Shown: piece by piece, positions 1 to 35,688 of the stretch | Layout: each line of letters opens with the position of its first letter | Numbering within the stretch: position 1 is the stretch's first letter | Origin: Candidatus Cryptobacteroides equifaecalis | Lineage (GTDB): Bacteria; Bacteroidota; Bacteroidia; Bacteroidales; UBA932 | Reading direction: 5' to 3' | Assembly: GCA_018064625.1 (NCBI GenBank) | Contig: JAGHUW010000148.1 | Span: 1 to 35,688, forward strand | DNA length: 35,688 bases | Program-made: the position numbers and the translations under genes | The notes under the pieces: model-generated | Told to the model about the DNA's origin: nothing | Seen by the model: the letters and a program-made list of their open reading frames with translations, nothing else | Database searches by the model: none

Positions 1-24
1 TTTTTCAGTTGTTTTTCTCCAAAC

Positions 25-141
25 GGCCGAGAAATCAATCATTTTTCGGCAGCCAAAGGCAGTTTGGCCGAGAATCGGTCATTTTTTCGGCCAAATGTCA
101 AAAAAAACGCAGTTTCGCCGAAAAATCAACGATATTTCGGC
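25..141. repeat. Three 26-bp palindromic (hairpin) repeats: 25-50, 66-91, 116-141
   Basis: ggccgagaaatcaatcatttttcggc / ggccgagaatcggtcattttttcggc / cgccgaaaaatcaacgatatttcggc; each has GCCGA...TCGGC arms; second and third copies preceded by cagttt/cgcagttt. Confidence 0.6.
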
Positions 142-335
142 CGCTTGGCTCAAAATGTCCGGAAAAGCGCCTGTTTTTCGGCTGCGAAATCTCATTGATT
201 TGCCAATCCGTACAGGATTTTGTTATTTTCTGTCTGAAACAGTATTCCGCCAAAGCAGTATGATGATTCTTTGCGATTGGAATTATTGGTTAAGTTCAAA
301 AACTGGTTATCTTTGTATGAGAAGAATCAATTGCT

Positions 336-533
336 ATGAAACTCGGTCGCAGTCAAAAAAGAATTATCATTTCCGCTCTGGTTTTTCTGGTAGCCCTTCC
401 GGTGGCAGCATATCTGATTTGCTTGATGGCAGGCAGGCCAATGGACGCTGCATTGCCTGCAATCGCCGCCTGTGAACTCTGTACCCTCTTCTTTGCAATC
501 ATCTGTTTTGTCATCTCTTATATACGAAAATAG
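336..533 (+). CDS. Small two-TM membrane protein (host)
   Basis: 65-aa ORF with two hydrophobic segments. Confidence 0.5.
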   Translation: MKLGRSQKRIIISALVFLVALPVAAYLICLMAGRPMDAALPAIAACELCTLFFAIICFVISYIRK

Positions 534-538
534 CTTCT

Positions 539-736
539 ATGTTCAGATATAACAGGTCAACGACTATAGTTGCCATATTGGTGCTGCTCATTTCAATGCT
601 TCATCTTGCTGTATTTGCGGACAGTGCAGATGAAAAACAATTGGATGAAATATCAATAGGATTGGGTCTGCTGGGATTGTTGTATGAAATTTGGATTCTT
701 GTCAAGGATAAACGGCGTAAATCAGATAAACATTAA
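539..736 (+). CDS. Small two-TM membrane protein (host)
   Basis: 65-aa ORF with two hydrophobic segments directly following the previous ORF. Confidence 0.5.
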   Translation: MFRYNRSTTIVAILVLLISMLHLAVFADSADEKQLDEISIGLGLLGLLYEIWILVKDKRRKSDKH

Positions 737-740
737 TTAT

Positions 741-1712
741 ATGAAGAAATTGCTGATTGTCATAGGCTTGATGTTCCTGTTTTGCTTTCTGTGCGGGACG
801 CAAGCTTCAGCGAAATCCGAAGGAAAGAAGGAGTTGTGGGAAAGAGCCATGGATGCATTCAAGCATCGAAGGATACAGGAGAGCGATTCAATATTTTCCA
901 AACTTATTGATTCAGGAAAGCTTTCCAGGAAGAAGATAGATGAAGCTTATTTCGGGATGGAACTTAATGCCCGCTTCGCAGGGAATTTTACAAGAGCATA
1001 TCAGATCCGTCAGCACAGTCTCAGAGATGGACAGGATGACACATTGCAGACAAATTACAAAACATTGTCAACTCTTCCACCAGCGATGGTGAAAAGACCG
1101 TCCGAAGACATTGAAGTGAAATATATCCTTGACAGCACGAAAGCTTCCGGTGGCGAGGGGGGACTGATTAGAATCCCTGTAACTATCGCAGGTAAAGAGG
1201 AATATTGCATTTTAGACAATGGATGCTCTGAATTTGGAGCTGTAGATTCATCTTTTGCAAAGGAGCATAATATACGTCCAACAGGAGCTCTAGCAAACGT
1301 TTATGGCATTGTGGGAACCGAGCAAGCGGAAATTGGAATAGCTGATTCACTTTCAATCGGTGGCATGAAACTGTATAACCTTTTATTTGCCATAATTCCG
1401 GATATGCCACAGATGGATACCATCATGAGACTTGACGCTGTCTTGGGCGCCAACTTTTTCAGGCTGGTTGGTGAGGTTGATTTCTATGGCAAGGAAGGAA
1501 AGCTGGTGTTTCCCTCACGTCAGCAGCAATGTGAGTCTAACATCTGTTTGCACACCAGCGGACAATGTTATATTGAGGAAATGAAGGTTAATGGCAAGTA
1601 TTGTCCTATGTGCTTGGATCTGGGAGCAGACAGAACGCGCCTTAACAGCAATTATTACACAGTGTATAAGTCCAGAATAAAGTACGGGCATAAAAACGAG
1701 ATGTACAATTAG
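741..1712 (+). pseudogene. Secreted retropepsin-like aspartyl protease, probably truncated at 3' end by phage insertion
   Basis: Signal peptide MKKLLIVIGLMFLFCFLCGTQASA; ILDNGCSEF and later CLDLGADRTRLNSNYY look like two retropepsin-like half-motifs; ORF ends about 25 aa after the second motif. Confidence 0.5.
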
Positions 1713-1837
1713 AGAGAGGTTGGTTTGAGGTTGTATTTGGTTAGTTGATAGGTTGTTATGAGAATTTGAGCCGCTATTTATTGAAAAAACTACTTGTGCA
1801 AAAAGTTTACATTGCTTGACATTCGGTTTACAGTTTG

Positions 1838-1860
1838 GCCCCTTCTGGGGCTTTATTTTT
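1838..1860 (+). terminator. Possible weak intrinsic terminator
   Basis: gcccc-ttct-ggggc stem followed by tttattttt. Confidence 0.35.
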
Positions 1861-2071
1861 GCCCGCATCTTTACATTGAGTTTATATTGCTTTAATATAC
1901 GTCATATTTGAGGCCTATTTGGCCGATATAGGGCGTTCTAGAGGGGTTTTGAGCCATTGGCGCAGGGTTTTCCGATCGTGCGTCAAAAGGGCCCGGAACC
2001 CTTTCTTTTCATACCGTTTGAACGCCGCTTAACCGGTGGTCAACTGAGGCGGGAAAAGGTGGAAAAAATCA

Positions 2072-2106
2072 ATGGAGGGACAAATGGGGGGACAATGGGG
2101 GGACAA
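2072..2106. repeat. Three tandem 11-12 bp repeats ATGGRGGGACA(A)
   Basis: atggagggacaa atggggggaca atggggggacaa. Confidence 0.6.
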
Positions 2107-2274
2107 AACGATTCCTCAAAAATGGCTTTCAAACGGCACAAATTGCCACCAAACAAGTTTCAAAGTGCCAAATTTGGCGGATAGACCCCCACATAATCCA
2201 CTGAAAAAGCCGTTAAAACGGTACTTAAAATCCATTTAAACGGCTTAAAATCAATCAAATAAAGTTCAAATACT

Positions 2275-2306
2275 GTTGGAAAAGTGTGTGCGGTGGCTTA
2301 TATTTG
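2275..2306 (+). promoter_or_regulatory. Candidate Bacteroidota-type promoter for the left-end membrane protein gene
   Basis: GTTG (2275-2278), 20-nt spacer, TATATTTG (2299-2306) matching TAnnTTTG. Confidence 0.45.
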
Positions 2307-2329
2307 CGGAAACGCTACGAAATACAGCC

Positions 2330-2890
2330 ATGAAAGAGGAAGACATTTATAAAATTTATGCCGGCACTTCCGATGAGATAATCAAGGAAGGATATGAGGG
2401 TACAAAGCTGGAAAAGAAACGCCAGAGAGAGAGGTTTGACCGCCTTGACTCAAAGGCCACAACGCTCGTTGAAAGGATGGCAGTGGTTGCCCTAGCGCTC
2501 ACAGGTACACTATATATGTATATGAACTCGGCAAGTCCAAGCCTGTGGCCGCTGCTGGCAATGGCGATTGTCCTTGCCGCCACGGTAGTATCCGGATGCA
2601 TTCTGATATTCGGTGTGCTCTCGGGCCGAAGTTTCATCTCTGACGGCATCAATCCGGATCTGTACTACAACAACGAGGTTGTTGAGTGGTGCTCGGAATG
2701 CGATAAGAATAAAAGGACAAGTCTATTCAGGCTGTACCGTACATTGGTTCTGAAGAAAGAGATATCCCTCAACGAAGCCGAACTGCAGCGCATGGCAAAA
2801 CGTCACCGATGGAGCATACGAATATGGTGTGCAGGCGGTGGCTTGGGTATTGTCATTTGTATTCTTTGGGGTCTGAGTTCTGCAGTATAG
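2330..2890 (+). CDS. Two-TM membrane protein resembling SLATT/Pycsar-type TM effector organisation (moron)
   Basis: RFDRLDSKATTLVERMAVVALALTGTLYMYM followed by second TM and a C-terminal TM; own promoter; likely start at MKEEDIY. Confidence 0.45.
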   Translation: MKEEDIYKIYAGTSDEIIKEGYEGTKLEKKRQRERFDRLDSKATTLVERMAVVALALTGTLYMYMNSASPSLWPLLAMAIVLAATVVSGCILIFGVLSGRSFISDGINPDLYYNNEVVEWCSECDKNKRTSLFRLYRTLVLKKEISLNEAELQRMAKRHRWSIRIWCAGGGLGIVICILWGLSSAV

Positions 2891-2980
2891 GCTTATCTGC
2901 AGCTCTATCTGCAGGTGGAATTGAAGGCGGTAGCTTGGGTTTCTTTTCAGTTTGTTTCACTAACTTGACTTTATTCTTCA

Positions 2981-3207
2981 TGACTGATATAAGATTAACT
3001 GAATACTTGATGGAAAAAGGCTATGTGGCAGATTTGAGGAAAGGAGGTATAGTCCCCGTTGCCAAAGCTGAGCATGCCATTCCTCTTATCATTAACGGTA
3101 AATGCGTAGATGGTGACTTACTTGGATACGATGGCATGTCTCTTGAGGAGTTTATTGAGTGGGAGTCTCAGAATCAAAAAATCTTTTTAGCGGCTCCGAG
3201 GACTTGA
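2981..3207 (+). CDS. Hypothetical protein (75 aa)
   Basis: MTDIRLTEYLMEKGYVADLRKGG...; convergent with and overlapping 3' end of repressor gene. Confidence 0.45.
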
Positions 3208-3830
3208 TACACGGCGATGACAGCAGACATAGGTATGTCCTGCTGGTCGTAGTCCGGATTCTCTGGCACAAGGCGCAGATAGCCTTCTTGTGCGGACTTG
3301 CGCACGCGTTTCACCGTGCGGTACTGCCTGGTCACCAGCGCATATACTTCGCCATACAATATATTGGTGGGCCAGTCTTCGACATGTTTCAGCGCTATGA
3401 TGTCTCCTGATGAGATAAGGGGTTCCATTGATTTGCCGGATATGTCCACCCAGCATTCCGCATCACGGAACACGGGGAAGCTCACGAACGCTGCCGGTAC
3501 TGCGGTCTGGTCGTTCATTACCAGGTCGAAGCCTCCGATGAAATCCACCGCATAATATGGCGCTCCCTTTGCCTGATACTCTACAGGCTTGGGTCCTTCG
3601 GTCGCATTGTCTTTTCTGAACATTTCCCCCTCGCCGGTAAGGAGCCAAGTTGAATTATACTGGGGATAATTTTCAACGATATTCTCTATCCATTTAGCTT
3701 GTATATCTGTATTATTTTGAATCGCACGTGAAACTACTCCTTTACTTGCTCCAATAATACGCTCAAGCTTTCCAATGCTAATACCTTCATGCTTGGCAAT
3801 CTCAGCTATTCTTTCTAGTAATGTCCCCAT
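3174..3830 (-). CDS. Phage repressor, HTH + S24/LexA-type peptidase domain
   Basis: N-terminal HTH (LLERIAEIAKHEGISIGKLERIIGASKGVVSRAI); C-terminal SGKSMEPLISSGDIIALK and TVKRV motifs of S24 peptidases; start taken at MGTLLERI. Confidence 0.85.
   Translation of the reverse strand: MGTLLERIAEIAKHEGISIGKLERIIGASKGVVSRAIQNNTDIQAKWIENIVENYPQYNSTWLLTGEGEMFRKDNATEGPKPVEYQAKGAPYYAVDFIGGFDLVMNDQTAVPAAFVSFPVFRDAECWVDISGKSMEPLISSGDIIALKHVEDWPTNILYGEVYALVTRQYRTVKRVRKSAQEGYLRLVPENPDYDQQDIPMSAVIAVYQVLGAAKKIF
3663..3683 (-). promoter_or_regulatory. Candidate operator copy inside repressor coding sequence
   Basis: GGGATAATTTTCAACGATATT, exact reverse complement of 3836-3856. Confidence 0.6.
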
Positions 3831-3835
3831 TTTAT

Positions 3836-3856
3836 AATATCGTTGAAAATTATCCC
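3836..3856 (+). promoter_or_regulatory. Candidate operator copy upstream of repressor start
   Basis: AATATCGTTGAAAATTATCCC, exact reverse complement of 3663-3683. Confidence 0.65.
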
Positions 3857-3863
3857 AATAAAA

Positions 3864-3894
3864 TTTGCAAATGGGATAATTATCCCTATATTTG
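3864..3894 (+). promoter_or_regulatory. Early promoter with palindromic operator in the spacer
   Basis: TTTG (3864-3867), 19-nt spacer, TATATTTG (3887-3894); perfect palindrome GGGATAATTATCCC at 3873-3886. Confidence 0.7.
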
Positions 3895-3945
3895 CAGTGT
3901 TGTTCCAAATGGAATACGCTAACAAAGATAAAAAAACAAATTGAA

Positions 3946-4119
3946 ATGAAAGTAATCCTTACCAAACACGGGGAGATAAACAAGATAGCCGCAATGCTTG
4001 GCGTGTCGAGGCTTGCGGTCAGGAACGCCCTCAAGTTCCGCTTCAACACCGAACTGTGCCAGCGCATACGCAAGGTTGCGCTTGAGCGAGGCGGAAAGGT
4101 CACCGAGTACTGCGACTGA
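3946..4119 (+). CDS. Small HTH DNA-binding protein, Ner-like position
   Basis: MKVILTKHGEINKIAAMLGVSRLAVRNALKFRFNTEL...; first rightward early gene opposite repressor. Confidence 0.65.
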   Translation: MKVILTKHGEINKIAAMLGVSRLAVRNALKFRFNTELCQRIRKVALERGGKVTEYCD

Positions 4120-4152
4120 ACAGAGAACGGAAATCAATAATTACATACAGAT

Positions 4153-4344
4153 ATGAAAAATACAATCAAGATCTACCTCATGGCATTATGGTTCACGGCT
4201 GCGTTAGTACTGCTTGGTTCCGGTACCGGAGAATTCAGCTGGACAAATGGAATCGGACTGGCATTGTTCGTTGCTTTTGCATTGTTCACACGAATCGCCG
4301 ATAAGAAAGGCTGGGTCAAGCTTAACGAAACAAACGAAGCATAG
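4153..4344 (+). CDS. Small two-TM membrane protein
   Basis: 63-aa ORF with two hydrophobic segments. Confidence 0.55.
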   Translation: MKNTIKIYLMALWFTAALVLLGSGTGEFSWTNGIGLALFVAFALFTRIADKKGWVKLNETNEA

Positions 4345-4364
4345 AATAGCAGCATAGCAAGCGC

Positions 4365-4465
4365 ACCCCCGTAGTTCAACGGACAGAACAGTTCCATAGG
4401 GTTACTATACTTACCATGGACAGGAAGATGGAGCAGATGCGGGTTCGAATCCCGCCGGGGGACCA
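4365..4465 (+). tRNA. tRNA-like element with about 34-nt anticodon loop
   Basis: Acceptor cccccg(4366-4371)/cggggg(4456-4461)+ACCA; T8A9; D-stem gttc/gaac; anticodon stem gttcc(4391-4395)/ggagc(4430-4434) enclosing 34 nt; T-arm gcggg-ttcgaat-cccgc. Confidence 0.55.
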
Positions 4466-4488
4466 AAATAAATCAAAAACTGACCGCA

Positions 4489-4890
4489 ATGTTAAAGGCG
4501 AATGATAAAAGGCTCGTTGCCGTCCTGGTGAAACTGGACGGGCATTTTGACGACGGTACCGTCAGCCAGTACCGTCACAGGTTCATCGGACCGGGCAGTG
4601 ACGCCCAGATCCTACGCTTCAAGGATGACGTCTCTGTCGGTGAGACCTGTCTCCTTTTTGAGCTTTACAACAGGGACGCCTCGCCTGTATATAAGTGCGG
4701 CTACCTGGCGCGCAAATTCCTTGCAGCAGCACTTGGTTATCTCGGCTTCCGTGACATCCTCGTTTCTGTCATAATCGCAGGAGACCCGGACCGCTTTCCG
4801 GTGCACGGGGCGTTTCAGCCCGCGAAGAGTCTTCCCGAGGCTCTCGGCCTGTTCCGCAAGGCCAGGTTCACAGACGTTTCGGAGCAGTAA
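4489..4890 (+). CDS. Hypothetical early phage protein
   Basis: 133-aa ORF in early operon. Confidence 0.5.
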   Translation: MLKANDKRLVAVLVKLDGHFDDGTVSQYRHRFIGPGSDAQILRFKDDVSVGETCLLFELYNRDASPVYKCGYLARKFLAAALGYLGFRDILVSVIIAGDPDRFPVHGAFQPAKSLPEALGLFRKARFTDVSEQ

Positions 4891-4909
4891 CGGATCAACA
4901 TAGCAAACA

Positions 4910-6943
4910 ATGGAGATAATCAACGATAGAGTATGCGTCACAGCTGGCGAACTTGATGGAATCATAGGTTATGAGACAATCAAGAAACTTGCCCAGCGTG
5001 GTCAGGCGGAACGCGCCCAGCGCGGCTGCAAGGACCGTGCATCCCTGTTCTACGTTGATTCCCTCCCGTACAAGTACCGCACCGAGGTGCACAGGAGGTT
5101 TCCGGACCTTGAGTCCCGTGCGGAGAGCAGGCCTTTCACCGAGTCGGTGGAGCCGGACGGTGAGGCGTACGCCTTCTACGAGGGCTACACCTTCGCCAAC
5201 GGAAGCCATCTCACCCCGGAGAAGATAGAGGAGTACAGCAACAACGCTGCCGTGCTCAACTCGTTCCGCCGCTGGCTGGAAGTGTCGAACGGCATGAGGA
5301 GCAAGACCGGGCACAGGAAGGTAAGGAAGGGCGAGTTCTGGGCCATGGCGGCCAAGGCCGTGGAGAAGATGGCGGACACGTTCCCCAACACCCTCCCGTC
5401 CAGCGAGAGGAGGCTCCAGGAGAAGTTCAACGACTACGAGAGGGACGGCTACGTTGCGCTCATCAGCGGCAAGCACGGCAACAGCAACGCCGCCAAGGTG
5501 GAGACGGAGGCCCAGAAGGCCGCCATCAGCGCGCTGTGCGCCATACCTAACGGACTGAGCAACGCCTTCGTGGCAAGGCAGTACAACGACGTCATGAAGA
5601 GGACCGGAGGCGAGACCATCACCGCCGGCACCGTGGGGAGGCTCCGCAAGGAGAACGGCCTTGCCATTGACGCCATGCGCCACGGCAGCAGCCATTTCTC
5701 CAACACCCGCGCCATGCAGGTGTCACGCACCAGGCCTACGGCGGCCATGCTGCTGTGGTCCCTGGACGGATGGGATGCGGAGCTCTACTACCAGAAGCGC
5801 AACGCCAAAGGCGTGGTCACGTACAACAACAGGAAGGTGCTGGAGGTGGTGCTTGACGCATGCTGCGACTATCCGATAGGCTACGCAATAGGCGACCAGG
5901 AGGATTCGCAGCTCATAGCCGAGGCTCTGAGGAATGCGGCCAACCACACGAGGGAGCTGTTCGGATCGCGCTACATGACATGCCAGATCCAGAGCGACCA
6001 CTACGCATTGAAGACAATGACGCCGTACTACTCCACCGTTGCCGACAAGGTGACTCCGGCCAGGGTGCGCAACGCCAAGAGCAAGCCGGTCGAGAGATAT
6101 TTCCTTGACATCAATGAAAGATACTGCAAGACGCAGCAGAACTGGAGCGGTTACGGCATCACGGCAAAGAAGGAGCACCAGCCGAACACGGAGTACCACA
6201 ATCTCGTGAAGAAGAACTTCCCGGACGAGGAGGGAGTGATCAGGCAGATTGAAGAGATCATAGCCGTTGAGCGTGCGAGCAAGCTGGAGGAGTACATGAA
6301 GTTCTGGGAGCTCACACCTGCCGACAGGCGGCTTCCTCTTCCGGACGAACGCTTCCTGCTCAGGTTCGGCAGGAGCAGCGGCCACACCAACGTGCTTCAG
6401 GGGCAGGGAATGTGCCCAAGGATAGGCGGAGTCAGACGCCAGTACGAGTGCTTTGACATAAGCTTCAGGGACAAGGCGTACCTGCGCTGGGACATCAGAT
6501 ATGATGAGAGCGACCTGAGCCATGTCCTTGCCGTGAGCGAGGACGGCAAGTACAGGTACATGCTGGAGGAGAAGTATCTGCAGCCAATGGCCCTTGCCGA
6601 CAGGAAGGAGGGTGACGCACTGCAGCTGGAGAGGGTGCGCGACTACAACAGGGCGCTGACCGACCACACGAGCGAGATGTTCCTTCAGATCAGCGAGCAT
6701 GCCAGGCCGCTGATCAGCGGAATGGCCGCCGAGGCGCTGGAGAGCCCGGACGCACACAACGTGCTTGCCAAGGAGCTGCTGACTGACAGCCGCGGGCAGC
6801 ACAAGAGCCGCAGGGCCGGCGAAAGGCGCAGGCTCGCCGCCGCGGCAGCGGATGCGGAGGACATCCAGCCCGTTGCGGTTCCGGTGGTTGTTGAGAACGC
6901 TCCTGCAGGAGAGAACAGGGTGAACACGTTCGACCTTTATTGA
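4910..6943 (+). CDS. Mu-type transposase A (DDE, rve core)
   Basis: LLWSLDGWDAELYYQKR...VLEVVLDACCDYPIGYAIGDQED core followed by MuA C-terminal-like region; immediately followed by a B-like ATPase. Confidence 0.88.
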   Translation: MEIINDRVCVTAGELDGIIGYETIKKLAQRGQAERAQRGCKDRASLFYVDSLPYKYRTEVHRRFPDLESRAESRPFTESVEPDGEAYAFYEGYTFANGSHLTPEKIEEYSNNAAVLNSFRRWLEVSNGMRSKTGHRKVRKGEFWAMAAKAVEKMADTFPNTLPSSERRLQEKFNDYERDGYVALISGKHGNSNAAKVETEAQKAAISALCAIPNGLSNAFVARQYNDVMKRTGGETITAGTVGRLRKENGLAIDAMRHGSSHFSNTRAMQVSRTRPTAAMLLWSLDGWDAELYYQKRNAKGVVTYNNRKVLEVVLDACCDYPIGYAIGDQEDSQLIAEALRNAANHTRELFGSRYMTCQIQSDHYALKTMTPYYSTVADKVTPARVRNAKSKPVERYFLDINERYCKTQQNWSGYGITAKKEHQPNTEYHNLVKKNFPDEEGVIRQIEEIIAVERASKLEEYMKFWELTPADRRLPLPDERFLLRFGRSSGHTNVLQGQGMCPRIGGVRRQYECFDISFRDKAYLRWDIRYDESDLSHVLAVSEDGKYRYMLEEKYLQPMALADRKEGDALQLERVRDYNRALTDHTSEMFLQISEHARPLISGMAAEALESPDAHNVLAKELLTDSRGQHKSRRAGERRRLAAAAADAEDIQPVAVPVVVENAPAGENRVNTFDLY

Positions 6944-6984
6944 CGACAGAATGCAATATACATAATACTTAAAAACCAAAAGAC

Positions 6985-7842
6985 ATGAAAAAATCAGAAA
7001 AACAGGCGATAGCCGACAACCTCAGGACGTTCTGCGCCATCAAGGGGTCCCAGAACGCAGCGGCGCGCTCCATCAGCGGTGTGAGCAGCGCAACCATTTC
7101 ACAGATCCTCACCGGGCAGTGGGACCTGATCAGCGACGAGATGTGGCGCAGCGTTGCGTCGCAGACCGGATATGACAGGCACGGGTGGAACGTGGTGAGG
7201 ACCCGGGGCTTCCAGCGCATAAGCGAGATACTTGCGGACGCAAAGGACAAGTCGCTGGTGATGGCCCTGACGGGCGAGGCCGGATGCGGCAAGAGCGAGA
7301 GCATAAAGGTCTTCGCCAGGAACAACAGGAACGTCTACCACGTGGTCTGCCAGGAGTACTGGAACAGGAGGAACTTCATGACCGAGATGCTTGCGCAGCT
7401 GTCCATATCGAGCGCCGGCTGCACCGTGAGCGAGATGATGACGGACATAATATCGGCGATAAAGAAGAGGGAGAGGCCTCTGATCATCCTTGACGAGGCC
7501 GACAAGCTCAGCGACCAGGTGCTGTATTTCTTCATTTCCCTGTACAATTCGCTTGAGGATGACTGCGGCATCATACTGTGCGCCACCAACTACCTGGAGA
7601 AGCGCATAGCAAAGGGCGTGAGGATAAACCGCAAGGGATACAACGAGATCTTCTCGCGCATCGGACGCAAGTTCATCCCGATAGAGCAGGTGAACGGCGA
7701 CGACGTGGAGGCGGTCTGCAGGGCCAACGGCATCACCGATGACGGCGTGATAGATGAGATAATAGAGAACTGCGACTATGATCTGCGCAGGGTGCGCAGG
7801 CTTGTGCACGCGGCCATCAAGCGCATGGAGGCAAGGTCATGA
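6985..7842 (+). CDS. Transposition protein B-like AAA ATPase
   Basis: N-terminal HTH; Walker A LTGEAGCGKSES; Walker B PLIILDEADKLSD. Confidence 0.88.
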   Translation: MKKSEKQAIADNLRTFCAIKGSQNAAARSISGVSSATISQILTGQWDLISDEMWRSVASQTGYDRHGWNVVRTRGFQRISEILADAKDKSLVMALTGEAGCGKSESIKVFARNNRNVYHVVCQEYWNRRNFMTEMLAQLSISSAGCTVSEMMTDIISAIKKRERPLIILDEADKLSDQVLYFFISLYNSLEDDCGIILCATNYLEKRIAKGVRINRKGYNEIFSRIGRKFIPIEQVNGDDVEAVCRANGITDDGVIDEIIENCDYDLRRVRRLVHAAIKRMEARS

Positions 7843-8480
7843 AGAGGCTACTGAGCAACAGTGACGTTACCAGGGCGAGCTTTGACGCCGCTCCTTTCGA
7901 GGGCAGGTGGCTGGCGAGCTTCGGCAGGCCGGAGCTGAAGGGCACATGGATAATCTTCGGCACCAGCGGCAGCGGCAAGACCACCTTCGGCCTCATGCTG
8001 GCCAAGTATCTCTCACGCTTCCGCCGCACCATGTACGATTCCCTGGAGCAGGGGCTGAGCTATTCGATGCAGATGGCATGGGACAGGACGGGAATGAAAG
8101 AGGCGGGAAGAGGCGTGGTGTTCGGGGACAGGATATATCTGGACGAACTCAAGGAGAAGCTTGCCAGGCCCAAGAGCCCGCAGATAGTGGTGATTGACTC
8201 GATCACGGCGATGACCGGGTTCAGGAAGAGCGATTATTCCGAACTGGTTGCGGCGTTCCCGGGCAAGCTGTTCATCTTCATCGCGCACGAGAAGAACGGG
8301 GCGGCGCATCCGTCGGTCGCCGAGCACATACGCAAGCTCAGCGACATCAAGATATATGTCGAGGGCTACCTCGCACGGATAGTGTCCAGGTACGCCAACG
8401 GGACCGCAGGCGAAGGCGGCGAGGACTTCGTCATATGGGAGGAGAAGGCCGCCCAGTACTGGCCTGAAAAAATACTTTAG
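7839..8480 (+). CDS. RecA/AAA-like nucleotide-binding protein
   Basis: Walker A IIFGTSGSGKTTFG; QIVVIDSITAM. Confidence 0.75.
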   Translation: MKRLLSNSDVTRASFDAAPFEGRWLASFGRPELKGTWIIFGTSGSGKTTFGLMLAKYLSRFRRTMYDSLEQGLSYSMQMAWDRTGMKEAGRGVVFGDRIYLDELKEKLARPKSPQIVVIDSITAMTGFRKSDYSELVAAFPGKLFIFIAHEKNGAAHPSVAEHIRKLSDIKIYVEGYLARIVSRYANGTAGEGGEDFVIWEEKAAQYWPEKIL

Positions 8481-8483
8481 GAT

Positions 8484-8966
8484 ATGGCAAGGAAAGATGC
8501 AATGAATGACATCCATTCAAAGATTCTGAGAAAGTTCCACACGCTGTGCGGCGTCTGCGGGCTGAGCCAGGACGAAAAATCCGCCATAGTCGAGTCCTAT
8601 GGTGTGAGCAGCAGCAGGGACATAGGCACGCATGATCTGATTGACATCTGCGAGAAGCTGTCGGTGCGTGCCGGACAGGGCGCCGGCTCCGAGAGGGACC
8701 AGCTGCGCAAGAGAGTGATGGCCGCCATAGGCGGTTATCTGAAAAAGATAGGCAGGGATTCAAACGCCGAACTGATAAAGACAATAGCATGCAGGAGCAC
8801 CGGTTATCCCGACTTCAACAGAATACCGATGGAGAGGCTGCGCAACTGCTACTACGCCTTCCTTAACAAACAGAAGGATGTTGACAGTGCGGAGCACGTC
8901 GCCACTGCCATGCTTGCCGCACAGGCGCAGTGTTCGAACAGGGTTCAAACGGTGCTCAAAAGCTGA
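8484..8966 (+). CDS. Mu Gp16-like protein
   Basis: KILRKFHTLCGVCGLSQDEKSAIVESYGVSSSRDIGTHDLIDICEKL resembles phage Gp16 family; position consistent. Confidence 0.55.
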   Translation: MARKDAMNDIHSKILRKFHTLCGVCGLSQDEKSAIVESYGVSSSRDIGTHDLIDICEKLSVRAGQGAGSERDQLRKRVMAAIGGYLKKIGRDSNAELIKTIACRSTGYPDFNRIPMERLRNCYYAFLNKQKDVDSAEHVATAMLAAQAQCSNRVQTVLKS

Positions 8967-8969
8967 CGT

Positions 8970-9170
8970 ATGGCGGAACACAGGACAGGGAACGGCGAGT
9001 ACTGGTACGTGTTCATCAGCTGCGGCGTGGCCGTTGTGGCCAGCCACCTGAGCCTGAACACCCCGTACGAGAAGAGGCGCAGGAGAGCCGGCAACTGGTT
9101 TGCGGACAGCGCGAGCGCGCAGATGGTTGCGGATGAGATAAACTGCATTTTCAAACAAAAAAAACACTGA
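8970..9170 (+). CDS. Hypothetical protein
   Basis: 66-aa ORF in early operon. Confidence 0.45.
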   Translation: MAEHRTGNGEYWYVFISCGVAVVASHLSLNTPYEKRRRRAGNWFADSASAQMVADEINCIFKQKKH

Positions 9171-9172
9171 AT

Positions 9173-9373
9173 ATGGATATTTCATCAACGAGAAAAGTAA
9201 TTGCCGCAGGGTTCCGCATCATCAGATGCGATGATTACCCCTCAATCCGGATTAAGGAACGCACGGGTCAGAACGCGGCTTGGGTGACGCTGGAGAGCGG
9301 CTTCCAGTCAAAGGCGGCCAGGGACCGCCGCTTCAAGGAGCTTCTTAAGGATCAAAGGATAATCGAGGACTGA
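9173..9373 (+). CDS. Hypothetical protein
   Basis: 66-aa ORF in early operon. Confidence 0.45.
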   Translation: MDISSTRKVIAAGFRIIRCDDYPSIRIKERTGQNAAWVTLESGFQSKAARDRRFKELLKDQRIIED

Positions 9374-9375
9374 AC

Positions 9376-9720
9376 ATGATAATTGCAGTTGATTTTGACG
9401 GGACGCTCCACGACGGGGAGTACCCGAACATAGGCGAGCCGCTGAAGGATGCGGTCACGGTGATGAGGCAGCTTCACGATGAGGGGCACACGCTGATAAT
9501 ATGGTCCTGCAGGGCCGGTGCGGCGTACGATGACATGATACGCTGGCTGGAGGGGATGGAGATACCCTTCGACTGCGTGAACGAGCAGGATCCGGACAAC
9601 ATGGCCGCCTACGGCAACGACACCAGGAAGGTGTATGCGGACGTGTACATTGACGACCACAACATCGGCGGCATACCTCCGTGGAGGACCATATACAGGA
9701 AGATACGCGGGATGGCATAG
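9376..9720 (+). CDS. HAD-superfamily phosphatase
   Basis: MIIAVDFDGTLHDG motif I, LIIWSCRAG, VYIDDHNIGG. Confidence 0.75.
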   Translation: MIIAVDFDGTLHDGEYPNIGEPLKDAVTVMRQLHDEGHTLIIWSCRAGAAYDDMIRWLEGMEIPFDCVNEQDPDNMAAYGNDTRKVYADVYIDDHNIGGIPPWRTIYRKIRGMA

Positions 9721-9732
9721 CATTGCCGCGGG

Positions 9733-9828
9733 GGCGGTGAAAGCCGGACAAGAGGTGCAAGCCGGCGAGGGTTTTTGTATTGGTTATTTCCCTGTATTTG
9801 AGCCCGGGTTCGAATCCCGGCACCGCCG
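9733..9828 (+). tRNA. tRNA-like element with about 18-nt anticodon loop
   Basis: 7-bp acceptor ggcggtg(9733-9739)/caccgcc(9821-9827); D-like stem gccgg/ccggc; stem aggg(9768-9771)/ccct(9790-9793) enclosing 18 nt; T-arm ccggg-ttcgaat-cccgg; no encoded CCA. Confidence 0.5.
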
Positions 9829-9869
9829 CTGGAGACAGACATTATTAACCACATTAAATTTTTTGAACC

Positions 9870-10538
9870 ATGGAAGAAAAACAGATCAGAATGAGCGAGG
9901 AGGAACTCAGGGAGTTCCAGGCCTTCAGAGCCGAGAAGGCCAGGAAGGAGGAGGAAGCCAGGCGCAGGAGCGAGAGGGACAGCTACAGGGAGATGGTGGA
10001 TGCGGAGATTGCCGCCGCCATCCCGGAGCTCAGGAACATCAGCGGCGACCTCAAGGCGGTCAAGGACAAGGTGTATGAGAACTTCAGGGCCATCCTTGAG
10101 ATGAAAGCGGACATGTTCCGCAGGAACAGGGGCGAGGAGATGGGCAACTTCAGCCACACCTTCACCAGCAGCGACGGGCGCATGTGCATAGTCCTTGGCA
10201 GCAACGCCTGCGAGGGCTACCTCGACACTGCGGAGGACGGCGTTGCCATGGTGAGGGAGTACATCGAGTCACTGGCGATGGACGAGAAGAGCAGGGCCCT
10301 CGTGTCCATGGTGCTCAAGCTGCTTGCCCGCGACGCCAAGGGGACGCTCAAGGCCCAGCGCATAGTGCAGCTGCACAAGCTTGCCGACGAGTCCGGGAAC
10401 GCCAAGTTCCAGGAGGGCGTGAGGATAATTGAGGAGGCATACGTCCCGAGCCGCACCAGCACCTACATCAAGGCAAGGGTGAAGGACGACGACGGCGTGT
10501 GGAGGAACATCCCTCTCAGCATGACGGACGTGAACTGA
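9870..10538 (+). CDS. DUF3164-like phage protein
   Basis: Charged N-terminus then KADMFRRNRGEEMGNFSHTFTSSDGRMCIVLG...; typical of Mu-like early regions. Confidence 0.6.
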   Translation: MEEKQIRMSEEELREFQAFRAEKARKEEEARRRSERDSYREMVDAEIAAAIPELRNISGDLKAVKDKVYENFRAILEMKADMFRRNRGEEMGNFSHTFTSSDGRMCIVLGSNACEGYLDTAEDGVAMVREYIESLAMDEKSRALVSMVLKLLARDAKGTLKAQRIVQLHKLADESGNAKFQEGVRIIEEAYVPSRTSTYIKARVKDDDGVWRNIPLSMTDVN

Positions 10539-10568
10539 TTGTTTAACCATCGGCAGTGAAAAGATATC

Positions 10569-10826
10569 ATGAAGAAACCTGGAATAGATGAGATCTGCGG
10601 CATGCTGGTGCAGGCCGTGGCGGATGACGCAAGGCTTCCGGAGGAGGCCAGGGAGAACAGGCAGTCGGTGGTGTGCTCCGACAGGGATGGCGAGTGCTTC
10701 CTTGTGGTGAACGGCAGCGGCGGCGGGATGAGGGAGTGCTTCCGGAAGCTGCTCGGTCAGAGGCCTGACCTGAGGCAGGTGATGCAGGAGGCGATGAACG
10801 GGTTGTACGTTAACGGTATTTATTGA
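10569..10826 (+). CDS. Hypothetical protein
   Basis: 85-aa ORF. Confidence 0.45.
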   Translation: MKKPGIDEICGMLVQAVADDARLPEEARENRQSVVCSDRDGECFLVVNGSGGGMRECFRKLLGQRPDLRQVMQEAMNGLYVNGIY

Positions 10827-10841
10827 TAAAGGAGTTTCAAT

Positions 10842-11081
10842 ATGGGAAGACGGCGCAGAATCAAAGGCAACAGCTACAGGGCGAGGGTGCGTGAGGTGAA
10901 CCGCATATACGATGAACATCTCAACTCGGGGCTGAGCAACCGGGAGATACTGCGCCGTTACATATACCCCGTTTATCCGATAAGCGAGTCGACGCTGTAC
11001 AACATGCTCAAGGCCGAGTTCCGGCTCCAGATGGACCGGGACGAAGGGCCTACGCTTTTCGACAACGAACAATTAAATTGA
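10842..11081 (+). CDS. Hypothetical small basic protein, possibly DNA-binding
   Basis: 79 aa; MGRRRRIKGNSYRARVREVNRIYDEHLNSGLSNREILRRYIYPVYPISESTLYNML, HTH-like. Confidence 0.5.
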   Translation: MGRRRRIKGNSYRARVREVNRIYDEHLNSGLSNREILRRYIYPVYPISESTLYNMLKAEFRLQMDRDEGPTLFDNEQLN

Positions 11082-11545
11082 AGATAACTGAAATGGAAAA
11101 ACTTTACAACGAACTAATGGCCTATCTCCAGAGTCATGCGGAAGATCTGGGCATCAGCTCCATTGATGAGGACTGGGGGCAGCTGGAGGCGCTGCTCAAC
11201 GGAGAGGACACATATCCGGTAACATTCCCGTGCCTGCTCATATCGTTCAGCGAGACCCAGTGGAGCGACCTCCAGTCCGCCGCCGCGAAGCAGAGGGGCG
11301 ATATGAGGATAACCACCAGGCTCGCTTTCGACTGCTGGGACGACACGCACGCCGGATCGGAGCAGCAGTGCTACGGGGCGGTCAGGCACCATGTGGCCGG
11401 TGAGCTCCACAATCTCCTGCAGGGAAAGAGGCCGGAATCGGTGAACGGCGCAAGCGCACTCAGCAGAGCGGCATCACGCACGATATCCCTGCCTCACGGC
11501 ATCAAGGTGTACGAAACGGATTACAGACTGAGGCTCAACGGCTAG
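11078..11545 (+). CDS. Hypothetical phage protein
   Basis: 155-aa ORF overlapping previous stop. Confidence 0.5.
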   Translation: MKITEMEKLYNELMAYLQSHAEDLGISSIDEDWGQLEALLNGEDTYPVTFPCLLISFSETQWSDLQSAAAKQRGDMRITTRLAFDCWDDTHAGSEQQCYGAVRHHVAGELHNLLQGKRPESVNGASALSRAASRTISLPHGIKVYETDYRLRLNG

Positions 11546-11576
11546 GATATGGAGAAAGATAACAGGCTTGGGAGTT

Positions 11577-12719
11577 ATGACTAAAGAAAGACAGATAATG
11601 CTCGCAAACTTCATGGAAAGAAGATTCCTTGGCGCAGCTAACGCCAATGCGTCCGCAATGCATTATGATATGTCCTTCCCTGAGCTCTTGCGCTATCTGA
11701 ACGAGGCGGAGACGTTGGGCATGAAAAGTTACAAGGCATATTTTGTGAGCCACGGTGCAGAGATCCTTATGAAGTCAAAGCCACATGAACAGCAGAGCAA
11801 GGCACTGATATGCGATTTCCTTTCAGCAAACAACCTGATAAAGTTGAGGAAACGCAGCTCGCAAAAGCAATGCGGCCAACCTGTAGTCAAGCTGGAGAGG
11901 CTGAACGATGCCGAAGTGAAAAAACTCAATACGTTCCTTGTATGGCTGCAGAATCACTATGACTATTCACAGCACTCATTGCAATCCTACATGTATTCAC
12001 TGGCAGACTTTTTCAGCTATTTCCAGAATTTCAGTGAGGCGAATGTCAGAGCTTATATCAACGACATGGAGGCAAACAGAAAATATAAGCCTTCCACCGT
12101 TGCATTGCGAATGACTGCCTTGAAGATGTACGCGCAGTCCTTGGGAAAGGCCATATCCATCAAGAGGAGAAAGATGTCGCGAAATCTTAACACCGAGAAT
12201 GTGCCGTCTGAAAGGGAGTACAGAAAGCTGCTTGATTACTTGAGAAATAGAAGTATTAAGGATTATCTCATTGTTAGAGTTTTGGCGACAACTGGTGCCA
12301 GGCACTCAGAGTTGCTGATGATGAGGTGGGAAGACATTCTCAAGGGTGAGTTGGTGCTGAAAGGCAAAGGTGCTAAGTTCAGGCGTTTCTTCTTCACCAG
12401 AGAGTTGATTCAGGAGGTTCAGGCTTCACAATTACATGGATATATAGAGGCTAGCCGGTTTTCGCCCGGAGGAGTTCGATCAGACAGGTGCCTGGGGGAG
12501 CACATGAAACAATGGGCGGACGCCTGCGGAATTGACAGGAGCAAGTTGCACCCTCACGCTTTCCGCCATTTTTTCGCCAAAATGTATCTCAAGAGCAACA
12601 AGGATGTTGTTCAGCTCGCTGAATTGCTAGGACATGAGAGTATCGATACAACAAGAATATATTTACAAAAGACAAAAGATGAACAACAAAGAGACTTTAA
12701 TAAGACAGTTGCTTGGTAA
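11577..12719 (+). CDS. Tyrosine-type site-specific recombinase
   Basis: TGARHSELL, HPHAFRHFFAKMYL, LGHESIDTTRIYL catalytic motifs. Confidence 0.88.
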   Translation: MTKERQIMLANFMERRFLGAANANASAMHYDMSFPELLRYLNEAETLGMKSYKAYFVSHGAEILMKSKPHEQQSKALICDFLSANNLIKLRKRSSQKQCGQPVVKLERLNDAEVKKLNTFLVWLQNHYDYSQHSLQSYMYSLADFFSYFQNFSEANVRAYINDMEANRKYKPSTVALRMTALKMYAQSLGKAISIKRRKMSRNLNTENVPSEREYRKLLDYLRNRSIKDYLIVRVLATTGARHSELLMMRWEDILKGELVLKGKGAKFRRFFFTRELIQEVQASQLHGYIEASRFSPGGVRSDRCLGEHMKQWADACGIDRSKLHPHAFRHFFAKMYLKSNKDVVQLAELLGHESIDTTRIYLQKTKDEQQRDFNKTVAW

Positions 12720-13692
12720 CATTGAATCCCTGAAGGACACTGCCAAGTTATTCGATGATGAAACCTTGTCGATATATACTGAGACCGGGCACGTTGACTG
12801 TGATTTTCTTACAAGGTTTCTGGAAACATTATCAATGCTCGCAGATGTTCAGGTATATTTTCAGAAAAGATTGAACAAATTTCTGGGAATAACTGATGAG
12901 CCTGTGAACAGGAAGGCTCTTAAAAAAACATCAGGCATAAAGATGACACCTGAGGAAGTTTTCAGAGCGTGCAGATTCGAGGATAATATAGTACATCTTC
13001 CTGACATCCAGCTTGAGAAAAAGACTTACGAAGAAGTCAAGAACCGCATAGAACAAGCAGGTGGCTCCTGGACTGGCGGCAAGGTGCAGGGATTCACATT
13101 CCCGTTCAACGCTGAGAGAGTGTGGAGCATCCTCAAGACCGGGGGAAAATGCAATCTTCAGCAGGAATTCCAGTTCTTCGAGACTCCTGATGAAATTGCG
13201 GACTGGCTTGTTTCTCTTGCCGGAGAAATCATGGAAACAGACAGAGTTCTTGAACCATCAGCCGGTCGTGGTTCCTTAATAAGGGCGATCGGGCGGCAAT
13301 GCCCTGGTAAATCGGTTGATTGTTATGAGCTCATGCCTGAGAATCAAGAACTGCTTGCCCAAATTAATACGGCAAATATCATCGGAAACGACTTCATGCT
13401 TGAATGCCAGGGCGAATATGACAAGATAATTGCGAATCCGCCTTTTTCCGGCAATCAGGATATCAAACATGTCAGACGAATGTATGAGCTGCTTGCTGAT
13501 GGTGGCACGCTGGCGGCCATCACATCAAGGCACTGGATTTTTGGGGAGGAGTCAGTTTGTTCTGAATTCAGAACATGGCTTGATTCTGTGAATGGGAACA
13601 GGTATGATATAGAGCAGGGAGCCTTCAAAAATTCAGGTACTCAGATAGGTACAGCGGCTGTTGTTGTAACAAAAAAGAAGAAACAGCCATGA
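12679..13692 (+). CDS. N6-adenine-type DNA methyltransferase
   Basis: VLEPSAGRGSLIRAI SAM motif and NPPF catalytic motif; starts 41 nt inside the recombinase gene. Confidence 0.8.
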   Translation: MNNKETLIRQLLGNIESLKDTAKLFDDETLSIYTETGHVDCDFLTRFLETLSMLADVQVYFQKRLNKFLGITDEPVNRKALKKTSGIKMTPEEVFRACRFEDNIVHLPDIQLEKKTYEEVKNRIEQAGGSWTGGKVQGFTFPFNAERVWSILKTGGKCNLQQEFQFFETPDEIADWLVSLAGEIMETDRVLEPSAGRGSLIRAIGRQCPGKSVDCYELMPENQELLAQINTANIIGNDFMLECQGEYDKIIANPPFSGNQDIKHVRRMYELLADGGTLAAITSRHWIFGEESVCSEFRTWLDSVNGNRYDIEQGAFKNSGTQIGTAAVVVTKKKKQP

Positions 13693-14327
13693 GCGGGAGA
13701 TTGTGGACGCCATACGAGGACGAGGTGCTAAGGACCATGTACCCGGACCATTTCGCAGGCGAGATAAGCGGGGTTCTGGGCAGAACCGTGCGCTCCATAT
13801 ACACCAGAGTCAGGATGCTGGGATTGAAGTCCCCAAGGGAAAAGATAGTGAGGTCAGGGAAGATGTCATGCGAGGATCCGAGGGTGAAGGCTGCACGGTT
13901 CAGGAAAGGGCATGTGCCGGTGAACAAGGGAAAGAGAATGAGCCCGGAGCTGTACGCCAAGTGCGCCACCACAATGTTCAGGAAGGGCAACAGGCCGGTG
14001 AACCATCGCCAGGTGGGAAGCGAGAGAGTGAATGTGGAGGGATATGTGGAGGTGAAGGTCTCGGAGCCCAACAAGTGGCGCCTGAAGCACCGGGTGGTCT
14101 GGGAGCAGGCCAACGGCCCGATACCTCCGGGACACAACGTGCAGTTCAGGGACGGGAACAGGCGGAACTGCGGGCTTGACAACCTTTACCTCATAAGCCG
14201 CGCCGACCAGCTGAGGAACGAGAACAGCATGGAGGCCAGGTACCCGGAGGAGCTGCGCAGCGTGATCAGGCTCAGGGGGACACTTATAAGACAAATAACC
14301 ATTCACAACAGAAAACAAAGACAATGA
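13689..14327 (+). CDS. HNH endonuclease-like protein with N-terminal HTH
   Basis: HRVVWEQANGPIPPGHNVQFRDGNRRNCGLDNLYLISRADQ. Confidence 0.7.
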   Translation: MSGRLWTPYEDEVLRTMYPDHFAGEISGVLGRTVRSIYTRVRMLGLKSPREKIVRSGKMSCEDPRVKAARFRKGHVPVNKGKRMSPELYAKCATTMFRKGNRPVNHRQVGSERVNVEGYVEVKVSEPNKWRLKHRVVWEQANGPIPPGHNVQFRDGNRRNCGLDNLYLISRADQLRNENSMEARYPEELRSVIRLRGTLIRQITIHNRKQRQ

Positions 14328-14620
14328 GCAAAAGGAATTTATCACTCGATGCGCTGAAGTCGCATCTTTTTGAAGCCATAGAGAGCGTCAAGAACATCAA
14401 TGACAGCGAGGCTTCCGAGAACGAGAAACTGAGCCTGGACCAGGCAAGGACAATCGTTGACCTCTCCGGGAGGATAATCGAGGTCTACAAGGTCCAGGTG
14501 GACGCCTTCAAGACCATTGAAAGGATGTCCGACGTTGGCAAGGCGCAGATATTTCTGGGCAATGCCGGAATAATCGATGCCGACACCATGGTAGACGGCA
14601 CAAAGAGACTGCAGCAGTGA
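14324..14620 (+). CDS. Hypothetical phage protein
   Basis: 98-aa ORF with ATGA overlap to upstream gene. Confidence 0.5.
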   Translation: MSKRNLSLDALKSHLFEAIESVKNINDSEASENEKLSLDQARTIVDLSGRIIEVYKVQVDAFKTIERMSDVGKAQIFLGNAGIIDADTMVDGTKRLQQ

Positions 14621-14627
14621 AAAACCA

Positions 14628-15140
14628 ATGAGCAAGGGAACCATGAAAACGAATCTGTCGGCCAGGGAGAAGGCCGAGGCCAGAAAGGCCATGAAGAAGG
14701 AGATATTCCAGCACATAGCCGGAACATCCGTTCCGAACATGATGAAGCTTGTCTTCGTGCTGGCCAAGACGCTGGAGCTGCTTGATGAGCAGACGTTCCA
14801 GATGATCAGGGGCATATTCAGGGCCCACGGCTATATCGTGCAGGAGAATGACATCCTCTCCGGAATAGCCGACTACTGCAGGAAGCGCAGGCAGGCCAGC
14901 GCGAGCTTCGAGGACAGGTACGAGCAGATGATTGCCAGCACCACCTTCAATGCCGGAGGCGTGGAGATGTACGACCATTTCAACGAGGACTGCAACGAGA
15001 TCCTGCGCCTTGTGATGCTCTACCTCGACAGGTGTGCCGGCAGCGACTCCGCCCACCTGCAGGTGTTCGGACTGCTGGAGGGTATGCCGTCATCCGGACT
15101 GTTCACCCCGGAGGACATTCAGAGGTTTGTGATGAGATAG
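14628..15140 (+). CDS. Hypothetical phage protein
   Basis: 170-aa ORF in operon context. Confidence 0.5.
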   Translation: MSKGTMKTNLSAREKAEARKAMKKEIFQHIAGTSVPNMMKLVFVLAKTLELLDEQTFQMIRGIFRAHGYIVQENDILSGIADYCRKRRQASASFEDRYEQMIASTTFNAGGVEMYDHFNEDCNEILRLVMLYLDRCAGSDSAHLQVFGLLEGMPSSGLFTPEDIQRFVMR

Positions 15141-15144
15141 AGAT

Positions 15145-15441
15145 ATGCCACCGAAGAATATGCACATTGACTTTTCTGACTTCAAGCTGAAGCTTGTTTC
15201 CCCCACTGGACAGGTACTTGACTTAAATCCAATGCAACGAACTGTGTCCTTATGCCCGGAAAAGGCAACTGAGACGAAAAGATATGGAACGGGACGGATA
15301 GAGTGCAAATTTAAAATTACGACTGCGAGCAGGAGGACGATAATTCGCTTGAAGCAAATGGCCGGTATGATGAAGAAGCCGACAACCTCATACATAACTC
15401 TGAGGAGGAACTGCGCCAAACGCAACAAATTAATAAACTAA
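15145..15441 (+). CDS. Hypothetical protein
   Basis: 98-aa ORF. Confidence 0.4.
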   Translation: MPPKNMHIDFSDFKLKLVSPTGQVLDLNPMQRTVSLCPEKATETKRYGTGRIECKFKITTASRRTIIRLKQMAGMMKKPTTSYITLRRNCAKRNKLIN

Positions 15442-15457
15442 ATTTTTATACAAGATT

Positions 15458-15961
15458 ATGAAAACACTACTGTTTCTGTCATTTCTGACATTCGTCGCCG
15501 GACTTGCAAGGTTCATGCAAGAGTACGGCATTGTTGAATCATATTCCCGCTACGGCCTCAACTGTGAGAGGTCCAGGATGAACAGGAATGCAAACTGGTG
15601 GAGTGTGAGCACCATCGCAAGTGCAATACTGCTGATTCCGGTATGCCTGGAGATTGGCGAGGGGAGCCTGCTGCAGTGCATCTGCTTCATCACACCGCTC
15701 ACGCTGCTGGTGATAGGCTTCACTCCGGATTTTGAAAAGGATCATACGACATACGTTGTCCATCATGTTGCAGGCTATTTATGTGGAGCTCTGACCGTGG
15801 TTCTGGCCGTGTTCGTGTTCTGCAACTGGCTTGCGTTGATGCTTGCCATTGTTACCATGGTAACGATTGGTCTGGTAACACGCAGCATCAGGAAATGCTA
15901 TTGCCTGTGGCTCGAGCTCAGCATGTACATGTATGTTTACATAACGCTTCTGATGGCATGA
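15458..15961 (+). CDS. Multi-TM membrane protein
   Basis: 167 aa with several hydrophobic helices. Confidence 0.55.
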   Translation: MKTLLFLSFLTFVAGLARFMQEYGIVESYSRYGLNCERSRMNRNANWWSVSTIASAILLIPVCLEIGEGSLLQCICFITPLTLLVIGFTPDFEKDHTTYVVHHVAGYLCGALTVVLAVFVFCNWLALMLAIVTMVTIGLVTRSIRKCYCLWLELSMYMYVYITLLMA

Positions 15962-16263
15962 GAAAGCCTGGCGGTATAATAGTTGAAAATGCCGGTGTGG
16001 TTTTGCCGCAGCCGGAAGTGGTACGTCCGCTTAAAGCCATGGAGTCATTGATGAAGACGCCAAAGGACGACAACAAGGACATTCCGGGCTTTTATGACCA
16101 GCCCTTGGTTACAGCGGAAGTTGAATCGATAAGGATAGCCAGAAGCGGAGCATACGGCGTGCCGGAGCAGAACTTCAAGATTTATCCCGAACTTTCCTGC
16201 AGGATCATCGGCCTTGTCATTGAGAGGCTCGCGGAGCTCGATAGGGAGTTCGAACGGCTGTAG
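15958..16263 (+). CDS. Hypothetical protein
   Basis: MRKPGGIIVENAGVVLPQPEVV...; ATGA overlap with upstream stop. Confidence 0.5.
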   Translation: MRKPGGIIVENAGVVLPQPEVVRPLKAMESLMKTPKDDNKDIPGFYDQPLVTAEVESIRIARSGAYGVPEQNFKIYPELSCRIIGLVIERLAELDREFERL

Positions 16264-16327
16264 CAGCGGGAAAAAGAACTGTCACGGCAAGATCATATAC
16301 AATCAATAGCGTATTCCTGCAGTTGAG

Positions 16328-16365
16328 CGGCTGCTGTCTGGTAACAGGCGGCAGCCGTTTCATTT
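16328..16365. terminator. Strong hairpin terminator at convergence of early (+) and head (-) operons
   Basis: CGGCTGCTGTCTG-GTAA-CAGGCGGCAGCCG: 13-bp stem (2 G-U) with GTAA tetraloop, then tttcattt on + strand. Confidence 0.7.
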
Positions 16366-16953
16366 CAGGTCCAGGACCTTCATCACTTCGGTTTCGATTA
16401 TTGTCCTTGCGGACTGCGTAAGATCCCCGGACTCTCCCATGAACTGGCGTCTGGGTATGCTGGCCCTTACCGTGAGCGACGTCTTCTTCGTGAGGGCGAG
16501 ACCTTTCCACATTTCGGCCTCCTTGGAGTCACCGCCCTGCTTTTTCCTGCCCCCTCCGGATTTGTAGTACATGGCCCATGCGAATCGGCGCATCTTCTGT
16601 GACACCTTGGGGTGTGTGGTCACGGTGCCTCCCTCGTTGTGTATCCCGGCATAGACGATGTTGGAGAATATGGTTACCGAACCCCGTCCGGGCGTGTATC
16701 CTATGGAATTGTACAGCACCTTGCGGCTGGACAGCAGCGGTCCTCTCCTGGAGTCGGCGCCGTTGCCTAGCAGCTGTCTCCGGGTCTTCTGCCATGCGTG
16801 CAGGCCTCCGTCCTGGAACCCTCCCTTGCGGAAGTTCTCCTGAAACAGCGACTTCGCCCTGGCTCCTATCTTTATGGGGAGCGTGCGGTTCATCAGCCTC
16901 TCGAACTCCGGGCCGATACGTTTGAGGTGGTCGAAGAACTCCTTTTCCGTCAT
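16360..16953 (-). CDS. Mu gpG-like virion morphogenesis protein
   Basis: IGARAKSLFQENFRKGGFQDGGLHAWQKTRR...IHNEGGTVTTHPKVSQKMRRFAWAMYYK. Confidence 0.75.
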   Translation of the reverse strand: MTEKEFFDHLKRIGPEFERLMNRTLPIKIGARAKSLFQENFRKGGFQDGGLHAWQKTRRQLLGNGADSRRGPLLSSRKVLYNSIGYTPGRGSVTIFSNIVYAGIHNEGGTVTTHPKVSQKMRRFAWAMYYKSGGGRKKQGGDSKEAEMWKGLALTKKTSLTVRASIPRRQFMGESGDLTQSARTIIETEVMKVLDLK

Positions 16954-17222
16954 TTTCTTCCTGCCTGATAAAGGTTCTCCTGAAGGAGGAATCCGAGGAG
17001 GTACCAGATGCGGTCTTCAATCTTCCTGAGACAGATTTCAAGGCCGATCTTTTCGTCATAGGCTGACGGATCCACGCAGGTGGTGGACTCGCGGAGGGTG
17101 AAGCCGTTCTTCATCCGGACTGTCACGCAGCACACCGGCTTGTCGAACTCCATCTCGGTGCGGCACACGACATCCTGCATGTTCTCGGCGACCTGTTCCT
17201 TTGTTACAGAAATTTGTGGCAT
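16950..17222 (-). CDS. Phage Gp49/66-like protein
   Basis: VCCVTVRMKNGFTLRESTTCVDPSAYDEKIGLEICLRKIEDRIWYLLGFLLQE. Confidence 0.65.
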   Translation of the reverse strand: MPQISVTKEQVAENMQDVVCRTEMEFDKPVCCVTVRMKNGFTLRESTTCVDPSAYDEKIGLEICLRKIEDRIWYLLGFLLQENLYQAGRK

Positions 17223-17248
17223 AAGTGCTTGGATTTAAAAATTGTTTG

Positions 17249-17346
17249 TATATTTGCAGTGATTCCTTTTATGGAAGTGAGCGTCCCGCAAGGGTCGCAC
17301 AGCTTGTCCGGCCTCAGAGTCTTCTCTGGGGCCGCCCCATTTTTAT
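17249..17346 (+). ncRNA. Candidate small structured RNA with -7-like element and terminator
   Basis: TATATTTGCAGTG (same 13-mer as early promoter 3887-3899); hairpin gcgtccc-gcaa-gggtcgc; hairpin ggcctcagag-tctt-ctctggggcc then gccccATTTTTAT. Confidence 0.4.
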
Positions 17347-18647
17347 ATGGTGTATATATTATCTTCTCGCCCTGAGAAATAATACAATATGTGTTTGCCT
17401 TCCATTTTGTATTTTCTGAGTTTGCTATATACATCCTTGTTTTCTTCCTCAAATTCAATCAGCACCAGTTCCGCTTTCTGGTCTCTTAGTGCGTGATCAA
17501 CATAATGGTCAAGGTTGTTGACACTGCGCGTCTTTTTCAAATCTGCAGGTTTCCCATCACAAAGAACATCATACAATCCTTCACGCTCTCGCAGATGAAC
17601 CATTCTGTGTCCTGCGTTGGCAAAGTTTGCACACATAGTGTGCTCCTTAAGGTACTTTTCCCATTCGTTGCCGGTCTTTTTTGCTGGTATACGAGTGCTT
17701 TCAGTGACCAGGTATCCGTCTCCTCTCCTGAACTCCTGTATCCAGCCCTCCCCGAAATATTCATATTTTTCCGGTATGCCGGATATCTCAACCTTGTTTG
17801 ACTGAAGAATTTTTTCAATGTACTTGCAGTTGCCGCAGTCCTTCACCTTGTTGGTGGGCGCGGCGGACTGCTGTCTGCCGTAGAACGGACAGCTCTGGCA
17901 GTCGTCCGGGAAATACGGGTGCGTATCTGAAAACAGCCTGCCGTCCTTGCCGGGGTTGTTGTCAAGGCCCGGGGCAGCCCGGTAACCTGCAGTGGGCGAA
18001 GGTGTCACCGGATCGTCCGTCGCCTCCAGCGAGCACTGGCATCCCCACCTGTCGCCCGGGCGGTGTGCACTCCAGAACGGGTGGTCAACCGGCAGCACGG
18101 TGTTCCACAGGGACATGTGCACGGCCTCCGGTGTGGCCGCCGTTGACGGAACCCACCTGAGGTTGGGCAGGACGTCCTTCTCCCTCTCGAACCTCTGCCA
18201 GTCGGCCGCCAGCGAGGCCCTCTTCACCGCCGTGTCGTACTCGGTCCTGAGCCATCTGCCGCACTGGTGCGATGTGATATCCTTTATGTCTTCCTTGAAG
18301 CGCGCGAATGTCTTGAGGTTGCCCTCGTCGTCAAGCAGCCTCGATGCGATGTCCTGCTGCATGCGGTGCGCCTTGAACGCACTGAACACCTCATTGCTGC
18401 GGACCACCCTCATCCTGAACTCTGGCGTGAGCTCCTCCGCATCCCCGAACCCTTTGGCGGCGGCCAGGTCGAACGTGTCCGCGAAGCCCCTGAACAGTTC
18501 CGGATGAATCTCAGTGTAGGGGTTGATCCGTTTGGAGTATATATCCTTGAGCGCCTTTTGAACGGCGTTTGAAAGGTCTATGGGAGTGGCGGCCACATTG
18601 ACCGGCATGAATGAATCGGGACCGTAATACAGGTCATTCATCACCAT
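17343..18647 (-). CDS. MuF (SPP1 gp7-like) head morphogenesis protein with CdiA-like C-terminal toxin-like module
   Basis: MuF core (HMSLWNTVLPVDHPFWSAHRPGDRWGCQCSLEAT...); C-terminal GYLVTESTRIPAKKTGNEWEKYLKEHTMCANFANAGHRMVHLREREGLYDVLCDGKPADLKKTRSVNNLDHYVDHALRDQKAELVLIEFEE. Confidence 0.78.
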   Translation of the reverse strand: MVMNDLYYGPDSFMPVNVAATPIDLSNAVQKALKDIYSKRINPYTEIHPELFRGFADTFDLAAAKGFGDAEELTPEFRMRVVRSNEVFSAFKAHRMQQDIASRLLDDEGNLKTFARFKEDIKDITSHQCGRWLRTEYDTAVKRASLAADWQRFEREKDVLPNLRWVPSTAATPEAVHMSLWNTVLPVDHPFWSAHRPGDRWGCQCSLEATDDPVTPSPTAGYRAAPGLDNNPGKDGRLFSDTHPYFPDDCQSCPFYGRQQSAAPTNKVKDCGNCKYIEKILQSNKVEISGIPEKYEYFGEGWIQEFRRGDGYLVTESTRIPAKKTGNEWEKYLKEHTMCANFANAGHRMVHLREREGLYDVLCDGKPADLKKTRSVNNLDHYVDHALRDQKAELVLIEFEEENKDVYSKLRKYKMEGKHILYYFSGREDNIYTI

Positions 18648-19954
18648 TCTGAAGCCCCGTCTCCCGCCGGGGCCTCCCCGAAAAAACGTCTCGCCCTGTT
18701 CTGCGGGCTGTCCTGTGTTCCGCGCAGCGTCTCCAGCTGCCTCTGCCTGCGCTCGTTCTCCATGTCCTTGAGGGCCTTGTAATCGTCCGGCTTCTCTATG
18801 CCCAGCTGCTCGTACATGTAGTCGTCGGATATCGGGAGCCCCATGTCCAGGGCCTTCCTGAACAGGTCGGCCTTCTCGGCCGCCGACATCCTTTCCGGCT
18901 CCACGAAGACGAACTCGCCTCCGGACGTGTCCATGCCCAGGTTGCGGAATATGTCGGCCATCTCGTAGTTCAGCACGTTGAGCACGAACACCCTGTCATC
19001 GGCGGCCAGCTCCTCCTCCACCTCCCTGTGCACGGTTCCGAGAGCCTGCGTTCCGGTGTCCGAGGCTTCCGTGGTCAGCGTGTTGCACAGTATGGCCTTG
19101 GACAGCTCGGCGTTGCACCGCTCCACCAGCCTGTCGTACACGTCTGCGCTTCCGGACTTGTTGCCGGACTCCTGGAACCTGAGGCTGCTGCCCTCGGGAT
19201 GTATGTACACACCGTTGCTTCCAAGGGACTGGGCGTCCTCCATGGTGCGTCTTCTGGCCTCGTCATCGGCCGCATCGTATATGTACTCCCTTATCGGCAT
19301 GCCGAACACCTCGGAGTACTCGGACCAGTCGCCCATCGTGCCGGTCTTGTATATGACGTACGGGGCGCAGCGGGCCAGTGCGCCCAGCGGTTCCGGCCCC
19401 TCTATGAGAAGGAGGTTGCCGTATTCGTCGAACGGTATGCCGAGCACGTCGCTCTGCCTGCGGCGTATGAGGCGCAGCTGCGGGTCCACATGCTTGCGGG
19501 GCACCATGGTGTAGTCGATCCAGCCCTTTTCGTTGATGAAGAACTGCACGAGGGTGAGACCCCAGAACTTAGCGTCCAGCACGTCGCCTATGAAGCGGTA
19601 GAACCATGGGGACCTGATGTTGTCATTGATCCTGTCGTCCGGCACGCCGCGCCTCCTGAACTCTATAGGCGAGCCCAGTATGGCGGCCTTCCTCTTCTGA
19701 ATGACCGAGCCCAGGTGCGGATCCATGAGAATGTTGGAGTAGATGTCGTACAGCCTGGTCCTTCTGGTGTAGTCAACGTTCTCCGCACCGGACACCGCCG
19801 CCTTGTAGTCCCCTATGTCGATACCGAACCTCGCCGGCTGCTGCAGTATGATGGTTGCCCCCGGACGGGATATCTGTCCTCCGGCGGTGATGACCGGCTC
19901 CCTTGTCGTTTGAGCCTTGTCCTTTGTTCTGTTGAAGAAAGTAAGCAGTTTCAT
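18641..19954 (-). CDS. Phage portal protein (DUF935, Mu gp29-like)
   Basis: TRRTRLYDIYSNILMDPHLGSVIQKRKAAILGSPIEFRR... Confidence 0.85.
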   Translation of the reverse strand: MKLLTFFNRTKDKAQTTREPVITAGGQISRPGATIILQQPARFGIDIGDYKAAVSGAENVDYTRRTRLYDIYSNILMDPHLGSVIQKRKAAILGSPIEFRRRGVPDDRINDNIRSPWFYRFIGDVLDAKFWGLTLVQFFINEKGWIDYTMVPRKHVDPQLRLIRRRQSDVLGIPFDEYGNLLLIEGPEPLGALARCAPYVIYKTGTMGDWSEYSEVFGMPIREYIYDAADDEARRRTMEDAQSLGSNGVYIHPEGSSLRFQESGNKSGSADVYDRLVERCNAELSKAILCNTLTTEASDTGTQALGTVHREVEEELAADDRVFVLNVLNYEMADIFRNLGMDTSGGEFVFVEPERMSAAEKADLFRKALDMGLPISDDYMYEQLGIEKPDDYKALKDMENERRQRQLETLRGTQDSPQNRARRFFGEAPAGDGASEW

Positions 19955-19966
19955 TTCGTTCCGTGT

Positions 19967-20392
19967 TTATAGGTGTTGTTCACGCTTCCTGTTCGATGAT
20001 GTGAGTGACACTGCGTTCTGCCTGCGCGTGTCTTCCGGCAGCAGCGGTGCGTCCGGTATGGATATCTTTGATGCGGCCACGGCCTTGAGCCACTCCACGG
20101 CCCTGTTGTAGCGGTCCACCCTCATCTGCGAGAGCTTCTGCGGATTGTGTATGCAGAATATGTGGTACACCGATATGTCAATGGCCATCATCAGTATGAG
20201 ATTGTTGCGGGCCTGGCCGCGCGCCGCGAATATGGCGTCGCAGTCATAGCGCGTCCCGAGGTAGGACTTCATCTCATCCACGGCCCTGTCCTCGCATATC
20301 TCGACCACCGATGCGTCCTGACGCGTGACCGCTGCCAGAATCTCCGGGTGCACCGATGCGTCATAATCCTCAATGTCAATGAACATGCTCAT
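19967..20392 (-). CDS. Mu gp36-like protein (DUF1320)
   Basis: AVDEMKSYLGTRYDCDAIFAARGQARNNLILMMAIDISVYHIF. Confidence 0.75.
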   Translation of the reverse strand: MSMFIDIEDYDASVHPEILAAVTRQDASVVEICEDRAVDEMKSYLGTRYDCDAIFAARGQARNNLILMMAIDISVYHIFCIHNPQKLSQMRVDRYNRAVEWLKAVAASKISIPDAPLLPEDTRRQNAVSLTSSNRKREQHL

Positions 20393-21906
20393 AGTTTCCT
20401 GTCTGATTTCTTTCTCGGAAGAGATATTGCCGGCTCCTCCACCCGGACTCTGTTTCGTATTATCCTGTACGCCCCCTCCACCTGGTCCGGTCCGTCGGCC
20501 GGATACTTGAGCGCGGAGGTGAACAGCGTGAACTGCTCGGCCAGACGCTTCATGTGCGGGTTGTCCGCCTCTGCCTGGTTGAGCACCATGCGTCCGTCAC
20601 GGTTGAGAGGCTCCAGGTTGGCCTCTATTCTGGTGGCCTTGTCCGTCTTGCGCTGTTCGTCGCCCTTGATGGACAGCATGCGCCCTCTCCTGCGGCACTC
20701 CTCCTGGACGAGCGGCTTGAACACCTGCTGGAAGAAAGGATCCTGCAGGGAGTTGTTCTCCATGTAGAGGAACAGCGGAGCCTTTTCACCGACATAGTCC
20801 GCCATCTCGAAGTACCATCTGATGAACTCGGCGTTCAGCGCATGGTCCAGGAAGCACTTGATGACATAGAGCATGCCCGAATGCATCCCTACGAGGCACA
20901 CGCCCTTGGTGGAGGAGCCTTTCCTTCCCTTCTCCCCGGGGGCCGGGTCTCCGTAGGCCACGAGGAACTTGAACTTCGAGAGCGCCGGCACCCTGCCCCA
21001 CCGCAGTTCCTTGAACACTTCGCCCTCTGACACGGGGTTGTTGTAGTACTCCTTCTGCTGCGAGGCGGTGGATATCTTGGAGAGGGTGGTGTCGATATGC
21101 TCCTCGGTGTTCTTCTCCGGCCATGTGCTGCGGCCCGATGCGTCCCTTATGTTCACTATGTCATGGTGGTTGGCGTAGGCGGCGGCCCTTAGCACGCAGC
21201 AGTCCTTGGCTATTATGTTGCCGCACCATACGATGAGCGTGGGTTCGGAAATGGACCTGGTGGCGTAGAACGCCTGCTCGTACCACTGCCATTTCTTCTC
21301 TATGATGTCCGGATTGCGGCATTCCTCGTCAGTGTCGAAGTCGTCCACCAGCAGGATGTCCGGGCGCACCTCGTCGTTCCTGGATCCTCGCGGGGCGTTG
21401 CCGGCTCCCACGGCCCTGAATGCGGCTCCTCCCTTGGTGATGAACTCCCTGTCGGTCCAGCTTCCCATGTTCACCTGCTCCCCGTAGAACATCCTTATCC
21501 TTGCGTTAGCCTCCAGGTTGGCTCTGTACGGGGCAAGCAGCCTGATTGCGGCGTCCTGCGTGGAGGAGGCGAGCATGACGTTCCTCTTGCGCCCCGTGAG
21601 GGTGAGGAGCATGACGCAGAACATGATGACGGTGCTCTTGGCCAGCTCCCTGCTCCAGGAAAGCACCTCGTACCATTCGTCATGTCCGAGTATCCTGTCA
21701 ATGGCCCTGAGTTGGAAGGCGGCGAAAGGGTACTTGGCGTACTTCGGAAAGAAGTATTGTATCCATTCCACCGGATGCGATTCGAGATGTTTCCTCTTCG
21801 CCACCAGCTCGGCGTGCGAGAGCGATTCCGCAGGTATCTCCCTGCGGATGGAATCCAGATATTCGGCCCAAAGCCTGCGGGCCTCAAGTTCCGACTGCTT
21901 CATCAC
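20389..21906 (-). CDS. Terminase large subunit
   Basis: WSRELAKSTVIMFCVMLLTLTG Walker-A-like; DILLVDDFDTDEECRN; AYGDPAPGEKGRKGSSTKG nuclease motif. Confidence 0.88.
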   Translation of the reverse strand: MMKQSELEARRLWAEYLDSIRREIPAESLSHAELVAKRKHLESHPVEWIQYFFPKYAKYPFAAFQLRAIDRILGHDEWYEVLSWSRELAKSTVIMFCVMLLTLTGRKRNVMLASSTQDAAIRLLAPYRANLEANARIRMFYGEQVNMGSWTDREFITKGGAAFRAVGAGNAPRGSRNDEVRPDILLVDDFDTDEECRNPDIIEKKWQWYEQAFYATRSISEPTLIVWCGNIIAKDCCVLRAAAYANHHDIVNIRDASGRSTWPEKNTEEHIDTTLSKISTASQQKEYYNNPVSEGEVFKELRWGRVPALSKFKFLVAYGDPAPGEKGRKGSSTKGVCLVGMHSGMLYVIKCFLDHALNAEFIRWYFEMADYVGEKAPLFLYMENNSLQDPFFQQVFKPLVQEECRRRGRMLSIKGDEQRKTDKATRIEANLEPLNRDGRMVLNQAEADNPHMKRLAEQFTLFTSALKYPADGPDQVEGAYRIIRNRVRVEEPAISLPRKKSDRKL

Positions 21907-22346
21907 ATCTGGTCTTTAATGAACATGTCCCAGTACTCCGCGAACTCCCTGGCCCTGTCAGAATCGGCCTTCCGCATCCATTCAAGAAATTTTATCCCGA
22001 CGGATATCATGTCGGCGATGCCGGTGTCGCTCTCCATCTTCCTTATGGCTGCGGAAAGCTTGCCTATCGTGTCGGCTTCCGAGGCCGATGCGAAGCGCTG
22101 TCCGTCCTCCCTCTCCAGGATGGCCCTGTTCAGCTCGCCCACCTGGCGGTAAAGGTTCTTGATCTGTTCCTCCTTGGTGAGCGTGAGCCCCGCCTTCAGC
22201 TCCTCCCACTTGCCCTCGCTTATCCACTTGTTCACGGACTGTCTGGAGCTGCCGACCTTCTCGGCTATCTCCTTCTGGGTCAGGTTCTCCTTGACATAGA
22301 GCATCCTCGCCCATTCTCTTTTCTGTTTGCTTGTGAGTTGTGCCAT
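21903..22346 (-). CDS. Terminase small subunit-like HTH protein
   Basis: LYVKENLTQKEIAEKVGSSRQSVNKWISEGKWEELKAGLTLTKEEQIKNLYRQ. Confidence 0.75.
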   Translation of the reverse strand: MAQLTSKQKREWARMLYVKENLTQKEIAEKVGSSRQSVNKWISEGKWEELKAGLTLTKEEQIKNLYRQVGELNRAILEREDGQRFASASEADTIGKLSAAIRKMESDTGIADMISVGIKFLEWMRKADSDRAREFAEYWDMFIKDQM

Positions 22347-22398
22347 ATCTGTAAGCGTTTGACGCAAAGATGGGGCATGCGGCGGTATTTTGCACGAA

Positions 22399-22446
22399 AG
22401 TGTCCAATGCTTGGATAACAGTGTCCAACGCTTGGACACTTTTTTT
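22399..22446. promoter_or_regulatory. Paired dyad in divergent late promoter region
   Basis: AGTGTCCAATGCTTGGA (22399-22415) and perfect dyad AGTGTCCAACGCTTGGACACT (22420-22440), 21 bp apart; second followed by T-run. Confidence 0.6.
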
Positions 22447-22490
22447 GAATTGAGCTCTCCGTGGGCCAACTTGCGGAAAAATTCAAGGAA

Positions 22491-23543
22491 ATGGAATCAT
22501 CAAACACAATAGTCAACGGCCGTGAAGCTGACCTTCTCCTATACGGAGAAGTGGTGGAGAACTCATGCGGGGACGAGAACGTGGTCTGCAGCAAGAGCGT
22601 GGTCAAGGACCTGCTCACTCTTGAGAACAGGTGCGACAAGGTCCGGGTCCGCATCAACTCACAGGGAGGCGAGGTCTATTCCGGCATAGCAATATTCAAC
22701 GCCCTGCGCCATGCGAAGTGCGACATAGCCATATATACAGACGGTATAGCCGCAAGCATAGCCGGTGTGATAGCCATGTGCGGCAGGCCCCATTACATGA
22801 GCAGGTACTCCAGGCTCATGATACATTCGGTGTCCGGAGGCGTTTACGGAAACAAGACGGAACTTGCCCGGATGATAGAGGAGATAAGCTCGCTTGAGGA
22901 GACGATAGGACAGATAATTGCCGGCAGGATGGGCTGCACTCCCCGGGAGGTCAGGGACAGGTACTTCGACGGCGAGGACCACTGGTTCACTGCGGAGCAG
23001 GCTGTGGAGGCAGGACTTGCGGACGGCATATATGACTGCGGGATAGACGGTCTGGACGGCGCATCAAACGAGCGCGACATTTACAACAGGATACTTAACA
23101 ACAGGCTTGCGTTCGTCAGGCCCCAAACAACAAACAATATGGACTTAGAGAAAATCAAGACAATTCCGAAGTTCGCCAATGTGGCTTCGGAAGAGGAGGC
23201 CGTGGCCGGCATAGCCGCCATGGCGTCCGAGAACGAGGCCCTGAAGCAGGAGAAGGCCAGGCTTCAGGAAGAGAAGGATGGCCTGGAAACCAGGATGCGC
23301 GAGGAGGAGGACCAGAGGGTTGACGAAATACTCTCCCAGGCCGTTTCTGACGGCAGAATCCAGGAGGGGCAGAAGGAGACCTACCGCAACCTGCTGAAAG
23401 CTGACAGGGCGAGCGCACAGAAGGTGCTCAACTCCCTGAAAAAAGGCCGCAGCGTGGCGGCGGATCTGAACAACAACCAGGATCAGTTTGACGGAGCATG
23501 GGACAGGAGACAGCAGGAGATCCGCAATTCCAGGAGACGATGA
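22491..23543 (+). CDS. ClpP-like head maturation protease fused to scaffold
   Basis: RVRINSQGGEVYSGIAIFNALR...YTDGIAASIAGVIAMCG; coiled-coil C-terminal scaffold. Confidence 0.82.
   Translation: MESSNTIVNGREADLLLYGEVVENSCGDENVVCSKSVVKDLLTLENRCDKVRVRINSQGGEVYSGIAIFNALRHAKCDIAIYTDGIAASIAGVIAMCGRPHYMSRYSRLMIHSVSGGVYGNKTELARMIEEISSLEETIGQIIAGRMGCTPREVRDRYFDGEDHWFTAEQAVEAGLADGIYDCGIDGLDGASNERDIYNRILNNRLAFVRPQTTNNMDLEKIKTIPKFANVASEEEAVAGIAAMASENEALKQEKARLQEEKDGLETRMREEEDQRVDEILSQAVSDGRIQEGQKETYRNLLKADRASAQKVLNSLKKGRSVAADLNNNQDQFDGAWDRRQQEIRNSRRR
23139..23543 (+). CDS. Candidate nested scaffold protein (internal start)
   Basis: In-frame ATG after A-rich caaacaacaaacaat; MDLEKIKTIPKFANVASEEE...; analogous to Mu I/Z. 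Confidence 0.5.
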   Translation: MDLEKIKTIPKFANVASEEEAVAGIAAMASENEALKQEKARLQEEKDGLETRMREEEDQRVDEILSQAVSDGRIQEGQKETYRNLLKADRASAQKVLNSLKKGRSVAADLNNNQDQFDGAWDRRQQEIRNSRRR

Positions 23544-23647
23544 ACGCGCAGGCACCTAAACCGCCTAGACAGGGCGTTGGCGGAACGTCCGAGAGCCGTC
23601 CGTCATCAAGGGTGTCCATCAAGAAGAGGGGGACCCTGCACATTTGA
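23540..23647 (+). CDS. Small basic peptide ORF
   Basis: MNAQAPKPPRQGVGGTSESRPSSRVSIKKRGTLHI; ATGA overlap with protease stop; fills gap before capsid gene. Confidence 0.35.
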   Translation: MNAQAPKPPRQGVGGTSESRPSSRVSIKKRGTLHI

Positions 23648-23676
23648 CAGTTGACAATTACTAACATCATTTTACA

Positions 23677-24894
23677 ATGGGACTGAACATTCAGAATTCA
23701 AACTACAACGGTGAGGTGCTTGAGCAGCTGCTCACTCTCGCCGCAACAGGCAACGAGCTCGTCGAGAAGGGGCTCATCCGTGTCGAGCCTAACATCGGCT
23801 ACAAATTCAGCATTCCGCGTCTCAAGAGCGGAACCATGCTTCAGAAAAGAAAGGAGCAGCCTAGCGACTCCGATTCCAAGGGCGATTTCGATTACTCCGA
23901 GAGGGTTCTCAAGCCTGAGGAGTTCATGGCTTTCACCACATTCAACCCGCGTTCGTTCGAGAGGGTATGGCGCAAATGGCAGCCCAAGGGGCCGCTCGTG
24001 TTCGCACAGCTCCCTGCAGAGGCCCAGAACGCCCTCCTGGCTGAACTGGCCAAGCAGGTGAAGTTCGAGCTCGGCGACCATTTCATCAACGGCGTGTACG
24101 AGGAGGGAACGGATGACGACAAGCTCTTCAACGGCATCATCTACAGAATGGAGCATGCGGAGAACAAGATTGTGGTGAACACGGACCAGACCACCATGAT
24201 AGGGAAGCTCAAGGCCCTCAAGGCGCGCATCCCTCAGACCATGAGAAGCAATCCGGACCTGTGCATCATCATGAGCGTGACAGACTTCGACCAGTACGAC
24301 GATGAGCTCTCGGCACAGCAGAGCAAGGGTGCGGACTATACCGACATGAACCCTGAAAGGTTCAAGGGCATAGCCATCTCGCCTCTTTCCCTGTGGCCTG
24401 ACGGCCTTATCGTGGCCACAATCGCCTCACCTGAGGTCACATCAAACCTCTGGGCCGGCGTTGACTTCCTTGATGACGAGAACGTCATCCAGATTGACAA
24501 GCTCACCAATGCCGGGGAGAAGTACTTCTTCAAGATGCTTCTCAAGGCCGACACCTGCATAGCGTTCGACGAGGAGGTCGTATGGCTTGACCACAGGGAC
24601 TATGAAGGACCTGTAATCACAGGCGCCGAGCTCATCGACGATTTCGCCGCAACATCCGGCAGCAAGCAGAGGACATACGCCACAAGCAACGGCGAGCCTG
24701 TCACAGCGCAGAGCAATGCGGACTGGATCACAGCCACCGTGGGCTCGGACGGTCACAAGGTGACATTCGCGGTGACTGCATACGCACATGCCGAGTCAGG
24801 TGACGACCCTAGGGTGGGCACCGTGACACTGGCCATTGCCGGCACAAGCGCCACCAAGACCGTGACCATCAAGCAGGCCATGGCCGAGGAATAA
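23677..24894 (+). CDS. Major capsid protein with C-terminal BACON-like Ig-fold domain
   Basis: Position after protease/scaffold; C-terminal ADWITATVGSDGHKVTFAVTAYAHAESGDDPRVGTVTLAIAGTSATKTVTIKQA. Confidence 0.8.
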   Translation: MGLNIQNSNYNGEVLEQLLTLAATGNELVEKGLIRVEPNIGYKFSIPRLKSGTMLQKRKEQPSDSDSKGDFDYSERVLKPEEFMAFTTFNPRSFERVWRKWQPKGPLVFAQLPAEAQNALLAELAKQVKFELGDHFINGVYEEGTDDDKLFNGIIYRMEHAENKIVVNTDQTTMIGKLKALKARIPQTMRSNPDLCIIMSVTDFDQYDDELSAQQSKGADYTDMNPERFKGIAISPLSLWPDGLIVATIASPEVTSNLWAGVDFLDDENVIQIDKLTNAGEKYFFKMLLKADTCIAFDEEVVWLDHRDYEGPVITGAELIDDFAATSGSKQRTYATSNGEPVTAQSNADWITATVGSDGHKVTFAVTAYAHAESGDDPRVGTVTLAIAGTSATKTVTIKQAMAEE

Positions 24895-24922
24895 CTGACT
24901 CATCTCCCTGATTGCCGTCCGT

Positions 24923-25411
24923 ATGAAGAGACTGAAGTATCTGATGATCCACTGCACCGCCACCCCGGAAGGCCGCGAGGTAAGCAGCGATGAGCTGCGC
25001 TGCTGGCATACAGGCCCTGTGAACAAGGGCGGGCGCGGCTGGAGGCAGGTGGGATACACGGACATGATACATACGGACGGCAGCGTGGAGAGGCTTGTTT
25101 GGAACAACGGGGATGACTGGGTGGACTCCTGCGAGATAACCAACGGGGCCGTGGGGTACAACGGAGTGACCAGGCACATCGTGTATGTCGGCGGTCTCGC
25201 CGCCGATTGCAGAACGCCGAGGGACACCAGGACAGCCGCACAGCTGGCCGCCATGGAGAAGTACGTGAGGGAGTTCGTTGCCAGGCATCCGCAAGTGAAA
25301 GTGATAGGCCACAACCAGGTGGCCGCAAAGGCCTGCCCGTCATTCAGCGTGCCGGACTGGCTGAAATCATTGAAAATGGAGAATTATGGAACAGTACAGG
25401 TGGATGGTTGA
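24923..25411 (+). CDS. N-acetylmuramoyl-L-alanine amidase endolysin
   Basis: LKYLMIHCTATPEGREVSSDELRCWH...VKVIGHNQVAAKACPSF. Confidence 0.85.
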   Translation: MKRLKYLMIHCTATPEGREVSSDELRCWHTGPVNKGGRGWRQVGYTDMIHTDGSVERLVWNNGDDWVDSCEITNGAVGYNGVTRHIVYVGGLAADCRTPRDTRTAAQLAAMEKYVREFVARHPQVKVIGHNQVAAKACPSFSVPDWLKSLKMENYGTVQVDG

Positions 25412-25748
25412 GATAGCCGTTGGTCTGGTCACATCGGTGGCCGGATGGATGGTTGGGCGCAGACAGAGGAACAACGCCTTCCTCGGCGAGCTGCAGGGAT
25501 CGATAGACGCCCTGGCGGCCAAGAACGCCGAGCAGATGAACGAGATACTCAATCTGCGCGAGGAGGTGGTCAACCTGAGGTATGAGAACCTTGAACAGAG
25601 CAAGGAGATAACCGCCCTGCGCGATGAGAACGCCAGGCTGAACACCCAGATAGCCGCACTGCGCGAGGACAACAGAAAACTCTCGACGCAGGTTACGGCG
25701 CTTACAGAGCAACTGTCCGGTGTGCGGACCATAACCAAAAGCAAGTGA
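25386..25748 (+). CDS. N-terminal TM + coiled-coil protein in lysis cassette (spanin/holin-like position)
   Basis: IAVGLVTSVAGWMVG TM then long heptad-repeat region. Confidence 0.55.
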   Translation: MEQYRWMVEIAVGLVTSVAGWMVGRRQRNNAFLGELQGSIDALAAKNAEQMNEILNLREEVVNLRYENLEQSKEITALRDENARLNTQIAALREDNRKLSTQVTALTEQLSGVRTITKSK

Positions 25749-25749
25749 T

Positions 25750-26310
25750 ATGAAAAAAACAAGTTCTTTGATTGCATTGCTGACGCTTGCGGCGGCCGTT
25801 GCCGGCGGATGCGCCACCTGCAGGAACGCCATCGAGAGTGAAAGAACGCTGACCAGGACGGACAGCGTGAGGATTGTCACCCGCACGGTGATGGTTCCGG
25901 TGAAGGTGTCCGTTGACGTGCCTCCGATAAGGGAGCTGCGCAGGGGCCTGAGGGACTCTGTGTCGGTGCTGGAGAACGAGTTCGCCGTATCGACGGTTGT
26001 GCTGCATCCGGACGGATCGTTCGACCACGGACTGGAGACAAGGCCGCACAGGATCGAGCGGCAGACCGAGGTGCCGGTGCAGTCCAGCGACACCATGGCG
26101 GTCTCAAAAACCGCCGAGGAGTCGGTCAGGACCGAAACCAGGGTGGTTGAGACCAACGTGCTGCGATGGTACCAGAAGGCCCTGATATGGGCCGGTGCGG
26201 CGGCGTTGTGCGCATTGGCGGCGGTACTGGCATACAGACTGTTCAAACACCGTTTGAAAGGCGTTTTCACGGCAATCAAGTTGCTTGACAGACAAAACGA
26301 ACAAAAATAA
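25750..26310 (+). CDS. Lipoprotein with C-terminal TM, lysis-cassette/spanin-like
   Basis: MKKTSSLIALLTLAAAVAGGC lipobox; C-terminal LIWAGAAALCALAAVLAYRLF. Confidence 0.55.
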   Translation: MKKTSSLIALLTLAAAVAGGCATCRNAIESERTLTRTDSVRIVTRTVMVPVKVSVDVPPIRELRRGLRDSVSVLENEFAVSTVVLHPDGSFDHGLETRPHRIERQTEVPVQSSDTMAVSKTAEESVRTETRVVETNVLRWYQKALIWAGAAALCALAAVLAYRLFKHRLKGVFTAIKLLDRQNEQK

Positions 26311-26321
26311 AACAGAACATT

Positions 26322-26822
26322 ATGCAGAACGGAGATACAATCAACGGAAATGACCTGCTGGTGAAGTTCGATTCCGGGGCGACCGGACACAGCACGACAC
26401 ACACCACCACATTCAACACCGAGACCAAGGACGTGGCGGTGAAGCCTGTGGCTTCTGCGGCTCAGTCCTCCGCAGGACTTTACAAGAAGAAAAGGGTGAC
26501 AGGTCTGAGCGTGCAGATCAAGTGCGAGGGCCTTGCCGTGTACGGTGAGACCGAGAGCGGCCTTCAGGCCTTCCTGGCCAAATGGAAGGTCGGAGCGAGC
26601 GTGGCATGCCAGGGATTCTCAAGACCGGCCACAGCCAGCCAGACGGCACCCGCACCTTACCTGAGCGGAAACTTCATCATCACATCGCTGGAGAACACCG
26701 CGCCTGCAGGCGAGGATGCCACATACAGCATCACCCTGGACAACGACGGTCCTGTGACCATCGATGAGACCAAGATAGCCGCCGGCACAACACCTTCGGG
26801 CGGATCGGGAGAACAGAGCTAA
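26322..26822 (+). CDS. Phage tail tube/structural protein
   Basis: LLVKFDSGATGHSTTHTTTFNTETKDVAVKPV...; precedes chaperone pair and tape measure. Confidence 0.65.
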   Translation: MQNGDTINGNDLLVKFDSGATGHSTTHTTTFNTETKDVAVKPVASAAQSSAGLYKKKRVTGLSVQIKCEGLAVYGETESGLQAFLAKWKVGASVACQGFSRPATASQTAPAPYLSGNFIITSLENTAPAGEDATYSITLDNDGPVTIDETKIAAGTTPSGGSGEQS

Positions 26823-26829
26823 GCATGTT

Positions 26830-27132
26830 ATGGAAAGCAAGGAAGTCAAGATTGTGATTGACGGCAGGGAATATCCCTGCAGGGTGACGATGGGCGCGCT
26901 CATGCGCTACAACGACGTCACCGGGAAGGAGGCCAGCGAGATTGCAAGCAATGACATGCGTTCACTGGTGACATTCATCTGGTGCTGCACGGTGTCCGCC
27001 TGCAGACATGACAGAATCGAGTTCGAGATGTCCCTGGAGGATTTTGCGGACTCCCTGTCTCCTGCCCAGCTCAGCGGGTTCTACAGCAATGTAGGGACGT
27101 CGGAAAAAAAAACGGTGAGCAGCCCGGCATAA
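26830..27132 (+). CDS. Tail assembly chaperone (G-like)
   Basis: 100-aa ORF ending after A9 slippery run; upstream of tape measure. Confidence 0.7.
   Translation: MESKEVKIVIDGREYPCRVTMGALMRYNDVTGKEASEIASNDMRSLVTFIWCCTVSACRHDRIEFEMSLEDFADSLSPAQLSGFYSNVGTSEKKTVSSPA
27104..27112 (+). promoter_or_regulatory. -1 programmed frameshift slippery site
   Basis: gaa aaa aaa acg; -1 shift joins to open frame PGITQLLGFALGCIGMGYDDFCRCTP... Confidence 0.7.
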
Positions 27133-27167
27133 CACAGCTGCTCGGATTTGCGCTGGGGTGTATTGGG

Positions 27168-27437
27168 ATGGGTTATGATGACTTCTGCCGGTGCACCCCG
27201 CGTGAGTTCAATGCCGTGGTGGAGAACTGGGACCGGACCCGGCAGCAGGAATTCAGGAACGGATGGGAGCGGACACGTTTCCTGGCGACGGCGATACTGC
27301 AGCCTTACAGCAAGAAACGGCTCAGGCCGAAAGACATAGCGGTGTTCGAATGGGAGAAGGCGCAGACGCACAAAGTGGAGAAGAGCACCAGGGAGAGAAT
27401 GGAGTATGTGAAAGGGCTGCTCAAGAAGTCAGAGTGA
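27168..27437 (+). CDS. Tail assembly chaperone distal part (GT-like), expressed by frameshift
   Basis: MGYDDFCRCTPREFNAVVENWDRTRQQEFRNGWERTRFLATAIL; frame open upstream to slippery site. Confidence 0.7.
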   Translation: MGYDDFCRCTPREFNAVVENWDRTRQQEFRNGWERTRFLATAILQPYSKKRLRPKDIAVFEWEKAQTHKVEKSTRERMEYVKGLLKKSE

Positions 27438-27593
27438 TTTCTTTGCTCCGTTAAGTTCCCTGTCGATAGCAGAACAGAGTTTAATCAATGCAACTGTGCA
27501 AAGAACAAGGAAGACCATTCCGACAGGATAGTCCAGGAAAAGATTCCAGACGCTGGTCAGTATATCGGATATGTTGTTGAAGGATTGGTACAT
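27429..27593 (-). CDS. Antisense 54-aa single-TM protein
   Basis: MYQSFNNISDILTSVWNLFLDYPVGMVFLVLCTVALIKLCSAIDRELNGAKKSL; fills 180-bp gap; TATATTTG on - strand at 27608-27601 just upstream of ATG. Confidence 0.55.
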   Translation of the reverse strand: MYQSFNNISDILTSVWNLFLDYPVGMVFLVLCTVALIKLCSAIDRELNGAKKSL

Positions 27594-27616
27594 AACGATG
27601 CAAATATAACGAAAAT

Positions 27617-30352
27617 ATGTCGCAAACGGTAGAGCTCAACATAAAAATCAACGGCAACGTGCAGAAAGTGGCCGTAGAGGCGGAAGAACTCGGCAGGGCC
27701 ATGAAGCAGGCCGGAGATGCCGTGGACGGACTGAAGACAAATCTTGTGAACCTGTCCTCAACAGTCCAGATACTTGAGGGCATCGGTGATGCCATCAGCC
27801 AGCTGAACGGCATATTTTCAGAGCTGTCGGATGCATACGGTGTCCAGATTGCCGCAGAGACAAGACTTGCGCAGGCCATGCGCAATACAATGGATGCGAC
27901 TGATGCGGATGTCGCATCCATAAAGCAGCTTTGTGCTGCACAGCAGGCCCTGGGAATCATCGGGGATGAGGTGCAGCTGACCGGTGCCCAGGAGCTTGCC
28001 ACATATCTGGAGAAGAAGTCATCGCTCGAACAGCTCATACCTGTGATGAACGACATGCTGGCTCAGCAGTACGGATATAACGCCAGCTGCGAGAGCGCAG
28101 CACAGATTGCGTCCATGCTCGGCAAGGTGATGAACGGTCAGACCGAAGCGCTGAGCCGCTACGGATACAAGTTCGACGAAGCTCAGAAGAAGGTGCTGCA
28201 GTTCGGAACGGAGAGCGAAAGAGCGGCCGTGCTTGCCCGGGTGGTGGAGGAATCGGTCGGCGGCATGAATGAGAAAATGGCTCAGACTGATTCCGGCAGA
28301 ATGGCTCAGCTGAGCAATGCCATAGGTGACATCAAGGAACAAATAGGCCAGGCCATTCAATCTGCAATGCCGTTTGTGACTGTTTTTTCTCAGACTACCA
28401 CTGCAGTTCTCGGCATGGCGAGACTGGCACAGGCGGTAAAGTTGCTCAACGTAGAAACAGGTTTGGCCAGAATCAAGTCCATGGGGCTGGCCGCAGCACA
28501 CGGACTGCAGTCTTCCGCCGCCAGAATACTGGGTGTGTCAGAAATGACGGCTGCGACTGCCACAGGTGCTTTGAAGGTTCAGATAGTAGCGCTGGAGGCC
28601 GCAATGACAATGGGTCTGTCGGTGGCCATAACTGCTGTGGTATCATTGCTCGGCAGGCTGATGAACAGAAACGGAGAAGCAGCCGATGCGGCTGAAGATG
28701 CCGCAAGAAAACAGAAGGACTCGATGGATGCGATACGTGAAAGCGTGTCCGAGTCATCCGGCAAGATCATTGGACGATACAGGGATCTGCAGAGCGAATG
28801 GAAGAAGCTAGGCAGCGACATGGAGAGCAGGAACAAGTTCATCAAGGACAACAAGGAGGCGTTCAGCCAGCTTGGTGTGTCGGTGGGCAGTGTCACGGAG
28901 GCTGAGAACCTTTTCGTGTCAAACGAGGCGGCGTTCATAGCTTCGGTCAAGAACAGGGCGATGGCCGCAGCCACCATGGAGCTCGCCTCCAGGAAATACC
29001 AGGAATCGGTAAGCAGGATGATGGAGGCCGAAAACCTGCAGCCATCATCGGAACAGAACAAGGCCGCTCACGAGTATGCGACGTCGGAATATCTCAGACA
29101 GCTTAACGGCGCCAAGGGTACCGAAAGATACAGGGTTGTTGCTGATCAGGCAAAGATATATGCAGCTGCTTACAAGGAATACATAGACAAGATAAAGGGT
29201 GAGATCAGAGCCGAGGCGCAGGCTCTGCAGGACGAGGGTGACAGGATATTCAAGGTCGGAGAAGATGCCAGCAGGAACTACAGGGAAGAAATGTCCAAGG
29301 CCGGCTTCAAGGAAGCGTCCGAAGAGGTAGCGGTTGCAAACGGCAAACAGGCGGATTCCATATCGGCGTTAGCCGGCGACATTGAGAATTACCGCAGGAG
29401 CGTGCAGGCCGCCGTTGATGTGGAGAACACGTTCGGGAAACTGCACAGCGAGGATGCGGCAAGGCTTTCCGCAATGCATTCCGGAATCGAGCAGCTCATA
29501 CGCAAGTACGGCCTTGAGAATGCTCAGGTGCAGGAACTCATAAAAGAATATAAGGATTTACGTAACGCCAAGATGGGGGCGGTGCTGCCAGCCGCTCCGG
29601 AACTCAAGATACCTCTTGCGTCTCCTGCCAATTCACTTGATGACTCATCCAAGGAGCAGATAGAAGACTACGTCAACGTACTCAAGAAAAGTGATGTCAC
29701 ATTCGGCAATATGTGGGGCAACATCAGGAAGATAGGTGGAGGGATGAGCAGCCTGACATCTGTCCTCGACAGCAATGGCGGCGTATGGGAAAGGCTATGC
29801 AGCATCATAGACGCTGGATTGTCCATTTTCGATGGAGTGGCTTCTGCAATGTCCCTAATAAAGTCTGTCACGGGTGCGACTACTGTCGCAACAACAGAAA
29901 ATACAGCCGCTACGATAGCGCAGACATCGGCTGAAGCAGCCAACGGGGCTGCTGCCGTTGCCACATCCAAGACTGTGACACCGGCACTTGCACTGGAAAC
30001 AACAGCATGGGAAGCACTTGCATCCGCAAAGATATTCGCAGCACATGCAGCAATTCCATTCGCCGGAGTACCAATCGCAGCCGGATTCATTACCACAATG
30101 GAAGGAATAATGGCTACAATAAGATTGCCGAAATTCGCCAAGGGAGCCATAGCATACGGACCTACGCTGGGTCTGTTCGGCGAGTACGCAGGTGCTGCGC
30201 ACAACCCCGAGGTGGTTGCTCCTCTCTCGGATCTGACAAGGCTGATAGCTCCGGTTCAGGCCTCGGCCGGACCGTCCGAGTTCAGGATAAAGGGCCGCAC
30301 GCTGGTGGCTCTGAAGGAGAAGATGGACAGGTTCAATACAAGGACAAGATAA
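27617..30352 (+). CDS. Tail tape measure protein
   Basis: 911 aa; long helical N-terminus, hydrophobic Ala-rich C-terminal region, KGAIAYGPTLGLFGEYAGAAHNPEVVAPLSDLTRL. Confidence 0.85.
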   Translation: MSQTVELNIKINGNVQKVAVEAEELGRAMKQAGDAVDGLKTNLVNLSSTVQILEGIGDAISQLNGIFSELSDAYGVQIAAETRLAQAMRNTMDATDADVASIKQLCAAQQALGIIGDEVQLTGAQELATYLEKKSSLEQLIPVMNDMLAQQYGYNASCESAAQIASMLGKVMNGQTEALSRYGYKFDEAQKKVLQFGTESERAAVLARVVEESVGGMNEKMAQTDSGRMAQLSNAIGDIKEQIGQAIQSAMPFVTVFSQTTTAVLGMARLAQAVKLLNVETGLARIKSMGLAAAHGLQSSAARILGVSEMTAATATGALKVQIVALEAAMTMGLSVAITAVVSLLGRLMNRNGEAADAAEDAARKQKDSMDAIRESVSESSGKIIGRYRDLQSEWKKLGSDMESRNKFIKDNKEAFSQLGVSVGSVTEAENLFVSNEAAFIASVKNRAMAAATMELASRKYQESVSRMMEAENLQPSSEQNKAAHEYATSEYLRQLNGAKGTERYRVVADQAKIYAAAYKEYIDKIKGEIRAEAQALQDEGDRIFKVGEDASRNYREEMSKAGFKEASEEVAVANGKQADSISALAGDIENYRRSVQAAVDVENTFGKLHSEDAARLSAMHSGIEQLIRKYGLENAQVQELIKEYKDLRNAKMGAVLPAAPELKIPLASPANSLDDSSKEQIEDYVNVLKKSDVTFGNMWGNIRKIGGGMSSLTSVLDSNGGVWERLCSIIDAGLSIFDGVASAMSLIKSVTGATTVATTENTAATIAQTSAEAANGAAAVATSKTVTPALALETTAWEALASAKIFAAHAAIPFAGVPIAAGFITTMEGIMATIRLPKFAKGAIAYGPTLGLFGEYAGAAHNPEVVAPLSDLTRLIAPVQASAGPSEFRIKGRTLVALKEKMDRFNTRTR

Positions 30353-30368
30353 GTACAAGATAAGGACG

Positions 30369-32573
30369 ATGAGCGAGACAGTGAACATACTGGCCGATGT
30401 GAACGGGAACCCGCTGCTTACGGCTGAGGGAGCGGAGCTCGAGCTTGATCTTGAAGCTGCTCCAATATATACGGGCTTGTTCCTCTCCGTCAAGGGCAAC
30501 ACCTGGACCGTCAAGATATTCAGGGACGGCTTCTCGGGACCGACCACCGAAATCGAGTTCCCGCAAGACAGGCCGCTTGAGATAGCATGGGAGGAGACCG
30601 ACAAGCTGGAGCCTCTGGTATGCTCCAGCGCAACCCTCAAGATAATAAGCGACACTGACAGGGAGTTCATAGACCTTTACACGGTCCAGCCCGGCAGCGT
30701 GCGCCTGGAGGTGTACAGGAACGGCAGCTTCTACTGGAGCGGATGCCTGGACACCGAGCTGTATGAGGAACCGTACTCCCGCGGCGACGGGTATGACGTG
30801 ACCCTCACGTTCTCTGACTTTGCGGTACTGGACAGGTATGTGTGGCAGAACAGGGGGACCAGGTCCATGGAAGATATCATAAATGACTGCATAGACCGGG
30901 CGAACCTCAAGCCGGGCCTGACTCTGACCAGATACATAAGCACCGAGAAGGACGGCTCTCCTGTTGACCTGTCGGATCTCATCCTCTCGCAGGACAACTT
31001 CTTTGACGAGGACGACGAACCGATGAGCGTGCGGGAGGTGCTGGAGGGCGTGCTCAGGCCGTTCGCGCTCAGGCTGCAGCAGAAGGCCGGAGGAATCTAC
31101 ATCTATGACATCAACGCACTGTGCGAGTTCGAGCCGAAGCAGGTTGTCTGGGACGATGACGGCTCCAATCTCTCGATGGACAGGGTGTACAACAATGTGG
31201 AGCTCACGTACTCACCATACGCCGACACCAAGGCTGTTGAGGGCAAGGTGGAGAGGGACAAGGAACTGGAGAGCGGATACGATTTCCGGGTGGACTATGC
31301 CAGGGACAGCCAGGGGCGGCCCACATCGCTGGAAGGCTTCACCATCTGTCTGTCCGATGAGATGAAGAGCAATCTGCAGCTGTCCAACGGTGCAACATTT
31401 TTTCAGATAAATCCTGAATACTCAGGCAGCGAGGAACAAGGCGTAATCTATTCCTTGAGAGCCGGCCTTGGTTCAACCAGGGAGACCGGGAAGACAACTC
31501 AGGTTCTGAACAACCCCAAGAGTTGCACCAGGGCGGCCGCAGGCGTAAGCACTGTCATAACCATGCCGAGACTGTTCCTTGCCAAGCCGGCGGGCATGAC
31601 ATCAATGCTGAGGCTCAATCTTGACCTGCTCTTTGATACAAGATACAATCCATACGAGGAAGCCAGCGATGACAACGAGGCGGGCAAGTACGACCTGCTC
31701 AAGAAGTATAATCTGATGTATGTGCCCATCAAGCTTACGCTTGAGGATGAAGACGGCAATGCGCTCTATCACTATCACAACTGTGCAGTCCTTGATGCCA
31801 ACGACGCCGAACATACCGGCAGGGTAACATGGTCGGCGGGTGCGGCCAGCTGGGGAGACTGCTGGCTTGCGTGGTATGATAACAGCGACCTGAGCAAGCC
31901 GTGCGCGGGAGGCTGGCAGACAAACAACAATACAATCCCGATGGCATATGCAGCATTCGGAGCAATCTTCAACAGAGGCATACCGAGCAACTGGAAGAAG
32001 ATGGACAAGGGAGAATACGTGCCGCTTCCGCCGGTAGCTGGATTCCTTAAACTGGAGATAGGTGACAGCCAGTTTGTCTATAACCAGAGCGGGCTGTTCC
32101 AATGGATCCGCTGGGTGGCATACAGGAATCCGGCAATCAGCATCTGCAAGGCCAACGGCAGGCCGTTGGAAACTGAAGACATCATAGATAAGGCATATAT
32201 CAACAGAGATGCCAAAGAAGATCTGAGCATTGAAACGATAGTAGGCACGCTGCCGGCCGACAAGGTAGTGAGCAGCGCAAAGGGGCTTGTCTATGACAGC
32301 TCAATGCAGATTATCAACACATTCAGTCGTGCGGGCGTGACCGACAGGCTGGAGAGGCTTCTGATAGGCACGGCGTACAGCCATTACGGAACCAGACATT
32401 TCGCCCTCACCGGCGGCATGGAGCTCGAGCGCGCATTCAACATATACAGCGACGCCGCCACGGAGGGCATCTTCATGGCGCTGCAGGAGATACAGGACAT
32501 AATCCAGGAGACCGAGGAGATGATGATGGTTCAGATAAACGAAGACAATTACGAAGGGATAGACTATGAATGA
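30369..32573 (+). CDS. Large tail protein (distal tail/baseplate-like)
   Basis: 734 aa; follows tape measure; GNTWTVKIFRDGFSGPTTEIEFPQDRPLEIAWEE... Confidence 0.65.
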   Translation: MSETVNILADVNGNPLLTAEGAELELDLEAAPIYTGLFLSVKGNTWTVKIFRDGFSGPTTEIEFPQDRPLEIAWEETDKLEPLVCSSATLKIISDTDREFIDLYTVQPGSVRLEVYRNGSFYWSGCLDTELYEEPYSRGDGYDVTLTFSDFAVLDRYVWQNRGTRSMEDIINDCIDRANLKPGLTLTRYISTEKDGSPVDLSDLILSQDNFFDEDDEPMSVREVLEGVLRPFALRLQQKAGGIYIYDINALCEFEPKQVVWDDDGSNLSMDRVYNNVELTYSPYADTKAVEGKVERDKELESGYDFRVDYARDSQGRPTSLEGFTICLSDEMKSNLQLSNGATFFQINPEYSGSEEQGVIYSLRAGLGSTRETGKTTQVLNNPKSCTRAAAGVSTVITMPRLFLAKPAGMTSMLRLNLDLLFDTRYNPYEEASDDNEAGKYDLLKKYNLMYVPIKLTLEDEDGNALYHYHNCAVLDANDAEHTGRVTWSAGAASWGDCWLAWYDNSDLSKPCAGGWQTNNNTIPMAYAAFGAIFNRGIPSNWKKMDKGEYVPLPPVAGFLKLEIGDSQFVYNQSGLFQWIRWVAYRNPAISICKANGRPLETEDIIDKAYINRDAKEDLSIETIVGTLPADKVVSSAKGLVYDSSMQIINTFSRAGVTDRLERLLIGTAYSHYGTRHFALTGGMELERAFNIYSDAATEGIFMALQEIQDIIQETEEMMMVQINEDNYEGIDYE

Positions 32574-32898
32574 GTACAGGGTTAAGACAATGTCCAGGAC
32601 AGCGCAGCCCAGAAGCAGGAGACGCAGGGCTGAATCTGTATCCGCGGCCGTAGCGAGCGGCAATTCCGGCACGTCCGGCAATGTTCCGGGCAACGACTGG
32701 TTCGAGCTCAGGATGGTGGAGGGGACAGATGACAGCCCCCGGTATTATCTCATCACAAGATACGGCATAATGTCCGAGCAGTTCATCACGTCCGGGGGCA
32801 ACGCTCCGGCCTCGCTGCTGGCGGATTACAGGGAAAGAATAGAGGCTCTTGAAAGCGAAGTCGAGGAACTTAAACAGCGTTTGAATGGCGTTCAATGA
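32566..32898 (+). CDS. Phage tail-region protein with C-terminal coiled coil
   Basis: 110-aa ORF overlapping neighbours. Confidence 0.5.
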   Translation: MNEYRVKTMSRTAQPRSRRRRAESVSAAVASGNSGTSGNVPGNDWFELRMVEGTDDSPRYYLITRYGIMSEQFITSGGNAPASLLADYRERIEALESEVEELKQRLNGVQ

Positions 32899-34576
32899 CC
32901 ATAAGATAAGCAAGCCTGTCATGCTGCATCCGACACTGGGCGATGTGCAGCGGGCCCTGGGCATCGGCAGCGGGGACCTTGCCACATGCTGCCACGGAGG
33001 CGACAATGCAAGCCCACGTGACGGGGCCGTGAACCAGATGTCCTGGCGCAAGCCCGTGTCCTACCCGTCGCCGGTGGAAATGACCGATGCGATGAGGCGC
33101 AGCGTCAACTGGGGATGGAGCAACCTGCAGGGAAGCATCGGCGCAGCACTGTATCAGGTTCTCAACGCCAAGGGAGCCGGGCAGACCTGGCTTTGGGCTT
33201 ATCCTGTCGGGGGTTCCTCATCGCCTTACAGGCTGCTCGATTTCGACGGCTATGACCACAATGCCGGAGAGCCGATGAAGCCAGAGCTTGATCAGCCGGA
33301 ATACGGTGTGAGGAATGTCGCCAGACTGCACTTCGGCGATTTCGAGGAGATGCTCCATCGCCTGTGTGAGTGGGGAGACATGGACTGTGACGTGCGCTAC
33401 ATGGGACTGGGAGTGGCTTTCGCCTCCAGCGCATCCAAGACCAACTGGAGGGAGGATGATGCATGGTACCTGCTTGCGGGCTATAATCTGGAGAATTCCT
33501 GGGAGGACATGGACAACGAGAAGGTGCCGTTCATTCCTTCAGACGTTCTTTCCGAACTCGGAAGCGGAAGCTGGTACTGCTATCCGTTCGTGGTGAAGGA
33601 CACGAGAGACATACAGGAACGTAAGGTCGTATCAATGAGCAGGACGGACTGCATCATGTTCTACGGACAGCCCGTGGCCTTCAGCATCACGCAGACGGAT
33701 CCTTATTCCGGACTGACCTTCAACCTTGGAGGAACATGCGACGGCGATGCCAGGAACGGGTCGTACTCAGACATACAGGCCTGCCTGCAAATCGTTGCCG
33801 GCAGTGAGGTTGAAGCGATATCCGCTCTGAACGTCACGCTGTACATGGAACATTGCGGATTGCAGCCGGGACAGGACAATACAATAGAACTGGGCCGGGC
33901 AAGACTCACGGACGTGCAGCCCGGCGCCACATACGATGTGCCGGTAAGCTTCACCGGTACGCTGTATCCTCTGAATTACGATCCGAGCGGTGAGGGGCGC
34001 GTGGCGGTCAAGGCGGAAGTGTCCTGCACGGTGTCCGGGGACAGTTATACGAAGACAATAGCCGGACAGATCAGCATCCAGGAAGAGAGTCATGTCACCT
34101 TGCTGATCAGGAACAGCACAGCGGTGGCAGTCAGCGTTTCAATAAGCGGGGATGTATCTGATGAAATGACCCTGGCAAGCGGTGCAAGCACTGCATTGAC
34201 CGTGCCTTACGGCTCATCAATCAGCTATACGGCCAGCGCATCGGGCTATGTGACAAAGAGCGGAACGCTGAGCAACATTGCGGCTGACACCAGTGTTGTC
34301 ATTAATCTGCTTCCGGAGAGCGTGACCGTGGACGTACCCGTCAGGATCACGTTCATGGACGGGCAGATGTTCCACGATGCCGTTGATTTCAGATACAGGT
34401 ACGGATATGAAACCGTGTATCAAAGCAAGTACATGTATGCCGGAAGCAACGTTCTGCCAGGCATGACAGTGGGCAACAGTATGCAGTGGGAGGCTGTATA
34501 TATGGGCGAAGTAAAGGCGAGCGGTACATACAGCATTTCATCACCTCCATTGGTGCTGCCGGTAAATATCAGATAA
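32885..34576 (+). CDS. Tail/adhesin-like structural protein with PEGA-like repeat
   Basis: TLASGASTALTVPYGSSISYTASASGYVTKSGTLSNIAADTSVVINL. Confidence 0.6.
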   Translation: MAFNDHKISKPVMLHPTLGDVQRALGIGSGDLATCCHGGDNASPRDGAVNQMSWRKPVSYPSPVEMTDAMRRSVNWGWSNLQGSIGAALYQVLNAKGAGQTWLWAYPVGGSSSPYRLLDFDGYDHNAGEPMKPELDQPEYGVRNVARLHFGDFEEMLHRLCEWGDMDCDVRYMGLGVAFASSASKTNWREDDAWYLLAGYNLENSWEDMDNEKVPFIPSDVLSELGSGSWYCYPFVVKDTRDIQERKVVSMSRTDCIMFYGQPVAFSITQTDPYSGLTFNLGGTCDGDARNGSYSDIQACLQIVAGSEVEAISALNVTLYMEHCGLQPGQDNTIELGRARLTDVQPGATYDVPVSFTGTLYPLNYDPSGEGRVAVKAEVSCTVSGDSYTKTIAGQISIQEESHVTLLIRNSTAVAVSVSISGDVSDEMTLASGASTALTVPYGSSISYTASASGYVTKSGTLSNIAADTSVVINLLPESVTVDVPVRITFMDGQMFHDAVDFRYRYGYETVYQSKYMYAGSNVLPGMTVGNSMQWEAVYMGEVKASGTYSISSPPLVLPVNIR

Positions 34577-34604
34577 AAGGCTAATAACGTAAAGACTGAA
34601 TATA

Positions 34605-35092
34605 ATGAGCGAAGAAATTACTAGAATCAGCATGGATGAGCTGCCTGAGGAGACAGGCTCCAGGGACGGTTCTATGCCGTAGGCTACAAGATGTCGGGTG
34701 GTCAGAAGGCAAGCAAACGCTTCAATCTGGGCAGCATAGGTGAAGGTATATCGGACGCACCGGAAGACGGGATGCTCTATCTGAGAAAAAATGGGGAATG
34801 AGTCAAGTATGGCACTCCTATAGCGGATGAAATTCCTGATGCCGGGCTGTTGTCCAATGTAGCGTACGAGCTGGGCGAGCTGGATGCGGATCTTGATGTG
34901 ACACTCCAGGAGCCTGCGGATGCAACCATCAGAAATGAATATATGCTTTCGTTCAGCCTGGGTGCTACGGCACATACCGTAACTTTCCCCGAGACCCTAG
35001 CCTGGGCAGGGGGAACATCCCCGGCCTTTGAGGCTAATAAAAGCTACGAGGTTTCCATTGTCGAAGGCAAGGGACTTTGTGTATCCTTTTAG
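34605..35092 (+). pseudogene. Tail-region gene with one frameshift and one in-frame stop
   Basis: MSEEITRISMDELPEETGS then frame change near 34661 to GRFYAVGYKMSGGQKASKRFNLGS...LRKNGE*VKYGTPIADEIPDAGLLSN... to stop at 35092. Confidence 0.65.
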
Positions 35093-35131
35093 AAATTTTT
35101 GAACAACGTTTAATCATAATTTTGATGAAGT

Positions 35132-35446
35132 ATGAAAACAAGAAAATTCGTTAAGAAAGGCTGCTGCTTCCAGGTAAGCGTGCCACATGCAAGCGGCCCG
35201 GTCGCATGTGCAATCTCGGAAACGCAGTCCGGTTACACTCTTTATGAGTCCGTTGAATGCCCTGACATAGACAAGGGCCGTGAGCAGTGGGAGAACCTTG
35301 AAACCGGCCAGGAATGTCCTGCAGGGTGGAAGCAGTGCTCTGATGAAATACCGTCAGACACCCAGCACAAAGTCTTTGACATAGTCAACGACACCATCTT
35401 CCATCTGAAAGGCTGCACTGATGAAATTGTATATCTCAGATTTTAA
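35132..35446 (+). CDS. Hypothetical tail-region protein
   Basis: 104-aa ORF. Confidence 0.5.
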   Translation: MKTRKFVKKGCCFQVSVPHASGPVACAISETQSGYTLYESVECPDIDKGREQWENLETGQECPAGWKQCSDEIPSDTQHKVFDIVNDTIFHLKGCTDEIVYLRF

Positions 35447-35458
35447 TGCATAACAGTC

Positions 35459-35688
35459 ATGAATACGGAAATTATCAATGGCATAGCCATAACACACCTC
35501 AAACCGCAGAGCGGAGGTGGCACGGGTAGTTACTCTGGCCTCACGAATAAGCCTCAAATCAACGGAACAACGCTGGAAGGCAACAAGACGGGCAGGGACT
35601 TGGGTTTGGAGCATCCCTATATCTCACTTGAAAGATTAAGAAAATACCTGTATAGAGTGACCTTTGACACTCTGCCGGAGGACAACGG
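35459..35688 (+). CDS. Tail fibre-like protein, truncated by window end
   Basis: MNTEIINGIAITHLKPQSGGGTGSYSGLTNKPQINGTTLEGNKTGRDLGL... Confidence 0.55.
   Translation, partial: MNTEIINGIAITHLKPQSGGGTGSYSGLTNKPQINGTTLEGNKTGRDLGLEHPYISLERLRKYLYRVTFDTLPEDN

What the first reader, a model, noticed from the sequence alone, without database searches (positions are those of the whole stretch)
4365..4465. tRNA-like element with a 34-nt anticodon loop in the early operon
Seen directly: acceptor, D, anticodon and T stems all form (T-arm gcggg-ttcgaat-cccgc; D-arm gttc...gaac; ACCA end), but the anticodon stem gttcc/ggagc encloses 34 nt rather than 7, and the stem can extend two more pairs (gttccat/atggagc). 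The acceptor is 6 bp plus A-CCA. Preserved stems with a swollen loop suggest an intron-like insertion, a tRNA mimic or a phage regulatory RNA rather than random decay. Function is inference.
Basis: partly seen in the sequence, partly recalled or inferred. Interest (0 to 1): 0.78.

Follow-up and report, generated by a model that had tools for sequence, protein, structure and literature searches.

The report
tRNA-shaped mRNA element before phage transposase
Mu-like phages of gut and rumen Bacteroidota, including the common human-gut hankyphage, place a tRNA-shaped RNA just before an early gene, usually the transposase; it often lacks a usable anticodon, or the whole anticodon half, so it is probably a cutting signal for the host's tRNA-processing enzymes rather than a tRNA that decodes.

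Summary
At 4365-4466 there is a tRNA cloverleaf (Rfam tRNA 41.1 bits, cutoff 29) whose 5-bp anticodon stem encloses 34 nt. ARAGORN's default search does not find it.

It is not an isolated oddity or decay. Of 212 related loci, 75 carry a strict acceptor + T-arm element within 500 nt upstream of the MuA start (dinucleotide shuffles: 0.8), always sense, with none in the first 2 kb of MuA. Its 3' end lies mostly 14-34 nt before a start codon, usually MuA's. Hankyphage p00 has one.

Across phages the acceptor/T-arm stack, T-loop, usually the D-loop GG, and a host-like N73-CAA tail persist. The anticodon arm does not: only 2 of 23 non-redundant elements have a 5-bp/7-nt arm. Others have 17-34-nt loops, an extended hairpin, a probable pseudoknot, or none (42-57-nt mini forms). 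Sister phages L051 and L043 share acceptor and T-arms, but L043 lacks the D/anticodon domain.

Best explanation: a cis-acting tRNA-like punctuation mark in the early polycistronic mRNA, cut by host RNase P and 3' tRNA-processing enzymes to give the downstream gene a short leader. Cleavage is inferred, not shown. A decoding or spliced tRNA is unlikely. A second such element lies at 9733-9827.

The parts
4365..4466 (+). tRNA-like element: acceptor 5' strand 4365-4371, T8-A9 4372-4373, D-arm 4374-4389, anticodon arm 4391-4434 with 34-nt loop 4396-4429, T-arm 4439-4455, acceptor 3' strand 4456-4462, N73 at 4463, then CAA
   Evidence: Sequence; Rfam tRNA 41.1 bits; MFE fold
4396..4429 (+). 34-nt segment in place of a 7-nt anticodon loop
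   Evidence: length and sequence differ in every related phage group
4153..4344 (+). Upstream 63-aa ORF; stop codon 20 nt before the element
   Evidence: no Pfam or PHROG match
4489..4890 (+). Downstream 133-aa ORF; its ATG is 26 nt after the acceptor's 3' end
   Evidence: no Pfam or PHROG match
4910..6943 (+). MuA-like transposase
   Evidence: PHROG 310 transposase, E = 1.2e-46
6985..7842 (+). MuB-like AAA ATPase (DNA transposition protein)
   Evidence: PHROG 296; Pfam AAA_22
9733..9828 (+). Second tRNA-like element: GGCGGTG/CACCGCC acceptor and CCGGG-TTCGAAT-CCCGG T-arm, 12 of 12 pairs
   Evidence: Rfam tmRNA 21.6 bits, below its cutoff of 47
9870..10538 (+). DUF3164 protein gene; its ATG is 42 nt after the second element
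   Evidence: Pfam PF11363, E = 1.4e-12; PHROG 846; spacing

Best explanation
The element is a cis-acting tRNA-like punctuation mark in the polycistronic early mRNA of Mu-like phages of Bacteroidota. The acceptor/T-arm stack, T-loop and usually a D-loop GG imitate the elbow half of a pre-tRNA (shown by sequence and covariation). Host RNase P cuts at its 5' side, and RNase Z or another tRNA 3'-trimming activity cuts at or after N73 (inferred). This frees the downstream message (MuA, or a small gene before it) with a short A-rich leader ahead of the AUG and separates it from upstream regulatory genes, setting its stability and translation (inferred). The anticodon arm is not needed for this and is therefore free to swell, be replaced or disappear.
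For: Strict element within 500 nt upstream of MuA in 75 of 212 loci (shuffles 0.8) and within 80 nt in 43 (shuffles 0); sense-only peak just before MuA. 3' end mostly 14-34 nt from the next ATG, MuA or a small ORF. Stack pairs 271/276, D-arm with GG in most of 23 non-redundant elements although not used for selection; 13 pairs with changes on both sides against 5.0 in shuffles. Position 74 is C in 64 of 76 elements against 13% C in leaders, and host tRNAs share N73-C. Mini forms keep only acceptor, T-arm and usually a GG linker; sisters L051/L043 share acceptor and T-arms while L043 lacks the D/anticodon domain. These are the parts RNase P reads: stack length from the elbow, T-loop needed, D-loop dispensable (PMC4919913). 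Phage and mRNA substrates of RNase P are known (PMC11143913). RNase Z homologue in the host. Second elements elsewhere in early regions.
Against: No transcript, cleavage or expression data. 112 of 207 classified loci have no element by my criteria, so it is not essential for the group. The conserved extended hairpin in the hankyphage-type anticodon arm suggests an added role that simple punctuation does not need. The strict scan selects for pairing, so the acceptor/T pair count is partly circular.
Confidence: 0.55

Rival explanations
1. A cis-acting tRNA-mimic leader that is not cut: it controls translation or stability of the downstream gene by binding a tRNA-recognising factor (EF-Tu, a synthetase, a modification enzyme, the ribosome) or by insulating the start codon.
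For: Same position and structure evidence. The hankyphage-type anticodon arm keeps its own covarying hairpin.
Against: The host-like tail after N73 and reduction to an RNase P-type minimal substrate fit processing better.
Confidence: 0.22
2. A trans-acting RNA: the processed tRNA-like molecule acts elsewhere, for example as a decoy for tRNA-targeting host factors or as an antisense RNA; the variable arm would be its working part.
For: Complex, in part conserved anticodon-arm structures in some lineages.
Against: Close spacing to a start codon across phages and loss of the whole arm in many point to a cis role.
Confidence: 0.12
3. A decoding phage tRNA, complete or spliced from an intron-bearing precursor.
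For: Rfam tRNA match. A few relatives have 7-nt CAT loops and are called tRNA-Met by ARAGORN: L006, L020, L026.
Against: Canonical anticodon arm in 2 of 23 non-redundant elements; forms without any anticodon arm; insert length and sequence not conserved; 27 extra nt is far too short for a group I intron and bacteria are not known to use the archaeal splicing endonuclease (general knowledge).
Confidence: 0.06
4. A decaying tRNA pseudogene or chance structure.
For: Anticodon loops are degenerate; folding energy of the window element alone is not unusual.
Against: Near-perfect acceptor and T stems with compensatory changes, fixed place and strand over divergent phages, next to none in shuffles.
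Confidence: 0.03

Closest known systems
tRNA punctuation of polycistronic transcripts by RNase P and RNase Z (mitochondrial mRNA model; bacterial tRNA-mRNA operons)
   Same: tRNA shape between coding regions, close to the next start codon
   Different: the element is not a working tRNA and often lacks the anticodon half; cutting not shown
RNase P-processed phage RNAs: C4 antisense RNA of P1/P7 and M3 RNA (listed in PMC11143913)
   Same: phage RNA, proposed RNase P substrate
   Different: no Rfam C4 match in the window; here a tRNA elbow directly before a start codon
tmRNA tRNA-like domain
   Same: tRNA acceptor/T-arm without an anticodon arm; RNase P processed
   Different: no tag reading frame or pseudoknots seen; the second window element matches the tmRNA model only below its cutoff
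Phage-encoded tRNAs
   Same: tRNA cloverleaf in a phage genome; hankyphage copy annotated tRNA-Arg
   Different: no canonical anticodon loop in nearly all; position tied to a start codon

Membership tests
tRNA (RF00005), as a structural family | Score above the Rfam gathering cutoff | tested here: met
   41.1 against 29 bits
Functional decoding tRNA | 5-bp anticodon stem with 7-nt loop | tested here: not met
   34-nt loop in the window; 2 of 23 relatives
Functional decoding tRNA | Aminoacylation and use on the ribosome | not testable with these tools
   needs experiment
RNase P / RNase Z substrate | T-stem/acceptor stack with T-loop | tested here: met
   11 of 12 stack pairs in the window; 11-12 of 12 in relatives by the scan's own rule, far above shuffles
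RNase P / RNase Z substrate | Cleavage at the expected borders | not testable with these tools
   no RNA data or assay here
Intron-containing tRNA | Insert bounded so that removal leaves a 7-nt loop, conserved as an intron in relatives | tested here: not met
   middle part differs in length and sequence or is absent in relatives
C4 antisense RNA | Match to the Rfam family | tested here: not met
   no match in the window at E up to 5
tmRNA (second element 9733-9831) | Rfam tmRNA gathering score | tested here: not met
   21.6 against 47 bits

The most novel reading that the evidence does not exclude
A widespread, previously undescribed family of tRNA-elbow RNA elements that Mu-like phages of Bacteroidota use as intercistronic processing punctuation to control transposase expression, switching repeatedly between complete tRNA shape and a 42-nt minihelix.
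Probability: 0.5. Interest if true: 0.85.

Novelty: new variant of a known kind. Interest (0 to 1): 0.74.

Why it matters
The hankyphage is a widespread phage of human-gut Bacteroides, and how its transposase is expressed is little known. A conserved RNA element in front of the transposase operon would be a control point shared by Mu-like phages across Bacteroidota, and a natural series showing how far a tRNA shape can be stripped down and still be kept. It also warns that some 'phage tRNAs' in annotations may not be tRNAs.

Tried and rejected
Search of GenBank phages with the window DNA: no match. Similar DNA in 40 related genomes: only one 26-nt piece. Intron, decoding-tRNA and pseudogene readings rejected as above. 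A first class-2 regex scan demanded a perfect 5-bp T-stem and found nothing; repeated with 4 bp. Extra members of the pseudoknot family were sought by pattern in viral contigs: the three new contigs show no further member by eye. In phage Mu the transposase gene follows ner almost directly and no element was found in its first 8 kb. The relaxed scan also gives a few doubtful hits (L084, L115, L161), not relied on. Some 'none' loci carry shorter versions visible by eye, so counts are lower bounds. The MuA tree is FastTree with several long branches; it cannot tell gains from losses.

Full report
What is there. The window is a Mu-like prophage in a Bacteroidales MAG (G000, contig 128). At 4365-4466 lies a tRNA cloverleaf with a 34-nt anticodon loop, scored 41.1 bits by the Rfam tRNA model (cutoff 29). 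ARAGORN's default search misses it. Its fold is the MFE structure, although its energy alone is not exceptional (z = -1.63). The end reads A1-A72 mismatch, C73, CAA; most of the host's own tRNAs also have N73-CAA.

Where it lies. It stands between a 63-aa ORF that ends 20 nt upstream and a 133-aa ORF that starts 26 nt downstream, ahead of MuA (4910-6943) and MuB.

Relatives. Loci were gathered by MuA homology from IMG/VR, GTDB genomes and the same genus and family. A strict scan (T-loop TYCRANH, at least 11 of 12 pairs in acceptor + T-stem) found an element within 80 nt of the MuA start in 43 of 212 loci and within 500 nt in 75; dinucleotide shuffles gave 0 and 0.8. Hits cluster in the 500 nt before MuA on the sense strand, with none in the first 2 kb of MuA and no antisense hit in either range. 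Named hosts include Bacteroides finegoldii, B. salyersiae, B. acidifaciens, Phocaeicola massiliensis, Xylanibacter muris and Hallella bergensis. Hankyphage p00 has one 454 nt before MuA, called tRNA-Arg in some records and not annotated in BK010646.

Spacing. From the acceptor's 3' end to the next ATG is mostly 14-34 nt, whether the gene is MuA or a small ORF. Phages with a MuA-adjacent element have a median gap of 137 nt from the previous ORF to MuA; those without, 25 nt.

What is conserved. In 23 non-redundant elements 271 of 276 stack pairs form against 151 after column shuffling. Because the scan selects for pairing, features it did not use weigh more: a D-arm with a GG loop in most of the 23, TA at positions 8-9 in 13, and C at 74 in most; over the larger set C74 in 64 of 76 against 13% C in leaders. 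On nine hankyphage-type elements 13 pairs change on both sides against 5.0 in shuffles and 1-6 in slid controls, including three pairs of the lower anticodon-arm helix.

What is not conserved. The anticodon arm: a canonical 5-bp/7-nt arm in 2 of 23. By my reading of the sequences, hankyphage-type and several rumen elements have a 3-4-bp stem, an AAA/A-like internal loop and a second hairpin; L044, L120 and L192 can form a pseudoknot (seen by eye, not scored). Mini forms of 42-57 nt have no anticodon arm, and those with an 11-nt linker mostly keep a GG in it. L051 (76 nt) and L043 (43 nt) are sisters on the MuA tree with the same acceptor and T-arms. The tree needs at least 9 switches between arm-bearing and reduced forms and 25 of presence/absence.

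More than one per phage. Scans of all or most of 18 further phage records plus p00 and the window gave 19 sense and 2 antisense hits, against 8 in shuffled sequence of the same size on both strands; several of the weaker hits are therefore chance. A second window element at 9733-9827 precedes the DUF3164 gene. Six other phages have a related 'class 2' element, five of them ending about 4-5 kb after the MuA start, most shortly before an ORF.

Mechanism. RNase P measures the T-stem/acceptor stack from the elbow; the D-loop appears dispensable but a T-loop-like loop is needed (PMC4919913). Its non-tRNA substrates include tmRNA, phage C4 and M3 RNAs and mRNAs (PMC11143913). The parts kept here are the parts such enzymes read, the dispensable part varies, and a start codon follows closely. 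The host has an RNase Z homologue. I therefore infer cutting by RNase P and a 3' tRNA-processing enzyme, giving the transposase message a short leader. No step of this was observed.

Literature. Text searches of the held library for tRNA-like elements in Mu-like or Bacteroides phages listed no paper that, by title and abstract, describes this; the two hankyphage papers checked do not use the word tRNA in their main text. This is absence in that library, not proof of novelty.

Noticed in passing
window 9733-9831 (+): Second tRNA-like element, 42 nt before the DUF3164 gene; weak tmRNA match below the Rfam cutoff.
   Followed up: partly
L036:8383-8466, L038:6151-6233, L042:7335-7412, L043:7808-7893, L051:7071-7152, L057:4299-4377: A second conserved class of tRNA-like element, acceptor followed by GACAGG or GTCAGG, most of them 28-45 nt before an early ORF.
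   Followed up: partly
L274:15698-15771 and L290:18464-18537: Canonical tRNA-Met (CAT) gene, by eye initiator-like, 78-113 nt before a 310-330-aa ORF that looks to me like a capsid-type gene (not searched) in two Mu-like phages.
   Followed up: no
L044:2297-2386, L120 minus strand, L192:1219-1307: Possible pseudoknot between the anticodon-arm loop and the variable region, with compensating sequences in the three lineages; seen by eye only.
   Followed up: partly
L230:2066-2149 (hankyphage OY725544): The hankyphage element is annotated tRNA-Arg by Aragorn although it has no 7-nt anticodon loop.
   Followed up: yes
L004, L027, L034, L041, L102 (just upstream of MuA): Reduced form with an AGCGATA-like loop in place of the T-loop and, by eye, one extra hairpin; may be a derived or a separate element.
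   Followed up: partly
L076 and L210, upstream of MuA: Two or three tRNA-like elements in one early region, most of them followed by an ORF start.
   Followed up: partly

What the first reader, a model, noticed from the sequence alone, without database searches (positions are those of the whole stretch)
17343..17846. MuF head protein carries a CdiA-like C-terminal toxin-like module with no obvious immunity gene
The MuF core ends near the CGNCKYIEKIL linker. The tail (EKYLKEHTMCANFANAGHRMVHLREREGLYDVLCDGKPADLKKTRSVNNLDHYVDHALRDQKAELVLIEFEEEN) resembles nuclease tips of contact-dependent inhibition proteins. MuF polymorphic toxins of temperate phages are an established class, but family assignment here is by eye. 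The next gene in the operon is a Gp49/66-like structural protein, so the immunity factor is missing, elsewhere, or not a protein.
Basis: partly seen in the sequence, partly recalled or inferred. Interest (0 to 1): 0.75.

Follow-up and report, generated by a model that had tools for sequence, protein, structure and literature searches.

The report
Phage head toxin with RNA antidote
A gut-type Bacteroidota phage carries a nuclease-like toxin tip on its MuF head protein, and where a protective protein gene would be expected the phage and dozens of relatives instead encode a small folded RNA, running the opposite way and matched to the toxin type, that is probably the antidote.

Summary
Window 17343-18647 (-) is a MuF protein whose last 167 residues are a swappable, AT-rich module. 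Its relatives hit Pfam CdiA_C (38 of 49) and keep an E..D..(D/E)xK nuclease signature. Phages with the same MuF core carry about 15 unrelated tips or none. No protein immunity gene follows it.

The new finding lies in the spacer after the toxin stop codon (17223-17342). It holds an opposite-strand gene for a small structured RNA: a Bacteroidota -7 box at 17249-17256, a conserved hairpin, and a terminator overlapping the MuF stop codon. Among related phages, 81 of 83 CdiA_C-like, LPD3, PBECR-like or unclassified tips have such a promoter, against 5 of 305 other gene ends. Papain-type tips (0/7) and JAB-like tips (0/2) have small protein genes in the same slot. The RNA tracks the toxin type, not the phage core (partial r 0.64, 0/2000 permutations). 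Its stems covary (0/500 shuffles); for one toxin type it is a tRNA-like cloverleaf.

Best reading: a MuF polymorphic toxin whose immunity factor is an RNA. No prior report found in the papers held.

The parts
18641..19954 (-). portal protein (Portal_Mu), directly upstream of MuF as in MuF toxin loci
   Evidence: PF06074 E=5.1e-78
17847..18647 (-). MuF core, residues 1-267
   Evidence: PF04233; about 49% identical to Hankyphage MuF over residues 1-245; 36 of 299 family genomes carry the core
17346..17846 (-). CdiA_C-like PD-(D/E)xK toxin-like tip, residues 268-434
   Evidence: relatives at 31-46% identity; 49-row alignment A3 with invariant E61, K67, E68, D93, K104; PF18451 in 38/49; AlphaFold2 mean pLDDT 85.9, pTM 0.80
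17535..17670 (-). predicted active-site stretch: E328, K334/E335, D360, D369-L-K371
   Evidence: invariant or nearly invariant columns of A3
17229..17231 (+). TTG, possible -33 element (17 nt from the -7 box, shorter than the usual 19-21)
   Evidence: sequence; TTG in the -33 region of 70 of 81 relatives
17249..17256 (+). Bacteroidota -7 box TATATTTG (TAnnTTTG) of the convergent RNA gene
   Evidence: 81/83 relatives against 5/305 control gene ends
17263..17345 (+). predicted small structured RNA, candidate RNA immunity factor (ends approximate)
   Evidence: fold z=-4.55, 0/200 shuffles; covariance model R1, not trained on this sequence, matches 17277-17343 (+), E=0.0018
17278..17301 (+). conserved core hairpin TGAGCG...CGCACA of the RNA
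   Evidence: alignment A11: 95.2% of cells paired, 23 cells changed on both sides, 0/500 shuffles
17309..17344 (+). intrinsic terminator; T-run 17340-17344 overlaps the complement of the MuF stop codon (17343-17345)
   Evidence: 33 of 42 relatives with this tip type have the T-run
16950..17222 (-). Phage_gp49_66 family gene, next in operon
   Evidence: PF13876 E=1.5e-17; absent from the relative L003, so not a dedicated partner
16360..16953 (-). virion morphogenesis / tail completion gene
   Evidence: PF05069 E=8.2e-6, phrog_26

Best explanation
The tip is a PD-(D/E)xK nuclease toxin of the CdiA_C kind, carried on a virion head protein and delivered with phage DNA. Its immunity factor is a small structured RNA encoded convergently in the spacer just after the toxin gene. 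The RNA has its own housekeeping-type promoter, so it can be made in a lysogen while the late operon is silent, and it probably binds the toxin as a substrate mimic or inhibitor. Shown computationally: the module is swappable, the catalytic residues are kept, and a conserved covarying RNA gene is tied to the toxin type. Inferred: that the RNA is transcribed, that the tip is toxic, and that the RNA neutralises it.
For: Tip = CdiA_C relatives with an invariant E..D..(D/E)xK pattern. The same MuF core carries many different tips or none, and the same tip sits on different MuF cores and on stand-alone ORFs. In 81/83 loci (CdiA_C-like, LPD3, PBECR-like and unclassified tips) there is an antisense TAnnTTTG at a median of 78 nt from the stop; sense 4/83; dinucleotide shuffles 11.9 +/- 3.1; other gene ends 5/305. 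Papain-type (PF15644) tips have none (0/7) but carry a convergent 78-99 aa ORF in the same slot; type-12 tips have a sense 66-69 aa ORF at +9/+14. RNA similarity follows tip similarity, not core similarity: partial Mantel r 0.64, 0/2000, against 0.08. The RNA stem covaries. PBECR-like tips pair with tRNA-like cloverleafs, 96.6% paired with 12 double changes. Tandem toxin+RNA modules occur (L040). Reciprocal genome search: the top 3 RNA hits of 393 genomes all abut this tip on the opposite strand.
Against: No transcription, toxicity or neutralisation data. The window's own tip does not itself hit PF18451, and its own RNA is a divergent member (18 bits). The -33 element of the window is poorly spaced. 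Terminator T-runs are clear in 33/42 RNAs of this tip type but only 39/83 over all types. Four close loci (L017, L018, L050, L051) lack a strict TAnnTTTG. R1 misses the shorter-loop RNAs of L140, L143 and L152. Weaker genome hits of R1 are not near toxins and exceed the nominal false-positive rate. A distant or unlinked protein immunity gene cannot be excluded.
Confidence: 0.66

Rival explanations
1. The RNA is a partner of the tip but not an antidote: it is a guide, cofactor or packaging tag that the nuclease needs, for example bound by MuF and injected with it.
For: The toxin-type specificity would also be expected for an activating RNA partner.
Against: Protein-type tips in the same slot carry small protein genes, as immunity genes do; the tRNA-like RNAs look like substrate mimics of a tRNase; a separate promoter on the opposite strand suits protection of a lysogen better than packaging.
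Confidence: 0.12
2. The RNA is a cis-regulatory or antisense element of the late operon (terminator plus antisense promoter damping MuF expression), unrelated to the toxin activity.
For: It is convergent with the MuF transcript and overlaps the stop codon.
Against: Absent from CT-less and papain-type MuF genes with the same core; sequence follows tip type, not core; found beside stand-alone tips outside the late operon context; stems covary; little overlap with the coding region.
Confidence: 0.1
3. Different role for the tip, compatible with RNA protection: an injected early effector against host RNA or host defence, as proposed for MuF-fused enzyme domains, not a weapon between bacteria; the RNA protects the lysogen and the phage-producing cell.
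For: Polyvalent-protein literature (PMC5512222) assigns such a role to MuF-fused enzyme domains; the RNA would be needed in either case.
Against: Nothing here separates the two roles; rapid tip swapping fits both.
Confidence: 0.35
4. A conventional protein immunity gene exists elsewhere in the phage or host and the spacer RNA is incidental.
For: [quoted passage not shown]
Against: No conserved neighbour gene among the loci with this tip; the RNA is the only conserved neighbour.
Confidence: 0.07

Closest known systems
MuF polymorphic toxins of temperate phages (Jamet 2017, PMC5576092; Bxa of Bacteroides stercoris, PMC11699363)
   Same: MuF domain directly after the portal gene, variable C-terminal toxin domain, toxin domains shared with CDI systems
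   Different: Those are mostly followed by small protein immunity genes (89.4%; Bsi and BAH for Bxa); here the slot holds a convergent structured RNA gene
CdiA-CT PD-(D/E)XK toxins, PF18451 CdiA_C; 4g6v (B. pseudomallei 1026b)
   Same: Same Pfam family for the relatives, same E..D..(D/E)xK order, position at the C-terminal tip of a polymorphic protein
   Different: Carried on a phage head protein rather than CdiA; invariant K of the DxK motif, which the aligned stretch of 4g6v lacks; no CdiI-type gene
Type III toxin-antitoxin systems (ToxIN)
   Same: Protein nuclease paired with an adjacent structured RNA whose type matches the toxin
   Different: RNA is convergent and downstream, single-unit rather than tandem repeats, with its own promoter; toxin is PD-(D/E)xK-like and part of a virion protein
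Hankyphage p00 (BK010646) MuF
   Same: Homologous MuF core and operon order
   Different: Its tip is papain-like and a 99 aa protein gene, not an RNA, occupies the convergent slot

Membership tests
MuF polymorphic toxins | MuF domain encoded directly downstream of the portal gene in the packaging module | tested here: met
   PF04233 and PF06074
MuF polymorphic toxins | variable C-terminal domain on a conserved core | tested here: met
   17 C-terminal types among 98 loci, including none
MuF polymorphic toxins | C-terminal domain shared with other polymorphic toxin families | tested here: met
   CdiA_C in 38 of 49 relatives of the tip; the window's own copy alone has no hit
MuF polymorphic toxins | small protein-coding immunity ORF immediately downstream | tested here: not met
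   no such ORF in the window or conserved among relatives; note that this is a typical (89.4%), not a universal, feature
MuF polymorphic toxins | toxicity neutralised by a cognate factor | not testable with these tools
   needs expression assays
PF18451 CdiA_C / PD-(D/E)XK toxins | profile match | tested here: inconclusive
   38/49 relatives pass E<=0.001 but the window sequence gives no hit
PF18451 CdiA_C / PD-(D/E)XK toxins | conserved E, D, (D/E)xK | tested here: met
   invariant E61, E68, D93, K104 in 49 tips, D102 D or E; all present in the window
PF18451 CdiA_C / PD-(D/E)XK toxins | fold match to solved CdiA-CT structures | tested here: inconclusive
Type III toxin-antitoxin | adjacent structured RNA specific to the toxin | tested here: met
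Type III toxin-antitoxin | RNA of tandem repeats upstream of and co-directional with the toxin | tested here: not met
   single unit, downstream, opposite strand
Type III toxin-antitoxin | ToxN/AbiF-type toxin | tested here: not met
   tip relatives are CdiA_C
Type I (antisense) toxin-antitoxin | RNA base-pairs with the toxin coding mRNA over a long stretch | tested here: not met
   where a terminator is seen it ends at the toxin stop codon
Rfam families | match to a described RNA family | tested here: not met
   no Rfam match at the RNA in the window, nor in 20 and 11 further loci

The most novel reading that the evidence does not exclude
Phage-delivered polymorphic toxins of Bacteroidota use RNA as their immunity factor: at least a dozen tip types each travel with their own structured RNA, some of them tRNA mimics that act as decoys, in the slot where protein immunity genes sit for protease-type tips.
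Probability: 0.62. Interest if true: 0.93.

Novelty: new variant of a known kind. Interest (0 to 1): 0.86.

Why it matters
Known polymorphic toxins are paired with protein immunity. An RNA that swaps in and out together with its toxin would be a new form of self-protection, would explain why many MuF toxins of gut Bacteroidota seem to lack an immunity gene, and would give a ready-made set of RNA inhibitors, including natural tRNA mimics, that hint at what each toxin cuts. It is directly testable with a two-plasmid assay.

Tried and rejected
1) Direct matches of the window tip: none in phage records, plasmids or IMG/VR; solved by searching related genomes. 2) Conserved downstream immunity ORF: clustered the neighbours of the tip loci, found only structural or unrelated genes. 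3) gp49/66 as immunity: rejected, absent in L003 and others. 4) A peptide encoded by the RNA: the window has a 34-codon ATG frame by eye, but ATG frames of 25+ codons occur in only 12 of 42 relatives, without a shared peptide. 5) Chance promoter in an AT-rich spacer: rejected by shuffles and control gene ends. 6) Known RNA family: no Rfam match. 9) Papers: nothing on RNA immunity of polymorphic toxins found in the held library; subscription journals and preprints are not covered. 10) A second R1 hit in the window (3978-4031 -, E=0.015) lies away from any tip and is taken as chance.

Full report
WHAT IS THERE. The finding sits at the 3' end of a MuF gene (17343-18647, minus strand, 434 aa) in a Mu-like phage whose structural operon is terminase, gp36, portal, MuF, gp49/66, virion morphogenesis. 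Its nearest named relatives by MuF core are Hankyphage-type phages of Bacteroides, about 49% identical over residues 1-245 and nothing beyond. GC drops from 60-67% in the core to 40-47% in the last 500 bases, as expected of an exchanged module.

THE TIP IS A CdiA_C-LIKE NUCLEASE MODULE. Searched alone the window tip has no Pfam or NCBIfam match and no convincing PDB match. Twelve of 299 genomes of the host family (the window's own included) encode it or relatives at 31-46% identity, and scans of genome and viral contigs gave 59 loci. In an alignment of 49 tips, E61, K67, E68, D93 and K104 are invariant, with D or E two residues before the K: an E..D..(D/E)xK order that the window keeps in full (E328, E335, D360, D369, K371). 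Thirty-eight of the 49 hit PF18451 CdiA_C; the profile's best PDB entry is 4g6v (E=0.019), the CdiA-CT of B. pseudomallei 1026b, described as PD-(D/E)XK (PMC9086364).

IT IS POLYMORPHIC. The same tip occurs on Mu-type cores (window, L003), on a different MuF core (L017, L018 and others) and as stand-alone ORFs of about 160 aa. Conversely, 98 loci with the window's core carry 17 C-terminal types, among them papain-fold toxin 1 (PF15644), LPD3, several CdiA_C variants, PBECR-like domains (by resemblance to published descriptions; no Pfam hit), and no tip at all.

NO PROTEIN IMMUNITY GENE. Clustering the neighbours of the tip shows structural genes and unrelated genes but no recurrent small ORF. 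In Mu-type loci the tip is typically followed by 70-145 nt of non-coding sequence and then the next structural gene, whereas the CT-less MuF of L086 overlaps it. [quoted passage not shown]

A CONVERGENT RNA GENE IN THE IMMUNITY SLOT. The spacer carries, on the opposite strand, the Bacteroidota promoter element TAnnTTTG pointing back at the toxin gene, then a structured RNA whose terminator, when present, overlaps the complement of the MuF stop codon. In the window: -7 box TATATTTG 17249-17256 (+), core hairpin 17278-17301, terminator 17309-17344; the RNA folds far better than its shuffles (z=-4.55). Across 83 MuF loci with CdiA_C-like, LPD3, PBECR-like or unclassified tips, 81 have the antisense element (median 78 nt from the stop) and 4 a sense one; shuffled spacers give 11.9 +/- 3.1, and the ends of other genes in the same phages 5 of 305. 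TTG in the -33 region is present in 70 of 81 (that script's label 'nuclease-like' covers all tip types other than papain-like, type 12 and none).

CONTRAST WITH PROTEASE-TYPE TIPS. Papain-type tips have 0/7 such promoters and instead a convergent 78-99 aa ORF ending near the MuF stop, conserved at 38-60% identity among the 82-aa versions. The two type-12 tips (JAB-like by eye) have a sense ORF of 66-69 aa starting 9-14 nt after the stop. So one slot holds protein partners for some tips and RNA partners for the others. CT-less MuF genes have 1/6, and that one lies inside the overlapping downstream gene.

THE RNA IS REAL AND TOXIN-SPECIFIC. For the window's tip type, the core stem of 29 RNAs, the window included, has 95.2% standard pairs, 23 cells changed on both sides and no shuffle of 500 as good; sliding the partner by one column drops it to 26-36% (first version). 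An A opposite the third position of the stem is nearly invariant. Covariance model R1, trained without the window or L003, finds both, each at the tip's 3' end on the opposite strand, and does not match the RNA spacers of other tip types at E<=0.1, though it also misses the shorter-loop RNAs of L140, L143 and L152. In 393 genomes of the order the three best R1 hits all abut this tip on the opposite strand, including one not found before (L108); weaker hits do not and are probably chance. Over all tip types RNA similarity follows tip similarity when core similarity is held constant (partial Mantel r 0.64, 0/2000), not the reverse (0.08); 56 of 77 nearest RNA neighbours share the tip type (7.6 expected), and motifs such as GATAACTTCAAG or GATTGnAnTTC are exclusive to one type.

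tRNA-LIKE MEMBERS. RNAs beside PBECR-like tips (L079/L216, L217, L218, L220, L084) are cloverleafs with a 12-bp acceptor-like stem, a D-like arm and a T-arm with a T-loop-like UUCGA(A/G)U in four of five, and a shortened anticodon arm in several; ARAGORN calls one a tRNA-Leu, while the Rfam tRNA model does not match. The cloverleaf is 96.6% paired with 12 double changes, 0/500 shuffles. LPD3 tips pair with a 5-bp, 7-nt-loop hairpin resembling an anticodon arm (by eye). These suggest decoys of tRNase substrates.

MODULES MOVE TOGETHER. L040 holds two tip+RNA modules in tandem, and L026 a duplicated tip-end+RNA, like orphan toxin/immunity cassettes of CDI loci.

MECHANISM. Most likely the tip is made as part of MuF late in the lytic cycle, packaged, and enters the next cell with the DNA (inferred from PMC5512222 and PMC5576092). 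A lysogen, whose late operon is silent, can make the RNA from its own promoter and so survives both incoming virions and its own induction. How the RNA acts is inferred: binding the active site or mimicking the substrate. What is shown is the module, the kept catalytic residues, the RNA, and their specific pairing; what is not shown is transcription, toxicity and neutralisation.

NOVELTY. The parts resemble two known kinds, MuF polymorphic toxins and RNA-neutralised (type III) toxins, but the defining features of neither are fully met, so it is scored as a new variant rather than a new category while the neutralisation is untested.

LIMITS. Most loci are from metagenomes. Only the -7 box is strict; the window's -33 spacing is poor; L017, L018, L050 and L051 lack the strict box. 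T-runs are clear in 33/42 RNAs of this type and 39/83 overall. The window's own RNA and tip are both divergent members of their families.

Noticed in passing
L040 1-1030; L026 6400-6800: Tandem or duplicated toxin-tip plus RNA modules outside a complete MuF gene, resembling orphan cassettes.
   Followed up: partly
L034, L039, L046, L063 (around locus position 5300-6450): Stand-alone tips that begin MGGRG or MAKSSGG, close to a conserved upstream gene (neighbour cluster 10); a second, non-MuF way of carrying the same tip, also with the RNA.
   Followed up: partly
L055, L059, L062, L072: Very long proteins (859-963 aa) with the tip at the end; in L062 and L072 a papain-like stretch seems to precede it by eye, suggesting two warheads.
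   Followed up: no
window 15458-15961 (+): Predicted small membrane protein with a sub-threshold match to the SLATT domain (E=0.0018).
   Followed up: no
window 4365-4463 (+): tRNA gene (RF00005, 41 bits) in the early region of the phage.
   Followed up: no
window 6985-7842 and 11568-12719 (+): The phage has a MuB-like AAA ATPase and also a tyrosine recombinase (PF00589).
   Followed up: no
window 23677-24894 (+): Protein in the major-capsid position with a C-terminal BACON domain (PF13004), as in Hankyphage.
   Followed up: no
window 13689-14327 (+): HNH_3 endonuclease (PF13392) next to a methyltransferase-like gene 12634-13692.
   Followed up: no
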